From the NCBI GenBank assembly GCA_040755395.1, contig JBFMAX010000003.1, forward strand, positions 310,001-374,000: 64,000 nucleotides of DNA. Reading direction: 5' to 3'. The number at the start of each line of letters is the position of its first letter. Position 1 is the first letter of the stretch. The notes below the pieces were generated by a model. That model ran no database searches, was not told where the DNA came from, and saw only the letters and a program-made list of their open reading frames with translations. Positions 1 through 64,000 of this stretch are shown piece by piece. This DNA is from Nitrospirota bacterium (GTDB lineage: Bacteria; Nitrospirota; Nitrospiria; Nitrospirales; Nitrospiraceae). Made by a program: the position numbers and the translations under genes.

Positions 1-140
1 ATGACCTGCCCCTTGCGATCTTTCATAAGGATCACATCATCGCCAGTCTCCTCACACAGATGTTCCTGGTCAGGGTCTCCAAACCACACCGTCAGCGTGT
101 TTCCCACCGGATCGAAGAAGAGCTTTATTTTCTTCTCCAT
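1..140 (-). CDS. DUF2283-like protein, partial
   Basis: The reverse strand opens with ATG at 140 and reads 46 codons to the window edge without a stop, so the 3' end is missing. The start of the protein (MEKKIKLFFDPVGNTLTVW) has the short beta-strand pattern of DUF2283, a family of small proteins (about 60-70 residues) of unknown role often found beside toxin-antitoxin genes. The call rests on pattern memory only. Confidence 0.55.
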   Translation of the reverse strand, partial: MEKKIKLFFDPVGNTLTVWFGDPDQEHLCEETGDDVILMKDRKGQV

Positions 141-230
141 ACTTCGGTTCCTCTGTGAGACGCTTCTTTAGGGGATTAATCGAGCCTGCCACGCTTTCGC
201 TTCAAAAGAAAAAGGGGCTTTGGTGGTTGG

Positions 231-443
231 TTAAGTTGCTTCGACGTATTCCACGTGGGTGCGAGGCTCTGGAATCAGCTCCCCGTCCGCCCGCAGGGCC
301 GAGAGATGCAGTGCAATGGCTTCCTCCATGAGGCGATGAAGCTCCTCAAGCGTATCGGCTGTAACTGCCACTCCTGGTAGATCCGGCACATACGCGCTGT
401 AGTTACTGCCTGGCGCTGACTCGATGACGATCGCGTATTTCAT
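231..443 (-). CDS. hicB: HicB-family antitoxin
   Basis: A 70-residue protein with the HicB partial RNase-H-like fold signature: an N-terminal strand (KYAIVIE), then YSAYVPDLPG and a helix rich in E and L. It neutralises HicA by direct binding. It lies downstream of hicA and overlaps it by 4 bp (ATGA at 440-443), which couples their translation. No C-terminal HTH or RHH domain is visible, so it is the short form and may autoregulate only through the complex. Confidence 0.85.
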   Translation of the reverse strand: MKYAIVIESAPGSNYSAYVPDLPGVAVTADTLEELHRLMEEAIALHLSALRADGELIPEPRTHVEYVEAT

Positions 444-637
444 TGTCCGCTCCTCTCAAGGTCTGCTTGAACCAGTATGCTCTTTAACGTCTTCGGATGT
501 ACCTCGTGAGATGGATGCCCGGCAATGGTCACCTTGCCTGGCTTCGTCGGATGTTTGTACTGCCGGTGGCTCCCCTTTGTCACAACCAGATACCATCCGT
601 CCGCTTCGATGCGTTTAATGATATCACGTATTTTCAC
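440..637 (-). CDS. hicA: HicA-family toxin (mRNA interferase)
   Basis: A 65-residue dsRBD-like protein of normal HicA length. The conserved motif KGSHRQYKHP contains the catalytic histidine of HicA ribonucleases, and the C-terminal part GHPSHEVHPKTLKSIL is typical of the family. HicA cleaves mRNA when not bound by HicB. It is the first gene of a two-gene minus-strand operon with hicB. The 850 bp upstream are non-coding. Confidence 0.87.
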   Translation of the reverse strand: MKIRDIIKRIEADGWYLVVTKGSHRQYKHPTKPGKVTIAGHPSHEVHPKTLKSILVQADLERSGQ

Positions 638-1486
638 TTCTGTTCGACCACCATTTTTTCATGCACGCGTCCCCACCGAATCGCGTGAAACGGGCCTCGT
701 GAAGCGTGAAGCGTCGACAGTTTCGGAGGAGTTGCAAGATGCGAGTGACGACCACGGAGGGAGAGATGCCTGGCGTGCTGATTGGTGAGCGAAGCGCCCA
801 CCCTCCTTCCTATCGCGGCCGGTGTCTCTGGCGGGCAGGCGGCGGGGTTGTCCCACACTGCGCGCGTCCACCGAGCACCGCCCATTCTGATAGATATACG
901 ATTGATCTTGTGTGCGCGGTGCGCGAGCACAGGGACAACCCTGCCGCCTAGCCCTCCTTATTTTTTCACACCGGCCACTGCTCCTCGTCCGCTCTCCCAT
1001 TCTTCCCAATCTCTGCCTCACGTGGCCAGTATGTTCCCTATACCGAGCTGGCCGGGGAGGCTCGCGACGCGTCAATCAGAGCGCCGTTGGGTCACCGCAC
1101 TTGCTAAGCTGGAGTGGCCGGCTCAGCCGGTGGCGAGGACTGTTTGAAGCTGCGTTCGCGCAATGCGCGGAATGCAGCGAGTTCCGCAGCCAAGTGGAAG
1201 GAAAGCGTGGAGCAGTCAACGGCGCTCTGTGGCTGCGAGCGGAGAGAGCCTCCCAGCCCTGGCCCTCCACTCTCCGAACTACACCGGCTACTTCTCACTC
1301 TTACTGATTCCATTCGCTCACGTTCCTGCCTCTCATGGCTTGGTGTAGGGCAGCGGGTGGGGCCGACCTGGGAACCCGTCCGCGCGGAGCGGGGTCCCTA
1401 CACCGGGCGGGGTGCGAGCGTGCACCCGTTGCAACCGGGCGAAGAGCAACGGGTACCCGGCTGGTCGGGCGACAGGACCCGGTGCG
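638..1486. other. Non-coding, repeat-bearing stretch
   Basis: No reading frame here has a recognisable protein pattern. Every long frame is interrupted, runs antisense to another, or is proline/arginine-rich in the way GC-rich non-coding DNA is. The right end (1353-1481) holds a copy of the dispersed 3'-end repeat described separately. The hicAB promoter should lie just right of 637. Confidence 0.6.
1353..1481 (-). repeat. Dispersed 3'-end repeat, copy A
   Basis: This is homologous to 49866-50079. The two share GCCGACCTGGG, then AGCGGGGTCCCTACACC, GGGGTGCGAGC, GAGCAACGGGTACCCGG and GACAGGACCCG in the same order; the other copy has about 90 bp extra inside. The element ends 6 bp from the tenA stop codon (1487), so on the minus strand it lies directly behind that gene. 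It contains the palindrome CGGGTACCCG. Confidence 0.8.
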
Positions 1487-2155
1487 CTACACCGGCCACT
1501 CTTCCTCGTTCCACGCCATCTCCCAAAACATCCATTCATACCGCGAACTGATCACGAACGCCTCCTCCATCCGCCGTTTCTCGTCACGTCCCGCATGCTT
1601 CGCCCATTCATCCACCTGCTTCCGCATCCACTTCTGCACCTCGGCGAATTCCGGAGAAGCGTAGAGGAGGAGCCAATCGCGATACGGATGCCCGGCTTGC
1701 GGCGGGCCGTCTTTCAAAAGATGCTGCCCGACCACACAATAAATCCAGGCGCAGGGGAGCGCAACCACGGCGATCTCGCAGGCTGAACCCGCTGCGGCCA
1801 CGGCCAGCATGTGCCGCGTGTAGGCATAGTTGGTCGGGGCCATCGGGACCGAAGTCATCTCTTGCGGCGTCATCCTCCAGCGCTTCCCGTAGCTTTCATG
1901 CAGGCTCCGTTCGACGGTGATGGTTTCTTCGGCGAGCTTGGTAAACCGCAAGGCCGATTCCGAATCCGGCGCCTTCTGGGCCCCGGCGGAAAAGACTCGG
2001 GACAGATCTCCCAAAAACCGCGCGTCTTGCAGGATGTAGTACTTGAACTTCCGCTCCGGCAACGTGCCCTTGCCGAGCGCGACGACGAAGGGATGGGTCA
2101 ACTGCGCATCCCAGATCGGTTTGGCCAGTTGACGAAGGCGGTCGGAAAACGACAT
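1487..2155 (-). CDS. tenA: TenA-family thiaminase II / aminopyrimidine aminohydrolase
   Basis: A 222-residue all-helical TenA protein. It hydrolyses aminomethyl-pyrimidine (thiamine breakdown product) to HMP for thiamine salvage. Residues that match the classical cysteine type are Asp44 (LQDARF), Tyr110 and Tyr112 (TNYAYT), and the nucleophile Cys135 in ALPCAWIY, the same number as in Bacillus TenA. The C-terminal RYEWMFWEMAW fits the family glutamate/tryptophan region. The gene is read just after a THI5/NMT1-like gene (34 bp gap), which supports a pyrimidine salvage role. The substrate, thiamine or aminopyrimidine, cannot be told from the sequence. Confidence 0.9.
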   Translation of the reverse strand: MSFSDRLRQLAKPIWDAQLTHPFVVALGKGTLPERKFKYYILQDARFLGDLSRVFSAGAQKAPDSESALRFTKLAEETITVERSLHESYGKRWRMTPQEMTSVPMAPTNYAYTRHMLAVAAAGSACEIAVVALPCAWIYCVVGQHLLKDGPPQAGHPYRDWLLLYASPEFAEVQKWMRKQVDEWAKHAGRDEKRRMEEAFVISSRYEWMFWEMAWNEEEWPV

Positions 2156-2189
2156 GGAAGTCTCCTCGAAAGCTCGCAGCTCGTAGCTA

Positions 2190-3131
2190 CTAGCTCATGG
2201 CCGGTACTTGCGACCTCGGTGCGAATTGATTCGTGAACAACCGGTTCGACGGCAGCTTCTTCTCGATGACGCGGCGGCTCAGCAGCCAATCGTGGACCGC
2301 TTGCCACCTGGCGGGTTCCTGCCGCAGGGTTTTGGGGAAATAGGGCAGGGTGGCATGAAACGTCTTGGCGGACAGCGTCGGGTCGGCCATCGAGTTCGCT
2401 TTTAAGTAGAGTCCCAGCGCCTCGTCCGGATAGTCGTGGGTGAAGGCCAGCCCGCGCGCGTAGGCCCGGCAGAAGCCGCGGACGATCTCGGGATGACGTT
2501 GGACCATCCGGTCGGACGTCAGCACGACAAGCTGATACAAATCCGGGACTCCGTACTGCGTGGGGCTGACGAACTCGATGTCGGCGCCCCGTAATTGCGC
2601 CTCCACCTGCTCGTAGTTGACGAAGGCCCCGAACACCGCGTCGGCCTTGCCCGTGAGCAGCGCGTCGGTCAGCGCGAATCCGACATCGACGGGCAGGATC
2701 TCGTCGTAGGTGAGCCCGGCCGCCTCGAGCATGGTGCCGAGGATCGGGAGATCGATCTCCAGCCCCGGCCAGCCCACACGCCGATGCCGCAGATTCTCCA
2801 GGCGCTTGATCGGGCCGTCCTTGAGGTACATCAAACAGACAACGGTGTGGTCCAGCAACGGCGCGACCGAGAGGAGCGGTTGTCCCCGGCCGCGGGCTTT
2901 AATCAGGTTGGTCTGTTCGCCCACGCCGAAGTCGGCCTTGCCCCGCGCGACAAGGTCCAGCGATTCCTCCGGCACGGTGGGTACGAGAATGGAGAGGTCC
3001 AGGCCTTCGTCGCGAAAGAAGCCGTGCTCTTTCGCCGCCACGAGCGGCAGATGGTCCGGGTTCAAAAACCATTCGAGGGCCAGGGTGATCAGGGCCGGAC
3101 GCCGCGGGCGGTTACCGACGAGTCGGGCCAT
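2190..3131 (-). CDS. THI5/NMT1-like (ThiY-type) substrate-binding protein
   Basis: A 313-residue protein of the periplasmic-binding-protein fold, NMT1/THI5-like family. The start at ATG 3131 puts the family block ALEWFLNPDHLPLVAAKEHG near residue 18. Members bind formyl-aminopyrimidine for an ABC transporter (ThiY) or, in fungi and Legionella, make HMP-phosphate themselves (Thi5). There is no hydrophobic signal peptide and no lipobox, and no permease or ATPase gene nearby. The CCCFC motif of Thi5 is also absent. A longer frame runs upstream to 3593, but it is antisense shadow of sthA. Thiamine pyrimidine binding is likely; its location and exact function are open. Confidence 0.8.
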   Translation of the reverse strand: MARLVGNRPRRPALITLALEWFLNPDHLPLVAAKEHGFFRDEGLDLSILVPTVPEESLDLVARGKADFGVGEQTNLIKARGRGQPLLSVAPLLDHTVVCLMYLKDGPIKRLENLRHRRVGWPGLEIDLPILGTMLEAAGLTYDEILPVDVGFALTDALLTGKADAVFGAFVNYEQVEAQLRGADIEFVSPTQYGVPDLYQLVVLTSDRMVQRHPEIVRGFCRAYARGLAFTHDYPDEALGLYLKANSMADPTLSAKTFHATLPYFPKTLRQEPARWQAVHDWLLSRRVIEKKLPSNRLFTNQFAPRSQVPAMS

Positions 3132-3157
3132 GCGAAGTGTCTCCTGACCACAAGCCG

Positions 3158-4573
3158 TCAAGCCGAGCCGGTCGGCTTGATCGGGGCCCACGGTCGGGGC
3201 AGGCGATTGATACCGTCCAGCGCGGCGACTTTGTAACATTCCGCGAGCGTGGGGTAATTGAAGACGGTGTCGATGAAGTACTCGATACGGCCGTGGAAGG
3301 CCATGACGGCTTGACCGATGTGGATCAACTCGGTCGCTCCCTCGCCGATCACGTGCACGCCCAGCAACTCGTGCGTGTTCGGATGGAACAGCAGTTTCAG
3401 CATGCCGATCTCGTCTCCGATCAACTGCCCCCGCGCGATCTCCCGGTACCGCGCGACGCCGACCGCATAGGGCACGCCCGCCCGGGTCAGTTCGTCCTCG
3501 TTGCGGCCGACCATGGAAATTTCGGGAATGGAGTAGATCCCATAGGGCAGCAACTCCGTCTCGATCTTGGCGGGAAGGCCGAAAGCATGGCAAGCCGCCA
3601 GGCGCCCCTGTTGCATGGACGTTGATGCCAGGGAGGGAAACCCGATCACATCGCCGGCGGCATAGATATGCGGCACGGGGGTTTGAAAATGCTCGTTCAC
3701 GCGCAGGCGGCCCCGCTCATCCGGCTTGATGCCGATCGCTTCAAGATTGAGCCCGTCGGTGGCGCCCATGCGTCCCACCGAATACATGACCGTGGTCGCG
3801 GCGATTTCTTTCCCGCTCCTGAGCCGCACGATCACCTGGTCGTCGGCTTTCTCGATCGCCATCACTTCCTCGTTAAAGCGAAGCGTGATGTCGATGTTGC
3901 GCATCTGGTACTGGAGCGCTTCGATGATTTCCGTGTCCACAAATTCCAGCAGGCGCGGGCGCCGTTCGATCAGCACGACGTGCATACCCATGGTGGCGAG
4001 AATCGAGGCGTATTCCGTCCCGATCACGCCGCCGCCGACGATCGTCATGGACTTGGGTAGGCGCTTGAGATTCAGAAGCCCGTCCGTGTCGATGATCGCG
4101 TCGCCGTCGAACGGAATATGACCGGGCCTGGCCGGCACCGTGCCGACGGCGATGACGATGTAGTCGGCCGTGTGTTCCAGGCTCTCTTTGGTCTGGGCGA
4201 TTCGGATCCGATGCGGATCGACGAAGCTGGCGGTGCCGAAGATCAGTTCCACGCGGTTCCTCGCCATCTGGTTTCGGATGACCTCGATTTCCCGTTTGAT
4301 GACGTGGTTGGCGCGGAAGATCAGATCCTCCATCGTGATGTCCTGCTTGACCCGATAGCTGGTTCCGTACAGGCTGCGCTGGTGAAAGCCGGACAGGTAC
4401 AGCACGGCCTCGCGCAGCGATTTGCTGGGAATGGTGCCGGTGTTGATGCAGACGCCGCCAACGACTTCCTTGCGCTCGACGATCGCGACCTTCTTGCCGA
4501 GCTTGGCCGCCTGAACGGCGGCCTTCTGTCCCGCCGGGCCGGTACCGATCACCAGCATGTCGTAGTGCGCCAT
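3158..4573 (-). CDS. sthA: Soluble (Si-specific) NAD(P)+ transhydrogenase
   Basis: A 471-residue flavoprotein of the pyridine nucleotide-disulfide oxidoreductase family. The N-terminal FAD motif is IGTGPAG and the second nucleotide-binding motif is VVGGGVIGTEYAS. The active-site region CINTGTIPSKSLREA has only one cysteine of the usual CxxxxC pair, as in SthA rather than in dihydrolipoamide dehydrogenase, and TIPSK is the SthA hallmark. It exchanges reducing equivalents between NADPH and NAD+ in the cytoplasm. The THI5-like gene follows 26 bp downstream on the same strand. Confidence 0.88.
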   Translation of the reverse strand: MAHYDMLVIGTGPAGQKAAVQAAKLGKKVAIVERKEVVGGVCINTGTIPSKSLREAVLYLSGFHQRSLYGTSYRVKQDITMEDLIFRANHVIKREIEVIRNQMARNRVELIFGTASFVDPHRIRIAQTKESLEHTADYIVIAVGTVPARPGHIPFDGDAIIDTDGLLNLKRLPKSMTIVGGGVIGTEYASILATMGMHVVLIERRPRLLEFVDTEIIEALQYQMRNIDITLRFNEEVMAIEKADDQVIVRLRSGKEIAATTVMYSVGRMGATDGLNLEAIGIKPDERGRLRVNEHFQTPVPHIYAAGDVIGFPSLASTSMQQGRLAACHAFGLPAKIETELLPYGIYSIPEISMVGRNEDELTRAGVPYAVGVARYREIARGQLIGDEIGMLKLLFHPNTHELLGVHVIGEGATELIHIGQAVMAFHGRIEYFIDTVFNYPTLAECYKVAALDGINRLPRPWAPIKPTGSA

Positions 4574-4735
4574 ATTTGACGTGAACCGTGAAGTGCGAAA
4601 TGGGCGAATCTGTTGATCTGTCGATCTGATGCAATCCGGCCAGGTAACAGATCAACAGATCATCAGATCAAGAAATCATCAGATCAAGCTCGAACCTACT
4701 TGATGCAATGACATTGCGTCATCAGGGATTGTAGG

Positions 4736-5404
4736 CTAGCTGGCCGTCACCAGCGACCGGGCGAATCGAAACGCGGCGTCCATGTCCGGCAGTTGCGCCA
4801 GTTCCGGCGTGACCTGGAGATAGCGAATCGTGTTGTTTTTGTCTACCACCATGACGGCGCGCGCCAGGATATGCGGATCCTTCAAGAACAAGCCGTGGGC
4901 TTTGCCGAACTCCGCGCCGCGGTAATCGGAGAGGAATGTGACGTTGTTGATTTTGGCTTCCTCGGCGAAACGCTTCTGCGCAAACGGCGTATCCACGCTG
5001 ACGGTGATCAACTCGACCATCTTGTCGAGTCCGTGGTTCTTTTCACTGAGATAGTGCGTCTGTTGTTCGCAGACTTTGGTGTCGAGCGAGGGCACGACGC
5101 TGATGATCCGGACCTTCCCCTTGCCTTTGGTGTCGGTGATGCTGACCTGCGACAAGTCCGTCTGCGTCAGTTTCACCTCGCGGAGGCTGTCGCCGACTTT
5201 GATGCCGGGCCCGGCCAGGGCCAGGGGGCTGCCCTTGAACAACACGCTGTTCCCCTCGCCGGCCGCCGCACTTCCGGTGGCCACCGGCAGGTTCTTGTAG
5301 AGAAAGCCGGATTCAGCGGACTGACCCATGCCGGCGCAGCCCGCAGTCGCTATCGACACTACGAGCGTACCGCCGACGAGAACAGGAAACCGGAGCATAT
5401 TCAT
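4736..5404 (-). CDS. tpx: Thiol peroxidase (Tpx-like) lipoprotein
   Basis: A 222-residue protein chosen to start at ATG 5404, behind a GGAGGAGAG ribosome site. The first 23 residues are a lipoprotein signal (VVSIATAGC, Cys23 lipidated). The peroxiredoxin domain follows, with the Tpx motif VPSLDTKVC and peroxidatic Cys112. In Tpx the resolving cysteine normally sits in a DLPFAQxRFC block; here that block is DTPFAQKRFA, with alanine. The only cysteines are Cys23 and Cys112, so this should act as a membrane-anchored 1-Cys peroxidase that needs an outside thiol. An in-frame extension to 5494 lacks support. Confidence 0.85.
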   Translation of the reverse strand: MNMLRFPVLVGGTLVVSIATAGCAGMGQSAESGFLYKNLPVATGSAAAGEGNSVLFKGSPLALAGPGIKVGDSLREVKLTQTDLSQVSITDTKGKGKVRIISVVPSLDTKVCEQQTHYLSEKNHGLDKMVELITVSVDTPFAQKRFAEEAKINNVTFLSDYRGAEFGKAHGLFLKDPHILARAVMVVDKNNTIRYLQVTPELAQLPDMDAAFRFARSLVTAS

Positions 5405-5495
5405 ACTCTCCTCCATGCGTTGAGAATCGACGCGACGGCGCGAAGGCCGAGCATTGTCCGTTTGTCGTGTATATAGGAGCAGGGTTTGGACCAAG

Positions 5496-6458
5496 TCAAG
5501 GTTGCAGAAACTTGATCAGCACCGGGTTCACCGCCTGCGGTTGCTCCCACTGGGGAATATGGGCCGCGTTGGGAATCACCGCAAAGGTCGAGCCGGGAAT
5601 GGTCCGGTGCAGGTCATGGCCGACTTGTGGAGGAAACACCCGGTCCTGCGAGCCCCACAGAACGAGCGTCGGATGACGGATCTCGCCCAGGCGCTTGGCG
5701 AAACCTTCTTCCCAGAGCGGCAGATTCCGGGCGAGGGTCAGCAGGGGACCGATCAGCCCGGGCCGTCGCCGGTTTCGAATCGAGCGGTCGATCACCGCAG
5801 GGGTCAGCAGCGAGGGATCATGCACGATCTCCAGCAGCACCGTTTCCGTGAGGCTTCGGCCCAGCAGCCAATTTCCCAGAGAGGCGAGCCAGACCGGCGC
5901 CCGCGTCTCGATCGCGCGCCGGATCAACGGGCTCGCCAGTTTCTCTACGACGCGGTCCGGCAGGCCTCCGATCAAGACCAGACGGTCCACCCGATCGGGG
6001 TAGGTTAGCGCCATGCCGATCGCCAGTCCGGCTCCCATCGAGTTCCCGACAAGCGACGCGCGCGGCAGGTTCAGCGCGTCCATGAAGCCGCGGAAGAACT
6101 CGACCAACTGATCGGGCCGGTACTCGAGAGCGGGCTTGTCGGAGAATCCCGATCCGAGCACGTCGAGCGTGATCAAGCGATGCTCCGCTGAAAGGGCATG
6201 TTGCTGATATTCCCACTGCCACATGGAACCGCCGAATCCGTGGATCAGGATGACCGGCTGGCCTTCGCCCTTGTCCAGGTAGGCGATGCGATGGCCGTCG
6301 ACCAGGACCGTGTGGATCGGCATCCGTTCGATCGCATCGAACCATTGGGGGATTGGGTGGGCAGCGCAACCGCTCGCGATGGCGGCCATGAGGATCAGAA
6401 GGACTGCAGGAAAAGGGACCCGGCCCGTCGGGCATGCGGACGACGCAACGGGGCGCAC
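5496..6458 (-). CDS. Alpha/beta hydrolase lipoprotein
   Basis: A 320-residue protein with a GTG start. The N-terminus has a hydrophobic stretch ending in the lipobox AIASGC, so it is probably a lipoprotein. The alpha/beta hydrolase fold shows the oxyanion motif HGFGGS, the nucleophile elbow GNSMG, the acid in WGSQDRV and the histidine in NAAHIPQWE, a complete Ser-Asp-His triad. The substrate is unknown; carboxylester or C-C bond hydrolases are most similar. The start is 5 bp from the stop of the upstream carboxylase subunit, so they are probably co-transcribed. Confidence 0.82.
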   Translation of the reverse strand: MRPVASSACPTGRVPFPAVLLILMAAIASGCAAHPIPQWFDAIERMPIHTVLVDGHRIAYLDKGEGQPVILIHGFGGSMWQWEYQQHALSAEHRLITLDVLGSGFSDKPALEYRPDQLVEFFRGFMDALNLPRASLVGNSMGAGLAIGMALTYPDRVDRLVLIGGLPDRVVEKLASPLIRRAIETRAPVWLASLGNWLLGRSLTETVLLEIVHDPSLLTPAVIDRSIRNRRRPGLIGPLLTLARNLPLWEEGFAKRLGEIRHPTLVLWGSQDRVFPPQVGHDLHRTIPGSTFAVIPNAAHIPQWEQPQAVNPVLIKFLQP

Positions 6459-6462
6459 GGGC

Positions 6463-8415
6463 TCACTCCAGTTGGATCAGGGTCTCATCCGTCTTCACAT
6501 TGTCCCCTTCGGCGACATGCACGGCGGCGACCGTCCCGTCGACGGGCGCGGGCACGCGGCTTTCCATCTTCATGGCCTCGATGATCAACAGCGGATCTCC
6601 CGCTTTCACGGTGTCGCCTTGAGCCACCAGGACTTTGACGACCCGTCCCGGCATCGGCGGCGCCACGTCGCCCGGCTTCGTCGGCTTCGGGCGTTTGGGC
6701 TTCCCGCCGGTTTTCGACTCCGGCAGTTCTGGAACGCCGGCCAGGACTTCTTGAATGGGCTCCAGGTGCACTTCTTCCAGCTTGTCGTTCACGCGAATGT
6801 AGTATGGCTTCCGCCCGTCGGTCTTGCGTCCAGAGCCGGAGACCCGAATGTGATACGTCTCGCCGTGAACGGTCACGTTGAACTCCACCGGCGCCAGATG
6901 CAGTTCGTGCGCGACGGCCGGCCCGCTCGCCGCAGGCGGCTCCAGAGGCTCCGGTGTCAGTTCGCCGCGCTCGCGCGCTTCGAAGAACTCCCGGGCGATC
7001 GTCGGGAAGAGCGCGTAAGAGAGTGCGTCCTCGGGCGACCTGGCCCCAACAGGCAGTTCGCTCTTGAGCGCGTCCAGCTCCGGGTCGAGACGGTCGGCCG
7101 GCCGACCCTTGATCGGCTCTTCGTCCCCGATCGCGCGGGCCATCACGTCCCGGTCCACCGGACCCGGTGCCCGGCCGTAAAGGCCCAGAAAATAATTCTT
7201 CGTTTCCGTGGTGATGACCTTGTACCGCTCGCCGGTCAACACGTTGAGGGTGGCCTGGGTGCCCACGATCTGGCTGGTCGGCGTGACGAGCGGCGGATAG
7301 CCCATGTCCTTCCTGACGCGCGGCACTTCCTCCAGGACCTCCTTCATCCGGTCGAGCGCGTTCTGTTCGGCCAGTTGCGCGGCCAGGTTCGAGAGCATGC
7401 CACCGGGGATTTGGGAGGTCAGAATCTCCGCATCCACGCCGGTGAAGTCGCTTTCGAACTGACGGTATTTTTTGCGGACGGTCCGGAAATGCTCCGCGAT
7501 CGGCTCGAGGGCTCGCAATTCCAGCCCGGTGTCATATGGGGTGTTGCGCAAGGCCGCCACCAGACTCTCCGTCGGCGGATGGGACGTGCCGCCAGCCAGC
7601 GGCGAAATCGCGGTATCCAGCATGTCGAGCCCGGCGAGGATCGCCATCAGCGACGACATGGAGGCCATGCCCGAGGTGTAATGCGTGTGCAAATGGATCG
7701 GCACCCGGACGGCGGCTTTCAACTTGCGGACGAGCGCGTACGCGTCAAAAGGAGCCAGCAGGCCGGCCATGTCCTTGATGCAGAGCGTGTCGGTCCCTAG
7801 GTCCTCCAGTTGCCTGGCGAGATCGACGAAGCGATCTAAGCTGTGGACCGGACTGACGGTGTAGCAGATCGCGGCTTCGACGTGCTTGCCGCAGATCTTC
7901 ACTTCACGGATTGCCCGCTCGAGGTTCCGGACATCGTTCAACGCGTCGAAGATCCTGAAGACGTCGATGCCGTTGGCGGCCGAGCGCTCGATGAACTGTT
8001 CGAGCACGTCGTCGGCATAATGGCGGTAGCCGACGAGGTTCTGCCCGCGCAGCAACATCTGCAGCTTGGTGTTGGGCATCGCCGCGCGGAGAGCGCGGAG
8101 CCGTTCCCAGGGATCTTCCTTCAAAAACCGCAGGCAGGTATCGAAGGTGGCGCCGCCCCAGACTTCCAGCGACCAATATCCGACGGCGTCGAGCTTCTGG
8201 GCGATCGGCAGCATATCCTCCGTCCGCATCCGCGTCGCGAGGAGGGACTGGTGGCCGTCGCGCAGGGCGACGTCCGTGATCATGAGCTTTTTGCCCGGCG
8301 CCGATTGCAGGTCAAGAGCCGGAGCCTCCCGGGGCGACGTCCGAACGGTTTTGGATCGCCGGGCGCCTTTGGCGGCTTTTTTCGGCGCCGCCGTCTTTGT
8401 TCGGCGTTGGACCAT
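6463..8415 (-). CDS. pycB: Pyruvate/2-oxoglutarate carboxylase, carboxyltransferase-biotin subunit
   Basis: A 650-residue protein. The N-terminal third to two-thirds is a HMGL-like carboxyltransferase TIM barrel with metal-site and substrate motifs (LRDGHQSLLATR, HLHTHYTSGM, IKDMAGLL). This is followed by a PYC_OADA domain, and the C-terminus is a biotinyl carrier with EAMKMES, biotinylated Lys616. It transfers the carboxyl group from biotin to pyruvate (or 2-oxoglutarate, or runs as an oxaloacetate decarboxylase alpha chain). The biotin carboxylase gene lies upstream (114 bp gap), so a two-subunit carboxylase is the best reading. No sodium-pump beta or gamma subunit is nearby. Confidence 0.85.
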   Translation of the reverse strand: MVQRRTKTAAPKKAAKGARRSKTVRTSPREAPALDLQSAPGKKLMITDVALRDGHQSLLATRMRTEDMLPIAQKLDAVGYWSLEVWGGATFDTCLRFLKEDPWERLRALRAAMPNTKLQMLLRGQNLVGYRHYADDVLEQFIERSAANGIDVFRIFDALNDVRNLERAIREVKICGKHVEAAICYTVSPVHSLDRFVDLARQLEDLGTDTLCIKDMAGLLAPFDAYALVRKLKAAVRVPIHLHTHYTSGMASMSSLMAILAGLDMLDTAISPLAGGTSHPPTESLVAALRNTPYDTGLELRALEPIAEHFRTVRKKYRQFESDFTGVDAEILTSQIPGGMLSNLAAQLAEQNALDRMKEVLEEVPRVRKDMGYPPLVTPTSQIVGTQATLNVLTGERYKVITTETKNYFLGLYGRAPGPVDRDVMARAIGDEEPIKGRPADRLDPELDALKSELPVGARSPEDALSYALFPTIAREFFEARERGELTPEPLEPPAASGPAVAHELHLAPVEFNVTVHGETYHIRVSGSGRKTDGRKPYYIRVNDKLEEVHLEPIQEVLAGVPELPESKTGGKPKRPKPTKPGDVAPPMPGRVVKVLVAQGDTVKAGDPLLIIEAMKMESRVPAPVDGTVAAVHVAEGDNVKTDETLIQLE

Positions 8416-8424
8416 TCTGCACTT

Positions 8425-8505
8425 CGTGAATGGTGAATTATGAATTCCGAATTGTCGGTTTCGTAGTTTTGAATTCAGCGTTCACGATTCAGATTTCATA
8501 ATTGG
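8425..8505. repeat. Intergenic stem-loop built from repeated words
   Basis: The gap between pycA and pycB is AT-rich. It holds words such as TGAATTATGAATTCCGAATT on one side and complementary TTCACGATTCAGATTTCATAATT on the other, spaced by about 25 bp, able to fold into an imperfect hairpin. The same architecture occurs in several other gaps of this window. Confidence 0.5.
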
Positions 8506-8529
8506 GGGGTTCGTCTCCTGCCGGAAACC

Positions 8530-9948
8530 CTACAGTCCTTCATACGCCGCGATCGCCGCGGAGATGGCCAGGACCAGGTCCTCGGGTTCGATCCGCTCGT
8601 CGTAGTTGAAGAGTTCCGGGTGCGTCTCCAAATAGGAGGTGTCGAACCGGCCGGCCCGAAAGTCCGGTTCTTCCATGATCGCCTTCATGAACGGGATCGT
8701 CGTTTTCACCCCGCGCAGCACGTATTCCTCCAGCGAGCGATGCATCCGGCTGACCGCCTCTTCCCAGGTGCGGCCCCGGACCGTCAGCTTGGCCAGCAGG
8801 GCGTCATAATAGGGTGGAATCGTGTAGTCCTTGTACACCGCGCCGTCGATCCGGACGCCGATCCCGCCGGGCGAGAGGTACGCCGTGACGGTACCGGTGC
8901 AGGGCCGGAAATTGTTGCGGGGGTCCTCCGCGTTGATGCGGCACTGAATGGCATGGCCCTGAAGCGTGACGTCTTCCTGCCGGATATCCAGCGGCTTGCC
9001 CGCGGCGATCGAAATCTGGTTCCGTACGATGTCGATCGCGGTGATCTGCTCGGTGACCGTATGCTCGACCTGGATGCGCGGGTTCATCTCGATGAAATAG
9101 TACCGGCCTTCCTGATCCAGCAAAAATTCCACCGTGCCGGCGTTGTCATAGTCGACCGCGCGGGCGATGGCGATGGCGGCCTCGCCCATCTCCGCCCGGA
9201 GCTTCGGCGTCAGGATCAGCGACGGCGCGATCTCGATCAGTTTCTGGTGGCGGCGCTGGATCGAGCAATCCCGCTCCCCGAGATGGATGACGTTTCCGTG
9301 CTGGTCGGCCAGGATCTGAAACTCGATGTGATGCGGCCGGTCGATGTATTTCTCGATGAACAGGCTCCCGTCGCCGAAGGCGGCCTCGGCTTCTCGGGAG
9401 GCGGTCTCCATGCTCTCTTTGAGTTCGGCGTCCGAGCGGACGACGCGCAGCCCCCGTCCTCCGCCGCCGGCGCTGGCTTTGATCATGACCGGGTAGCCGA
9501 CGGTCCGAGCGAAGGCCAGGGCTTCCTCCGCGCCGGCCACACCGCCGTCGGTTCCGGGAACGATCGGAACTCCGACTTCCTTGGCCAATTCCCGGGCCTT
9601 GACTTTGTTGCCCATGAGATGGATGGCTTGGGGACTTGGACCGATGAAGGTCATGCCGGAAGCCCGACACAGATGGGCGAACTGAGCGTTTTCCGAAAGG
9701 AATCCGTAGCCGGGATGGACGGCGTCTGCGCCGATACGCTTGGCCAGGTCGACGATCTGTTGCATGTCCAGGAAGCCCTTCACCGGTCCCGGCCCGACCA
9801 AGTAGGCCTCGTCGGCCTTTTTGACATAGATGCCGGCGGTGTCCGCTTCCGAATAGATGGCGGCCGTCGCGATGTTCAATTCGCGGCAGGCGCGGATGAT
9901 CCGCATAGCGATTTCGCCCCGGTTGGCGACCAGGATTTTCTTGAACAT
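8530..9948 (-). CDS. pycA: Biotin carboxylase subunit (pyruvate/2-oxoglutarate carboxylase or ACC)
   Basis: A 472-residue biotin carboxylase: N-terminal domain KILVANRGEIAMRIIRA, ATP-grasp glycine-rich loop KASAGGGGRG, catalytic block FIEMNPRIQVEHTVTE and the C-terminal biotin carboxylase domain. It carboxylates biotin with bicarbonate and ATP. Its length equals AccC and also the small subunits of archaeal-type pyruvate carboxylase and of the 2-oxoglutarate carboxylase of Hydrogenobacter. Since the next gene is the matching carboxyltransferase-biotin chain, I favour a PycA/CfiB-type role over fatty acid synthesis. Confidence 0.85.
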   Translation of the reverse strand: MFKKILVANRGEIAMRIIRACRELNIATAAIYSEADTAGIYVKKADEAYLVGPGPVKGFLDMQQIVDLAKRIGADAVHPGYGFLSENAQFAHLCRASGMTFIGPSPQAIHLMGNKVKARELAKEVGVPIVPGTDGGVAGAEEALAFARTVGYPVMIKASAGGGGRGLRVVRSDAELKESMETASREAEAAFGDGSLFIEKYIDRPHHIEFQILADQHGNVIHLGERDCSIQRRHQKLIEIAPSLILTPKLRAEMGEAAIAIARAVDYDNAGTVEFLLDQEGRYYFIEMNPRIQVEHTVTEQITAIDIVRNQISIAAGKPLDIRQEDVTLQGHAIQCRINAEDPRNNFRPCTGTVTAYLSPGGIGVRIDGAVYKDYTIPPYYDALLAKLTVRGRTWEEAVSRMHRSLEEYVLRGVKTTIPFMKAIMEEPDFRAGRFDTSYLETHPELFNYDERIEPEDLVLAISAAIAAYEGL

Positions 9949-10100
9949 CGCTCTCGCTCGTCGGCGTGGCGCCGCTTTCGACGGGCGGCCACTGGGGGGT
10001 TAAAAGATCGCGTAACCTAGCACAGCTTCAGGAGTCTTGTCGAGACGCAGGAAGGAAGCGGAAAGGAGATCAGACGTGTCTGATGGCCCTGCGGAACAGT

Positions 10101-10138
10101 GGAACGGTCGAGAATCGACGCGCGCTTCCGACCGTTCC
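10101..10138. terminator. Strong inverted repeat behind the TIG gene
   Basis: A perfect 10-bp stem, GGAACGGTCG at 10101-10110 and CGACCGTTCC at 10129-10138, with an 18-base loop. It lies 20 bp beyond the stop codon of the minus-strand gene ending at 10158. No T-run follows, so it may protect the 3' end or need a factor for termination. Confidence 0.5.
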
Positions 10139-10157
10139 ATCCAAAGAAGGTGGGAGA

Positions 10158-10610
10158 TTACTTCGGCTTGATCAGAAATCCCTTGGAGCGGGCGTTTCCA
10201 CCGCCCGCCACGACATCGATGAAGGTCATACCGGCCTTCGTGTCGGGAACGACCGCTTCGATGGTGGAGTCGTTGACGAACTTATATTCCACCTGCGCGG
10301 CTCCGGCAGCGCTGAAGGCCACGCCGTGGAAACATTCCTTCGTGCCGAAATTCTCGCCCTTAATGACGACTTTTTCGCCGGGCTTCGCTTCATCCGGCTC
10401 GACCTTCAGGATCTTCGGGCGCTTGGTTCGGTCGCAGACGGGATCCTTCTCCACCTTTTGGGCGTCAAAGCCCTTGATGGATTCCATATCGAACAGGGAG
10501 AAGCCGGAACCCTCGACATTGGCCCCTTCACCTCGGGCGACGCCGACAGGCACGGCGACGAATCCCGTGATGAGCAGCAATGTGAGAACCGGAGAGACGT
10601 GTTTCCACAT
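10158..10610 (-). CDS. Secreted IPT/TIG-domain protein
   Basis: A 150-residue protein with a clear Sec signal peptide (VLTLLLITGFVAVPVGVARG) and one C-terminal immunoglobulin-like IPT/TIG domain, recognisable by ILKVEPDEAKPGEKVVIKGENFG at roughly residues 67-90 (given here as one block with its repeated G and P pattern). Such domains mediate binding in cell-surface proteins. The start at ATG 10610 has an AGGAGG site. It follows the PstS-like gene by 14 bp, so the two are probably one operon; the role is unknown. Confidence 0.78.
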   Translation of the reverse strand: MWKHVSPVLTLLLITGFVAVPVGVARGEGANVEGSGFSLFDMESIKGFDAQKVEKDPVCDRTKRPKILKVEPDEAKPGEKVVIKGENFGTKECFHGVAFSAAGAAQVEYKFVNDSTIEAVVPDTKAGMTFIDVVAGGGNARSKGFLIKPK

Positions 10611-10624
10611 ACGGACCTCCTTCG

Positions 10625-11452
10625 CTAGGATTGTTTTTTTGCGAGCGGCGTATACGCTTCGGAAACGATTTTCTGGCCCGCGTCGGACAGGGCGAACTCC
10701 CGGAACGCGTCGACCACCGGATTGGGCTCTTTCTTCGAGAGAAGCAACACGGGCCGGCGAAGCGGATAGCGCCCGTCCTTCACCGTCGGCATTTCCGGTT
10801 CAACTTTATCGACAGGAAGCAACCGCACCGCGACACCCGTCGTGACGGCCGCCAGAGCCTGCCCGAGAGACACATAGGCCACGGCGGACATGGGCGGGAG
10901 GGTGCCGACCACCGTTTTGATCACCTTGTCGTCGCGCCCGATCACTTTGGCCGAATTGTGGATCTTGCCTTCAATGCCCAATTGCGCTTCGAAGGCATCG
11001 CGGATGTTCTGGTTGCGAGGCCGGTCGATCACCAGAATCCTGGTCTCCGGTCCTCCCAGATCGGACCACATCCTGACTTTGCCCGAAAAGATATCGGCAA
11101 CCTGTTGCTTTGTCACTTCCTTCGTGAAATTGGAGAGATTGACGATGATGGCGATGCCGTCCCAGGCGATCTGGGTGGCCGACAGTTCCGGGTCCTCGGT
11201 TCCGGTGACGGCGAGATGCACGCGGCCTGATTTCACCAATTCGACGGGCTTGGAATTTTCATCCCAGAGAATATCGACGTAGGCCCGCGGATTGGCTTTT
11301 TCGAAGGCTCTGGCAAGGGCTTCGATGGTTTGCAGTTCCGGGCCGTTGCCGGCGATGATGAGCGAGCCCGACACATCGCCGCCGATGCCCAGGAGGGGGA
11401 TGCCGGCGATGGTAAGACCACACAATAACGCGAGCAGAATTCTCGCTCGCAT
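10625..11452 (-). CDS. PstS-like substrate-binding protein
   Basis: A 275-residue protein; the ATG at 11452 follows GGAGGG. It has a signal peptide (ILLALLCGLTIAGIPLLG) and a PBP-like type 2 fold of the phosphate-binding PstS-like family (GSLIIAGNGPE near the N-terminus, VTKQQVADIFSGKV in the middle, and a C-terminal REFALSDAGQKIV block). The family binds phosphate or other oxyanions in the periplasm. No PstCAB genes are here, and the usual phosphate-binding serine/threonine run is not obvious, so the ligand is open. An upstream in-frame ATG at 11479 is less likely. Confidence 0.78.
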   Translation of the reverse strand: MRARILLALLCGLTIAGIPLLGIGGDVSGSLIIAGNGPELQTIEALARAFEKANPRAYVDILWDENSKPVELVKSGRVHLAVTGTEDPELSATQIAWDGIAIIVNLSNFTKEVTKQQVADIFSGKVRMWSDLGGPETRILVIDRPRNQNIRDAFEAQLGIEGKIHNSAKVIGRDDKVIKTVVGTLPPMSAVAYVSLGQALAAVTTGVAVRLLPVDKVEPEMPTVKDGRYPLRRPVLLLSKKEPNPVVDAFREFALSDAGQKIVSEAYTPLAKKQS

Positions 11453-11555
11453 GATCCCTCCTTTCTCAAAGCGTCTCATGGTCGACCGGATAAGGCATTG
11501 GCTGCAAAGGGGTGATCATAAAAAAGAAGGGCGGAGTCGGCCGTCACAACCGCGG

Positions 11556-11885
11556 TCAGGAATTCTCTGAGCCGCGGTCGGTTGTGGAAGACGGGTCCTG
11601 CTGCCCGATATACGTTCCCATGGGCGGGGGGTCGGTTCGCTTGCCGAACATCGGCGGCAGCTTCGAAAACTTGTGCATCCGTTCATTGAGCATGCTGTAT
11701 GCCTTCATCTCCGAATACGTCGGCTTATGGTCGCCGACGACTTTCGAGGCGAAGGATGAGAGCAGGCGGGTCGCCTTCTGGGCTTTACAGTGGGGACACA
11801 CGGTGTCTTCCGGTCTCGCGTGCACGGATTGGACGATCTCGAACTGTTCGCCGCAGCCTTCGCAGCGATATTCATACATCGGCAT
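11556..11885 (-). CDS. FmdB-family zinc-ribbon protein
   Basis: A 109-residue protein. The N-terminal 40 residues form the FmdB/CxxC_CxxC_SSSS regulatory zinc ribbon: MPMYEYRCEGCG, then CPHCKAQKATRLLSSF, with all four cysteines kept. The rest is low-complexity tail (DPPPMG, SSTTDRG). The family is thought to be regulatory but its function is not established. It stands alone between divergent genes. Confidence 0.8.
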   Translation of the reverse strand: MPMYEYRCEGCGEQFEIVQSVHARPEDTVCPHCKAQKATRLLSSFASKVVGDHKPTYSEMKAYSMLNERMHKFSKLPPMFGKRTDPPPMGTYIGQQDPSSTTDRGSENS

Positions 11886-12056
11886 GGGTGTGCTCCCGGT
11901 CAGCGTGTGCGATCATTCGGGGCGCCGGAGAAGCTGTTGCCGAGACGTGTCGATTTTGCTCGCGGCTTCCAGGGCTTGACCGGCTGCTCGAGTTTGCACT
12001 ATTGTAACACAGTTCAATGGGTTGCAAGGAGATATGTCGGCAAGGGGGAGGCGTGC

Positions 12057-12233
12057 ATGCCTGTGTTGATTCGAAAGTACAAGATGTCGAGCGGGCTGAT
12101 GCAGGAGGAGCGCATAGACGATCCGGATCGCATCGAGCGCTATATGCGTATCTTCGACAAAGAAGACCTGAAGAAACTGGAGTCCGGGGCCAAGGTGTTC
12201 ATTGAAAAGGATGAGTGGCAACTTCTGCCGTAA
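12057..12233 (+). CDS. Small conserved-looking hypothetical protein
   Basis: A 58-residue frame from ATG 12057 with a good ribosome site (AGGGGGAGG, 6 bases before). It reads MPVLIRKYKMSSGLMQEE and ends KVFIEKDEWQLLP. Charged and compact with no membrane segment. I do not recognise a family. A longer in-frame extension to 11790 lacks coding character. Confidence 0.6.
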   Translation: MPVLIRKYKMSSGLMQEERIDDPDRIERYMRIFDKEDLKKLESGAKVFIEKDEWQLLP

Positions 12234-12292
12234 CACTCAATCCTACTTCTCCTCGACGCGTCACGCCATCATCCATCACTCCTCACTGACCT

Positions 12293-12496
12293 ATGATCTA
12301 CTGGGTCCATATCGCGCGCGCTATTGATCGAGCCACGCTGCACCGCGATCGCTGTTCGGAGGTGCCATCGAATGTGACCAGCAGCGACTTCTGGGAAGGC
12401 GGCTGGTTCGACTATCCTGATAAACAACGGGCGCTGCAGGCGATGGAGCAAGCGGGAACGACCGAACAGCGCAAGTGCCCGCTGTGTAAGCCGTAG
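12293..12496 (+). CDS. Small hypothetical protein with C-terminal CxxC
   Basis: A 67-residue frame starting MIYWVHIARAID, with an aromatic block DFWEGGWFDYPDKQRALQ and the ending KCPLCKP, a possible half zinc knuckle. It follows the previous small gene by about 60 bp on the same strand. No family recognised; the regular codon pattern and the conserved-looking tail favour a real gene. Confidence 0.5.
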   Translation: MIYWVHIARAIDRATLHRDRCSEVPSNVTSSDFWEGGWFDYPDKQRALQAMEQAGTTEQRKCPLCKP

Positions 12497-12497
12497 A

Positions 12498-12622
12498 GCG
12501 TTGAATGAGGAATGAGGAATGAGGAATGAGAAGTGTGGAATGTGAAATGGAGACGTTTGCGGGTTCTACCGCTTCAAGCTTTCTGATGCTAATTCCTCCT
12601 TTCTCATTCCCAATTCAACATT
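12498..12622. repeat. Intergenic stem-loop built from repeated words
   Basis: The left arm is GTTGAATGAGGAATGAGG followed by more AATGAGG copies; the right arm (about 12588-12622) reads AATTCCTCCTTTCTCATTCC and ends AATTCAAC, complementary to it. It fills the gap before the EamA gene. The tandem AATGAGG words could slip and vary between strains. Confidence 0.6.
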
Positions 12623-12634
12623 GCTCCTAACGTC

Positions 12635-13561
12635 ATGCCCAGACTCGCCCTCCTCTTGAGCACCTTGATCTGGGGGGCGACCTTTCCGGCGACCAAGGCC
12701 GTTCTCGATCAAGTTCCTCCGCTCTCCTTTCTGTTCCTCCGCTTCCTGTTAGGGACCCTGTCGGTTGTCGGGTTGTTCGCGCTGTTGGGTAAGCGGCTTC
12801 GGTTCGACCGGGACATGCTTCGCATCAGCGTGATCGCGACGGTATGGCTGTTTCTGGGCTATCTCCTTCAAACCGTCGGCTTGCGCGACACGACGGCTTC
12901 CAACTCCGCCTTCATCACCGCGCTCTATGTGGTCTTTGTCCCGTTGTTCCTGCGCCGGCGAGGGTGGCGAGTCTGGCTCTCGGCCGTTCTGGCGACGATC
13001 GGCCTTTGGGTTCTCGTCCGACCGACGGTGACCGTCAATCAGGGCGACGCTTTGACATTAGGCTGCGCCGCCGCCTTTGCAGCGCACATCGCCTGCTTGG
13101 AGCGGTTTACAAGGGTCGGCGATTCGGCTTCGTTCTTCGTGTGGCAATTACTGTTGGTCACGGCGGCGATGTTGCCTGCGATGGTCTGGGAAGGGCCGGC
13201 GCCATCCATGTTCACCCCGAGCGCGGTGCTGCTGGTCGGGCTGCTGGTGACGGGCTTGCTGGCCACCGGCGCCTTTGCGGTACAAATCTGGGCGCAACGG
13301 TTCCTGCCGGCCCAACAGGTCGCGTTGCTGTTCGCCCTGGAACCCGTCTATGCGGCCTGGTTGGCCTGGTGGTTCCTGGGCGAGCGCCTGGATGCCGCGG
13401 GTTGGCTCGGAGGCGGAATCATCCTAGGCGCGGTTGTGCTCGGCAGTACGGATCCGAAGGTGGCGACTGTGATCGAGCCTCCGGGGATGCTGGCCGGACG
13501 CGGGGCTGATCCGGTGCGAGAGTGCGAGACTTGCGTGACACGCGCGAACGCGCGATCCTGA
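12635..13561 (+). CDS. EamA/DMT-family transporter
   Basis: A 308-residue integral membrane protein with about ten hydrophobic segments in two repeats of five, typical of the drug/metabolite transporter superfamily (first half starts LALLLSTLIWGATFPATKAV, second EamA domain near residue 150 to 280). The motif FALEPVYAAWLAWWFLGE in the second half is characteristic of EamA exporters. Substrate unknown. The tail after residue 285 is hydrophilic. Confidence 0.85.
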   Translation: MPRLALLLSTLIWGATFPATKAVLDQVPPLSFLFLRFLLGTLSVVGLFALLGKRLRFDRDMLRISVIATVWLFLGYLLQTVGLRDTTASNSAFITALYVVFVPLFLRRRGWRVWLSAVLATIGLWVLVRPTVTVNQGDALTLGCAAAFAAHIACLERFTRVGDSASFFVWQLLLVTAAMLPAMVWEGPAPSMFTPSAVLLVGLLVTGLLATGAFAVQIWAQRFLPAQQVALLFALEPVYAAWLAWWFLGERLDAAGWLGGGIILGAVVLGSTDPKVATVIEPPGMLAGRGADPVRECETCVTRANARS

Positions 13562-13599
13562 CAAGGGACTGTTTGAGCTCGCGCGTCGCAATAGTTCTT

Positions 13600-14067
13600 A
13601 TGGCGCAGAAGTTCGGCAACGGCCGCTGGGTTCAAGAGGGATACCTGGATAATCGAGTGGAAGGGTGCGTGGTCGGACGGATCATTTTTGCCGCGGTGGG
13701 GTCGGTCACGTTCTATCTGGCCGGGAACTTCAAAGGCGAGATCTACGGCAAGGCCATCCGTTTCCGGAACAGCCGGTTCACGGATGACGAGCTGGCCGCG
13801 CAGGTGCTGGGCGACTTCGAAGTGCCCCAGGTCGGCGAAGTGAGCCTGATTTCGTTCGACCCCCATCCGCTGCTCACGCCCCATCCCTACATCGAATGGT
13901 TCTCGCTCAGGAAGAACCATTACCGCATCGAATTGGCTCCGGAGGATGCCTGGGTGCTGACCGAACGTGAAGCCGCCGAGCTCGACGCCGACAGCCGCTC
14001 GATCCGCGAGGAACTGCGCGATCAGGTCCGATCGACCAGGGATCGCGACGACTCCGAATGGGTCTAG
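13600..14067 (+). CDS. Hypothetical protein
   Basis: A 155-residue soluble protein beginning MAQKFGNGRWVQEGYLDNR. The middle (GRIIFAAVGSVTFYLAGNF, then AIRFRNSRFTDDELA) looks like a beta-rich domain, and the C-terminus is an acidic/basic helix. I know no named family. The ATG at 13600 is preferred to in-frame GTG starts near 13522, which would overlap the transporter gene. It precedes hemE by 45 bp. Confidence 0.65.
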   Translation: MAQKFGNGRWVQEGYLDNRVEGCVVGRIIFAAVGSVTFYLAGNFKGEIYGKAIRFRNSRFTDDELAAQVLGDFEVPQVGEVSLISFDPHPLLTPHPYIEWFSLRKNHYRIELAPEDAWVLTEREAAELDADSRSIREELRDQVRSTRDRDDSEWV

Positions 14068-14112
14068 CCGCGTTTGACACCCTTTCGCTCACCCCTCTAG
14101 AATGCCGACCCC

Positions 14113-15138
14113 ATGAACGATCGTTTCCTCAGGGCCTGTCGGCGTCAGCCGGTCGATTGCACGCCGGTGTGGTTCATGCGCCAGGCCGGCCGTTACATGC
14201 CGGAGTACCAGAAAGTACGGGCCAAGCACGCGATCCTCGACGTCTGCAAGACCCCGGAACTGGCCGCCGAGGTGACGCTGCAGCCGATCGAACGGTTCCC
14301 GCTGGACGCCGCCATCATCTTTGCCGATATCCTGCTACCGCTGGAAGCCATGGGCATCAGGTTGGAATTTACAGAAGGAGAAGGACCGGTTATTCACAAT
14401 CCGGTCAGAGAGCGGGCGGACGTGGAGCGGCTGCGGATGGTGGAGGGGGACGAACTGGAGTACGTCGCCGAGGCGATCCGCCATGCGCAGCGGGCCTTGA
14501 ACGGCCGGGTGCCGCTGATCGGTTTCGCCGGGGCTCCGTTCACCTTGGCCAGCTATGCCGTCGAGGGCGGCGGGTCGAGAAATTACGTGTTGACCAAGCA
14601 GTTGATGTATCGGGAGCCGGAAGCGTGGCACCGGCTGATGGACAAACTGGCGCGTGTGGTGACCGGCTATCTTCGTCGCCAGATCCGCGCCGGCGCGCAG
14701 GCCGTGCAATTATTCGACAGTTGGGTCGGCTGTTTGTCGCCGGGTGATTACGCCGAGTACGTGCTTCCGCATGTGCAACTGATCTTCGAGGGGCTCAAGC
14801 GAGAAGGTGTGCCGATGATCCACTTCGGCACCGGCACGGCGGCGCTCCTGCGATTGATGCGCGAAGCGGGCGGGGACGTCATCGGCGTCGACTGGCGCAT
14901 CCATCTGGACGAGGCCTGGGCGATGGTCGGGTATGACGTGGCGGTGCAGGGCAATCTGGACCCGGTCGCGTTGTTTGCGCCGCTGCATGAGATCGAGCGG
15001 CGGGTGGAAGATGTGCTCAGACGGGCCGGCGGACGCCCGGGACACATTTTCAACCTCGGTCACGGGATTCTGCCCAACACGCCGATGGCATCGGTTGAAG
15101 CGACGATCGAGATGGTGCATAAGCTGAGTCAGCGCTAG
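14113..15138 (+). CDS. hemE: Uroporphyrinogen decarboxylase
   Basis: A 341-residue enzyme of normal length. It decarboxylates four acetate chains of uroporphyrinogen III to give coproporphyrinogen III in the cytoplasm. Diagnostic blocks are [17 protein letters not shown] near the N-terminus, [24 protein letters not shown] and [12 protein letters not shown] near the C-terminus. It starts the run hemE-hemH-hemG. Confidence 0.95.
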
Positions 15139-15150
15139 AGAATGGGAGAC

Positions 15151-15230
15151 GTGATGCGTGAAACGTGACGCGTGATGCGCAAGAGTCTTTCCGGTCGTTT
15201 TACGGATCACGTGTCACGCGTCACGCATAA
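15151..15230. repeat. Intergenic stem-loop between hemE and hemH
   Basis: The left arm is made of GTGATGCGTGAAACGTGACG and CGTGATGCGC; the right arm reads GATCACGTGTCACGCGTCAC then GCATAAC. They pair over about 25 bases. The same word set (CGTGA, GCGTGAA) builds the gap between ntrY and ntrX. Confidence 0.65.
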
Positions 15231-15242
15231 CGGCGAGGCAGC

Positions 15243-16187
15243 ATGCCCGGACCGCAAAGGCCGACGGCCGTCCTCTTGATGGCCATGGGAGGACCGGATA
15301 GCGTGGAGAACGTGGAGCCGTATCTCCGCGATGTGCGCGGCGGGCGGCCCACGCCGCCGGAATTGGTGGAGGAGATCAAGGAGCGATACCGGCTCACCGG
15401 CGGAAAATCCCCGGTGCTGGAGATCACCCGCGAGGTCGCGCGCAAGCTGGAGCAGAAACTGAACGGTCCCGGCGGCGAGCGGTATCGCGTCACCGTCGGT
15501 CTGCGGCACTGGCGTCCCTCCATCAAGGATGCCTATGAAGAGCTGATGGACGAGAGACCCGAGCGGGTGATCGGGCTGTGCATGGCGCCGCAGTATTCTT
15601 CGATGAGCATCGGCGCCTACATCAGCAAGGTCGAAGAGGCGCGACGGGCGCTTGGCAACGACTGTCCGGTCAGTTATGTCGAAAGTTGGCACCGGCATCC
15701 GGGGCTGATCGGGGCCGTCGCCGACAACATTCAGCTCGGCCTGCAGACATTCCCTCCCGAGGTGCGGGCACATGTGCCGATCCTGTTCACGGCGCACAGC
15801 CTGCCGGAGCGGATTGTCGAGATGAAAGACCCGTACCCTGACGAGGTGAGAGGCACCATGCAGGCAGTCTGCGAGCGGGTGAGACCGGTCACGGCTCGCT
15901 TGGCGTTCCAGAGCCGGGGACGGTCGGGCGAGAAGTGGCTAGGACCCGATGTCGAGGCCGTCGTGGAGGACTTGCGCCGCGAAGGCCACCGGCACGTCCT
16001 CGTCGCTCCGATCGGGTTCGTCTCGGATCATCTTGAAGTGCTGTACGACATCGATATCGAGCTCAAACGGTCGGCCCAAGCCAAAGGCATCCATCTGGAG
16101 CGCATTCCGATGCTGAACGCGTCCGCGGCGTTGATCGAAACCCTCGCCTCCGTGATCCAGGCGCACGAGGCTGCGCTGGTCCCTTGA
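15243..16187 (+). CDS. hemH: Ferrochelatase (proto- or coproporphyrin type)
   Basis: A 314-residue ferrochelatase. It inserts ferrous iron into the porphyrin in the last steps of haem synthesis. Family features are AVLLMAMGGPDSVENVEPYL at the start, LTGGKSPVLEIT, and the active-site block FTAHSLPERI with the catalytic histidine; APIGFVSDHLEVLYDID carries the metal-site glutamate. The length is like that of short bacterial enzymes, which act on either coproporphyrin III or protoporphyrin IX. Neighbours hemE and hemG confirm the pathway. Confidence 0.92.
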   Translation: MPGPQRPTAVLLMAMGGPDSVENVEPYLRDVRGGRPTPPELVEEIKERYRLTGGKSPVLEITREVARKLEQKLNGPGGERYRVTVGLRHWRPSIKDAYEELMDERPERVIGLCMAPQYSSMSIGAYISKVEEARRALGNDCPVSYVESWHRHPGLIGAVADNIQLGLQTFPPEVRAHVPILFTAHSLPERIVEMKDPYPDEVRGTMQAVCERVRPVTARLAFQSRGRSGEKWLGPDVEAVVEDLRREGHRHVLVAPIGFVSDHLEVLYDIDIELKRSAQAKGIHLERIPMLNASAALIETLASVIQAHEAALVP

Positions 16188-16197
16188 CGCGGCGTCC

Positions 16198-17682
16198 GTG
16201 ACCGGGACACCCCGAACAGCAGTCGTGATCGGCGGCGGCATCGCGGGGCTCGCGACCGCCTTCGCCCTGCAAGAACAGGCTCAGGCGGTAGGTCTGTCTC
16301 TCGCCTGTACCGTCGTCGAAGCGGATCGGGTTTTGGGCGGCAAGATCCGGACGAGCCGCGCAGGCGACCTCGTCATCGAGGCGGGCCCCGATTCGTTCCT
16401 CTCCCAGAAGCCGTGGGCCATCCAGTTATGCGAGAAGCTCGGGCTGGCCGATCAGCTCATCAATACGAACCAGACGAATACCAAGGCCTGCGTCTATTCG
16501 CGGGGACGGTTACGCGAGTTGCCCGAAGGCCTGGCTGTCATCGCGCCCGGGCAGATCGGACCTTTCGTCAGAAGCGGGCTGCTGAGCTGGGCGGGACTTG
16601 CACGGATGGCGCTCGATGTGGTGCTGCCGCCGCGCCGTGTCGCGGGTGACGAGTCCCTCGCGGATTTCTTCCGCCGCCGCTTCGGGCGCGAAGCGTTCGA
16701 ACGGGTGCTTGAGCCGCTCATGGCCGGGATTTACGCGGGCGACGCGGAACAGATGAGCGTCAGGGCGACATTTCCGCGGTTTCCGGAGTTGGAGCAACAA
16801 CACGGGAGTCTCATTCGGGGCATGCTGGCCGCCCGCAAGGCCGCTCAGACAGGGGCGCCGGGGCCGAAGCTCCACCGCACGATGTTTGTCGCGCTGCGGA
16901 ACGGGCTCGGCGATCTGGTCGCGGCGCTCGCGGGTCGCATTCGGAAGGACGGAGCGACCCTGCGGCTCGGCGCTCGGGCGGTCGCCCTTCGGGTCCGTTC
17001 CAGGGAGATCGGGAAATGGGTGTACGACGTGCTGGTCGACGACGGATCCGTGCTGTCGGCCGACGTCGTGGTGTTGGCGACACCCGCGTACGTGTCGGCC
17101 GAGTTGGTCAGGCCGCTCAGTCCGTCGGCGGCGGGACTTTTGGAGATGATCCCCTACGCCTCCACGGCGACGGTGTCTTTGGCCTACGGCGCCGACCAGA
17201 CCCAAGGCTGGGCGAGAGGGTTCGGATTCGTCGTGCCGCGCGTCGAGGGACGCAATCTGATCGCCGCGACGTGGACGTCCCTGAAATGGGCTCACCGCGC
17301 GCCGGCGGGAACGGTGCTCGCCAGATGTTATGTCGGCGGCGTCGGACGGGAAGCGATCGTGCAGGCGGACGACGAGACGATGGTGCGGACGGTGCGTGAG
17401 GAGTTGCGGGTCATCACCGGTCTCGAGGCGTCGCCGCGCTATGTCGAAGTGCATCGCTGGAGCCGCGCCATGCCGCAATATACCCTGGGCCATCTCGATC
17501 GACTTAGAGACATCGAGACGGCGCTGAGCCGGTTTCCGGGCTTGTTCCTGACCGGAGCCGCCTATCGCGGGGTCGGCATCCCTGACTGCATCAGAGACGG
17601 ATCGACCGTCGCGGGGGCGGCCGTCCGTTACTTGACCGCGCGCGAATCCGGATTATGGTATACCGCGGAGTCGCATGGATAA
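16198..17682 (+). CDS. hemG: Protoporphyrinogen/coproporphyrinogen III oxidase (HemY type)
   Basis: A 494-residue FAD-dependent oxidase with a GTG start 11 bp after hemH. The dinucleotide motif VVIGGGIAGLATAFAL begins the protein. GPDSFLSQKPWA and the C-terminal FAD block GLFLTGAAYRGVGIPDCI are typical of oxygen-dependent HemY-type enzymes, although they are often labelled hemG. It oxidises the porphyrinogen by six electrons. Whether it uses proto- or coproporphyrinogen cannot be decided from the sequence. Confidence 0.9.
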   Translation: MTGTPRTAVVIGGGIAGLATAFALQEQAQAVGLSLACTVVEADRVLGGKIRTSRAGDLVIEAGPDSFLSQKPWAIQLCEKLGLADQLINTNQTNTKACVYSRGRLRELPEGLAVIAPGQIGPFVRSGLLSWAGLARMALDVVLPPRRVAGDESLADFFRRRFGREAFERVLEPLMAGIYAGDAEQMSVRATFPRFPELEQQHGSLIRGMLAARKAAQTGAPGPKLHRTMFVALRNGLGDLVAALAGRIRKDGATLRLGARAVALRVRSREIGKWVYDVLVDDGSVLSADVVVLATPAYVSAELVRPLSPSAAGLLEMIPYASTATVSLAYGADQTQGWARGFGFVVPRVEGRNLIAATWTSLKWAHRAPAGTVLARCYVGGVGREAIVQADDETMVRTVREELRVITGLEASPRYVEVHRWSRAMPQYTLGHLDRLRDIETALSRFPGLFLTGAAYRGVGIPDCIRDGSTVAGAAVRYLTARESGLWYTAESHG

Positions 17683-18082
17683 CACGCTGACCATTCTCAA
17701 CGTGAGCGGTCCCTATCGGGAACCGCGCGAACCCGCTTTTTCCTATGACTATGCGATCCAGCGTCCGACCTGGCCCTCTCCGTTCGGCGTCCGGGTGAAA
17801 ATCTCGATCGCCGATGAATTGGACTATGTGAAGGGCAAGTTGTTGGGACAGGTCACCGGCAGTCCCGGACAACAACTGTTGCTCAATCAGGTGCTGACCC
17901 GTCGCATTGCCGATCAGAAGCTGCGCATCGCCGACCAGGAAGGCATGCTGTCGGAGCGCCAGGATGTGCTGATCGGTCCCTTCACCGGTCCCCTCAACCA
18001 TCTGTTCCCGCGGCTGGATGCCTGGCTGAACGACGAACAGGCGGCGCTGAGAGCGGAGATCCGGCAACGAGTCCGTCTGTAA
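17675..18082 (+). CDS. Hypothetical protein overlapping hemG
   Basis: A 135-residue protein starting MDNTLTILNVSGPYREPRE. It overlaps the hemG stop by 8 bp, so it is read in the same operon. It has an extended N-terminal half and a helical C-terminus with the local repeat RRIADQKLRIADQEG. No membrane segment, no cysteine. Family not recognised; a haem-linked role is suggested only by position. Confidence 0.7.
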   Translation: MDNTLTILNVSGPYREPREPAFSYDYAIQRPTWPSPFGVRVKISIADELDYVKGKLLGQVTGSPGQQLLLNQVLTRRIADQKLRIADQEGMLSERQDVLIGPFTGPLNHLFPRLDAWLNDEQAALRAEIRQRVRL

Positions 18083-18129
18083 CGGAAATTTCTGCCTCAG
18101 GAGAGCCGATCCCCATACTCGAAACCAAC

Positions 18130-18160
18130 CCACAGAATCTGTGGATAACCATGTGGACAA
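18130..18160. promoter_or_regulatory. Two DnaA-box-like sites
   Basis: TGTGGATAA at 18140-18148 is the exact complement of the DnaA consensus TTATCCACA. TGTGGACAA at 18152-18160 differs by one base, in the same orientation, 12 bp on. CCACAGAATCTGTGG (18130-18144) also forms a small inverted repeat. They lie in a 298-bp gap between convergent genes. They may be titration or regulatory sites; no replication gene is close. Confidence 0.45.
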
Positions 18161-18380
18161 CCGAGTTTCTACGCGCTGATTCGCAGAAACGGCGAGCCCG
18201 CGAGCAACCTGCCCAACTTTTAGGCATTGGGTTTCTTCGCGCTCGGCCTACAAGATCTTGTGGCTGAAATCTTACAGCTAGGGAATTCACTAGGTTAGAC
18301 AGGAACTACGAAAAGCGCTGGGGATAGGAAACGCGCCGGAAGCCGGATTTCGCGCAAAAAGCGGGCCTGAATTCGGGCGA

Positions 18381-18998
18381 TCAGAAGATGCGTCGGTAGT
18401 GCTTGGAGTGGACTCCCGATTCATCCGCGAAGCCCAGCGAGGCGATGTCGGGCTGCCCGGTGTCGTGCAGATTGATGCGATAGTGGCCGCGGACCTGCTC
18501 CATCGCGTCTTCAAACGGGATCGCCCGCGGGTACAGCTCGCCCGGCGCATGGGCGCCTCGGGCGAGGACGCGGACGGCATCGGGCTGCGCGTATTTCGGG
18601 TCCGAGAAAATGTAAATGTCCGCCACGGCGTGATCGCCGAGTTGGTGGCCGGGCGTCGTCGGCGGCAACAGGTTGGACAGGGTGTTGGACAGCCGCGCGT
18701 CGCGGAATCGCTTCAGTAGGCCGACGATCTGGCTATTGGTCGCCTGGACCGGGACCACGATGCTGATCGCATTCACGTCCGGAATGGCGGCGTGAACTTT
18801 GTAGATGACCGGCGCGGCGTCGGCGTCATCGGGAATCGCGGTCGGCACCGGCTCGGGGTTCGCCGCCTGTTTGTGCTTGGAACTCGGGACAATGAGGGCG
18901 ATGAACGTCCATAATCCGAAGATCACGCCGAAGACGACGATGAGCGGATGCACGCCGGCGCGTTTGCCTTCCTGGTAGGAGTTCTCCTCGCGCTCCAT
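18381..18998 (-). CDS. Single-pass membrane hypothetical protein
   Basis: A 205-residue protein with one transmembrane segment at about residues 17-38 (PLIVVFGVIFGLWTFIALIV) after a charged N-terminus, so the C-terminal domain is probably periplasmic. A proline/alanine linker follows, then a globular domain with no family I recognise. The operon neighbour is mazG, whose stop lies 27 bp upstream of this start. Confidence 0.7.
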   Translation of the reverse strand: MEREENSYQEGKRAGVHPLIVVFGVIFGLWTFIALIVPSSKHKQAANPEPVPTAIPDDADAAPVIYKVHAAIPDVNAISIVVPVQATNSQIVGLLKRFRDARLSNTLSNLLPPTTPGHQLGDHAVADIYIFSDPKYAQPDAVRVLARGAHAPGELYPRAIPFEDAMEQVRGHYRINLHDTGQPDIASLGFADESGVHSKHYRRIF

Positions 18999-19025
18999 AG
19001 GTCACCCGCGCCCTGGGCTGCGGCG

Positions 19026-19907
19026 TCACGACCCGGTGTCCGGTCGGACCGACGCCTGTGCTTCGTGTTGTTTGGCCTCCTCCCACAACGCGTCCATTTC
19101 GGCGAGCGACAGGTCGCCGAGTGGCCGGCCCTGACGCGCCGCCTCGGCCTCGATGTGGCGAAACCTCTCTGAAAACCGGTTCGCGGCGCGGCGCAGCGCG
19201 TCTTCCGGGTTGACGTTGAGCAGGCGGGCCAGGTTCACGAGCGAAAACAGGAGATCTCCGAGTTCCGTCGCCACGGCCTCAGGCGGCGCGGACCCGGCGC
19301 CGTCGGCCAAGGAGGAGGAATCGCCGCGGGACGGTGGCGACAGCTCGGCCCGCAGTTCCTGGATTTCCTCTTCGATCTTGTCGAGCACCTGTTCGACGCC
19401 CTGTGCGTTGTGCGGCCAATCGAAACCGACGCGCGACGTTCTGGCCTGGATCTGATACGCCCGCAGCAGGGCCGGTAAGGTATTAGGGACGCCGTCCAGG
19501 ACGGAGCGGGTCCCTCCGGATTGTTCCCGCTCGGCCCGTTTGATGTCTTCCCAGCGGCTCAGCACCTGGTCCGCGTCGACCGCCGATTCGCCTTGACGAT
19601 CTCTTGCGAACACGTGCGGATGTCGGCGGATGAGCTTGTCGGCCAGCATCCGCATGACCTCCTCGATCGTGAAGGAGCCGGCTTCCGTCGCGATCTGGGC
19701 GTGAAACAGGACCTGCAGCAGCAGGTCGCCCAACTCCTCTTTGAGCTTGGCCGTGTCCCGCCTGTCGATGGTTTCCAGGACTTCGTAGGCTTCTTCCAGG
19801 AGATAGGGCTTCAACGACTCGTGAGTTTGCTTGCGGTCCCAGGGACAGCCGTCGGGCGCCCGGAGCGCGGCCATCAATTCCACGAGCTTGCTGAAACTCT
19901 GCGACAT
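19026..19907 (-). CDS. mazG: Nucleoside triphosphate pyrophosphohydrolase MazG
   Basis: A 293-residue MazG protein. It hydrolyses NTPs and dNTPs to NMPs and PPi, cleaning aberrant nucleotides and lowering (p)ppGpp in stress. Two MazG domains are visible: the first with DGCPWDRKQTHESLKPYLLEE (broken here as DGCPWDRKQT plus ESLKPYLLEE) and ELGDLLLQVLFHAQIA, the second with ATELGDLLFSLVNLARLL. EExxE-type metal ligands are present in both. The ATG at 19907 precedes MSQSFSKLVELM; an earlier frame start at 19955 adds a basic tail without support. Confidence 0.9.
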   Translation of the reverse strand: MSQSFSKLVELMAALRAPDGCPWDRKQTHESLKPYLLEEAYEVLETIDRRDTAKLKEELGDLLLQVLFHAQIATEAGSFTIEEVMRMLADKLIRRHPHVFARDRQGESAVDADQVLSRWEDIKRAEREQSGGTRSVLDGVPNTLPALLRAYQIQARTSRVGFDWPHNAQGVEQVLDKIEEEIQELRAELSPPSRGDSSSLADGAGSAPPEAVATELGDLLFSLVNLARLLNVNPEDALRRAANRFSERFRHIEAEAARQGRPLGDLSLAEMDALWEEAKQHEAQASVRPDTGS

Positions 19908-20078
19908 GCGGGAGACCTTGTTGCGTCGGCCGGATTGCGGCGATGCGGAGCCCATTATACCGACTTCCGTCGCCGCTTCAATGCCCGCCTGCGCCTGCGC
20001 CCGCCTGCGGCTTGCGCCTCCGATCGAACGTGTGATAGCCTATCTCTCGTTTTCTCTGCCTGGATGACGGTGGTCGCG

Positions 20079-20501
20079 ATGAGCGGAGAGGACGAGAAAG
20101 GGTTTGTCATCCGAGATCGCCGGGGAAGGGGGAGCTCGGAAGAATCTGCACCCGCCGGTCAGCCTGGTACCGCCTCAGAAGCCGGTTCGACGGATGCCTC
20201 CGCGCGGACGGCCGGTCAATCGTCCGGATCGAGTGTTCCCGTCACGTTTTCGTCGTTCGTCATTTCCCTCGGCACTTCCGCGTTTATGCTGATGGGGGAG
20301 CAGGCGGATCCTCAGCAGCAAACGGTTCCGGTCAACCTGCCGCAAGCCAAAGAGATCATCGATCTCCTATCCGTTCTGGAAGTCAAAACGAAGGGCAACC
20401 TGACTTCGGAGGAGCAGGGGGTGCTGAGCGAGATGCTCTATGCCCTGCGCATGAAGTACGTCGATTTGGCGGCGGGCAAGCACGCGATCCACACGCCGTA
20501 A
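20079..20501 (+). CDS. DUF1844 protein
   Basis: A 140-residue protein starting MSGEDEKGFVIRDRRG. The N-terminal half is a low-complexity serine/alanine/threonine linker. The C-terminal half is DUF1844: SSFVISLGTSAFMLMGE, then NLPQAKEIIDLLSVLEVKTKGNL broken by GNLTSEE, and a last helix LYALRMKYVDL. The function of the family is unknown. An in-frame ATG at 20064 would add five residues. Confidence 0.8.
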   Translation: MSGEDEKGFVIRDRRGRGSSEESAPAGQPGTASEAGSTDASARTAGQSSGSSVPVTFSSFVISLGTSAFMLMGEQADPQQQTVPVNLPQAKEIIDLLSVLEVKTKGNLTSEEQGVLSEMLYALRMKYVDLAAGKHAIHTP

Positions 20502-20673
20502 GCGCCGAAGCGCACGCCCTGGTCGCCGACTCCTTCCGCGGTCTCCTGTCCTTTCCCGTCGCCGTTTCCGATGCCGCCCCAGTGTCACCGCGGTTTGAGG
20601 AAGAGCTTTTGAGACTCCGGCGTGAATTCGCTATAGTGACGTGACGGCATTCAGGGAGTATTCTGAGGGTCGA

Positions 20674-23034
20674 ATGTCGGAACCGTTTGAAATCGGCAAG
20701 GTCGACACGCCGGTCACGACGCTGAAGAGTTCCGGCGATCAGCCGGGCGACCCAGCGCCGTCGGCGGGCGGCGCAAAGGCGGCAATCCGTCCGATCGGCC
20801 AGGCGCCCGCAGGTCCCACCGAGCCGGATCGCCGTGCGATGCATTTGCGGCCGGTGTGGATTGTCTTGATTCTTCTCCTTCCCTGCCTGGCCCTCACGGT
20901 CTACTACTCCCAGTACGTGCCGGGGACCGCCGACTCCGGCTCTTTCCTGCCCAGCACCGGGTACGCCTTCGTGCTGTTGCTGATCAACCTTGACCTGATC
21001 GGCCTGGTCGTGCTGGTGCTGCTGCTCTCGCGCAACCTGATCAAAGCCTATTTCGAACGCCGGCACCGGCTGGCGGGATCGGGCTTCCGCGCCAAGCTGG
21101 TCGCGGCGTTCATCGGCTTTTCGCTGATCCCGACCGTGCTCCTGGCGTTCGTGGCGAGCGGACTGGTGAACAAGGCGGTGGACGTGTGGTTCAGCGATCA
21201 GATCGAGCGCGTCATGAAGGATTCCTACGAAGTGGCGAGGATGCATCACGCAGGCCACATCGCCTTGGCGGTGAACAGCGCGCGGGCCATCAGCCACGAA
21301 ATTTACCGGGAAGACCTGCTGACGCACGAGCAGCGTGATCTGCTGGTGGCGGCGATGGCGCGCAAACGGGTGGAATACAACGTCGCCGGCATCGAGGTCT
21401 TTTCCGCCAAGATGGAGACCCTCACCAAGGCCCTCAATCCGGATGTGCCGGCGATGGTGCTGGATTTGCCGATCGGCCAACTGGTCCTGCAGGTCCTGAA
21501 CGAAAAGCAGGAGCTCACCTCCGTCCAGGAAGCGCAGAACGGGCGGCTGATCCGCGCGGGGGTGCCCATCGCCTCGAACGCCCGGCGCGGCGAGATCGAC
21601 GGCGTGGTCGTGGTGGACGCCTACGTGCCGGAATCGCTGTTGGCCAAGATGGAAGGCATCGGCCGGCAGTACGCCGAATACAAACAGATCAAGGCGATGA
21701 AGAATCCCATCAAAGCGGGCGCGTACCTCTTCGTCGCCGTCATCACGGTTCTGATTCTGTTCGGCGCGACCTGGTTCGGCTTCTACGTCGCGCGCGGCAT
21801 CACGGTGCCGATCCAGCGGCTGGCCGAAGCGACCGAGGCCATCGCGCAGGGGGACTTGAACGTGAACATCCAGGTCAAGGCCGCCGACGAGATCGGGACG
21901 CTGGTGGATTCGTTCAACCGGATGACCGAGGACCTGCGGTTCAGCAAGTCGAAACTGGAAGAGGCCAACGTCTCGCTCCGCCAGTCGAACCTTGAGCTCG
22001 ATCGCCGGCGCGCCTACATTGAGACGGTGGTGGATACGATCGCAGCCGGCCTGCTTTCGATCGACCGCCACGGGATCATCACGACCTTCAATCCGTCGGC
22101 CGAGCGCATTCTCGGTCTGTGGGGAGATCGGTTCCGCGGCCGGCCGGCCAACGAAGCCTTCAAGGAATTCGGGCTGGATCTGTTCCAGACGGTGTACGAC
22201 CGGATGCTGGCAGATCAACGGGACAACCTGGCGATCGAAGGACAGATGGACGTGCAGGGCAAATTTCTCACCATCGGTCTGAGCTGCTCGCGGATGCGGG
22301 ATGAAGCCAACAAGGACCTGGGTTTCGTGTTGGTGTTCGAAGACCTCACCGAATTGATCAAGGCCCAAAAGGCGGCCGCCTGGCAGGAAGTCGCCCAACG
22401 GGTCGCCCACGAGATCAAGAATCCGTTGACGCCGATCCAACTGTCGGCCCAGCGGCTGCGGAAAAAATTCTTCGACAAAGCGCCGGACTTCGACCGGATC
22501 TTCGACGAGTCCACCCAGGTGATCGTCAACGAAGTCTCCAGTCTCAAACAGATGGTGGACGAATTCTCCAAGTTCGCCAGGCTGCCGGCGCCGCGCCTGG
22601 CGCCGGGTTCGCTCCATGAGGTGATCAGAGAAGTGGTCACCCTCTATGAAGGGGCCCATCGCGACGTGGAATTCGTGCTGAGCCTGGACGACGATCTCCC
22701 GGCGCTCAATTTCGATTACGAGCAGATCAAGCGGGTGTTCGTGAACCTGTTCGATAACGCCGTGCAGGCCATGAATCAGAGGGGCCGGCTGTGGGTCTCG
22801 ACGCGGTACGACACCAAGCGGCGCCGGGCGGTCGTGAGTGTGGCCGACGAGGGCGCGGGGATTGCGCCCGAGGATCAGGACAAATTGTTCGTGCCGTACT
22901 TTTCGCGCAAAAAAACCGGGACGGGGTTGGGCCTGGCCATCGTGCGCCGCATCATCACGGATCACGAAGGGCAGATCCAGGCGAGCCACAACCAACCCAA
23001 GGGCGCGGTGTTTACGTTCGAATTGCCGGTGTGA
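20674..23034 (+). CDS. ntrY: NtrY-type sensor histidine kinase
   Basis: A 786-residue membrane kinase. After a proline-rich N-terminus come three membrane segments (about residues 65-150), an extracytoplasmic sensor region, a further segment near 350, then HAMP (VARGITVPIQRLAEA), PAS (YIETVVDTIAAGLLSID), HisKA with phospho-acceptor His579 in VAHEIKNPLTP, and HATPase_c (NLFDNAVQAM, GTGLGLAIV). This is the NtrY layout. It phosphorylates the adjacent NtrC-family regulator, which controls nitrogen or redox genes in other bacteria. A GTG at 20641 is an alternative start. Confidence 0.9.
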   Translation: MSEPFEIGKVDTPVTTLKSSGDQPGDPAPSAGGAKAAIRPIGQAPAGPTEPDRRAMHLRPVWIVLILLLPCLALTVYYSQYVPGTADSGSFLPSTGYAFVLLLINLDLIGLVVLVLLLSRNLIKAYFERRHRLAGSGFRAKLVAAFIGFSLIPTVLLAFVASGLVNKAVDVWFSDQIERVMKDSYEVARMHHAGHIALAVNSARAISHEIYREDLLTHEQRDLLVAAMARKRVEYNVAGIEVFSAKMETLTKALNPDVPAMVLDLPIGQLVLQVLNEKQELTSVQEAQNGRLIRAGVPIASNARRGEIDGVVVVDAYVPESLLAKMEGIGRQYAEYKQIKAMKNPIKAGAYLFVAVITVLILFGATWFGFYVARGITVPIQRLAEATEAIAQGDLNVNIQVKAADEIGTLVDSFNRMTEDLRFSKSKLEEANVSLRQSNLELDRRRAYIETVVDTIAAGLLSIDRHGIITTFNPSAERILGLWGDRFRGRPANEAFKEFGLDLFQTVYDRMLADQRDNLAIEGQMDVQGKFLTIGLSCSRMRDEANKDLGFVLVFEDLTELIKAQKAAAWQEVAQRVAHEIKNPLTPIQLSAQRLRKKFFDKAPDFDRIFDESTQVIVNEVSSLKQMVDEFSKFARLPAPRLAPGSLHEVIREVVTLYEGAHRDVEFVLSLDDDLPALNFDYEQIKRVFVNLFDNAVQAMNQRGRLWVSTRYDTKRRRAVVSVADEGAGIAPEDQDKLFVPYFSRKKTGTGLGLAIVRRIITDHEGQIQASHNQPKGAVFTFELPV

Positions 23035-23035
23035 A

Positions 23036-23138
23036 GGCCGTGACCCGTGAGGCGTGAAGCGTGACGAGCGCAAAAGTAAAGAGGTGGCACCCATGATCCC
23101 TGCTTGTCACGTGTCATGCATCACGCGTTACGGGTAAC
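23036..23138. repeat. Intergenic stem-loop between ntrY and ntrX
   Basis: The left arm CGTGACCCGTGAGGCGTGAA plus GCGTGACGAGC (about 23038-23069) pairs with the right arm TGCTTGTCACGTGTCATGCA plus TCACGCGTTACGGG (23101-23134). It sits inside the two-gene operon and could modulate the ratio of kinase to regulator. Confidence 0.6.
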
Positions 23139-23148
23139 GAGGGGAAAC

Positions 23149-24540
23149 ATGTCGGCGACGATTCTGATCGTGGATGACGAAGTCTCCATTCTGAATTCGC
23201 TGAGCAGCATCCTGGAAGACGAAGGCTACGAGGTCCTCGTGGCGAAGAGCGGCGCGGAAGCGCTGAAGATCTTCGCTGCGGATCCGCCCGATCTGGTGCT
23301 GCTGGACATTTCGATGCCCGAGATGGACGGGCTCGAGACCCTCCGTCGGATCCGGGAGTCGGCGCCTCAGGCGATGGTCATGATGATGTCCGGCCACGGC
23401 ACCATCGAGACCGCGGTCAAAGCGATCAAGTTGGGCGCGTACGATTACATCGAGAAGCCGCTTTCGCTGGAGAACGTGACGCTCCGCGTCAAGCACGCGC
23501 TGGACCAGCATCGGCTCGAGCAGGAGAACCTCAGCCTCCGGACCAAAGTGGAGAAACGGTTCGAGCTGGTCGGCGATTCACCGGCCATGCAGCGACTCCG
23601 GCAGTTGATCGCCACCGCGGGGCCGACCAATAGCCGGGTCTTGATCTCGGGCGAAAACGGCACGGGAAAAGAGTTGGTGGCCCGCGCCATCCATCAGCAA
23701 AGCCCGCGCGCGGAGCGGCCGTTCGTCGCGGTGAATTGCGCGGCGATCCCCGAGACCTTGATCGAAAGCGAGCTGTTCGGCCATGAAAAAGGAGCGTTCA
23801 GCGGGGCGACCTCGATGAAGCGCGGGCAGTTCGAACAGGCCGACGGCGGCACCCTGTTCCTTGACGAGATCGGCGACATGAGTCTCAACACGCAGGCGAA
23901 GGTGCTGCGCGTGTTGCAGGAGCAGCAGTTCACCCGCGTCGGAGGGACGAGGTTGTTGAAGGTCGATGTGCGGGTGCTGGCCGCGTCCAACAAGGATCTG
24001 CCCAAGGAAATCGAGAGGGGAACGTTCCGGGAGGATTTGTTCTACCGGCTGAACGTCGTCCCGATCGACGTGCCGCCGCTTCGCGAGCGCCGGGAGGATA
24101 TCCCGCTGCTGGTGCGGCATTTCATGCACTTGAACGCGGAGGAACAGGGTTTGAAAGTGAAGCAGGTCTCGCCCGAGGCGATGGACCTGCTCCAGCAATA
24201 TGATTGGCCCGGCAATATCCGGGAGCTCCGTAATTTGATCGAGCGCCTGCTGATCATGGTGCCCGGTAACGTGATCGAGGCGTCGCACGTCGCGATGTCC
24301 TTGCACTCCCGCCCCGCGGTTGCCGCTCCAGCGGTCACCGCTCCCGCCGGTTCGCTGCTCACCAAACCCTACGACTCGCTCCGCGACGCGCGGAACGCGT
24401 TCGAGAAGGAGTACATCTCCCGGAAGTTGCGCGAGCACAACTGGAACATCTCGCGCACCGCCGACGATCTGAAGATCGAGCGCAGCCACCTGCATCGGAA
24501 GATCAAGTTGCTCGAAGTGGAGATGCGGCCGGAGGGCTAG
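23149..24540 (+). CDS. ntrX: NtrX/NtrC-family sigma-54 response regulator
   Basis: A 463-residue regulator. The receiver domain carries phospho-acceptor Asp53 (LVLLDISMPEMDG). The AAA+ sigma-54 domain has Walker A GENGTGKE at residues 168-175, the sigma-54 contact loop GAFSGAT (GAFTGA variant), Walker B FLDEIGDMS and an arginine finger region. The C-terminus has a Fis-type HTH (HNWNISRTADDLKIERSHLH). It activates sigma-54 promoters after phosphorylation by NtrY. The loop has serine in place of the usual threonine, a tolerated variant. Confidence 0.92.
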   Translation: MSATILIVDDEVSILNSLSSILEDEGYEVLVAKSGAEALKIFAADPPDLVLLDISMPEMDGLETLRRIRESAPQAMVMMMSGHGTIETAVKAIKLGAYDYIEKPLSLENVTLRVKHALDQHRLEQENLSLRTKVEKRFELVGDSPAMQRLRQLIATAGPTNSRVLISGENGTGKELVARAIHQQSPRAERPFVAVNCAAIPETLIESELFGHEKGAFSGATSMKRGQFEQADGGTLFLDEIGDMSLNTQAKVLRVLQEQQFTRVGGTRLLKVDVRVLAASNKDLPKEIERGTFREDLFYRLNVVPIDVPPLRERREDIPLLVRHFMHLNAEEQGLKVKQVSPEAMDLLQQYDWPGNIRELRNLIERLLIMVPGNVIEASHVAMSLHSRPAVAAPAVTAPAGSLLTKPYDSLRDARNAFEKEYISRKLREHNWNISRTADDLKIERSHLHRKIKLLEVEMRPEG

Positions 24541-24924
24541 GGGGGCAGGCTCGCGGGTCCTGTCGCCGGACAGTCCGGCCGTCCTCGCACCTCACCTACA
24601 CCCGCAAGCGGGTACCCGAGGGACTTCGCTGCGGGAGGCAGTGCTCTCTGTCCGGCGCCATCACGAACCAGAATGGTGGAAGTCGAAGGGTTGAAAGTTC
24701 GCTGAGGACTCGGCCGCCTTCGTGCAAAGACGAAAGCCGTATACCTGTCAAGGGTTAGCTGGGCGCTTTCTTCGTCGTCCTTTGTGCTCTGGAAACCGGT
24801 GAGTCCTCAAGCCGTAAGGATGGCTCGCCCGCAAAGTCGCGTTGACCGCTGTCCTGGCGGCTGCAGTCGGGAGTTGAGTGGGTGATGGAGTAGTGAGCAA
24901 ATCGCTTCATTGGTCGAGGTCTGA
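24541..24924. other. Non-coding gap with degenerate 3'-end repeat
   Basis: No protein pattern in six frames. About 13 bp after the ntrX stop the sense strand reads CGGGTCCTGTCGCC (24554-24567) and, later, AAGCGGGTACCCG (24607-24619). These are the two hallmarks of the 3'-end repeat found after tenA, yqeY and the ferredoxin gene, in the same orientation relative to the gene. The rest shows nothing I can assign. Confidence 0.55.
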
Positions 24925-26226
24925 ATGGCAGAACTCATGCGCCACGAACCGGTGACGGTCACCATCGAAAAGCTGGTGCAGGGCGGGAAGGGACTGGCCA
25001 GGCATGACGGACAGGTGTTGTTCGTGCGCGGGGCGATTCCGGCGGAGACTGTGGCGGTCATCGGCAAGGCGTCGAAAAAAGGCTATCAGGAGGCGGCGAT
25101 CAGGGACATCGTGCAGGCGTCACCGGACCGGGTCGTGCCGCCGTGCCCGGTCTATGAGACCTGCGGTGGATGCCAACTGCAGCATATCCGGTATGAGGCG
25201 CAACTTGAGCTGAAACGCGAGGTGCTGGGAGAGACCTTGGCGCGGGTGGGGAAGTTGAAGGTCGACGACATCGCTCCGGTCATTCCTTCGCCGAGCGCAT
25301 ATGGATACCGCAGTTCGGTCCGCTTCACGGTGTTTCGTCAGCGAAGCGGGTTTGCACTGGGTTTCCATCAGGAGGGCTCGCACAAACCGGTTGAAGCGTC
25401 ATGTTGTCTCCTGACGCCTGAGGCGGTCCGCCGTCTTGTCGCACTGATGAGCGAGCGGTTGGCCGCTCACCGGAGCTTGCCGGTGCGGCTGGAGACGCTG
25501 GAGGTCAAATATTCGGTCGCATTCGGCTCGATCCTGCTCGTCTGTCATACCGGGCCGGCCACACGGGAACAGGCTCGCGAACTCTGGGATTTGTGGAGCG
25601 ATGGGCCGAACGTCGTTGGGCAGGTCGTCATCGGCCGGAATGGAGCACGGTGGGTGACCGGTCAGGATTGGGTTGCCGATCGGCTCGGCGATCTGATTTT
25701 TCGCATCAGCGAGCGGTCGTTCATGCAGGCCAACTGGGCGCTGAACGAGACGCTTTCGCGGACGGTTGCCGAATGGGCGGCGCCGGCCCCCGGTCTGCGC
25801 GTGCTCGAAGTGTTCGCTGGAATCGGGACGCTCGGGTTGCCGATCGCGAAACGGGGCGCGCTGGTGACACTGGTGGAAGGGAACCCCTGGGCCGTGGCCG
25901 ACGCACGGCATGCGGCGAAGACCAACCACGTCGGGCGTTGCCGGTTCCGGCCCGAATCGGCGGAGGCGTTTTTGGAGACGGTGCATTCCGAAGAGTATGA
26001 CGTAACGCTGGTCGATCCGCCGCGCACCGGGTTAAGCGAAGCCTGCGCGCAAGGGCTGATCCGTCTTGGTTCTTCCCGGCTGCTGTACCTGTCCTGCGAT
26101 CCGCCCACCTTGGCGCGCGACCTGGCCCGTCTCCGCGCCGGCGGCTATCAGATCATCCGGGTGCAGCCCTTCGACATGTTTCCTCAGACCGCGCACCTGG
26201 AAACGTTGGTGGAGTTGGTTCGTTGA
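24925..26226 (+). CDS. RlmD/TrmA-family (uracil-5-)-methyltransferase
   Basis: A 433-residue SAM-dependent RNA methyltransferase. An N-terminal TRAM domain (VTVTIEKLVQGGKGLAR) is followed by the 4Fe-4S cysteines CPVYETCGGCQ plus a further cysteine region, the SAM-binding block VLEVFAGIGTLGLPIA, and the catalytic nucleophile in LYLSCDPPTLARDL. Enzymes of this group methylate uridine C5 in 23S rRNA (RlmD, RlmC, RlmCD) or tRNA. The exact position modified cannot be assigned. Confidence 0.88.
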   Translation: MAELMRHEPVTVTIEKLVQGGKGLARHDGQVLFVRGAIPAETVAVIGKASKKGYQEAAIRDIVQASPDRVVPPCPVYETCGGCQLQHIRYEAQLELKREVLGETLARVGKLKVDDIAPVIPSPSAYGYRSSVRFTVFRQRSGFALGFHQEGSHKPVEASCCLLTPEAVRRLVALMSERLAAHRSLPVRLETLEVKYSVAFGSILLVCHTGPATREQARELWDLWSDGPNVVGQVVIGRNGARWVTGQDWVADRLGDLIFRISERSFMQANWALNETLSRTVAEWAAPAPGLRVLEVFAGIGTLGLPIAKRGALVTLVEGNPWAVADARHAAKTNHVGRCRFRPESAEAFLETVHSEEYDVTLVDPPRTGLSEACAQGLIRLGSSRLLYLSCDPPTLARDLARLRAGGYQIIRVQPFDMFPQTAHLETLVELVR

Positions 26227-26318
26227 CCCGCCCGTGCTCCTCCGGTATCATCCATCTGCCGCGCTGACCGGCTAGGATGATGCCTTCAACTCAGCGCTCA
26301 TAACTCAGCACGAATCCT

Positions 26319-27356
26319 ATGACCACCTACCGCCAAGCCGGAGTGGATATTGAGGCCGGCAACGAGTTCGTGCGCCGGATCACGCCGCTCGTCCGGTCCA
26401 CCTTTCGGGCGGAAGTACTGACCGATCTGGGCGGCTTCGGCGGGCTGTTTCGCTTCCCGGCGGATCGGTACACGGATCCGGTGTTGGTCTCGGGCACCGA
26501 CGGCGTCGGCACGAAGCTCAAAATCGCGTTCCTGATGGACCGCCACGATACGGTGGGCATCGATCTGGTCGCCATGTGCGTGAACGATGTCGCGGTCAGC
26601 GGCGCCGAGCCGCTCTTTTTCCTCGACTATTTGGCGACCGGGAAACTCAGCGTCTCGAAGGCCGAGGCGATCGTGCGCGGCATCGCGGAGGGCTGCCGGC
26701 AGGCGGGCTGCGCGTTGATCGGCGGGGAGACCGCCGAAATGCCGTCCTTCTACGCGGAAGGGGAATACGATCTGGCCGGCTTTGCGGTCGGAGTAGTGGA
26801 CCGGCCGAAGTTGATCGACGGAAGAGACATCGCTCCCGGCGACGTGCTGATCGGGTTGGCGTCCTCGGGCCTGCACAGCAACGGCTATTCGCTGGTACGC
26901 CGCGTGCTGCTGGACGAATGTGGATTGAAGGTGGACAGCCGTTTACCCGAATTGGCGCACCCGCTCGGTGAGACGTTGCTCACGCCGACGCGCATTTACG
27001 CCAAGCAAATCCTGGCGCTCGCGCGAGAGTTCTCCATCAAGGGCATGGCGCATATCACCGGCGGCGGCATCACGGACAATCTGCCGCGGGTGTTGCCCAA
27101 AGGATGCCGGGCGAGAATCCGCCGTGGCGCCTGGCCGGTGCCGGCGATCTTCGGAGCGATTCAGGAACGCGGACGCGTTGATCGAGACGAGATGTATCGC
27201 GTGTTCAACATGGGGATCGGGCTGATTCTGATCGTGCCGCCGCCGGCCGCCGAAGGGGTGATCGCCCGCGCCGTTCATTTGGGGGATCCCGCGTATCGGA
27301 TCGGCGAGATCGTGGATGCCGGGCCGGAAGACCAACAGGTCGAATATGTCGGGTAA
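26319..27356 (+). CDS. purM: Phosphoribosylformylglycinamidine cyclo-ligase
   Basis: A 345-residue AIR synthetase. It makes AIR from FGAM with ATP in de novo purine synthesis. Typical blocks are [15 protein letters not shown] at the start, [26 protein letters not shown] and [15 protein letters not shown]. Its last bases contain the start of purN (11-bp overlap), so both are translated from one message. Confidence 0.95.
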
Positions 27357-28023
27357 CCGGACCACGCCGCTCCGTCTGGGAGTGTTGGCCTCCGGCCGGG
27401 GATCGAACCTTCAAGCGATCATCGACGCGATCGAAACCGAGGCGCTGCCGGCTCGGATCGCTGTGGTGATCAGCAACAAGCAGGATGCCCAGGCGCTGGA
27501 ACGGGCGAGGAAGCACGGAGCGCCCGATGTGTTTCTCGATCCCAAGTCTTTTGCCGGCCGGCCCGACAGTCGGGAGGCCTACGACCACGCCATTCTGGAC
27601 GCGCTGCGGAAATACGAAGTCGAATTGGTTCTCCTCGCAGGGTACATGAAAATCGTCACGCCCGTTTTGATCAACGCGTACGAGAACCGCATGATGAACA
27701 TTCATCCGTCGCTGCTGCCGGCCTTTCCCGGCCTGGAGGCGCAGAAGAAGGCCTTGGAGTGGGGGGTCAAGATCGCCGGCTGTACGGTCCACTTTGTGAC
27801 CGAAGGGGTGGACGAGGGTCCCATTATTATTCAGGCTGCAGTGCCCGTGCTGGACGGGGACACTCCCGAAACCCTGGCCGCGCGGATCCTGGAGCAGGAA
27901 CATCGGATTTATCCGCGAGCGGTGCAGCTCTTTGCCGAAGGCCGTCTGCAAGTCGAAGGCCGCCGCGTCCGCGTGGTCGATGCTGCCGTAGACGAGGTGA
28001 GGGCGCTGCGGAATCCCGTGTAG
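27346..28023 (+). CDS. purN: Phosphoribosylglycinamide formyltransferase
   Basis: A 225-residue GAR transformylase using 10-formyl-THF. Motifs: [17 protein letters not shown], the folate-site [13 protein letters not shown], catalytic [12 protein letters not shown] and [13 protein letters not shown] with the active aspartate. The ATG at 27346 lies inside purM; an earlier in-frame ATG at 27316 would add ten residues. Confidence 0.95.
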
Positions 28024-28027
28024 ATCC

Positions 28028-28291
28028 ATGGCGAGTCCGGCTGAGATTCGTGAGGAGCAGATTCGGATGCTGCGGCTCCGCCTCCGCGTGGATCTTACCT
28101 GCTGGCGGTTGCGGTTTACGCCACTGAGCCGAGAGGAAGCGGTGGCGTTGATCGAACAGACGAAAGCTGAAATTCTCGATCTTTTCCCGGGGAAGGAGCA
28201 CGTGTTCGAATTGGTGCTGCGGCCTCGATTCGAACGCATCCTGAACGAACGAGCGTTGGCGGAGTGGGGCATCGCCGACTCGCTCAATTAA
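28028..28291 (+). CDS. Hypothetical protein after purN
   Basis: An 87-residue helical, arginine- and leucine-rich protein (EEQIRMLRLRLRVDLTCWRL at the start). It starts 4 bp after purN, so it belongs to the pur operon. The ending ERALAEWGIADSLN is regular coding sequence. Family not recognised. Confidence 0.65.
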   Translation: MASPAEIREEQIRMLRLRLRVDLTCWRLRFTPLSREEAVALIEQTKAEILDLFPGKEHVFELVLRPRFERILNERALAEWGIADSLN

Positions 28292-28528
28292 CTTCCGGTA
28301 GAGTCCCGCTCGGCGCTCGTGTATAATTCGCGCCAGTTGGGAGATTGGCGAGCGCCGCTCTTCCTCCCCGTCTCCTCCGCAGCCGAGAAGCCCGAGCCAT
28401 CCCGCTCAGGCAAAGCCTGCGGTCAAAAGGTCGGCGCTCGCTTTTTCATAGTGAACAGCCGGTAGCTCGAAGCATCAGGGTGATGCGCTGTTGGCTATGC
28501 GCTGTTCGCTACTCGCTCGCTGCGTGGT

Positions 28529-28604
28529 GGGGGGCTAGCTCAGTTGGGAGAGCACGACGTTCGCAACGTCGGGGTCGGGGGTTCAAATCCCCTGCCCTCC
28601 ACCA
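28529..28604 (+). tRNA. tRNA-Ala (CGC)
   Basis: A complete cloverleaf of 76 bases with encoded CCA. Acceptor GGGGGGC pairs with GCCCTCC, D-arm GCTC/GAGC, anticodon stem CGACG/CGTCG around loop TTCGCAA (anticodon CGC), T-arm GGGGG/CCCCT around TTCAAAT. It marks the left edge of the accessory region, and its 3' end recurs at 28743-28771. Confidence 0.93.
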
Positions 28605-29068
28605 AAAACCCACCGCAGGGGAGTTGAACCCACGACAGGGAGTTTCGAAGAGGGTGTGCCCTCTTCGTGGGGATCGTACAAGGGGGCTGGCCCCCTTCGT
28701 AGGAGGCGGTGAGACAGGCTTCAGGGTCGCACCGGCGACGGAGGGGGTTCAAATCCCCTGCCCTCCACCAAACCACCCTTCGGTTGAGCCGGCGGCTCGT
28801 TTGCGGTTTCTCGTCATGTGACGCCGCCGGAGACATCCCACCAGTGAGCTTTCTCCTGAGAAGTCGAACCCACGACAGGGAGGTTCGGAGAGAGTGGGCT
28901 CTCTAGCAGCGCGTTCGAATTTTCTTCGAGTCACAAGGCCGCTGATCCTCGCACTCGGTCTACTTGAACGCCTGTCACGCCCCTTGCGTGCGCCCATTCC
29001 CCTTCCACGCGCCTCAGAAAAGACTCCCGACCCCTTAAATCTTAAACGACCCCTTAAATCTTAAATCC
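28605..29068. other. Mosaic of tRNA-end and short direct repeats
   Basis: No gene is supported. The stretch holds a second copy of the tRNA-Ala 3' end (28743-28771), two copies of CGAACCCACGACAGGGAG or TTGAACCCACGACAGGGAG (28624-28642, 28864-28882), a hairpin AAGGGGGCTGGCCCCCTT, and a tandem ACCCCTTAAATCTTAAA word near 29030-29065. It looks like scar tissue of repeated insertions beside the tRNA gene. Confidence 0.6.
28743..28771 (+). repeat. Duplicated tRNA-Ala 3' end (att-like)
   Basis: GGGGGTTCAAATCCCCTGCC followed by CTCCACCA repeats the T-arm, acceptor 3' strand and CCA of the tRNA-Ala gene exactly (compare 28576-28604). Direct repeats of a tRNA 3' end are the usual trace of site-specific integration. 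Confidence 0.8.
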
Positions 29069-29212
29069 GCAACGACCTTCTCCTGGCCGTTCAAGGATCA
29101 CTCCGGGGAATGGCGCAACGGGACCTCGTTCGGTCTCAATGACCTGGAGGCGCTCGTCACCGTGGCCCAGCAGGCCAAGGAGTGGATCGCTGCTCATGCC
29201 ATGAAGCGCTGA
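29069..29212 (+). pseudogene. C-terminal fragment of a small protein
   Basis: In one frame this reads ATTFSWPFKDHSGEWRNG, then TSFGLNDLEALVTVAQQAKEW broken here after AQQ, and ends AHAMKR before TGA at 29210. It has strong coding character, a normal stop and a terminator behind it, but no ATG or ribosome site upstream: the frame runs into the repeated TTAAATCTTAAA tract. I read it as a gene truncated at its 5' end. Family unknown to me by name. Confidence 0.5.
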
Positions 29213-29224
29213 GCCGCTTCACTG

Positions 29225-29255
29225 GGAAGCCTCCGGCCTTCCGGGGGCTTCCTTT
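29225..29255 (+). terminator. Rho-independent terminator
   Basis: GGAAGCCTCCGG (29225-29236), loop CCTT, CCGGGGGCTTCC (29241-29252), then TTT. The 12-bp stem has one G-T pair. It sits 12 bp behind the truncated frame and just outside the stop of the convergent SLATT gene. Confidence 0.75.
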
Positions 29256-29259
29256 AGAA

Positions 29260-29760
29260 CTACCGTGAATCGACCTTATATGCCGCTTCTCCGGATTCAA
29301 TGCCACAGTGCGCCCGCTTATAAGCGAATCTTCGAATTTGGGGACTCGATAAATTGAGGTCGTCACGCTCTTGAGCAAGCGACTTGAGCAATTTCAACAA
29401 ATCAGTCTCCCCTGCTTCTGACTTCGGATCGAGATCTCGAAACATGCGGATTCGATTCCGAAGTGAGTTGTATTTAGCCCCTGCTTGGTGGTGCAGTTGT
29501 GACCGCTTGCTTGGATTCAAGAATGTCGGAATCGCCGACAAAACGGAGGCTGCGATAGCCAAGACACCGGCCGCAACAATTTCTTCTTTGAAAGCCGAGG
29601 CGCTTGTGATCGCCGCAATTACCACGGTCGGGATACCAAGTCCTAGATGCACATTCCCCCAAGCACGACCGGCCTCGAAGTGGCTTTTGGCTGAATAAAG
29701 AGCATCCTCTTCGATTCGGCTCGCTTCGACATGCATTTCATCAACTAAGGATGTAGCCAT
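29260..29760 (-). CDS. SLATT-domain membrane effector
   Basis: A 166-residue protein with the SLATT layout: a helical N-terminus with SAKSHFEAGRAWGNVHLGLG broken at the first membrane edge, two transmembrane helices at about residues 38-56 and 60-80, then a conserved amphipathic region (HHQAGAKYNSLRNRIRMF) and a C-terminal helix. SLATT proteins are predicted pore-forming effectors opened by a nucleotide second messenger made by a partner CD-NTase, killing the infected cell. Here the partner directly upstream (9 bp gap, shared AGGAGC ribosome site) is broken, but this effector is intact. Family call is from pattern memory. Confidence 0.75.
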   Translation of the reverse strand: MATSLVDEMHVEASRIEEDALYSAKSHFEAGRAWGNVHLGLGIPTVVIAAITSASAFKEEIVAAGVLAIAASVLSAIPTFLNPSKRSQLHHQAGAKYNSLRNRIRMFRDLDPKSEAGETDLLKLLKSLAQERDDLNLSSPQIRRFAYKRAHCGIESGEAAYKVDSR

Positions 29761-29769
29761 GGAAGCTCC

Positions 29770-30317
29770 TCATCCATACGCTGGGAAATAGTTGCCGAAG
29801 ATCTTTTTCCACTCGACAAAAGCCGCTTCAATGCGCCCATTGGACTCAAAGGCCTCAGCCTTGATAGCTTGATCATGCGCTGTCGAAAATCTACTCACAG
29901 CGTCTTCCACCGTGCCAACCGTATTGAGCGGATTGATATGGCCACCAAATCTAGCAGGATCGGCGATCTTATAACGAACCTTCTCGCGAGCTTCTTCGAA
30001 TACGAAACGATGGCCGCTTGAAAAGTTCGAAATTGTGACATTACCGTTCGGACCTTATCGAGCAAGCCTGCTGGCGTAAATATTTTAAAGTATTGAGGAT
30101 CTAAGACAACGAAAACATCCGCATCTGAGGATTTCAAAAGATCCATCATCGTAGATCGCTTGTAGGGTCCTGATAAGAACGACGTGAGAACGGTTAGCCT
30201 TTGCTCAACAGCAGTACGAATATTTATCTGGCGAGTCGACACAGTTGTGGCCTGAAGCCCAGTTATCTCCAGATTTACCCGGAGCTGCTCGAAACCTGCT
30301 GTTATTGTCTTTGCCAT
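29770..30317 (-). pseudogene. Broken SMODS/CD-NTase nucleotidyltransferase
   Basis: The first 90 codons (ATG 30317, ribosome site GGAAGGG) encode the start of a CD-NTase: AGFEQLRVNLEIT, TVSTRQINIRTAVEQRL, then SGPYKRST and SSDADVFVVLDP with two metal-ligand aspartates (65 and 67). Near 30047 the frame changes. The other frame then gives a typical SMODS C-terminus (NGNVTISNF, ADPARFGGHINPLNTVG, EWKKIFGNYFPAYG) ending at 29770. The total is about 180 codons against some 300 in the family, and no third catalytic aspartate is seen between the halves. The usual GS motif is GP. So the gene is frameshifted, internally deleted and catalytically damaged. Confidence 0.72.
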
Positions 30318-30366
30318 TCCCTTCCAATGCTGCCGATGCGTCCTTCATTTGGGAGGTACGTGGAGA

Positions 30367-30741
30367 CTATTGATATTCGACGACTGCGGCAATTGCGGCC
30401 ACAAGTTCTTCCATCACCGTCGATGGCAGATTCCCAAACTTCTTTATAAACCGGGAAGTATCCACTCCCCTGAGTTGCAAGGCATCGATAGAAGAAGTCT
30501 TTGAGAGACCGTTCCTACCGTCAGGATCAATCCGGACATGCCAGATGCTTCCCTTGAAATGATCTTTCCATTCAGTAATGGGGGCGATCAGCCTGAGAGG
30601 GAGCCGACCCAGCGCATCGGAACTGACTATGACAGCCGGCCGTGTTTTCTTTATTTCAGAACCAAGGGTCGGATCTAAGTTGACGAGCCAGATTTCACCG
30701 CGCTTAGGCGATGGGGGGTTAGTACTCAACGAAGTCTCCAC
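30367..30741 (-). CDS. PemK/MazF-family endoribonuclease toxin
   Basis: A 124-residue protein with a GTG start. The MazF/PemK core is clear: PKRGEIWLVNLDPTLGSEI (with R-G-E-I-W), KKTRPAVIVSSD with the catalytic-type arginine and threonine region, and SSIDALQLRGVDTSRF at the C-terminal half. It cleaves mRNA at short sequences. It overlaps the 3' end of the XRE-ImmA gene by 23 bp, which suggests they form a toxin and control pair. Confidence 0.85.
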   Translation of the reverse strand: METSLSTNPPSPKRGEIWLVNLDPTLGSEIKKTRPAVIVSSDALGRLPLRLIAPITEWKDHFKGSIWHVRIDPDGRNGLSKTSSIDALQLRGVDTSRFIKKFGNLPSTVMEELVAAIAAVVEYQ

Positions 30742-31909
30742 TCTGGAGATCGCTTCTGTCTGCGCCCTGCGAATAGTGCGACTTCAGTTTTTCTGCTTGC
30801 TCAGACAAAATCCGTCTGCGCTCTTCAAGCGGCAACTTCATGAAAGCTCGTCGTTCGATGAGGGAGAGCGGTTCCTCAACATCAAGAGACTCACCAAGCA
30901 ACCTTTCGACTTCTTCACGGGTAATCAGTCCCTCTGCATAGGCTCGAAGCGCTGTTTGCCGAAGCCATTGTGATTGCTCAGGTTCCAATTCACCCGGCTC
31001 TTTCCGTTTCCATTTCAAGCGGTTTATGAGCATCATCCAATGTCGGTAGTACCCCTCTGAGATGATGCCCAAATCGAACAGTCGTCGAACAAGAGCTTGC
31101 ATGCTCATTCCAAAGCGCTTCTTAAAAAGCAGAAGTTCTTCACTAAGAATAGTGTCCCGCTTAGTACCAATCTCACGATAGACCACTTGTGCAGGAGCAA
31201 GGAAGGCTGCTCCGAACCGGAATGCCGCCTGCTCCTCATCAATGTTATGCCCTATCTTCAAGACAAGATGGCCTAATTCATGCGCAAGGCTCAGTCGCTG
31301 CCGCTCTCCAGACACGCCTTTGGACGTAACGAGGCCTGCTGCTTGAGTCTGGGTGGCTTCATCAACAGCCACCGCGCAAATGCCATCAAACTTGTCGATG
31401 GCATCAATCTCGATGACATGAATGTGATGATCTTCGAGCATACCAACCATGCTTGAAATTGGATCCTGCCCAAGGTTCCAATTCGCACGTAATTCTTCAG
31501 CAGCCCGCTCAGTATCTTCTATCTTTGAAATACGATGTGCATGGATCGGCAAATGATTCCCGTTCGGCCATCCTGTCATGGCCTGAAGATTCACTCTATC
31601 CTCCAAGACCTGGGTCACAAGGCTCTCAATTCTTCCCTGATCTTTCTTAGGTAAAGTCGAAGCCTTTCGATAGCCGATGAACTTAACACTGACTTGAGGC
31701 TCTCTCAGAAAATAAGACGCCTTCACCTTAAAGGTATCGGCAAGCTTGTTCAGAACAATTGGCGATGGGCTCGCCTTCGCACACTCATACTTTGAAAGCG
31801 CCTGTTTCGTGACAACATGGCCCATGGACGCAACAAGCGCATCCAGCGAAAGGCCTCGTGACATTCTCAGCCGCCTCAGGCGATGAGCGATGATTTTTTG
31901 ATGAGACAT
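30719..31909 (-). CDS. XRE-HTH / ImmA-IrrE metallopeptidase regulator
   Basis: A 396-residue two-domain protein. Residues about 5-70 are an XRE helix-turn-helix (IAHRLRRLRMSRGLSLDALV, TKQALSKYECAKASPS). The middle holds an ImmA/IrrE (DUF955) zinc-peptidase with H210-E-L-G-H214. The C-terminal part has further helices including a HTH-like REEVERLLGESLDVEE region. Such proteins act as repressors or antitoxins and may be cleaved or cleave in stress. The ATG at 31909 (MSHQKII) is preferred to the upstream 31942, because the palindromic operator lies just before it. Paired with the overlapping MazF-like gene. Confidence 0.85.
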   Translation of the reverse strand: MSHQKIIAHRLRRLRMSRGLSLDALVASMGHVVTKQALSKYECAKASPSPIVLNKLADTFKVKASYFLREPQVSVKFIGYRKASTLPKKDQGRIESLVTQVLEDRVNLQAMTGWPNGNHLPIHAHRISKIEDTERAAEELRANWNLGQDPISSMVGMLEDHHIHVIEIDAIDKFDGICAVAVDEATQTQAAGLVTSKGVSGERQRLSLAHELGHLVLKIGHNIDEEQAAFRFGAAFLAPAQVVYREIGTKRDTILSEELLLFKKRFGMSMQALVRRLFDLGIISEGYYRHWMMLINRLKWKRKEPGELEPEQSQWLRQTALRAYAEGLITREEVERLLGESLDVEEPLSLIERRAFMKLPLEERRRILSEQAEKLKSHYSQGADRSDLQSGDFVEY

Positions 31910-31922
31910 CGATACAAGGCAG

Positions 31923-31959
31923 GTTGACAAAATACAACACATTATGTGTATTTGTCAAC
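31923..31959 (-). promoter_or_regulatory. Palindromic operator and promoter of the XRE gene
   Basis: GTTGACAAAATACA (31923-31936) and TGTATTTGTCAAC (31947-31959) form an inverted repeat with one extra A. On the minus strand the right arm contains a consensus -35 TTGACA, and 18 bases further TATTTT can serve as -10, followed by the start codon at 31909. The arrangement is that of autorepression: the regulator would bind the palindrome and block its own promoter. Confidence 0.72.
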
Positions 31960-32873
31960 CCCAACCAGACTCTGCCGTGATGAGGTTCTTGGAAGAGACT
32001 TGCACAGAATACCCGTGCTAAAATTGTGCTAGAAACTTTCAAAAACCTTAGAACCCATTAGAATCCATTGACCCAATAGAAACCGACCAAGCACCTGGTT
32101 TTTCTGAGAAAAGTAGGGAAGCCGTTGCAACAGCGAACCTACCAAAAAACGGCTTGTTTACGCTCTTAATCAGCGGGCCGTAGGTTCGACCCCTACACGG
32201 CCCACCAAAATTCACCATACCCAAGATTCAGCTCCCCTGCAGTGACACAAGTAGAACGCCTTCACAATTGATGGGTAAGAAGGGCTCTCTTTCAGAGCAC
32301 CACTACATCCAGCGAAAAGGGCGAATTTGGATGAACAGGCATGTGTTGGTTATTCGCTGTCTGGGCAGGCAAGAGTGTGAGGCATCGGCTTTTCACTTTG
32401 GCTCAAGGCAGATTCGTGAGGGGACATTCTGCCAGCATATTTCTTCGGCACGAAGGCTGTGGGAAACCGGAGATCGGAGGGATTCCGCATCCCGAGAGCA
32501 CGTTGGGTGCGTCCTGGAGGCACGAGGCTCTTGGAAGAGCGCCATGCTACGAAGCCTAGCATGACCCTGTGGCGAGGGGGCAATCCGCCTCGATGCTGTC
32601 CCCGTGCCGATCGATCAAGACAGCAAATCGCATAAGAGGGCGGAGTCGTTGCCAAGGAAGCAGTGCCTGCCAGCCAGCGCAAAAGATGCGCTCCCAGCCC
32701 GAGCCGCGATACTCTACCAGCGCGAGCCATTGGCCCGTAAGCCGGTAGGCGGTGGCCACGCGCTTGGTGGCGCGCCAGGGTCTGGGGTCAACCGGCGGCC
32801 TTCCCGCTTGAGATGGACAAGGTGGGAGTGCATCGTATCCGGCCGGCTCTTGATGGTGGTGTGCCGCGAGGAG
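31960..32873. other. Gene-poor stretch with a tRNA-Lys remnant
   Basis: About 910 bp without a gene I can defend. It contains the tRNA-Lys 3' half (32163-32207). Frames at 32268-32564 (plus) and 32556-32759 (minus) are open but show no family pattern or ribosome site. The minus-strand one lies directly behind the helicase gene and has acceptable codon choice, so it could be a small unrecognised gene or a fragment. Confidence 0.5.
32163..32207 (+). repeat. 3' half of tRNA-Lys (CTT), att-like remnant
   Basis: The 45 bases begin in the anticodon loop (CTCTTAA), continue with TCAGC and the variable arm, the T-arm GTAGGTTCGACCCCTAC and the acceptor strand ACGGCCCA, and end CCA. This equals the 3' part of a bacterial tRNA-Lys. 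The 5' half (acceptor, D-arm, anticodon 5' stem) is absent: the preceding bases TTACG do not pair. Such halves are left at the far end of elements that integrate in tRNA genes. Confidence 0.8.
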
Positions 32874-35699
32874 TCACATATTGAGCCCAACCAATGAAAT
32901 GTTCAACCCAATCCTCGACTGCCGGCTGGGGAGCCAGGTATTGATCTCGGCTTCCAGTGCACTCTCGATTGCGGGTCTGGCCTGCCCCAGATCGATCGGC
33001 GTCTCAACCGGTCCGCTCCCTTCGCTTGCCTGCTGCGCTTCGCTTGATGCGGGCAGGTCGGTTGGAAAATGCTGAAGCGTTGTGACATCCCCACTTGCAG
33101 GATCATAGGCCAGCGTGATCACGCGACTCTGAATGCCCCCGTGTTCGTCGCGGCGGCGGACGAGGTACCGAGCGCATAGCTGTCCAGTCTGCAAGTTGGC
33201 CACATCGCCGGCAAAGGTGGCAGACCGTGTCTCTTCCAACAACGCATCCACCAGGGAGTGCCCCATGCCGCCCAATTCGCATCCGCGGTTCCGCAAAGCG
33301 AGGTCTCGGTCAAAACAGACCTTCTCGTACCTGGGGAGCAGGCGGTACTTTCGCTGCAAAGGCTCGGGACAAATGAACGTCCAAAAGTCACCGGTCGGAA
33401 TCGCCCCGCCGCCGAGTTTCAGAATGGCTTTGCGCAGCCATTCGCCAAGTTCAGGTAGAGAATATCGTCCCTCTAGAGTCCGGTAGTGCTCCAGGTTGAA
33501 ATGGCCGATGTCCTGCGCGAGACGATCCAGTGCTTCACGGGCTCGCAGCGCTTCTTCGACCATGCGTTGTAGCTCTGCCTCCGTACGGCGGTAATCACGA
33601 TCCATCAGGGCGCGCTTATACAGGTCCTGATAGTCTGGATGGCTTCCGAGGTAGCCGAGCACGTCGCTGCGAAAATCTTCCAGCGGGCGGCCGTGCGCGT
33701 CTGTCTTGCCGATAGAGCGCGCGATGTCGCTCAACTTGTGCTCAAGCAGCCCGTAGATGTGCTCTTCCACGGTGTCTTCCGCCAACAAGTTATAGACCTG
33801 GACAGTTTCTTCCTGCCCATAGCGGTGGATCCGGCCAATCCGCTGCTCGACCGCCATGGGATTCCACGGGAGGTCATAATTGAAGACGATATGGCCGATC
33901 TGCAGGTTGATCCCTTCTCCACCCGCCGAGGTGCAGATCAGAAACCGAGCCCCATCAGGAGCCCAGAAGGATTCCATGGCCGCGATCTTGTCTTCGAGTG
34001 GCCCGCCCATGATCCGGGCGATGCGGGATGGTCCATAAATCTTTCCAAGTTCTTCAGACAGAAACGCCAACGTGTCTCGGTACTGGGTAAAGATGACAAA
34101 TCGCTCGTCGTGGTTCTGCCGGGAGAGCTCGCTGATGGCGCGCAACAAGGTGTCAAAACGCCGGTCGGGTCCCTGGGGAACCAATCGGATCAGCTCCCGC
34201 ACCTTCTCGATTTCCTGTGGGATGTCGGCTTCGGCATACACGCCCTCCTCCGCTTCCTCGTCGCCATCCAGCGACCACTCCGTGGTCTCGTAATCTTCCT
34301 CCATCCGCTTCAAGAGACGCCGGCGGATGCGCAGCACATAGGCCTCGGCATCGCTGTGGTCGCTCGCCTGCTCACCAAGAATGGCGTGGGCGAGCTGGAG
34401 CATTTCATCTTGAATCTTGAGAATCGCTTCGCTGGTGGCTGCCCCAGCACGCCGCTTGGCTTCCAGCGCGAGTTGCTTCCGGGCCAATAAGACCAGGAGA
34501 CGCCGACGCAGCGCCTGGCGAATCGCGCGCGGGCTAGAGGACATGATCTTTTGGAACGTAGCCATCACAAAGCCGATGGCGCGCTGCTGACGGGTGGTCC
34601 TGGCTTGATCGATCCCCGCGGCCGTGTATCCCTCACGCAGGTACTCGCTAAGGCGGTCATAGAATTCCCGCTCTCTGGGCGCGAGCGAGAACCGCTCGGT
34701 GTGCACCTGGCGGCGGCGAAAGATGGGATTGCCCCTCGCGTCCGTGACCTCCCGCTTCGTCCGGCGGATCATCACCCGAGCGAGGATCCCTCGATGGTTG
34801 CTGAGCTCGTCGGGACTGGCGAAGAGCTGGTCGTTGAGCAGTTGGATCAAGGACCAAAACTGGTAGGGGTTCCCCTGGTGCGGGGTGGCGGACAGGAACA
34901 GCAGGTCACGGGTATGGCTCCGCAACGCTTCCGCGAGTTTGTAGTTCTGGGTCGTGACGGTCTTCTTTCCGGATCGGGTGCGTGACAGATGGTGCGCTTC
35001 GTCGAAGACGATGACGTCCCAGGGTGGCGCAGCCAGCAGCCGCTGAATCCTCCGTGGCTGCTTGAGCGTATCAATAGAGGCAATCACCCAGGAATGCGTC
35101 TCCCAGGAGGCGGCACCATAGTCCGTAAAATCATGATTAAGAATGGAGAAATGCATGCGGAAGCAGTCGCGCAATTCGTTTTGCCAGTTCTTGACCAATC
35201 CGGCCGGCGCCACGATGAGAATACGATCCGCTTCACCGCGCGCGTGAAGTTCACGCAACAGCATACCCGTCTCGATGGTCTTGCCCAGACCCACCTCATC
35301 CGCGATCAACACCCGCCGCTCGGCGGTGGCCACCAGATCATGGACCAGCAGAATCTGGTGGGGCAGCAGGTTCACCCGGCTGGCGGAGAGCTCGCCGCCG
35401 GAGTTGGCATGGGCGAGATCCAGGGCAATCTGCTTCACCCGATAGCTCGTCGGATCATCCAATGCACCCTCGGCCAGCCGCTGCCAGAGATCGCCGGTCT
35501 TCTCCAGCAGTTCGACCGGAAAAACCTCAAGCCGCCGCCCACCGGGCGTGTCGAACACCACGTCGGCCTGATAAAAACCGGCAGTCTCGGCGATGCGCAG
35601 GACTTCGCCCACGCCCAACTCGGGGTGGGAAGGCACCCGCACCTTGTCGTTTGGCGCGACAGGGGCTTCAACGCGGTAACTGGCGAGTCGTTCGCTCAT
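32874..35699 (-). CDS. SNF2/RapA-like helicase of the defence operon
   Basis: A 941-residue superfamily 2 ATPase. Walker A is DEVGLGKT at residues 134-141, the Walker B box is DEAH at 233-236, motif III is FLSATPHQGNP, and the C-terminal RecA domain ends in QRIGRIHRYGQ. The DEAHH form and domain spacing are like RapA/HepA and COG0553 proteins of phage-defence loci. It is the last gene of a seven-gene minus-strand operon and starts inside the stop of the previous gene (ATGA, 35696-35699). Expected to move on or remodel DNA for the system. An in-frame extension to 35813 overlaps the previous gene. Confidence 0.88.
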   Translation of the reverse strand: MSERLASYRVEAPVAPNDKVRVPSHPELGVGEVLRIAETAGFYQADVVFDTPGGRRLEVFPVELLEKTGDLWQRLAEGALDDPTSYRVKQIALDLAHANSGGELSASRVNLLPHQILLVHDLVATAERRVLIADEVGLGKTIETGMLLRELHARGEADRILIVAPAGLVKNWQNELRDCFRMHFSILNHDFTDYGAASWETHSWVIASIDTLKQPRRIQRLLAAPPWDVIVFDEAHHLSRTRSGKKTVTTQNYKLAEALRSHTRDLLFLSATPHQGNPYQFWSLIQLLNDQLFASPDELSNHRGILARVMIRRTKREVTDARGNPIFRRRQVHTERFSLAPREREFYDRLSEYLREGYTAAGIDQARTTRQQRAIGFVMATFQKIMSSSPRAIRQALRRRLLVLLARKQLALEAKRRAGAATSEAILKIQDEMLQLAHAILGEQASDHSDAEAYVLRIRRRLLKRMEEDYETTEWSLDGDEEAEEGVYAEADIPQEIEKVRELIRLVPQGPDRRFDTLLRAISELSRQNHDERFVIFTQYRDTLAFLSEELGKIYGPSRIARIMGGPLEDKIAAMESFWAPDGARFLICTSAGGEGINLQIGHIVFNYDLPWNPMAVEQRIGRIHRYGQEETVQVYNLLAEDTVEEHIYGLLEHKLSDIARSIGKTDAHGRPLEDFRSDVLGYLGSHPDYQDLYKRALMDRDYRRTEAELQRMVEEALRAREALDRLAQDIGHFNLEHYRTLEGRYSLPELGEWLRKAILKLGGGAIPTGDFWTFICPEPLQRKYRLLPRYEKVCFDRDLALRNRGCELGGMGHSLVDALLEETRSATFAGDVANLQTGQLCARYLVRRRDEHGGIQSRVITLAYDPASGDVTTLQHFPTDLPASSEAQQASEGSGPVETPIDLGQARPAIESALEAEINTWLPSRQSRIGLNISLVGLNM

Positions 35700-36130
35700 G
35701 TCAAATTGAACCCCACGAAAAAGAATTCGGTGCCGTTCGGTCCCGGCAGCCGGCTCGGTGTGCCGAAGATGCGGCGAAGGCTCAAATGCCGATTGAGGCC
35801 GGCCTCCACCCAAAAATCATCGGCCAGTTGGAGGTGCGGCCGGAAGATCACCTGTACGTTCGTCCCCATGACCGCATCCAACTCATTGGCGCGCCCCGCC
35901 AATATGGCGTGGATGAACCGCTCAACCTCCTGGAGCCTGTCGCCGGCGGCCAACAAGACGTCCTCCACGCCTTCGACCCGCAGCCGATAGCCGCGCGGAA
36001 ACGGAAACGCCTCCTGCCGGAGTTCACGCAGGTAGTCGAGAAAGCCCTTGCGGTTGGGATGCGGCTCGATGCCGTCCGGGTGAAAGGGTTTGAGCATCCG
36101 TTCCTCGATTAAGTGGTACCCCGGCATCAA
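35696..36130 (-). CDS. Unknown 144-residue defence-operon protein
   Basis: A 144-residue soluble protein, starting MMPGYHLIEERMLKPFHPD and ending FFFVGFNLT. It contains a region GYRLRVEGVEDVLLAAGDRL and LDAVMGTNVQVIFRPHLQL (split as written by the linking residues) with no catalytic motif I know. It overlaps both neighbours by 4 bp (36127-36130 with the methylase stop, 35696-35699 with the helicase start). Related loci carry small accessory proteins at this place (for example DUF3780), but I cannot show that this is one. Confidence 0.72.
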   Translation of the reverse strand: MMPGYHLIEERMLKPFHPDGIEPHPNRKGFLDYLRELRQEAFPFPRGYRLRVEGVEDVLLAAGDRLQEVERFIHAILAGRANELDAVMGTNVQVIFRPHLQLADDFWVEAGLNRHLSLRRIFGTPSRLPGPNGTEFFFVGFNLT

Positions 36131-39100
36131 CCTTCCTCCATCACCCGGAGGAGCGGCGCTCCCTCGATGAGCGCTAGCACCCGATCAATCGGCTCCTTCC
36201 AGTCGGCTCGGAGTGCTCGGACAAAGCTGAGCGCGGCCCGAAGCTGGCGCCGGAGGCCGGCAAACCGTTCAAGCCAAGGCACCACCGAATCCCCAGCGGT
36301 AGCGAGACCGATGACGAGATGCAGCAGATCGACAAGCGGCATGTCATGCGAAATGGTTTCCCCTTCGCCTGTGAACAGCTCACCCTGCCCGGGCCTGCCC
36401 ATCAGTACGGGCTGATAGCGCCGTACCAATTCGTCGAGGCGCTCGCTTGGCTGCTTGACCTCATAGGTTCGTCCCCGCCCCGCGCGGCCTCGAACCAAAA
36501 GACCCGCATCTTTCAGATCGTCCACGCTCACCTGCATGCCCCGGACCGCCTTGCTCACCGCGTCCACCGTGATTTCGCGCCGGATCGGCGCCAGCACCCT
36601 CAGCCAGACATAGGAGATGGCATCCACGGTTTCCAATTCAGCCGGCAAGGGGCGATCCCGTGTGACCAACTGGTCCACAATGGCGGAGATGTCCTGGAGC
36701 GCTTTGTGCAAGGGCAGTGGCTTGCCTTCGTGGTCGAGCACCTTTCCATAGTGGGCGCTGTAGAGTTCGAGGCATTTGCCGATGCAGATGAGGCGGACGT
36801 CTGGTTCAGGCAGTGGCTGGTTCCCGTACCGCCCGCGCTCGATGGCCTGCAGCTCCTCACGGGCCTTTCGGCGCACCTCCTGCCGAATGCCGGCCCACGA
36901 CCGAGAGCTAGGATCCTCGCGCCGCTTCCGGCAGACGTGGATAAGGTCGTAAGAGATGTTTTCCTTTTCCATTAAATGGAGTGACGTTTCGGATTCGGCG
37001 TGAATTGGATAGACAGCGGCGATTTCAAAGCCAGTCTGGCAGAGTGATTCCAACAATCCTTCCCATACCACACCCTCTTGATCAGTGTGATGAAACGTGA
37101 ATACCAGGAGGCCTTCGTCGGGCAAACTCTCATGCACCTGCCGAAATACGGTTGCAAGGTCCCGGAAAAAGTGCTCTTGGTCCTTGCCTCGTTCCGCATT
37201 CTCAATGATTTCGTCAGCCTTTGGTGTGTACTCAGGTGCGAAATAGGGATAACGTTCCTTCAGGGCAAGGCGAAGCCATACATAGAAGAAGTCGGCCAGT
37301 TCCGCATAGTTAACGTTTCCCACGTATGGAGGGTCTGTGACGACATGAGCACAACCCGGCGTGTAAAGTTGCACTGCATCCCCAGAGGTAATAGAAGCAT
37401 CGCGAGAACCTGAAAAGTCGCCTTTGCCCTCGATTAACTTCTGGAAATTGTGCAGGAACGCACCATAGCCATGCTGGACTCCTAAGACATTTGACTCGCA
37501 CATTGTCGTTTTCGGCTGAAAGTCATGCCTAGCGAAAACACCTTCGACTTTTCCTTCTCGATAAGTGAACCTGTGGTAGCGACTAAACAGGTTGCTGTTG
37601 TTTAGCGTAGCTGAGAACGCGCACAGCAGCATTTCCTTCAGCGTCTGATCCTCCTCCGCCATGATGCCTTGGAGCAGCGTGCTCAGGGCCAGCAGTTGCC
37701 GGGGTGCGAACATGTCGGACCAAGAGTTGTAATGGTGTTCGATCAGCCGATTAGTTTCGGCACCTGATGGAATTGCGCTCTTAGGATAGGGCAAGCGTTC
37801 CTTGTGCCGTTCCCACAGGGTCTCGGCCTGCTGAAGCCGCCTCATGTCGGAGACGGTGAAGCGTTTGAAGAACTTGCCGTTGTCGGGAATGAGAAGCCCG
37901 ACGGGGACTGCCCCTTTCACCCCAGCCCTCTCCCGCAAGGGGAGAGGGGGCATAGCGGACCCAGCAAGGAGAGAGATTTGCCCATCGTCTTCATCATCAG
38001 GCTCGGCTTCACGTGGAGGCAGGTAGGCCTGTAGTGCATAGGGGCGAATGGGCAGGCGCTGATCCTGCGGAAGCGTCCGAATGCTCGCGATGATGTCGTC
38101 CTTCTGGCCGCACACGCACTGGAACTTGCCTTTCTCCGGCACATTGCCCTCCCGTGGGTCATAGGCATGCCGACAACTGGGACATTCCACCTCTCCATCC
38201 GGCAAAGGCCCGCGCCACTGCCAGACGGCTTCGCAGGCGGGACACAGCAGCACGGTGAGCTGGACGGGCTTGCTGTGCTTCTTGGCGCTGGGGACTTGCA
38301 CACGGACGACCTTGCGGCAGTGCGGACATTCAAGATCGGTCTGCTGGGGGGCGCCTCGTCCTCTCGACTTTGGCGGCTCCGGGGCATAGGTCCAGAGTTG
38401 CGTCGAACGTCCTTCGCCTGCGCTGCCGCGTGGTGCGTTTACCATCAGCGCCGGCTCCGCAATCAACGAGGCCACATCCACCTCCCAATCGAACGTCTTC
38501 TTGCAGGCGGGGCAGACGGCATCCCGGTGGTACCGGATCTTCGGCGCCTTCTGCGCGATGATGTAGTCCTTAAAGAGCGGCACTTCCCGGCGGCAGTTGG
38601 GGTCTGTGCAGATGGCCGACTTGACCCAGAAGGTATAGATGACGTCGGCTTCGAGATGCTCGGCGATTTCGGTTTTGTAGAGGCCCAGCAGAGTGTCCTT
38701 CAGAGGTCGTCCGCCGTTCCATGCCACGGGGCGGGCCGCCAGCCGCTCGTAGGCGGCCTTGAGGGCGTCCAGATCGACCGGCTCGACCTCGGTCTTCACG
38801 ATGAACCAGGCGACCGGATTGAGATCGATCCCAATCACCCGACAGCCGAGACGGAGCGCCTCGACGACCGTCGTCCCGCCGCCCATGAAGGGATCGAGAA
38901 TCACCTTATCCTTCGTGTCGGGATCGTTCGAGTGGTCCTTGTAGAACTCGGCCATCAGGTCGGTCGGCGTGCCGTCCGGTTGAAGGGCCGGCTTGAGCGT
39001 GCCGAGCAGGATCGCGCGGAAGACGCAGGATGCTCGCCGCGCGAACCACTTGTGCATCTGGTAGATCGGCTTGAAAGAATTCCGCTCGGGGACGGCCAGC

Positions 39101-39279
39101 CGATTGATTTCGACGATGGGGAATCCGACCTCGATCGCGCGCTTGCCCTGCAACTGGGGACTGGCTCCGGCGCAAAGGGGAGAGACACTGGGGAATTGGC
39201 TCACCTCCGGCGGGCCCGCTTCCTTCAGAAGGGCGTCGGTTCCCTCGGTGCCTGTCCCCATTTTCCCTTCCCGGCTCAT
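36127..39279 (-). CDS. DUF1156 (COG1743) adenine-type DNA methylase
   Basis: A 1050-residue methylase. The N-terminal DUF1156 block (IEVGFPIVEINRLAVPERNS, IYQMHKWFARRAS) is followed by the SAM motif DPFMGGGT at residues 129-136 and, far downstream, the catalytic motif DPPY at 649-652. Between them are several CxxC pairs (CPAC, CPHC, CPACE, CPSC, CVCG) forming zinc ribbons. The C-terminal third is winged-helix-like. In defence loci this protein marks host DNA or helps recognise phage DNA. A palindromic repeat is embedded in the coding sequence at residues about 443-455. It starts in the stop of the PIN gene (ATGA, 39276-39279). Confidence 0.9.
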   Translation of the reverse strand: MSREGKMGTGTEGTDALLKEAGPPEVSQFPSVSPLCAGASPQLQGKRAIEVGFPIVEINRLAVPERNSFKPIYQMHKWFARRASCVFRAILLGTLKPALQPDGTPTDLMAEFYKDHSNDPDTKDKVILDPFMGGGTTVVEALRLGCRVIGIDLNPVAWFIVKTEVEPVDLDALKAAYERLAARPVAWNGGRPLKDTLLGLYKTEIAEHLEADVIYTFWVKSAICTDPNCRREVPLFKDYIIAQKAPKIRYHRDAVCPACKKTFDWEVDVASLIAEPALMVNAPRGSAGEGRSTQLWTYAPEPPKSRGRGAPQQTDLECPHCRKVVRVQVPSAKKHSKPVQLTVLLCPACEAVWQWRGPLPDGEVECPSCRHAYDPREGNVPEKGKFQCVCGQKDDIIASIRTLPQDQRLPIRPYALQAYLPPREAEPDDEDDGQISLLAGSAMPPLPLRERAGVKGAVPVGLLIPDNGKFFKRFTVSDMRRLQQAETLWERHKERLPYPKSAIPSGAETNRLIEHHYNSWSDMFAPRQLLALSTLLQGIMAEEDQTLKEMLLCAFSATLNNSNLFSRYHRFTYREGKVEGVFARHDFQPKTTMCESNVLGVQHGYGAFLHNFQKLIEGKGDFSGSRDASITSGDAVQLYTPGCAHVVTDPPYVGNVNYAELADFFYVWLRLALKERYPYFAPEYTPKADEIIENAERGKDQEHFFRDLATVFRQVHESLPDEGLLVFTFHHTDQEGVVWEGLLESLCQTGFEIAAVYPIHAESETSLHLMEKENISYDLIHVCRKRREDPSSRSWAGIRQEVRRKAREELQAIERGRYGNQPLPEPDVRLICIGKCLELYSAHYGKVLDHEGKPLPLHKALQDISAIVDQLVTRDRPLPAELETVDAISYVWLRVLAPIRREITVDAVSKAVRGMQVSVDDLKDAGLLVRGRAGRGRTYEVKQPSERLDELVRRYQPVLMGRPGQGELFTGEGETISHDMPLVDLLHLVIGLATAGDSVVPWLERFAGLRRQLRAALSFVRALRADWKEPIDRVLALIEGAPLLRVMEEG
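37926..37948. repeat. REP-like palindrome inside the methylase gene
   Basis: CCCTCTCCC (37926-37934), GCAA, GGGGAGAGGG (37939-37948) is a perfect 9-bp stem with a tetraloop, preceded by CACCCCAG. This is the common bacterial palindrome that, when read in frame, encodes PLPLRERAG. It interrupts a linker between the zinc-ribbon region and the DPPY half without breaking the frame. Confidence 0.75.
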
Positions 39280-39794
39280 GACGCAGAGGGCAATTTCAGA
39301 TCCGATGGCGCGTAGACCTTCAATCCTTTCACGACTCGGAAGCGCACGTCGGCCGATACGACCGCGTCCGCCTCTATTCGGAGGGCGATCGCCGCAATCA
39401 AGGAATCGTTCGTCAGCAACCCATAACGCTCCTGGATCTCCAGGGCATGACTCATGAGGTCGGCTTCATGGCAAGGCTCAAATCCGATGCCGAGGGTCAC
39501 GAGCGCTCTGACCTTCTCGCGATACAGGCTCAGCCGTTTCACCACGTCGGGTTTCCCGGCCAATTGGCGAGCGGGGTTTGGCCCGCGTACATGCCCGAGC
39601 ATGATCGCTTCCTTGACCATGAGCAGGTGCATGGTTTCCTGCCACACCGGTTGAGGCAACACAGCGGTGACATCGCGCTCCTCGATTCGCCGCAAGAGCC
39701 GCTGGGTTTGCAGGGAGGCGGCATCCTCCGCGTAGATCAGAATATTGGTGTCCAACACGCAGTGGCTCCCGCGCGGGATGTCGTCGAGATTCAT
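39276..39794 (-). CDS. PIN-domain ribonuclease toxin within the defence operon
   Basis: A 172-residue PIN protein (VapC-like). The four acidic positions expected for the metal site are present: Asp15 (CVLDTNILIYAED), Glu53 (VWQETMH), Asp130 (LTNDSLIAAIA) and Asp149 (SADVRF). It should be an RNase toxin held by the RHH protein encoded just upstream. Its start overlaps the antitoxin stop (ATGA, 39791-39794) and its stop overlaps the methylase start. A GTG at 39803 is an alternative start. Confidence 0.85.
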   Translation of the reverse strand: MNLDDIPRGSHCVLDTNILIYAEDAASLQTQRLLRRIEERDVTAVLPQPVWQETMHLLMVKEAIMLGHVRGPNPARQLAGKPDVVKRLSLYREKVRALVTLGIGFEPCHEADLMSHALEIQERYGLLTNDSLIAAIALRIEADAVVSADVRFRVVKGLKVYAPSDLKLPSAS

Positions 39795-40033
39795 AGCTCC
39801 CACATATCCTCGGCGAGCAGGTGGCGCAGTTCTTCCGGGGGAATTTTCATGGGGCGCTCACAAAAAAGCTGGTACGCCAGTTTCCGTTCCTTTGGCGTCG
39901 CGGGCTCCTTTCGGAGGTATTGCACCAGCGCGTCCTGGATCAGATCGCTCAGCGACCGGCCTTCTTCGGCCGCCTTCCGCTTGGCCAATCGCATGATGTC
40001 TTGTTCAATGAGGGTTCCGATTTTTTGTTTCAT
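39791..40033 (-). CDS. RHH/CopG-like antitoxin of the PIN toxin
   Basis: An 80-residue protein with an N-terminal ribbon-helix-helix pattern: KIGTLIEQDIMRLAKRKAAE, then GRSLSDLIQDALVQYL. The C-terminal tail (RPMKIPPEELRHLLAEDMW) is the likely toxin-binding part. It starts in the stop of pglZ (ATGA, 40030-40033) and its stop overlaps the PIN start. The longer in-frame extension to 40192 is antisense to coding context of pglZ and is not needed. Confidence 0.8.
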   Translation of the reverse strand: MKQKIGTLIEQDIMRLAKRKAAEEGRSLSDLIQDALVQYLRKEPATPKERKLAYQLFCERPMKIPPEELRHLLAEDMWEL

Positions 40034-41040
40034 GCTCCTCGCTCCTTTGGGCCTAGCACCAGCCACGGGGTCAGCATTTCCATGAGGCTGAGCCCGCCGT
40101 GGCGGTACAGAGAGTTGCTCGAGGACGGGGCCTGCGGGCGGTTGTGGACGCGACCGGCGACCACGGCGAGCCGCCTCGCTGGATCGATCCACAAACCCGG
40201 CCTCTTCTCCGGCAACGTTTCACCTTGGGCAAACTCTCGGAACCGTTTTCCATCGAGCGGTTTATCCACGCCGTTCAGTTTGGGCTCGCTCAACCCCTGC
40301 CCCAGGAAGATGTACCCGTGGTCGCTCGTGACGAGCACCGGCTTCGATGAGGGCAGAGCCTGGACCGTTCTGATCCAGACTGTCTGCATCATGTCCCAAA
40401 TGGAATCGAACAGCTCGGGCGTCGCCGCGTGGGTGTCCATAAACCGCATATCCGGAAACCTGGCCCACAGCAAGACAGCATCCTGCGTGTCCTCGATGGC
40501 AATCCGCTCGCTCGGTTGCCTCATCCAATATGCCCGGATGCCCTGCTCGCTCAGCTCACGCCGTCCAGGTAGCACGGAGGGGGCGAGCGCGGGCAAGCCA
40601 AGGCCCATGCGCTGCGCAATGAACATTTCCGTCTCGCTCGGAACGGCGGCGATCCCGTAACTCCGCTCATGCACGGGCCGCCCGGATGCATCGGCCAGTT
40701 CGACCAGGCGAGGCAACTCGCGCAGGGAGCACCCGTCCAGGATCACCACAGAAGCACCGGGGTACTGGTCCCAAAAGGCACGGATCGACCGGCTGACAAG
40801 CGGCGTTGCCGCCAGCTCATCGTAGAGGGAATCACCCGCGAGCGTGAGAAGGTTCTCTCGTTCGTGGACCAGGGCTTCGCCCTGGCGCAGATACTCCGCC
40901 GGCTTCTGACCGGTCGCCCGATAGCGATCCATGGTCCACACCTCGTTCATGAGCCACTGCGCGATCCTGGGCAATCTGAACCCGGGACGAGTCAGCTCAT
41001 TGAGTAGGGCGCGGTCCAATGTCCCGGCAGTGGAACTCAT
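40030..41040 (-). CDS. pglZ: PglZ-domain protein
   Basis: A 336-residue PglZ protein of the alkaline phosphatase superfamily. Metal-site motifs are VVILDGCSLRELPRL with Asp102 near the first core strand and VLVTSDHGYIF with T238-S-D-H-G242. PglZ is a core protein of BREX and Pgl systems. This one is about half the size of many BREX PglZ proteins, so it contains the catalytic core with little extra. The ATG at 41040 overlaps the ATPase stop (ATGA, 41037-41040); a longer frame to 41118 overlaps the ATPase gene. Confidence 0.85.
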   Translation of the reverse strand: MSSTAGTLDRALLNELTRPGFRLPRIAQWLMNEVWTMDRYRATGQKPAEYLRQGEALVHERENLLTLAGDSLYDELAATPLVSRSIRAFWDQYPGASVVILDGCSLRELPRLVELADASGRPVHERSYGIAAVPSETEMFIAQRMGLGLPALAPSVLPGRRELSEQGIRAYWMRQPSERIAIEDTQDAVLLWARFPDMRFMDTHAATPELFDSIWDMMQTVWIRTVQALPSSKPVLVTSDHGYIFLGQGLSEPKLNGVDKPLDGKRFREFAQGETLPEKRPGLWIDPARRLAVVAGRVHNRPQAPSSSNSLYRHGGLSLMEMLTPWLVLGPKERGA

Positions 41041-43646
41041 GAGGCGACCTCGCTTCGTCGCAAGAGCCGTAGACGTGCCGAATAGGAGGCCCGTGGAATC
41101 TGCGGCAGTTGCTCGCACTTCGCTTCAACATCGGCCTTCGTCATGGGTCCTGGGCACGTCAGCTCGATTTGGACATCGAGGGTTCCGGTGCCGCTCAATG
41201 CGCCACGGAGTGCTGAGTTGTATCCGGACAGCTCCACATTCTGTGCTGTGGCCAGAATCCGAAAACTCACTTGCCGAATAGCGGCACCGTCAACGTCGAT
41301 GAGCCGCGCTGCCACCTGCTGGCGCAATTCAGCAAGGGAGCCGCACGGCGGCGTCACGGCTTCGTCGATCTGGAGTCCTGGGGCCAGAATTGCAGTTGGG
41401 CCCGGTGACGGGTCTGGGAGTCCTGATTGCAGTTGCGGGGATGGAAGAGGGGTTGGCGTTGGCGGTGTGGAGGGCGTCGCTGGCGCCCAGGGCGGAACCA
41501 GGATTGCCTCGTCCAACTCAGCCGGGGTTAGATCGACTGATTCTCCACAGAAACTTCGGCCCCGCGGTCCCTGCAGACCAAGCGGACGAGTGTCCCGGTC
41601 CTCGACGAGCCATCGAATCGCGCCGGCGATCATGTCTTCCTTAAGAGGAACGGGAAAGCCCAACGTGGTCCGGTAGAGCCGATCCACCTGCTCCACGGTC
41701 TGTCCCAGGAGGGTCGAGAGACGGTCGCGAATGTGTTCCACAAAGTACGTTTGAGGATACACCTGCGTGCGAAGGTGGTTGACGACTTCCTCTCGGCTGG
41801 TGACTTGGCCGAGCGGTTCGATCTCAAAGGCACTGTCATCCGGGCTGTCTGCCCACTGCTCGACTCTGGTGTAGATAAGCCCAGCCTGCTTGAGCGTTTC
41901 CAAAATCAGCTTCCGTTCGCGGCTGGCGATCTTCTCGTAGCGGTCTCTTCGCTCTGCATTCTTGGCTGTCGGCGCTAGGGCATTCGCTGCCATGTAACGC
42001 CGAGCGGCTGCGAGAAGATCCGCATTCGTCAGGTGGTTGGCCTGTGCATCGCGCGGCTCCAGTAAGAGGACTTGGTTGCGGAAGTCCACTCCCCGATAAA
42101 GATTATGCCGCTCCGGATTGGACAAACGGCGCGGGGCCAAGACAAACCGTGGACCTTTCTTGGACATTGCGTTGAGGGCCGTACGGGCTGCCTCTAGATC
42201 GGTGTACACGAGGGCCTGCTGCCAGTCCTTGAACAAGTCCTTCAACCAGGTTTCTATGAGCTGTTGGCGGGCCGCCTCGTCGCTTCCAGAACGCAACGCC
42301 TCCAGTTCGACCTTGGCGTTCTCGTTCTCTTCCACGTCGAAGTAGAAGCGATCCTCCTCCTTGTGGAAATAGGACCCGTATCGCAGAAACGCCTCCAGGG
42401 ACGCTTCGAACTGGTTGGGGTTACACCCCGGTTCGGCGACATGCCGGATGACTTCGTCCTTCGTAAGCCCACGGCCATGACCGGCCGGCACAAGGCTCGC
42501 GATGAGGGTGGCCGATGCAATGGCCTCGGCGTATGGTCGATCTTTCAGCTCACGCAGATTCCCGGCCGCACATGAGATCGTTGTGCCAGCGGGGTCAAGA
42601 TCCTGCAGCCGGTCGGCACAGGCTTGATCAGTGAGTTTGCAGTGAGCCCCGGTGAGCAAACCAACTGTGGCACCAGCCGCATCGAGCATGGCGCCCAGAA
42701 GGCCCAGCGCGCCGCGGGTTCCTTGGAATGCTTGACCTCCACTCATGCGTGCAAAAATCAAATCAATCAGCTCGGGCAGGAACGGGAATGACATGCGAAG
42801 TCTTGCCAGGTAGTCGTCCTTGACCTGCACCCCAAAGCGCCGCCACGTATTGACGTAAGATTGGATCAGGTCATCCGCCGCCTTGCGATCGTATGTCGCT
42901 GCGTTCGAGAAGAGACGGTGCCGAACGATGGCTGCTCGATCTTCGGCCTTTCTGAACCGCAGCTCCACGCGAGGAATGCGTTTCAGTGTGATTCCGGGCT
43001 CGACGGCCCCATTGTAAATGGCGGCGACAAGGGTGACCTGGCGACTGCGATTCGCCTCCTCCGAGATCATTTGGAGGAAGCTGAGATTTTGACTGTGTCG
43101 AGCGGGATCGGTGATGTTGGTGATGCCCCGTTCCAGTTCATCAAGGATGAGCAGGACGTGTCGGCCACGAAGGGCATCGCGTAATTCGTTGAGCGAAGGT
43201 GGGTGCTCCTGTGGCCAAGCGACGCCGAGCTTCTCCCCGATGTATGTCCAAAGCGAATCGAACGGAAGGTACTGGTCGGTGAACTTCTCGACGAGGACGA
43301 TCACATCATTGGGTGGGGCCCATGCGTATCCGTGAGACTGCATCCAGGAGCGTGCCGGCTCGGGGTTGGCGAAAAGGTGATACGCAAGAAGGAGCGCATG
43401 TGACTTGCCTTGACCCTTCACCCCTTCCGCCAGGACGAGGCCTGGGGAGTCGTCGCCTTTGGTGCGCTCCTGGGCAAATCTGCGGCTCAGAGTCCGGAGC
43501 ATGGCATGGAGGTCTTCCGTCAGGTAGGTGAGGGCAAGAAACTGAGAGGCGTCACGCTCAAGGCAGGACTTGCCACCTGATCGTAGTTTCTCGAGATCGA
43601 TAACGCTGTCGATCCGACTAGCTGATACGTAGCGCCTGACAAGCAT
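41037..43646 (-). CDS. DUF499-like (COG1483-type) P-loop ATPase of the defence operon
   Basis: An 869-residue ATPase. Walker A is EGVKGQGKS at residues 74-82 and Walker B is LLILDELERG near 166-174. The P-loop protein is long with a helical C-terminal half, a proline-rich linker (PPWAPATPSTPPTPTPLPS) at about residue 730-760, and a final domain that ends in ASYSARLRLLRRSEVAS. This suits DUF499 ATPases of COG1743/PglZ defence loci; BrxC-like ATPases are an alternative. It is the first gene of the operon. ATG 43646 is preferred; a TTG at 43682 is in frame. Confidence 0.78.
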   Translation of the reverse strand: MLVRRYVSASRIDSVIDLEKLRSGGKSCLERDASQFLALTYLTEDLHAMLRTLSRRFAQERTKGDDSPGLVLAEGVKGQGKSHALLLAYHLFANPEPARSWMQSHGYAWAPPNDVIVLVEKFTDQYLPFDSLWTYIGEKLGVAWPQEHPPSLNELRDALRGRHVLLILDELERGITNITDPARHSQNLSFLQMISEEANRSRQVTLVAAIYNGAVEPGITLKRIPRVELRFRKAEDRAAIVRHRLFSNAATYDRKAADDLIQSYVNTWRRFGVQVKDDYLARLRMSFPFLPELIDLIFARMSGGQAFQGTRGALGLLGAMLDAAGATVGLLTGAHCKLTDQACADRLQDLDPAGTTISCAAGNLRELKDRPYAEAIASATLIASLVPAGHGRGLTKDEVIRHVAEPGCNPNQFEASLEAFLRYGSYFHKEEDRFYFDVEENENAKVELEALRSGSDEAARQQLIETWLKDLFKDWQQALVYTDLEAARTALNAMSKKGPRFVLAPRRLSNPERHNLYRGVDFRNQVLLLEPRDAQANHLTNADLLAAARRYMAANALAPTAKNAERRDRYEKIASRERKLILETLKQAGLIYTRVEQWADSPDDSAFEIEPLGQVTSREEVVNHLRTQVYPQTYFVEHIRDRLSTLLGQTVEQVDRLYRTTLGFPVPLKEDMIAGAIRWLVEDRDTRPLGLQGPRGRSFCGESVDLTPAELDEAILVPPWAPATPSTPPTPTPLPSPQLQSGLPDPSPGPTAILAPGLQIDEAVTPPCGSLAELRQQVAARLIDVDGAAIRQVSFRILATAQNVELSGYNSALRGALSGTGTLDVQIELTCPGPMTKADVEAKCEQLPQIPRASYSARLRLLRRSEVAS

Positions 43647-44174
43647 GGAGGTAAGAATAATACAGAATTCGAGACGAATCAAGACTCTGAATGCACATAG
43701 CGTAAAAATAAAGACAATTTATCGATCTATCGAGTCGTCCCATGATCGGGAAAACCGCGGCCGGGGTCAGCGCCTGAGCACGGGGCAGACCGGAAACGAG
43801 AACGGGCTGACCCCGTAGCTGGCCAGGGGGGTCCGGGCAACAGGTATAGTTTTCGAAATCGATTTGTTGCGGAATCCGCCGTAGCCTTGGCGGGGGCAGG
43901 GGTCCCCGACACACTGGCTTGCCACGAAAGCTAGGTGTGGGGAGGGGGTGAGCTGCCGGGCTGAGACAGCCGGGTGGGGTCCAGAGATGAAAGATTGGCT
44001 TGGTGGCGTGAGCCACGAAGCCACCCCTTACCTCGCGTGCGAGTCCCGGCGGCTCTTCATCGCTTTATCGAGTTTGTTTGTTGGCGTCGGATGATCCTCT
44101 CCCGTCGCTTTCACTTGATTCGAACGGGATTTGAACCTCCGACCGGGGGCTGCGAAGGGGCAGGCCTACTTTGC
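43647..44174. other. Non-coding boundary of the defence operon
   Basis: About 530 bp with no gene. The first 100 bp, AT-rich (TTTATTTTTACGC on the minus strand), must carry the operon promoter, but no clean -35/-10 pair is visible. GGGGTCAGC (43763-43771) and GCTGACCCC (43806-43814) form a wide hairpin. Near the right end a tRNA T-arm-like remnant lies on the minus strand (44127-44144). Confidence 0.55.
44127..44144 (-). repeat. tRNA T-arm-like remnant
   Basis: The minus strand reads GGTCGGAGGTTCAAATCC, which differs by one base from the T-arm region of tRNA-Pro in this window (AGTCGGAGGTTCAAATCC). The bases after it (CGTTCGAATC) do not form an acceptor stem. It lies between the defence operon and the HPt gene. 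Confidence 0.5.
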
Positions 44175-44501
44175 TTATCTTCGGTACACCACTTCGACGC
44201 GTTCGAGAAACTCCAGCAAGGTGCCGGCGTGCCGGCGGATCTTCCCGGCGTCGCGTTGCGCCGAGGCTTGTTCCAGCGCCGTTCCGATCTCGCTGATGGC
44301 GTGGAAGCCGTACCCCCCGCCGTCGCCTCTCATCCGGTGGCCTAAGAGACGGATCTCTTCGAAATCCTCCCGTTGAAGGGCGGCTTGAATGGCGGTGAAG
44401 TCTTTGCGTCTGTTCTCAAGAAACCGGGGCACAAGGGGTTCAAGGTCGGGGTCCAGGCGGACCACGATTTTCTCTTTGGGGGTCGGGTCGTGCCGGATCA
44501 T
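44175..44501 (-). CDS. HPt-domain phosphotransfer protein
   Basis: A 108-residue protein with one histidine phosphotransfer domain. The motif LLGHRMRGDGGGYGF has the phospho-accepting histidine and the following glycines. It starts in the stop of the hybrid kinase gene (ATGA, 44498-44501) and would pass phosphate between the kinase receiver domains and a separate regulator. The longer in-frame extension to 44675 lies inside the kinase gene and is excluded. Confidence 0.87.
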   Translation of the reverse strand: MIRHDPTPKEKIVVRLDPDLEPLVPRFLENRRKDFTAIQAALQREDFEEIRLLGHRMRGDGGGYGFHAISEIGTALEQASAQRDAGKIRRHAGTLLEFLERVEVVYRR

Positions 44502-47500
44502 GTCACGTCGCGTCCTATGTGCGTCGCCAGCATGTCGAGCAGCGTCGACTTCTTGATCGGTTTGGTCATGTGGGCGGTGCAGCCCGCCTCGAAAATCTTC
44601 GCCGCTTCCTCTTTGAGCGCCAACGCCGTGAGCGCGACGATCGGCGTCTCGGGGAGGCGCTGATCCCGTTCCCATTGGCGAATCGCGCGGGTGGCGGCAT
44701 AGCCGTCCATCACGGGCATCTGCATATCCATCAGCACCAGGTCGTAGCGACCCGCCTTGAACAGATCGACGCCGATCTGCCCGTTCTCCGCCACGTCCAG
44801 TTTGTGCGGAGTGGGCTTCAAATACGATTGAATCAGAAGCTGGTTGTCGGGCGAGTCTTCGACGAGCAGGATGCGCAGCGAATCGGCGGGGCTCGCAGGT
44901 GCGGCGGAAGGCGGGTCGGGAGGCGCGGGCGACAGGCCTTTCGTTCGGCCGAGCGCGATGCTGATGGTTTGGAGCAGGTCCGATCGCCTGATCGGTTTCA
45001 CCAGATATCCGCCGAGCCCCAGTTCATATGTGCGCGCGATATCGTCGGCCCACCGATCGGAGGCCAACATAATGGTCGTCAATCCCTCGAGATGCGGCAT
45101 GCCTTTGACACGTTCGGCGACCTCGAATCCGTCCATGTCGGGCATGCGGCAGTCCAGCAGCAGGATCTGGTAAGGGCTGCCGGCGTCGGCGGCCCGCCGG
45201 AGTTCAACCAAGGCCTGCTCGCCGCTCCCGGCTTCCGTCACGACGGCGCCCCACGCCGTCAAGGTTTCGCGCAGGATCAGCAGGTTGGTCGGATGATCGT
45301 CGACCACCAGCGTCCGGAGACCCGCCAGATCGTGGGCGACAGGCGGTTTGGGTCTCGGCGGCTGCGGTGGTGCGGAGAGCCGGACCACGCAATGGAACGT
45401 GCTGCCTTGGCCTTCGGCGCTCTCGGCCCAGATTCTCCCGCCCATTAGTTTGGCGAGATGCCTGGAGATGGAAAGGCCCAATCCGGTGCCCCCGTACTGG
45501 CGCGCGGTGGACGCATGGGCTTGGGTGAAGCTTTCAAAGATGGCCTCGAGCTTGTCCTTCGGGATGCCGATGCCGGTGTCGGTGACGGAGAAGCGGATGG
45601 CGCCGAGCCGGTTGATTTCAGGGTCGTTCAGGACGCGGACGACGACGGAGCCGCGTTCCGTAAACTTGATGGCGTTGCCGATCAGGTTGACGAGGATCTG
45701 ATGCAGGCGATTCGGATCGCCGACCAGGTGACAGGGCACGTCGGGGGAAACGTGGCAGGCGAGCTCCAAGCCTTTCTCGTTGGCGCGCATCGCCAGGATC
45801 TCGATGGCTTTGTCGATCAGTTCGAAGAGATCGAACTCGATCGTCTCCAGCTCCAGATGGCCGGCTTCGACCTTTGAGAGATCGAGGATGTCGTTGATGA
45901 GCGACAGGAGATTGCCGCCGGCCCGCCTGAAAATGCGGACATATTTTCGTTGATCCGGAGTCAACTCCGTTTCCCACAGCAAATCGGCCATGCCGATGAT
46001 GGCGTTCATCGGAGTCCTGATCTCGTGGCTCATGCTGGCCAAAAACTCGCTCTTGGCCCGATTCGCCACTTCGGCGGCTTCCTTGGCGATCCGGAGCGCC
46101 TGTTCCGTTTCTCGTCGCTCGATCGCTTCCATGGCGAGCGTGGCGATGGTTGCCAGGGAACTGGCGAAGTGTTCTTCTTCGGCGGTCCACTGACGGGGGC
46201 CGCCGACGTGTTCATGGCAGAGCACCCCGACGACCCGTCCCTTTCGACGGATCGGCGCGTCCAGCATGGCGCCGATGCCGAGCGGTTTCAGGTAGGACTG
46301 GGAAAACTGCCGGGTCCTGACGTCCTGATGCGCGTCATGAGCGGCCAAGGCGCGGTCTTCGTGTTCCAACGTCGAAAAGTACGTCGGATAATCGCGTGCG
46401 GACAGGGTGGCTCCGGAGGAGTGGCGATCGTGACGCAGTTCGTACAGATCGCATAGCCGGATGCTCGAACGAGTTTCATCGTACAGCCAGATGCTGGTCC
46501 GCTCGACTCCCAACGCGCGGCATCCGGTCTTGGTGATGGCCTGAAATGCCTGCGTGAGGTCTCCGCCGTTGACGGCTTCGCCCTTGGCTAATTCAAGCAG
46601 CGCGTGTTGATACTGCTGCAAGCTGGCTGCCCGTCGCTGCTCGATACGCTCGGATCGTTTTCGCTCCGAGATGTCGCGGGTGATTTCGACGTAACAAACA
46701 GGCGAACCGGCGGGGTTCCGGATGGCAAACAGCGACACATCGAAGGTTTTCTCGATTCCGTCTTTCGTGCGCCCGCCTACTTCACCGCGATAACCTCCTG
46801 CGGTCGCCAGCCGCTGCAGGATGGCGGCGAACGCTTCCGGTCCCAGGACGGCCGCGGGGGTCTTGCCGACCAGTTCGTGGTCGGCGTACCCGGTCAACGC
46901 GGCGTGCGCGGCATTCTGGTAGGTAAAGCGCCCTTTCAGGTCGAGAATCGCGATCGCGTCTTCGGCGTGCGCGATGATCTCCCGGTAGAGATGGAGATTT
47001 TCCTCGCTCCGCATGCGCTCGATTTCCGCCGCGGCCCGGGAAGCAAAAACCTTCAGGATCGGGGTAATGCGGTGTTCGCCGTCGATGGGCTTGTCGTCCA
47101 TAATGCAGAGGTGCCCGATCGTGCGGCCGGACCGGTCGACCATGGCGATTCCCAGATAACTGACCACCCCGAGATCGGCCAAAAACTTGTCGTCGGGAAA
47201 AGCTTCCCGCACCGAATTCCGGTAATAGGCCTTGCCGTGTTTGACGACGTTCTCGCAGGGGGTCTTGGTCGCGTCGTATTCAACTGGGGAGCCCGGCCTG
47301 TCGGCCATCCAGGCGGCCAGGGTGCGCATCCATGACGATTCGCCGCCCACCAGTTCCGTTACAAATACGTATTTGACGCCGAGCGCGCGCGCGATATGCC
47401 GGACGAGCGCGGACAAGAACTCGTTCCCGGTCACGGAGGCGGTTCCTTCCACCACCGCCCGTTGCACCCGGTCCATCCACTCTTTCTCGGCAGCGTTAAG

Positions 47501-47737
47501 ACTGTCGTTGTCTCGCTTTCGTTTGGGGCGGTCCCCGCCCGGCTTCGCAGTAGGCTGACCCGGCTCCGCGTCGCGCGACCGAACGAGCGATGCGAACTCG
47601 GCGGACACCCTGTGCAAGGCTTCTTCGGCTCGCTTGCGGGCGGCCCGTTCAGCCCGCAACGCTTCCCTGAGACGATCGGAAAGCGTCGCGCGTTTCGGTG
47701 TTCGTTTCGAGCGGGCGGAGGTTACTTTTCTGGCCAT
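44498..47737 (-). CDS. Hybrid sensor histidine kinase (GAF-PAS-GAF-HisKA-HATPase-REC-REC)
   Basis: A 1079-residue soluble kinase. After a basic coiled-coil N-terminus come GAF (about 95-240), PAS (247-365, [16 protein letters not shown]), a second GAF (385-540), HisKA with His571 ([13 protein letters not shown]), HATPase_c ([14 protein letters not shown]), then two receiver domains ([12 protein letters not shown] with [12 protein letters not shown], and [12 protein letters not shown] with [12 protein letters not shown]). No membrane segment, so it senses a cytoplasmic signal. It works with the overlapping HPt gene; likely output are the REC proteins upstream. Confidence 0.92.
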
Positions 47738-47984
47738 CGTACCGATTTCACGGTTCTCGTTCGTGCAAGCCGATCGGCGTCTTTCCCGGAGCCTGCCCCG
47801 CCGGAGGATGTTCCCCGGGCGCCGCGCTCACGAAACAAGGGATTCGCGCGGGACGCCGAAACGACTCACACGTCCGCAGACGCGCAAGCTGTCGGGAGAG
47901 GGCGGCGGGACATCGTCGGGCAGGGCGGTGAGACATCGGTGATTCGTGATCGGCACAAACCTGACGGCTCCGGTTCCTGCAGGA

Positions 47985-48989
47985 TCAGTCTTTGTGCGAG
48001 TCCTCCACCAATGAGAGGAGGCTTGCCTGTTTGGTGCGGTTGCGGCCTTCCTGCTTCGCCTGGTACAGCGCTTGGTCGGCCGCTCTGATCAGGTCGGTCG
48101 GCGACGCTGCGCGCGCGGGGATCGTGCTCGCGACGCCCAGACTGATGGTGACCTGCTCCCCGGTCGAATGAGAAATCCCCGCCGTTTCGATCTTCCGCCG
48201 CAGCGTTTCGGCCACCTGGGCGGCTCCGTCTGCGTTGGTGCCTGGGAGCACGACCACGAATTCGTCTCCGCCGTAGCGGGCGACCAGGTCGCCAGGCCGG
48301 TTGACCGCGCTGGAAATGACGCTGGCGACCTGCTTCAGGCATTCATCCCCGGCCTGATGGCCGTTGCTGTCGTTGTAATATTTGAATCGATCGATATCGA
48401 GCATGATCAGGGAGAGCGGGGTCGCGTCGCGGACGGCGCGCCGCCATTCCTGGTCCAGGAAATCGTCGAACTGACGCCGGTTCGTGATGCCGGTCAGGCC
48501 GTCCAGGCAGGAGAGGCGAAGCAGCATCTGGTTGGCTTCCTGGAGCTGGCGCATCACTTCAAGCAGTTCCTGTTCGCGCGCGCGGCGGCGGTCGATTTCG
48601 TGGACCAACCGCAGCACCGAACGAACGCGCGTGAGCAGTTCGACCTTGTTGATCGGTTTCCCGATGTAATCCATCGCGCCGGCCGCAAACGCCAATTGGA
48701 GGTCGACCGGATCGGACTTCACCGTCACCATGATGATGGGGATATCGCGCAGCCGTTCGACCGCTTTGATTTGGCGGCATGCCTCGATGCCGTTCATCTG
48801 CGGCATCATAATGTCCATCAGGATCAGGTCGACACGGGCGACGGTCTGTCTTCCGCCGTCCAATCCGAGGTGGTGGAACGCGGAGGCCGCCGAGTCGGCC
48901 ACGATGATGTCTTCATACCCGGCCGCGGTCAGGATCGACTGCAGGAGGAGACGGTCGTCCGGGGAGTCGTCAACGATCAAAATGCCCAT
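47985..48989 (-). CDS. Response regulator with GGDEF diguanylate cyclase
   Basis: A 334-residue REC-GGDEF protein. The receiver has [13 protein letters not shown] with the phospho-acceptor. The cyclase domain (about 170-330) has the intact active site [11 protein letters not shown] and, five residues before it, RPGD, the RxxD product-inhibition site. It makes c-di-GMP from GTP when phosphorylated. The kinase gene downstream on the same strand is a likely partner. Confidence 0.92.
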
Positions 48990-49052
48990 CGAGGTGCCTT
49001 ATTCCGTGAAGTCGTCTTACGTAGGAACGTCCACCGAGGCGGATGGTAGCAG

Positions 49053-49691
49053 TTAGTGTTCATAAACACCAGGATAAAGCTTCTTGATGCAGGGGGTGCA
49101 GAGTCCGTGACTGAACTCGGCTTCCGAATGCTCCTGCAGGTATTCCTCCAATTGCTGCCACGATCCGAGGTCGTTCCGAATCTTCTTGCATGATGCGCAG
49201 ATCGGGATTAGGCCGCGCAGAGTCTTCACCTCCCGGAGCGCCCGCTGCAGCTCTTCGTTGCTGGCGCGGAGTTCCCGTTCCCTGGCCTTCCGGCAGTCCA
49301 TCTCGCGTTTCAGGGCGAGCGCCGATGAAACCCTGGCCAGCAGTTCGACGCTGTTGACCGGTTTGTTGATGTAATCGGTCGCTCCCGCGGCGAAAGCCTC
49401 TTTGAGATTCGACGGGTCGTTCTTGGCGGTCACGATGATGACCGGGATGTCCTGCAGGTATTGTTGGGCCTTGATCAGACGGCAGGCGGCCACTCCGTCG
49501 ATTTCCGGCATGAGATAGTCCATGAGAATCAGATCGACGGCTGAAGGGTGCGGCCCGGACGGCTCGGTCAACTGCTCCAACGCCGCTGCGGCCGATTCGG
49601 CCGTCACCACGTCCGGATAGCCGGCCCTGTGGAGGATGGTCTGGAGCAAAACACGTTGGTCCTGGGAGTCATCCACGATCAGAATGCTCAT
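49053..49691 (-). CDS. Response regulator with C-terminal Cys-rich domain
   Basis: A 212-residue receiver protein (MSILIVDDSQDQRVLL; LILMDYLMPEIDG) without a DNA-binding domain. After a coiled coil comes a small domain with ICASCKKIRNDLGSWQQLEE and LCTPCIKKLYP, a Cys-pair module often found at the end of such regulators and thought to bind metal. It starts at ATG 49691; the frame to 49973 is not needed. The 63-bp gap to the REC-GGDEF gene suggests an operon. Confidence 0.85.
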   Translation of the reverse strand: MSILIVDDSQDQRVLLQTILHRAGYPDVVTAESAAAALEQLTEPSGPHPSAVDLILMDYLMPEIDGVAACRLIKAQQYLQDIPVIIVTAKNDPSNLKEAFAAGATDYINKPVNSVELLARVSSALALKREMDCRKARERELRASNEELQRALREVKTLRGLIPICASCKKIRNDLGSWQQLEEYLQEHSEAEFSHGLCTPCIKKLYPGVYEH

Positions 49692-50096
49692 GCGCGCGAC
49701 TGCTCTCTGAACATGACCGGGGAACGCGATGAGGCCGGTGAAGCGGCGCTGGACACGGGTGAACGGCGCACCGAGCGTCCGGGTTCCGGATCGCCCGACT
49801 CGATCAAGTTTCAGTAAGTATAGCAGTCCCCCTCGCCCTTCGGGCCACCCTGCAGGATGGAAAATGCGGGTGGCGCCGACCTGGGTGCCCCCCACCCGTT
49901 GCACGCGACCCATTGCATTGGACCCGTTGCAAGGAAGAAGCAACGGGTGCCCCCGCAATGAATGCCCCGGCAACGGGTACCCGGCGCAGCGGGGTCCCTA
50001 CACCGCGCGGGGTGCGAGCTTGCATCCGTTGCAATCGGAGAGGAGCAACGGGTACCCGGCTGGTCGGTGACAGGACCCGCATTTTCATACCAGGTG
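49692..50096. other. Non-coding gap holding the 3'-end repeat
   Basis: About 400 bp without a gene. Most of it is the dispersed repeat copy B plus an inserted piece with short hairpins such as ACCCATTGCATTGG and CGTTGCAAGG. The promoter of the receiver gene at 49691 should lie at its left end. Confidence 0.6.
49866..50079 (-). repeat. Dispersed 3'-end repeat, copy B
   Basis: GCGGGTGGCGCCGACCTGGG opens the copy, matching 1353-1372 at 19 of 20 bases. About 90 bp of extra repeat sequence follows, then AGCGGGGTCCCTACACC from 49988 to GACAGGACCCG ending at 50079, nearly identical to 1388-1481. It ends 18 bp from the yqeY stop (50097), so it lies directly behind that gene. Confidence 0.8.
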
Positions 50097-50543
50097 CTAG
50101 CGAAGTCTCGACCGGACCAGGTCGCTGATCAATTTCCCATCGACGGCTTGGCCGGCCAAGCGAGCCATGACGGTTTTCATGACGGTTCCCATGTCTTTCG
50201 GCGAGGTCGCGCCTGTTTCTTGGACGACGGCATCGATGATCTGAGAGACCTCCTCCGCCGTAAGCGCGCGCGGGAGATAACTTTGGATGATCGCGATTTC
50301 CTTGAGTTCCTTGCCGGCCAAGTCTTCCCGCCTGGCCTTGTCGTATTGTTCGGCGGCTTCTTTGCGTTGCTTGATCAACGAGGCCATGACGCGGGTCATC
50401 TCCGCATCGTCCAGGTGTTTCTTGAGTTCCAGTTCCTTGTTCGTCACCGCGGCCTTGATCATGCGGATGACGTCCATGCGGAGCTGATCCTTGGCCTTCA
50501 TGGCGTGTTTCAGGTCTTCGGCGAGACGGTCGTGAAGCGACAT
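50097..50543 (-). CDS. yqeY: GatB/YqeY-domain protein
   Basis: A 148-residue YqeY-like protein: MSLHDRLAEDLKHAMKAKD at the start, MIKAAVTNKELE, then LIKQRKEAAEQY and the ending DGKLISDLVRSRL. The domain is related to the tail of GatB amidotransferase and binds tRNA-like RNA; its own role is not settled. The ATG at 50543 follows AGGAGCCCC. Confidence 0.9.
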   Translation of the reverse strand: MSLHDRLAEDLKHAMKAKDQLRMDVIRMIKAAVTNKELELKKHLDDAEMTRVMASLIKQRKEAAEQYDKARREDLAGKELKEIAIIQSYLPRALTAEEVSQIIDAVVQETGATSPKDMGTVMKTVMARLAGQAVDGKLISDLVRSRLR

Positions 50544-50707
50544 GGGGCTCCTTGTTGGTTGTCGGTCCGGGGACATCGCCGGCGTGGTCGACAAGGGCAG
50601 AATAGCCCGGCGCTCCGATTCCGTCAATCGGTCGACCATGACGGTCTTCGGCCCTGCACCGGAAGACGCCCCGCCGGCTTCGCGCATCGTCACAAAGAAC
50701 GTCGTGC

Positions 50708-50960
50708 TAGCCCACATTATTCATGAACGCTTCTGCTGCAATCGCGGATTCGCTGCTGGGCACCCATTGCCCCAAGATGCAATGGGTCCCGGCCTTGCGG
50801 CGGGCGTGCTCGCCGCTCAGTCCTTCGACGTACTGTTTCAAGTACGCCTCAGTCCCTCGCGGCTGCGCTTGCCCGTCTCGCGACGCGACTCCCGGGTACC
50901 CGTTGCTCTTCTGCTGCAACGGGTGCAACGCGACGAACCGTCATGAATAATGTGGGCTAG
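50708..50960 (-). mobile_element. MITE-like element, copy 1
   Basis: A 253-bp element bounded by perfect 20-bp inverted repeats: CTAGCCCACATTATTCATGA at 50708-50727 and its complement at 50941-50960. On the minus strand the inside shares its sequence with the copy at 57343-57556, including CGACGGTTCGTCGCG-like start, GAGCAACGGGTACCCG, GGCGAGCACGCCCG and GCAGCAGAAGCGTTCATGA. About 40 bp with a CCATTGC/GCAATGG hairpin are extra here. No transposase is encoded. Confidence 0.82.
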
Positions 50961-51063
50961 GCGTCATGGTTTTCCGTTCAGAAGGGGAGTAAGATGTATA
51001 TGGGTTGTCATATCTTGCGGTCGTGGCGGGCTGGAAAGGTCGATCAACAAAGGGGCGCGCGCC

Positions 51064-51708
51064 ATGGCTCGGTCGCCGACGCTGGCAGGCTTGCTCCCGG
51101 GTACGATCGTGTTCGCGCTGATCGGCTGCCAGACGCCCGTGCCGCCCGCCGCACCGGTTCCTTCCACCGACGCGGTGTTGCCTCCTTCGTTCGTCGTCCC
51201 GATCGACGTCCAGCGGTTGGCCGTCTTGTATCCGAAGACGGCCAACCGCGAGTTGATGGAAGCCTATTTGCGCCTGGAGGGCGCGGCGTTTCAGCTCAAA
51301 GCGCAGCGTCCGTCCCTCAGAATCATCGAACGATTCCACCTCGCGACGGTGCTGGGCGAGCAACGGTTCCAGGTGGGAGGGGCGGTGTCCGAAGAGTCGG
51401 CCATCCGCCTCGGCCGGTTGCTGGGCGTGGACAGCGTCCTGATTTATCGCATCGAGGGCCCCACGCTGAGAGAGCGGCTCTGGGCCAGGCACCATGAGGA
51501 TCTGCCGCCCTACACGGTGACGAGCAAGATCATCCGGGTCGAGAGCGCGGAAGTCGTGTTTCACAACGTCGTGACGGCGCGGGTAGAGCAGCCCGACGGC
51601 TGGAGTTTGGCGTCGGCCGATTCGCAGGATTTCCAGCGGTTGACTCGGGCCGCTTTGGAACGGGGCATAGCCGAAACAGTGGCGAATCTCCGGCTGGCGT
51701 TTCAGTAG
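51064..51708 (+). CDS. CsgG-like/outer-membrane lipoprotein
   Basis: A 214-residue lipoprotein: hydrophobic signal ending in the lipobox FALIGC, then a proline-rich linker. The rest (VAVLYP-like strand LAVLYPKTANRELME, SLRIIERFHLATVLGEQRF, GRLLGVDSVLIYRIEG) matches the pattern of CsgG-related and LpoB-like proteins of outer-membrane location. Function not assignable. The ATG at 51064 follows the MITE; the in-frame extension to 50950 lies within it. Confidence 0.72.
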   Translation: MARSPTLAGLLPGTIVFALIGCQTPVPPAAPVPSTDAVLPPSFVVPIDVQRLAVLYPKTANRELMEAYLRLEGAAFQLKAQRPSLRIIERFHLATVLGEQRFQVGGAVSEESAIRLGRLLGVDSVLIYRIEGPTLRERLWARHHEDLPPYTVTSKIIRVESAEVVFHNVVTARVEQPDGWSLASADSQDFQRLTRAALERGIAETVANLRLAFQ

Positions 51709-51759
51709 GCAGGCCGGTCGGTTCATCCCATCGTGAACAACGAACAAGGAGGATCGCTC

Positions 51760-51975
51760 ATGAAGGGAGGCGCGCGAGGGTGGGCGCGGAAGATCGGGGC
51801 GGCGGTGCTATCGCTCGGTGTGTGTCTTTGGTGGGCGGCATGTGCGAGCGAACACCCGAAGGGGCCCATTCAGCCGACGCCGCAACAGGTCCGCGGCAAC
51901 GCCGATCGGGCCTTTGAGAAACTGAAACAGGAGGAGCACGAACGAGCCGGAGGCGGCGAGTCGATGCCGCGGTAG
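51760..51975 (+). CDS. Small lipoprotein
   Basis: A 71-residue protein with ATG at 51760 behind a perfect AGGAGG site. A signal peptide (AAVLSLGVCLWWAACASE) contains the lipobox WAAC. The mature part is a short charged helix (ADRAFEKLKQEEHERAGG). Follows the CsgG-like gene by 51 bp, probably co-transcribed. No family. Confidence 0.7.
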   Translation: MKGGARGWARKIGAAVLSLGVCLWWAACASEHPKGPIQPTPQQVRGNADRAFEKLKQEEHERAGGGESMPR

Positions 51976-52004
51976 GCACCATTCTCGACAGAGTCCGGTC
52001 GCCG

Positions 52005-53426
52005 TCAGGCGTGCGAACGTTTCCCGCTGAAGAGCTGAGTGAGCGGCTTGATCAGTGAAAGTCCCCGGACCAGCCGGCTCGGAGAGGTGAGTTCGACGGC
52101 GCGCGGTTCACGGAAGGTATTGAGCAGGCCGGCGGAGACCGCCAGCCGGAGCAAGCCGGAAATCAGGAACACGATTGGAAGGTTGGAAACCGGATGAAGC
52201 TCCAAGGGCAAGAAAGCGATGGGGATGGCTGAGGGTGTCACGGCCGTCAGCCAGCTTCCGATCAGGGCTCCGACGATCCATCCCGCCGCATTGATCGCAT
52301 TGGTCACCGCGACGCCTGTGGCTTTGTCTTCCGCGCGGACCGCGTCGAAGACGTAATTCTGCAATCCGAGGGTCATACCGGCCCAGATCACGCCGCCCAG
52401 GAAATTCACTGCAAGCAGAAACACCAGGTTCGTGCTGAGCAGATACAGCATGGGCAGAAACGGCACCGCCCAGCCGGTCACCGCAATCACCATCTTGTTG
52501 CCGAACCGGTCGCTGATGCGGCCCCAGGGTTTGAGCGCGATGAATTGTCCCAAGGTGCCGGCGGCCACCCAGGCGGCGTACTGCAGGTAGCTGAAGTGGA
52601 GGTCGCGAAGCATATACACGACGAAAAACGGGCCGGCGATGAGGACGCACACATGCATGAGCCCGGAGAACAGCAGAAAGCGTCTGAAGTCTCCGCTCGA
52701 CGATCGTCCGAGAAAATCAAGGAACCGGCCGTCGGTTCGCCGTGGCGCCGGCGCCGCCTGCTCGTCGATCTTGGCCAGACAGTAAGCGGACAGGCTGCGC
52801 GCCACCGCCGCCGTCGGGAAAATCAGCGCAAAACCGACCCATGGAACCTCCGAGGATCGTCCGGCGTCCAGGAGGAGCCCCGCCGTGAACAACGCGCAGA
52901 AGCTGGCGACCGCCATGAGACGCGCACGCCGAGCGAAATACGCGCCACGGCCGTTCGGAACCACGAAATCGGTGATCAGGCTGTTCCAGGCGGGAATGGC
53001 GAGATGCCCCATCGCCACCTGGATGGTCGCCACGGCGATCAGCAGCCAGGGGGCTGCCCAGGGAAACAGGAGCGGCAGGATTAGGATGGGGAGCCACAGA
53101 GCGGCCTGTCCTGCCGCTCCCAACAGGATCAGCGGCTTCCGATGAGCAACGTGATTCAACGCTTTCACGGAAACCAGTTGGGCCCAGGTTCCGATGAGCT
53201 GGGGGAGCGACGACAGGATGCCGATCTGAACGGGGGTGGCATGCAGGAAGAGCGCGAAGGCTGACAGGTAGTTCTCTCCTCCCCCTTGAGCGACGGCTTG
53301 AAAGGCGCCCTCACGGATGCCATATCTCCGGTTGCGCTCGTCCGAGGGTTCCTGCTCATCCGCTGCAGCGCCGGCGAGCTTCGCGGCAGGTCGTACAGGC
53401 GTGGGTACAGTCGATGGATCCGTCAC
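52005..53426 (-). CDS. MFS transporter
   Basis: A 473-residue (GTG start at 53426; up to 511 from 53540) major facilitator protein with about twelve hydrophobic segments. The N-terminal domain has GREGAFQAVAQGGGENYLSA-like start (IREGAFQAVAQGGGENYLSA), and the loop between segments 2 and 3 and 8 and 9 carries GRISDRFGNKMV. Such transporters with a lone binding region are often uncharacterised. Substrate unknown. Confidence 0.8.
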   Translation of the reverse strand: MTDPSTVPTPVRPAAKLAGAAADEQEPSDERNRRYGIREGAFQAVAQGGGENYLSAFALFLHATPVQIGILSSLPQLIGTWAQLVSVKALNHVAHRKPLILLGAAGQAALWLPILILPLLFPWAAPWLLIAVATIQVAMGHLAIPAWNSLITDFVVPNGRGAYFARRARLMAVASFCALFTAGLLLDAGRSSEVPWVGFALIFPTAAVARSLSAYCLAKIDEQAAPAPRRTDGRFLDFLGRSSSGDFRRFLLFSGLMHVCVLIAGPFFVVYMLRDLHFSYLQYAAWVAAGTLGQFIALKPWGRISDRFGNKMVIAVTGWAVPFLPMLYLLSTNLVFLLAVNFLGGVIWAGMTLGLQNYVFDAVRAEDKATGVAVTNAINAAGWIVGALIGSWLTAVTPSAIPIAFLPLELHPVSNLPIVFLISGLLRLAVSAGLLNTFREPRAVELTSPSRLVRGLSLIKPLTQLFSGKRSHA

Positions 53427-53715
53427 GGTACAGGCAAGGAAAGTACGGGGCTGTGGGGAGCGGTTGGAATGCCCACGAGATCGGGACCCGGGTTGCTCTT
53501 GGTCGCGGCGGCGTTCGCGGTGCCTTGAAAAAGCGCTCACGATAGCTCGTTCGATGTGAGGACCCCTGACGCTGCCTCCGCGCCATTATAGCAGACCACT
53601 CCTCATGGGCCGACGAACCATTGAAATGCCCAGGGGTATGCAGTAGGCTGGTAAGAGTTAGCAGAACGTCTCACCGTTTGCCCGGTCGATCCGGGAAAGG
53701 GAAAGGAGGTGCGGC

Positions 53716-54375
53716 ATGAAAGTCACCGATCATGGCCCGACTCCGCCTATAGTCCGTATGACGATGCTCGTCCTTGGCCTGGCCACATTTGTCACGGGAA
53801 TCGGCTTCGCTCCGGTCAGTCAGGCCAGAGAGTTGATGACACCCAAGGAACAGTCCGAGACGGAAGTAGACCCGACGACGGTCCCCTTGTTCGACAGCCA
53901 GAAAAAAGGCGTTCCGCAGTCTATTTTTGTCTGGATCAAGTTCGCCAAGGGGTTCGAAGAGGAATGGGATAGTTTCGGCCGGAAGGGGTGGTACACGCAG
54001 GACCCCCGGTTGAAGCCCATCGGGGCCGGCACAACGGTGTTTACGCCGGACACCCCGGCCATCTACATCGTGTTTGAAGTGGCGCCGCTCGAGGACCCCG
54101 CGCAGTTCAGCGCCCAGTGGTTTCTGGAGGAGGAGGGCGGAAAACTCTCCGAGACTCCGATCGGCAAGGATGCCCTGGAAGTGCCGGGTCACTCGCGATA
54201 CGGGTACCTGGAATTGAAGCGGCCCGACAGCGCCTGGCCCAAAGGCGACTACCTGGTGAAGATCTACATCACCCCGCTCGGCCAACAGCCGTTCCATGCG
54301 GCCAATCAGGTCGGCACGATGCGGTTTACGATTTCGGATCAGCCCGCGCAAGTCGCTCCCGCTGTTCAAAAGTAG
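53716..54375 (+). CDS. Exported hypothetical protein
   Basis: A 219-residue protein with a signal peptide (TMLVLGLATFVTGIGFAPVS, then QA|RE) and a mature domain of beta strands (SIFVWIKFAKGFEEEWDSFG, TVFTPDTPAIYIVFEVAPLE, DYLVKIYITPLGQQPFHAAN). No family known to me. The start has an AAAGGAGG site. FmdB-like and unknown genes follow on the same strand. Confidence 0.72.
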   Translation: MKVTDHGPTPPIVRMTMLVLGLATFVTGIGFAPVSQARELMTPKEQSETEVDPTTVPLFDSQKKGVPQSIFVWIKFAKGFEEEWDSFGRKGWYTQDPRLKPIGAGTTVFTPDTPAIYIVFEVAPLEDPAQFSAQWFLEEEGGKLSETPIGKDALEVPGHSRYGYLELKRPDSAWPKGDYLVKIYITPLGQQPFHAANQVGTMRFTISDQPAQVAPAVQK

Positions 54376-54429
54376 GACGGCCGCCGGACCTTTCTTTCTC
54401 CTTGGGACCACCGAATTCGGAGAGGGGCG

Positions 54430-54714
54430 ATGCCGATCTATGAGTACCTGGCCGAACGATGCGACCGACAGTCGACTTGTTCTCTGAAAAAGGAATACCT
54501 TCAGCGTGTGTCGGACGCTCCGCTCACAGCCTGTCGCGAATGCGGCGCGCCGATTCGCCGAGTCTTCTCCTCCTTTGCCGCTCGGTCCGGCTCGGTCGGC
54601 GTTTCCAGACCTGACCCCACTCCGCTCAACGTCACGGGTATTCCGGCGCCGACGCAAATGCCGGGCGGCGGGGCGGAAGGACCGTGCGGCGGGGGCCATG
54701 GCCACGAGCATTGA
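54430..54714 (+). CDS. FmdB-like zinc-ribbon protein, altered first knuckle
   Basis: A 94-residue protein starting MPIYEYLAERCDRQ. The second CxxC knuckle (TACRECGAPIRRVFSSFA) is intact, but the first is not a normal CxxCG: the cysteines are in LAERCDRQSTCSL. The tail is glycine/histidine-rich (GGGHGHEH), a possible metal-binding run. The family function is unknown; compare the intact FmdB at 11556-11885. Confidence 0.7.
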   Translation: MPIYEYLAERCDRQSTCSLKKEYLQRVSDAPLTACRECGAPIRRVFSSFAARSGSVGVSRPDPTPLNVTGIPAPTQMPGGGAEGPCGGGHGHEH

Positions 54715-54779
54715 GGTTGCCGGTGGCAGCGCTCGCAGGAAACCACGTGTGAAGGCTGAGACCAGAGGGACAGGGAGAG

Positions 54780-55052
54780 ATGAAGGAGACGGATCCGGAC
54801 AAGCTTGCGCTCTTGTACGAGCGCTTCAAAGACGTGTGTCTGGTTGAGAAAGAAATCTGGACTGAAGTCTTTCTGCCGCGGGAGATCAAGCAGGGACCCG
54901 TGCGGACCAATGTGCAGGATCGCTACGAAGTGGTGATCGACGATAAAGATGTCGAAGCCGCGCTCGAAGCGAATATTCCTCTGGGAGACAAGGCCCTGGC
55001 TGCGGCGATCCAGGAATATCGCGCGCACATCAGTTTTCTTAAGAAGGGTTAG
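54780..55052 (+). CDS. Small hypothetical protein
   Basis: A 90-residue soluble protein (KETDPDKLALLYERFKDVC, EVVIDDKDVEAALEANIPLG). The ribosome site is AGGGAGAG. It follows the FmdB-like gene by 65 bp. No family recognised. Confidence 0.62.
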   Translation: MKETDPDKLALLYERFKDVCLVEKEIWTEVFLPREIKQGPVRTNVQDRYEVVIDDKDVEAALEANIPLGDKALAAAIQEYRAHISFLKKG

Positions 55053-55115
55053 AGGCAAGTGGTAAAGGGCTAGGGCGCACACCTCTCGCCCCAAGCCTCC
55101 AGCCTCTCGCCCGCG

Positions 55116-55736
55116 CTACTGCGCAGCCAGCGCCGTCTCGATTCCCCTGACGATGTCGTCCGAGAGCGGTTTCGTCCGATGATGGTAGCGCGCGATCACC
55201 CGCCCTGATCGATCCACCAGGTATTTCTGAAAATTCCACTCCACCTCGCCGGGGAACGGGCTTTGCTCCGTCAGATACCGGTACAGCGGATGCTTGTCGG
55301 GACCTTTTACGCTGATCTTGCCGAACAGGGGAAACGTGAGACTGTACTTAGTGTAACAAAAGTTCTTGATCTCCTCATTGGTCCCCGGCTCTTGCTGGCC
55401 AAAGTTGTTGGCCGGGAATGCCAGGATCTCCAACCCCTGGTCCCGGTATTTCTCATACATCTTCTGCAAGTCGGCGTATTGCGGAGTGTTCCCGCAGAAG
55501 CTGGCGGTGTTGACGAGCAACAACACCTTGCCGCGAAATCGGCTGAGCGACACCGGTTGGCCGTCGATGTCGTCGAGCGTGAAGTCATAGACGCTTGAGG
55601 ATTGCATAGCCATCGCCCCTGTCCTTTCTTGAGCGGCCTGAGCCGGTCCCGGAGGAAACACGTATCCGGACCCGCATCCGGCGACTGCCCCGAATCCTAA
55701 GACGAGCCACGAAAGCCTTTGTTTCAGCAGCGGCAT
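55116..55736 (-). CDS. Glutathione peroxidase-family lipoprotein (Cys type)
   Basis: A 206-residue peroxidase with a lipoprotein-type signal (VLGFGAVAGC). The thioredoxin-fold domain has catalytic Cys81 in LLVNTASFCGNTPQY, the glutamine/tryptophan partners in PANNFGQQEPG and EVEWNFQKYLVD, and Cys127 (NFCYTKY), the resolving position in thioredoxin-dependent family members. It reduces peroxides at the membrane. Selenocysteine is replaced by cysteine as in most bacteria. Confidence 0.9.
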   Translation of the reverse strand: MPLLKQRLSWLVLGFGAVAGCGSGYVFPPGPAQAAQERTGAMAMQSSSVYDFTLDDIDGQPVSLSRFRGKVLLLVNTASFCGNTPQYADLQKMYEKYRDQGLEILAFPANNFGQQEPGTNEEIKNFCYTKYSLTFPLFGKISVKGPDKHPLYRYLTEQSPFPGEVEWNFQKYLVDRSGRVIARYHHRTKPLSDDIVRGIETALAAQ

Positions 55737-55750
55737 AGGAACACCTTGGG

Positions 55751-56635
55751 TTAGAGCCTCTGGAGCACAGTGATCCGTTCCTCAATCGGCGGGTGCGTGG
55801 CAAACAGTCGCAGGAAACCTGAGGTTTTACCCGAGATTTTCATGGTGGCCAAGGCGTCTTGAGCGGAATATTCGAACTGAGCCCGAGCTACCCACCGGTC
55901 AATCGCCTGCAGGGCCGAGATCATCGCGTCTTTGCCGTAGACCTTGGCCGAGAAGGCGTCAGCCGCGAACTCCCGACGACGGGAGAACCAACTGATCGGG
56001 ATCATGGCCAGGATCGACAGCACGAATTGCAGGAAGAAATAGACGCCCAGAGCCAGGGCTTCGTTGCGTTCGGCGAGCTGTCGATAGACCCAGCGGCTGA
56101 TCAGATAGACGAAGGTGTTCATCAATCCGGCCAACACCGTGGTCGTGAACATGTCGCCGTTGTAGACGTGGCCCATCTCGTGCGCCAGGACCGCCCGCAC
56201 TTCCTGCTCGTTCAGATTGTTCAACAGGCCGGTCGAGACCGCCACCATGGAGTTGTTCTTGCTCGGGCCGGTCGCGAAGGCATTGGGGTCCGGCGAGTCG
56301 TAGACCCAGACTTCCGGCATCTGAATCCGCAGGCGCTGCGCGATCTCCTGCACGGCGCCGTACACCACCTGCTCTGCATGAGACCGCGGTTGCGTGATCT
56401 GATAACAGTCCAGCATGGACCGCGCCATCTGTTTCGAGAAGGCCAAGCTGAGGAAGGCGCCGCCGAATCCGAAGACCATCGCCCAAACCAGATCCTGCTG
56501 ATCGACCACGCCTCGCACGTCGATGCCGAAGGCCGGCAGGACGACGTTCACCAGCAGGTTGAACGAAATCGACAGCGTGACGAAGATCAAGACGTTCGCG
56601 ATCAGGAGCAGCGTCATTCCCTTAAGCCACTTCAT
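55751..56635 (-). CDS. htpX: Membrane metalloprotease HtpX
   Basis: A 294-residue membrane protease of family M48. Two N-terminal hydrophobic segments, the zinc motif HEMGH at residues 152-156, and two further membrane segments after it. It degrades misfolded membrane proteins. The ATG at 56635 has an AGGAGGA site. The stop is 14 bp from the GPx start, so one operon is possible. Confidence 0.93.
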   Translation of the reverse strand: MKWLKGMTLLLIANVLIFVTLSISFNLLVNVVLPAFGIDVRGVVDQQDLVWAMVFGFGGAFLSLAFSKQMARSMLDCYQITQPRSHAEQVVYGAVQEIAQRLRIQMPEVWVYDSPDPNAFATGPSKNNSMVAVSTGLLNNLNEQEVRAVLAHEMGHVYNGDMFTTTVLAGLMNTFVYLISRWVYRQLAERNEALALGVYFFLQFVLSILAMIPISWFSRRREFAADAFSAKVYGKDAMISALQAIDRWVARAQFEYSAQDALATMKISGKTSGFLRLFATHPPIEERITVLQRL

Positions 56636-56905
56636 TCATGTCCTCCTTGGTCATGTCCTTGCTTGTTTGGTCATACCGTTTCGCAGGTCCAGGTGCGAGA
56701 CCGTGACCCGATGGTTGCCTTAATATACTACAGCGTGCGGGCGGGAATAGCATCCTCCGGCCTCTCAGGCGATCTTATCGGGGGGTTATGATAAGGCTCG
56801 TTGCGTATCGGTCAAGTCGTGGCACGCCGACGCCAGGCGTCCTGTAAGTCCTTGAGGTCGCGAGACTTGTTGACCCGCGTCACGCCTTCTGCTACAAAGC
56901 CCCGC

Positions 56906-57346
56906 GTGAAACGCGTTTGTCGCATGACCCTGATTCCTGCGGTGGCGCTGATCACAGCCGCTGGTCTGGCCTCCGGCGTCGACGCGCTGGCCGATCAAGA
57001 GAAGCCGGCCGAGCCGGTCGTCGCTACGCTCGGTGCCGACGGGATTCAGCGCGCATCCTTCACACTGGACAGCTATTCGTATGCGCCGAGCCATCTCATT
57101 GTCGAAGCCGGAAAACCGGTCGAGTTGACACTCACCAGCGTCACGCTGCTCACGCCTCATAACTTTGTGCTGAAAGACGCGGCGGCCGGACTGGCGGTGG
57201 ATCAGGATGTGAGCGCCGGCAAGACCGTCACGGTCCGCTTTACCCCGACACAACCGGGAACCTACACTTTTTACTGCGACAAGAAGCTGTTGTTTTTTGC
57301 CAGTCATCGTGAAAAGGGAATGGAAGGCACGCTCGAAGTTCGCTAG
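56906..57346 (+). CDS. Secreted cupredoxin-like copper protein
   Basis: A 146-residue protein with a GTG start and a signal peptide (RMTLIPAVALITAAGLASG). The cupredoxin fold shows all type 1 copper ligands: His in LLTPHNFVLKD, then Cys-His-Met in YTFYCDKKLLFFASHREKGMEG. It probably carries electrons or stores copper in the periplasm. Its stop codon TAG (57344-57346) lies in the terminal inverted repeat of MITE copy 2. An ATG at 56924 is an alternative start. Confidence 0.8.
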   Translation: MKRVCRMTLIPAVALITAAGLASGVDALADQEKPAEPVVATLGADGIQRASFTLDSYSYAPSHLIVEAGKPVELTLTSVTLLTPHNFVLKDAAAGLAVDQDVSAGKTVTVRFTPTQPGTYTFYCDKKLLFFASHREKGMEGTLEVR

Positions 57347-57556
57347 CCCGCATTATTCATGACGGTTCGTCGCGTTTCACCCGTTGCAGCGGAAGAGCAA
57401 CGGGTACCCGGCAGACGCGTTGTGAGACGGGCAAGCGCAGCCGCGAAGGAGGGAAGCATACTTGAACAGTATGTTGACCGACTGAGTGGCGAGCACGCCC
57501 GTCGGAACAGCGTATCTGCGTTTGCAGCAGAAGCGTTCATGAATAATGCGGGTTAG
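57343..57556 (+). mobile_element. MITE-like element, copy 2
   Basis: A 214-bp element with inverted ends CTAGCCCGCATTATTCATGA (57343-57362) and its complement at 57537-57556, one mismatch (TTAG). The inside is homologous to copy 1 in opposite chromosomal orientation. Both copies keep a frame that reads QYV-x-x-LSGEHARR and ends AAEAFMNN-x-G before the TAG of the right end. Confidence 0.82.
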
Positions 57557-57595
57557 AGGTCTGCCACGCGTCCACATTCCTCCCAACAGCCGCTG

Positions 57596-58612
57596 TTGCG
57601 CGACATTCTCAAAGATGTCTCCCGGTCGTTCTACCTGACCCTCATCGTTCTGCCCTCTGCGGTGCGAAATCAGATGGGGCTGTCCTACCTCTTCGCGCGC
57701 GCGGCCGACACGATTGCGGATACGGATCTGATCGACCGCGGACAACGTCTGTTGTTCCTCAAACAGTTCAGGGCCCAGTTCGCTGAAGACCACGTCAACT
57801 GGGAAGAAGTTCGGACAATCCAAACGGCCCTGATTCCCCGTCAAACCGATTCGGCCGAGCGCACCTTGCTCAAGCGGCTCGAAGACTGCTTCCGGCTGTA
57901 TCTGGAGTTCGCGCCGGGAGATCGGGCCCGCATCCGGCGGTTAATGGGAACGCTGCCCAACGGCATGGAGATGGACCTGACACGATTCCCCGGCGATTCG
58001 GCGCGCGACCTGACTGCGCTGCAGACGATGGACGACTTGGACCTCTACACGTATTACGTGGCCGGCTGCGTCGGAGAATTTTGGACGCGGATGATGTGCG
58101 CGCATTTCCCGTCGTTGGCCGGTTGGGATGAGGCCGGCATGTCGGCCCTCGGCGTGCGATTCGGCAAGGGATTGCAGCTCACCAACATTGTCAAGGATCT
58201 CCCTCGGGATCTCCGGCGCGGGCGTTGCTACATCCCGGATACGTTCCTGAAGGAGGTAGGACTCGCGCCACAGGATCTGCTCAAGGCGGAGAGCCTGCCC
58301 GCCTTCAGGCCGGTTCTCCGCAAGCTGATCGCGATCGCGCGCGAGCATCTCGACCAAGGATGGCTCTACACGATGGCGATTCCCCGACGAGAAGTGCGCC
58401 TGCGCCTCTCCTGCATGTGGCCGATCCTCCTGGCAGGCGAAACGCTCCGATTGGTCGCTCCGTCCGACGACCTGTTGAATCCCGCCGTCACCGTCAAAGC
58501 CTCCCGCGGCACCGTCTACCGCGTCATGGCCTTGACCACCCTGACAGGAGGCTGCGGCTACACCGCCACCGCGTACTGGGGGTGGCTCAGGAAGCAAATG
58601 GGGATCCCGTAA
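57596..58612 (+). CDS. Squalene/phytoene synthase-family enzyme
   Basis: A 338-residue prenyl transferase of the squalene/phytoene synthase family. Motifs are VSRSFYLTLIVLP at the start, the first Asp-rich site FARAADTIADT, VGEFWTRMM, and the second site LTNIVKDLPRDLRRGR. It joins two prenyl diphosphates head to head (squalene for hopanoids or phytoene for carotenoids). The start is a TTG, 39 bp after the MITE; no ATG or GTG is in frame downstream of a stop. So the original 5' end may have been altered. Confidence 0.83.
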   Translation: MRDILKDVSRSFYLTLIVLPSAVRNQMGLSYLFARAADTIADTDLIDRGQRLLFLKQFRAQFAEDHVNWEEVRTIQTALIPRQTDSAERTLLKRLEDCFRLYLEFAPGDRARIRRLMGTLPNGMEMDLTRFPGDSARDLTALQTMDDLDLYTYYVAGCVGEFWTRMMCAHFPSLAGWDEAGMSALGVRFGKGLQLTNIVKDLPRDLRRGRCYIPDTFLKEVGLAPQDLLKAESLPAFRPVLRKLIAIAREHLDQGWLYTMAIPRREVRLRLSCMWPILLAGETLRLVAPSDDLLNPAVTVKASRGTVYRVMALTTLTGGCGYTATAYWGWLRKQMGIP

Positions 58613-58730
58613 ATTTCGGCCCGCGGCAGACCCTCTCGCTCTTTCTCCGCTCGTCCGCGGGTGACGCCAACCTGAGAGCCCCTGACCCATTGCTAAGACC
58701 CATTGCAATGAAGAATGCAATGGGGGCCCC

Positions 58731-58767
58731 GAGCAACGGGTACCCGGCTGGTTGGCGGCAGGACCCG
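58731..58767 (-). repeat. Dispersed 3'-end repeat, copy C (short)
   Basis: GAGCAACGGGTACCCGGCTG, then GTTGGCGGCAGGACCCG. It matches the core of copies A and B and ends 8 bp from the stop of the minus-strand ferredoxin gene (58775), the same place and direction. A CATTGCAATG-type hairpin precedes it. Confidence 0.75.
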
Positions 58768-58774
58768 CCACTTC

Positions 58775-59056
58775 CTACTTCTTCTGCGGCTCCAGCAGCT
58801 TCTCCCCCTTCCGGAATACCGCGTAAATGGCCTGCGACGGACAGGCGTCGAGGCAGAGACGGCAGCTTTCCAGACAGCGGGAGGCGTCGAACTTGAACGG
58901 CGGGGTGGAGAGCCAGGCGCCGGTCGGACAGATGGGAATGCAGACGGCGTTGTGCGTGCACCGGTCGGGGTGACGGACGAGGTGATCTCTGACGACCATC
59001 ATGGGTTTCACTCCCTCAAACAGAGCCTGGGAAAAAATCTCCAGCATGTTCTTCAT
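58775..59056 (-). CDS. 4Fe-4S ferredoxin-type protein
   Basis: A 93-residue ferredoxin-like protein. The C-terminal cluster motif CLESCRLCLDACP is regular CxxxCxxCxxxCP-like; the first motif, RCTHNAVCIPICPTG, is irregular (CxxxxxCxxxC). So one or two 4Fe-4S clusters are possible. It starts 12 bp after the stop of the gene at 59069 (operon). Confidence 0.8.
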   Translation of the reverse strand: MKNMLEIFSQALFEGVKPMMVVRDHLVRHPDRCTHNAVCIPICPTGAWLSTPPFKFDASRCLESCRLCLDACPSQAIYAVFRKGEKLLEPQKK

Positions 59057-59068
59057 GGCCGGCTGTCC

Positions 59069-59482
59069 TCACTTCCACCGATCCACGAGTTGCCGAAGCC
59101 GCTCCTTCAACTCCGGGATCTGCTCGAGATTATTTTCGATCGCGCCGATGATTTTTTCCAGCCGTGCCGAGCGGAGCGCCTCTTTATCTTGCCGAACCAG
59201 CCGGTCATATTCGGCGTACGCCTCCGGATGCCTGGGCTCCAGATACCTTCTGGCGCAGTTGAGGGCTTCGCCCAATTCCCAGGGTTCCGGACTCAACGGC
59301 GGGGCCACGGTGAACGACCCGTCCTGAAAGACCAGCACCGCCGCGCCGGGCTTGCCGGTCAGGGGCGCCACGGCTGCGATCGATTTACCGACCGCGCGGT
59401 CCCACGACAGGGTCAGGCCGGGAAAACGCTTCATGAAGGCGACTTTCTCCTGATTGGCTTTCCACTTTTCCTCGACGGGCAT
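59069..59482 (-). CDS. Hypothetical protein between ferredoxins
   Basis: A 137-residue protein. The first half is beta-rich (GLTLSWDRAVGKSIAAVAPL, GAAVLVFQDGSFTVAPP), the second helical (EYDRLVRQDKEALRSARLEK, ELKERLRQLVDRW). No cysteine and no known family. It heads the operon with the ferredoxin gene. Confidence 0.68.
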   Translation of the reverse strand: MPVEEKWKANQEKVAFMKRFPGLTLSWDRAVGKSIAAVAPLTGKPGAAVLVFQDGSFTVAPPLSPEPWELGEALNCARRYLEPRHPEAYAEYDRLVRQDKEALRSARLEKIIGAIENNLEQIPELKERLRQLVDRWK

Positions 59483-59597
59483 GACCGGCCTCGCTTTGCT
59501 CTAGGCTGAGGTTGACGTTGGGGTTTAAGGTTAAGATGATTCGGGTAGGGATGGTGAAATGACGGAACTTGCGTTTACCTCAGCGTGAACCTTGCCC

Positions 59598-59936
59598 TTA
59601 ACCTTTCTTTAGGGGCGGTTCATGGTCGGGCATCAGGAGGCGTTCCACGATTTCGCCCTTCATGATGTGCCGCTCCATGATTTCCGTCACGTCGGCTTCA
59701 GAACCGACCCAATACCACACCCCCTCGGGGTAAATCACGACGCTGGGACCGTATTCGCAGTGGTCGAGACAACCGGCCTTGTTGGCCCGGACCGTGCCTT
59801 TCAGCCCCAGGCGCTCCACTTCCTTTTTAAAGAACGCCTGCAGCCGTTCGGAGCCGTGGTTGGCGCAGCAGCCGCGAGGGTCTTCTTTCGGCCGCTGATT
59901 GACGCAGACGAAGATGTGATGCTTGAACGTGGACAC
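59598..59936 (-). CDS. Thioredoxin-like [2Fe-2S] ferredoxin
   Basis: A 112-residue protein with the four-cysteine pattern of thioredoxin-like 2Fe-2S ferredoxins: FVCVNQRPKEDPRGCC, then NKAGCLDHCEYGPSVVIYPE. It carries electrons in the cytoplasm; the partner is unknown. Confidence 0.85.
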   Translation of the reverse strand: MSTFKHHIFVCVNQRPKEDPRGCCANHGSERLQAFFKKEVERLGLKGTVRANKAGCLDHCEYGPSVVIYPEGVWYWVGSEADVTEIMERHIMKGEIVERLLMPDHEPPLKKG

Positions 59937-59955
59937 AAGGCGTCCCTAGCCGCGG

Positions 59956-60354
59956 TCACGTGGTTAAAGCCGAGGGCTGCGTCTGGAGTTTGACGAGGAG
60001 GCCGGTCACATCGCTGAGCATAATCAAAGGCGAGCCGCCGCCCTGCCCGTCGAGAATCGCCGCGATTTCCCGCAGGCGCAACTGCGCCCGTTGGAGTTCG
60101 TCGGCTCGCGCCAGATCCGACGGTTGCCCTGAAGACAGCTTGTCGAATTCGGAACGGATATCGCGGAAATCGCGCTGCAGGTTCTTGTGCATTGAACAGG
60201 TCTCACAGTACCACTTCGGGCTTTGATCGGTTGAGGGCGACAAGCGGTCATAGGGCCGACCGAAGAAGTCTTTGCCGAGCGAAAGCTTCATGAGCGGCTT
60301 TCCCGCAATGCCGCACGCGTGACAGGCTTCTGACGACAACCTCGCACCCTCCAT
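59956..60354 (-). CDS. Hypothetical zinc-finger-like protein
   Basis: A 132-residue protein from ATG 60354 (MEGARLSS), with possible zinc ligands CHACGIAGKPL and WYCETCSMHKNL, followed by a helical region. An earlier in-frame ATG near 60390 (MAPGLRG) is possible, and the ribosome site does not decide. The family is unknown. Confidence 0.62.
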   Translation of the reverse strand: MEGARLSSEACHACGIAGKPLMKLSLGKDFFGRPYDRLSPSTDQSPKWYCETCSMHKNLQRDFRDIRSEFDKLSSGQPSDLARADELQRAQLRLREIAAILDGQGGGSPLIMLSDVTGLLVKLQTQPSALTT

Positions 60355-60453
60355 TCCGACAAGGGGACCGCGGCCCCGCAGGCCGGGCGCCATCTTACAC
60401 CAGGCTTCCGCAGGGTGTCTACCACGCACGGGACGGTTCGGTGCCGGTCGGAG

Positions 60454-60459
60454 TATAAT
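60454..60459 (+). promoter_or_regulatory. Possible -10 box before ald
   Basis: TATAAT at 60454-60459, 36 bp before the ald start. The -35 region (near 60431) is not close to consensus. So the promoter call is weak. Confidence 0.35.
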
Positions 60460-60494
60460 GGCGGAGGAATCAGGCCGGGGCAGAGGAGGAGCAG

Positions 60495-61598
60495 ATGATC
60501 ATCGGCGTTCCCAAAGAGATCAAGGACCATGAGTATCGCGTCAGTGTCACCCCCGACGCCGCCCAGGCGTTGCTGAAGGCCGGCCATGTGGTGTGGGTGG
60601 AAGCCTCTGCCGGCGAAGGCAGCGGGTTTTCGGACGATGCCTATCGACGAGTCGGGGCTCAGGTCACGTCGTCCAAAGAGGAAGTCTTTCAGAAGGCCGA
60701 CCTGATCGTCAAAGTGAAAGAGCCCCAGTTGTCCGAATGCCGATTCTTCCGTCCGGGACAAGTGTTGTTCACCTACCTGCATTTGGCGTCCTCGCCGGAA
60801 CTCACGAAGGCCTTGTTGGATGCGCGCGTCACAGCCATCGCCTATGAGACGACCGAGGACAGGCATGGGAACCTGCCGATGCTGAAACCCATGAGCGAGA
60901 TCGCCGGGCGCATGGCGGTGCAGATCGGCGCCCGGTATCTCGAGCGGTTGCAGGGCGGGCGCGGGGTGCTGTTGGCGGGCGTGCCGGGAGTTGCGCCGGC
61001 CAACGTCGTGATTCTGGGGGCCGGCACGGTCGGGAGCTCGGCGGCCCGAATCGCGGTCGGGATGGGCGCTCATGTGACCGTCATCAATTTGGACCTGGAA
61101 CGCTTGCGTTATCTGGATGATCTCTACCAGGGGCGCATCATCACCCTGGCCGCCAACCAGGCCGATATCGACCGTGCGGTGGAAACCGCCGATCTCGCCA
61201 TCGGCGCCGTCCTGGTGCCGGGCGCCCGCGCTCCCAAGCTGGTGTCACGCGCGGTTGTTTCCAGCATGGCACCCGGCTCGGTCGTCGTCGATGTGGCGGT
61301 CGATCAAGGGGGCTGCTTCGAGACGACCCGACCGACGACCCATTCCGATCCGGTCTATGTCGCGGACGGTGTGCTGCACTATTGCGTGCCCAACATGCCG
61401 GGAATCGTGCCCCGGACGGCGACTTTGGCCTTGACCAACGCGACACTACCCTTTATAGTCCGCCTGGCTTCGGAGGGGGTTGAGCGCGCGATTCGCTCTG
61501 ACCCTGGCCTGGCGAAGGGCGTGAATCTCATGGGCGGCAAGGTGACCTGCAAAGGCGTCGCCGATGCGCACAGCATGACGTTCGAGCCCTTGACCTGA
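60495..61598 (+). CDS. ald: Alanine dehydrogenase
   Basis: A 367-residue NAD-dependent enzyme converting alanine and pyruvate plus ammonia. Signature blocks: [20 protein letters not shown] at the start, LIVKVKEPQ with the catalytic lysine, NAD motif [18 protein letters not shown] and a final domain with [16 protein letters not shown]. The site before ATG is GAGGAGGAG. Confidence 0.95.
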
Positions 61599-61627
61599 GC
61601 AAGCCGGCACACATCGGATGACGGGAT

Positions 61628-61704
<77 letters not shown>

Positions 61705-62168
61705 TACTGCTATGGTCAAGGAGGATTTGAAGCGGCTGAGCGCCGACGGCTAGGAGGAAAAGGTCACCGTCTGCGGTGACCGGCAGCGAAGCCGCCGGGC
61801 CGGAGGCCAAATCCTCTCGCCCCGACCACACCAAGCTTGCTCGTACCGCCCGCTCTTTAACGCTTTATCGAATGTGTCGCGGGCGGATCAATACCTCAAG
61901 GGTTCTTCCCTCATGTGGTTCGCTCGACCCGGAGCCCTTGCGATTGATCTTGGCGACGGGATAACCACCTGCAGCGTGTTCCACCTTCTTCCGCAAGTTC
62001 ATTTGCGAGCGGTCGGTGACTTCGGGTTTTCCTCGGTGTGACGTTCTCGCTTTCCCCCAAATTCCTCCGCATGTTCTCAAGAAAAGCGTGACGCGTGAGC
62101 GGAGGTATGAGAATATCCTCTCCCGAACGGTCTCCTCTCGGTGAATCCGGCGGCATGCGCGTGCAGCC
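61705..62168. other. Non-coding gap after tRNA-Pro
   Basis: No gene is supported. It has a hairpin GGTCACCGTCTGCGGTGACC (61761-61780) and a second copy of the tRNA-Pro 3' end (61802-61828). A minus-strand frame at 61865-62170 lacks a family or ribosome site. Confidence 0.55.
61802..61828 (+). repeat. Duplicated tRNA-Pro 3' end (att-like)
   Basis: GGAGGCCAAATCCTCTCGCC followed by CCGACCA copies the T-arm and acceptor 3' strand of the tRNA-Pro, with CC for TTC in the T-loop. About 97 bp separate the two. Confidence 0.75.
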
Positions 62169-62465
62169 ATGACCGAACCGCGCGGTAAGTCGCTTGTCAG
62201 AGCCAGAATTCTCGTAAGCGGACGAGTGCAGGGAGTCGCCTACCGGGCGTTTACCCGTCAAGAGGCCGTTCGTCGAAACCTGTTGGGCGGCGTCAGGAAT
62301 TTGGACGACGGGCGCGTCGAGGTCGAGGTTGAGGGCGAAAAAGAGTCGATCGCGGATCTCATCGAGGCGCTCAAGGAGGGCCCTCCGTTGGCGCGCGTCG
62401 ACGACCTCCAGCTGACGTGGAGCGCGGCGTCGGGCCAGTACAAAGATTTTCGGATTTGGCATTGA
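62169..62465 (+). CDS. acyP: Acylphosphatase
   Basis: A 98-residue acylphosphatase. It cleaves carboxyl-phosphate bonds of acyl phosphates. The catalytic arginine is in VSGRVQGVAYRAFTR and the asparagine in GGVRNLDDGRVEVEVEG. Complete and of usual length. Confidence 0.92.
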   Translation: MTEPRGKSLVRARILVSGRVQGVAYRAFTRQEAVRRNLLGGVRNLDDGRVEVEVEGEKESIADLIEALKEGPPLARVDDLQLTWSAASGQYKDFRIWH

Positions 62466-62493
62466 CGACGGCGGCAGCGGGTGAAAGGAAACG

Positions 62494-63465
62494 ATGATCG
62501 TGAGCGATGACGACGATCTGAACGAATCGGTCGACGCCCAGGACGAGGACGGCGCAGAGGACGAGGAGATTCACGAAGCGCCTTTGCCCAACGGCCGCAG
62601 CGTCAAAGTCCGAGGGCGGAAAGAAGAGAAGTCCGAAGGGCTCGATACGCTGAAGTCCTATCTGCGGGAAATCCGACACAACTCCCTTCTGACCTTTCGG
62701 CAAGAACAGGAATTGGGCAAGCGCGTCATGGCGGGCGACATGAGCGCCCGCGAACGGATGATCGAAGCCAACTTGCGCCTCGTGATCAGTATCGGCAAGC
62801 GATACATGAACCGGGGTTTCCCGTTCGCCGATATCGTCGAAGAGGGGAATCTCGGGTTGATCAAGGCGGTCGAGAAGTTCAACTATAAGCGAGGGTTCCG
62901 CTTCAGCACCTATGCGTCCTGGTGGATTCGGCAGTATATTGAACGGGCGATCATCAATCAGGGTAAACTGGTCAGGCTCCCCGTTCATGTGGTCGAGCGG
63001 CTCAACCGCTACCTGACCAAAGTCGAACAGCTCGGTCAGGAGCTGGGACGCGAGCCGAAGACGCACGAGATCGCCGGACGGATGAAGATTTCCGAAGAGG
63101 AGGTTCTCGATCTCAAGCAACTGATCCGCACGACCTGCTCGCTCGACAGCCCGATCAACGATCGAAGCGACACCTTTCTCCGCGACGTGATCGAGGACCC
63201 CCTGAGCGCCTCTCCTGCGGAGACCGCCGAGGGCGTGATGCGGCGTGAGGAATTGATGGCGTGGGTCAAGGAGTTGCCTGAGAAGGAGCGAACTGTGGTA
63301 ATCTCCCGCTTCGGTTTGGACGGCGGAGAAGCTCAGACCCTTGAGGAAATCGGAAAGGATCTCGGTCTGACCAGGGAGCGGGTCCGGCAGATCGAAACCG
63401 CGGCTCTGGTGAAGCTCCGGACTTCGATCGAGAAAAGAATGATGAGGCAGGACGATTTGTTGTAG
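62494..63465 (+). CDS. RpoD/RpoS-type sigma-70 factor
   Basis: A 323-residue group 2-like sigma factor. Region 1.2 ([20 protein letters not shown]), 2.1-2.4 ([21 protein letters not shown], split here by the run [34 protein letters not shown]), 3 and 4.2 HTH ([20 protein letters not shown]) are all present. The acidic N-terminus is short, so it is not the full housekeeping factor. RpoS-like stress use is plausible but not shown. Confidence 0.88.
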
Positions 63466-63481
63466 AGGGGCCGAGCGATCG

Positions 63482-63997
63482 ATGGACTACAAAGCGCTCA
63501 TTCGTGAAGTGCCGAATTTCCCCAAACCGGGCATTCTCTTCTATGACATCACCACGCTGCTCAAGGACGCCCGCGCGTTCAAGAGCATCGTGGAAGAGCT
63601 GACGGCGCGCTATCGCGGCCGGCACATCGCGAAGGTGGTCGGCATCGAGTCCAGAGGGTTCATCCTGGGCGGGACTCTCGCGAATCAGCTCGGCGCCGGC
63701 TTCGTGCCGGTCAGGAAGCCGGGTAAGTTGCCGGCCGACAGCTTCGAGGTCAAATACAATCTGGAGTACGGCGCGAGTTCCCTGGCGATCCACCGCGATG
63801 CGATTGCGATCGGCGAACGGGTGCTGATCGTCGACGATCTGCTGGCCACCGGCGGAACGGCGGCCGCCACCGTCCACCTCGTCCGTCAACTGGGAGGCGA
63901 GATCGCCGGCCTGGATTTTCTGGTGGAATTGAAGAGCTTGAACGGACGCGACAAGCTCAGCGGTTACGATGTTCATTCGACGATCATCTATCCCTAG
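63482..63997 (+). CDS. apt: Adenine phosphoribosyltransferase
   Basis: A 171-residue enzyme making AMP from adenine and PRPP in salvage. Motifs: REVPNFPKPGILFYDITTLL, VRKPGKLPADSF and the PRPP loop VLIVDDLLATGGT. It starts 16 bp after the sigma factor and ends at the edge of the window. Confidence 0.95.
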   Translation: MDYKALIREVPNFPKPGILFYDITTLLKDARAFKSIVEELTARYRGRHIAKVVGIESRGFILGGTLANQLGAGFVPVRKPGKLPADSFEVKYNLEYGASSLAIHRDAIAIGERVLIVDDLLATGGTAAATVHLVRQLGGEIAGLDFLVELKSLNGRDKLSGYDVHSTIIYP

Positions 63998-64000
63998 CCC

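Follow-up and report, generated by a model that had tools for sequence, protein, structure and literature searches.

A multicopy hairpin element lying in sense orientation behind stop codons in Nitrospiraceae, with relatives in many phyla

Four copies of an intergenic, multicopy hairpin element lie in the window, by which we mean the whole 64,000-nucleotide stretch of Nitrospirota DNA that was analysed. The element has covarying stems and invariant bulges, it occurs in several phyla, and in the Nitrospiraceae it is found almost exclusively in sense orientation past stop codons. We favour, with moderate confidence, the explanation that it is a REP- or MITE-like mobile hairpin which in Nitrospiraceae has been retained in sense past stops and probably acts at mRNA 3' ends. 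It constitutes a new family to be explained, being sequence-fixed, present in many phyla, absent from Rfam, not found in viral contigs, and without a linked transposase. The sense placement in Nitrospiraceae, set against unbiased strands elsewhere, is a natural test case for the possible conversion of a mobile palindrome into a gene-end element.

Copies in the window and their host genes

Copy A (1353..1481, minus strand; E 9.9e-14) has a 129-nt core situated 5 nt past the stop of tenA (gene 1487-2155, minus strand), and its outer flanks, GGTGTAGCGCA / TGCCCTACACC, are complementary too. Copy B (49866..50079, minus strand), with a 214-nt core containing nested palindromic modules, follows the yqeY stop (gene 50097-50717, minus strand) by 17 nt, and its outer stem GAAAATG / CATTTTC extends to about 49859-50087. 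Its 5' arm (50043..50079, minus strand) comprises CGGGTCCTGTC, the 3-nt bulge CCT, stem 2 and then the beginning of an inserted GGGTACCCGTTGC module, and pairs with the 3' arm (49866..49890, minus strand; CCCAGGTCGGCGCCACCCGC). Copy C (58657..58767, minus strand; R2 E 9.9e-6) has a 111-nt core 7 nt past a ferredoxin gene's stop (gene 58775-59056, minus strand). The worn copy D (24554..24664, plus strand) lies about 13 nt past the stop of an ntrX-type regulator (gene end 24540, plus strand). Pfam analysis of the host genes returned TENA_THI-4, YqeY, 4Fe-4S ferredoxin and a sigma-54 response regulator of the NtrX type.

The first-pass annotation had placed these four copies in sense behind tenA, yqeY, ferredoxin and ntrX, and this holds, with stop-to-core distances (counted to the first C) of 5, 17, 7 and 13 nt, respectively. 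It was also right to count the ntrX copy, which a covariance model built without copy D recognizes as a true member (E = 2.1e-5); an element is likewise present behind the ntrX-type orthologues of G022 and G037, which belong to two other genera. Copies A and B, earlier described as homologous over some 125 bp, are 91% alike across 55 nt and have both ends in common. Two strings had been proposed as marks of the repeat. Both CGGGTCCTGTC and CGGGTACCCG are present where described, but CGGGTACCCG is no element of the family signature. It comes from an insert, the palindromic module GGGTACCCGTTGC...GCAACGGGT, which is also found inside an unrelated repeat, and short members lack it; the true 3' signature of the family is GCGYCACCCGC.

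A second repeat family in the window (50707-50960 and 57343-57556) consists of inverted copies about 90% alike with 20-bp terminal repeats (CTAGCCCACATTATTCATGA), and it also contains the palindrome GGGTACCCGTTGC...GCAACGGGT.

Structure of the element

The members of the family are imperfect palindromes with a core of about 80-145 nt, longer where inserts are nested. The shortest full form in the source genome is 96 nt long (CGGGTCCTGTCACCGACCAGCCCGTCCGTGCTCGCACCCCGCCCGGTGTAGGGACCCCGCTGCGCGCGGACGGGCGCCCAGGTCGGCGCCACCCGC), while the upper part of the longer forms there, of 109 to 214 nt, contains nested palindromes. The conserved core runs from GCGGGTCCTGYC to GCGYCACCCGC and includes an unpaired 3-nt bulge, CCT, and a Y.Y mismatch covarying between T.C and C.T. 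It folds into a long imperfect hairpin, the outer stem of which (GCGGGT/ACCCGC) is prolonged by complementary flanks. Above this stem follow, in order, the bulge CCT, a G-C pair, the pyrimidine-pyrimidine mismatch, a C-G pair and the variable stem 2, and then a bulge, the variable stem 3 and an upper stem containing a small internal loop. Because GCGGGT/ACCCGC and the bulge were preset in the search patterns, the conservation of these features outside model-based hits is partly built in.

The stems covary both within the source genome (score 0.205 versus 0.085 in shuffled data; 14 pairs with two-sided changes) and among 30 diverse sequences (0.300 versus 0.116; 112 two-sided changes). Across 193 distinct copies the mismatch pair was T.C in 124, C.T in 53, C.C in 7 and T.T in 7, and is thus a correlated non-Watson-Crick pair. 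In the same 193 copies, flank pairs 1-4 were Watson-Crick at frequencies of 0.65, 0.65, 0.51 and 0.46, versus 0.25 expected; this pairing uses all four bases and has no sequence preference. It is also evident in the source genome alone (139 versus 104 +/- 5; 0 of 5000 shuffles). The paired flanks are not target duplications, because those would be direct repeats. A subset of source-genome copies shares longer common ends (CTGGTATGAAAATG ... GAATTACTG), again without duplications, and some copies there are flanked by GAAAATG...CATTTTC. The complementary flanks are probably a product of template switching at the hairpin, or else are maintained by selection on the stem. At one locus (L050; G000 C1:542569-542711) the outer stem has its right arm interrupted by another palindrome, located in the right flank (CACCCTCTCCCCTGGAGGGAGAGGGT).

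Distribution

The 4.1 Mb source genome holds about 35 copies, the four window copies included; they are intergenic and scattered. Among its relatives the element was detected in 17 of 41 genomes by the first model and in 18 of 39 by the broad model, belonging to two of the four families of the order. The same core is present in Nitrospirota, Omnitrophota, Acidobacteriota, Actinomycetota, Rokubacteria, Aminicenantes and others. Scanning GTDB genomes for the pattern yielded at least 120 stretches across many phyla; these come mostly from metagenome-assembled genomes, so that misbinning of some contigs is possible, and chance may explain a few of the matches (e.g. L109). Between 15 and 48 copies per genome were found in Omnitrophota, Acidobacteria, Actinobacteria, Aminicenantes, Nitrospirae and one deltaproteobacterium (39% GC).

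A phage or plasmid vehicle was rejected: a pattern scan of the 2.9 million contigs of IMG/VR gave no exact match, blastn against phage records gave no match, and blastn against plasmids gave a single weak partial one. A known RNA family was likewise rejected, as Rfam covariance models gave no relevant match to the window or to eight loci from several phyla. When the literature was searched for the element's sequence strings, the papers listed contained nothing but unrelated primers and sequences from human or plants.

Placement behind stop codons

Among the relatives in the window's own family (f1), 30 of 42 copies lie at most 30 nt past a same-strand stop, compared with a null of 5.4% derived from the window's intergenic space (p about 6e-29), and in tandem gene contexts 27 copies are in sense and 1 is antisense. 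The non-random sense placement past stops that had been proposed from the window is therefore upheld. In the source genome, 18 copies are tightly placed in sense versus about 2 in antisense, and the tandem contexts give 20 versus 8. The sister family (f2) no longer has the tandem bias (13 versus 11), while stop-proximal copies are still 20 in sense versus 8. Three genomes of other phyla (deltaproteobacterial, Aminicenantes and Omnitrophota) show no strand preference, which means that sense 3'-end placement is not inherent to the element family. The first-pass annotation had named copies without preference for 3' ends or strand as the observation that would count against it; the source genome and f1 do not have this pattern, whereas it is found outside the order.

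Many copies sit between close same-strand genes, and between convergent genes two copies are possible, each past its own stop. In the single-contig genome G001, copies only 19 kb from each other occupy opposite strands, each 5-19 nt downstream of a same-strand stop, indicating that strand follows the gene and not replication; a replication-strand cause of the sense bias was rejected since these neighbouring copies are opposite yet each in sense to its own gene. The distances in relatives depend on gene calls from a simple codon model, which hardly affects the strand counts.

In about 14 gene families the element follows the same gene in more than one genus or family; by our own estimate from copy numbers under random placement, about 2 would be expected by chance. 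Most orthologous element pairs resemble each other no more than unrelated copies do, with a few clear exceptions, and at the same genes sister species, for example G022 and G001, carry unlike elements (identity 0.54-0.63). These data are compatible with gene conversion and also with repeated insertion at one site. Elements past the stops of ntrX-type genes and tenA were also seen at L064, L222 and L078 and at L054 and L266, in different genera or families, with upper loops that differ and are typical of each genome.

Mobility

In the Omnitrophota genome G041 (loci L341-L370) the core lies inside a MITE with a 17-bp terminal inverted repeat, GGTSSTGTCTCAATTTG, and 8-bp target duplications. There are 33 matches to GGTSSTGTCTCAATTTG in this genome; those examined flank the core, many of them with 8-bp target duplications, from which we conclude that in this setting the core belongs to a MITE. 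Perfect duplications were seen in 10 of 36 cases, versus 0.78 by shuffling. Other core copies in G041 have different ends. Target duplications were seen at 0 of 31 sites in the source genome and at 2 of 97 in Nitrospirales relatives (shuffled 0.66), which is not above chance. The combination of terminal inverted repeat and target duplication characterizes the repeat-bearing copies of G041 and was not found in the source genome or its Nitrospirales relatives. When element-bearing and empty sites of G022 and G001 were compared, the intergenic DNA proved too diverged to align.

A linked partner gene was rejected, no neighbour recurring among 379 neighbour proteins at 80 external loci. None of the four Y1 transposase (PF01797) loci of the source genome has the element, carriers such as G008, G013 and G015 have no Y1 hits, and several non-carriers do have them; a RAYT/Y1 transposase as the mover was rejected on the grounds that it is unlinked and that presence or absence of the element does not track the Y1 family. 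At one locus (L032, around 1450-2200) a Y1 transposase gene lies between inverted AAAAGGGGTCGGGAGTC repeats which are unrelated to the element.

Alternative explanations

The suggestion that the repeat might be a termination element is not supported for the classical intrinsic kind. A GC-rich stem does lie past stops, and some source-genome copies have the GAAAATG...CATTTTC flanks, but across the 193 distinct copies there is no T-run downstream and T makes up about 0.25 of every downstream position. Moreover, many copies are located between close same-strand genes, and termination needs no sequence-fixed bulges, making a plain intrinsic terminator extremely unlikely. A cis-acting RNA element of Nitrospiraceae mRNAs, selected on the sense transcript with mobility secondary, would account for the extreme sense bias and stop proximity in f1, the element at the same genes across genera, the paired stem changes beside invariant bulges, and the convergent pairs with two tail-to-tail copies, one per gene. 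Against it, the bracketed mismatches of stem 2, read on the sense strand, are 7 G.T versus 23 A.C, so that G.U would be rare in the sense RNA, and RNA folding gave the antisense strand as the more stable in all sets. Both asymmetries count against ordinary selection acting on a sense RNA and give no sign of such tuning; if anything, the strand whose fold is kept is the opposite one, as DNA or RNA, and maintenance at the DNA level, such as template switching at hairpins, is a serious option. In addition, 21 of 39 relatives lack detectable copies, most orthologous pairs are no more alike than unrelated ones, and other phyla have no strand bias. We consider this RNA explanation, whether as a 3' UTR regulator or as a protein-bound 3'-end former, unlikely.

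We give a similarly low probability to an insertion mechanism that reads transcription or hairpins and so fixes direction at transcript ends, the pattern then reflecting targeting and not function. Group IIC introns, at terminator hairpins, are the proposed analogue; the unlike elements of the sister species G022 and G001 at the same genes are what recurrent insertion predicts, the complementary flanks could be the arms of an earlier hairpin, and REPs within palindromes are on record (PMC3733652). On the other hand, pairing of the flanks extends all the way to the core and leaves no loop bases over, the same core has no strand bias in other phyla, and gene conversion among copies would produce the same pattern. 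Still less probable, and in our opinion quite improbable, are ordinary MITEs of a DDE transposase, without a role, whose location and strand result only from the purging of harmful insertions. The terminal repeats and target duplications of G041 agree with this, but target duplications above chance are missing from the source genome and its relatives; purging accounts for 3' ends and not for a strand bias of 27 versus 1, and bulges invariant across phyla would be needless.

Under the mobile-hairpin explanation that we prefer, a protein, possibly a transposase or some other hairpin-binding factor, would recognize the folded strand and so keep the unpaired features fixed. The transcribed hairpin, located within or beside the terminating ribosome's footprint, might then act on the mRNA 3' end by analogy with E. 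coli REPs, and such an action would keep the surviving Nitrospiraceae copies in sense at 3' ends. Several points weigh against this explanation: no transposase is linked to the element, the stem 2 mismatches and the more stable antisense fold give no sign of selective tuning of a sense RNA, and a symmetric hairpin alone would not require sense orientation. It is possible, and we suggest it tentatively, that the element represents an undescribed cross-phylum class of hairpins recognized by a dedicated protein, and that in Nitrospiraceae this class has turned into a strand-locked module at the 3' ends of many unrelated genes.

Comparison with known systems

Integron attC sites are hairpin-forming, variable in length and found in sense orientation directly past stop codons, with GTTRRRY / RYYYAAC boxes at their ends and an arrangement in cassette arrays. 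The element resembles them in forming hairpins, in its variable length, in lying in sense past stops and in that the opposite strand folds better. It differs in that its consensus has no GTTRRRY/RYYYAAC boxes, the ends being GCGGGTCCTGYC and GCGYCACCCGC, and its copies are scattered and not in cassette arrays; judged from boxes and arrangement, it is not an attC site. With MITEs it shares imperfect terminal inverted repeats and zero coding capacity, and in G041 also true terminal inverted repeats with 8-bp target duplications. The Nitrospirales copies differ from MITEs in having no target duplications, and conservation across phyla resides in the core and not in the termini.

REPs of the GTAG and CGTC super-families are palindromic, extragenic, multicopy sequences of 20-40 bp with stems of 5-13 bp (8-9 bp in CGTC REPs) and one tag; they lie mostly past same-strand genes or between convergent ones, often less than 20 nt from the 3' end, are sometimes inserted in longer palindromes, and in the CGTC group have no known transposase (PMC3733652). 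The element is likewise palindromic, extragenic, multicopy, near gene 3' ends (30 of 42 in Nitrospiraceae) and without a linked transposase. In contrast to REPs, it has another sequence and a core of 80-145 nt with several stems and fixed internal loops, and it occurs mostly as single units, so that the short palindrome of 20-40 bp with a 5-13 bp stem and a short loop does not describe it; its size and structure place it outside the REP definitions tested. An intrinsic terminator, with a GC-rich hairpin and then a T run, does not describe it either, nor does a RAYT-mobilised REP with Y1 (PF01797) linkage or co-occurrence. Strict sense orientation within one family is not described in Di Nocera 2013 (PMC3733652). 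As a tag, an unpaired GTAG or CGTC (TGTC, CCTC) at one end was sought; on the 5' side CTGYC is reminiscent of TGTC, and the 3' side has a CCA, but both lie within the outer stem and are partly paired.

Passages in PMC3733652 and PMC12306157 record REPs about 15-20 nt from stops or closer, and describe stop-proximal E. coli REPs as mRNA stabilisers or as causing ribosome stalling with lowered output. In the E. coli stalling REPs, according to a passage in PMC12306157 (ref. 17 therein), the hairpin lies about 15 nt or less from the stop codon. The element differs from these in sequence and size and resembles them in position only, its hairpin being similarly close to the stop. By this analogy with stop-proximal REPs, mRNA stabilisation or ribosome stalling would be its most likely role here.
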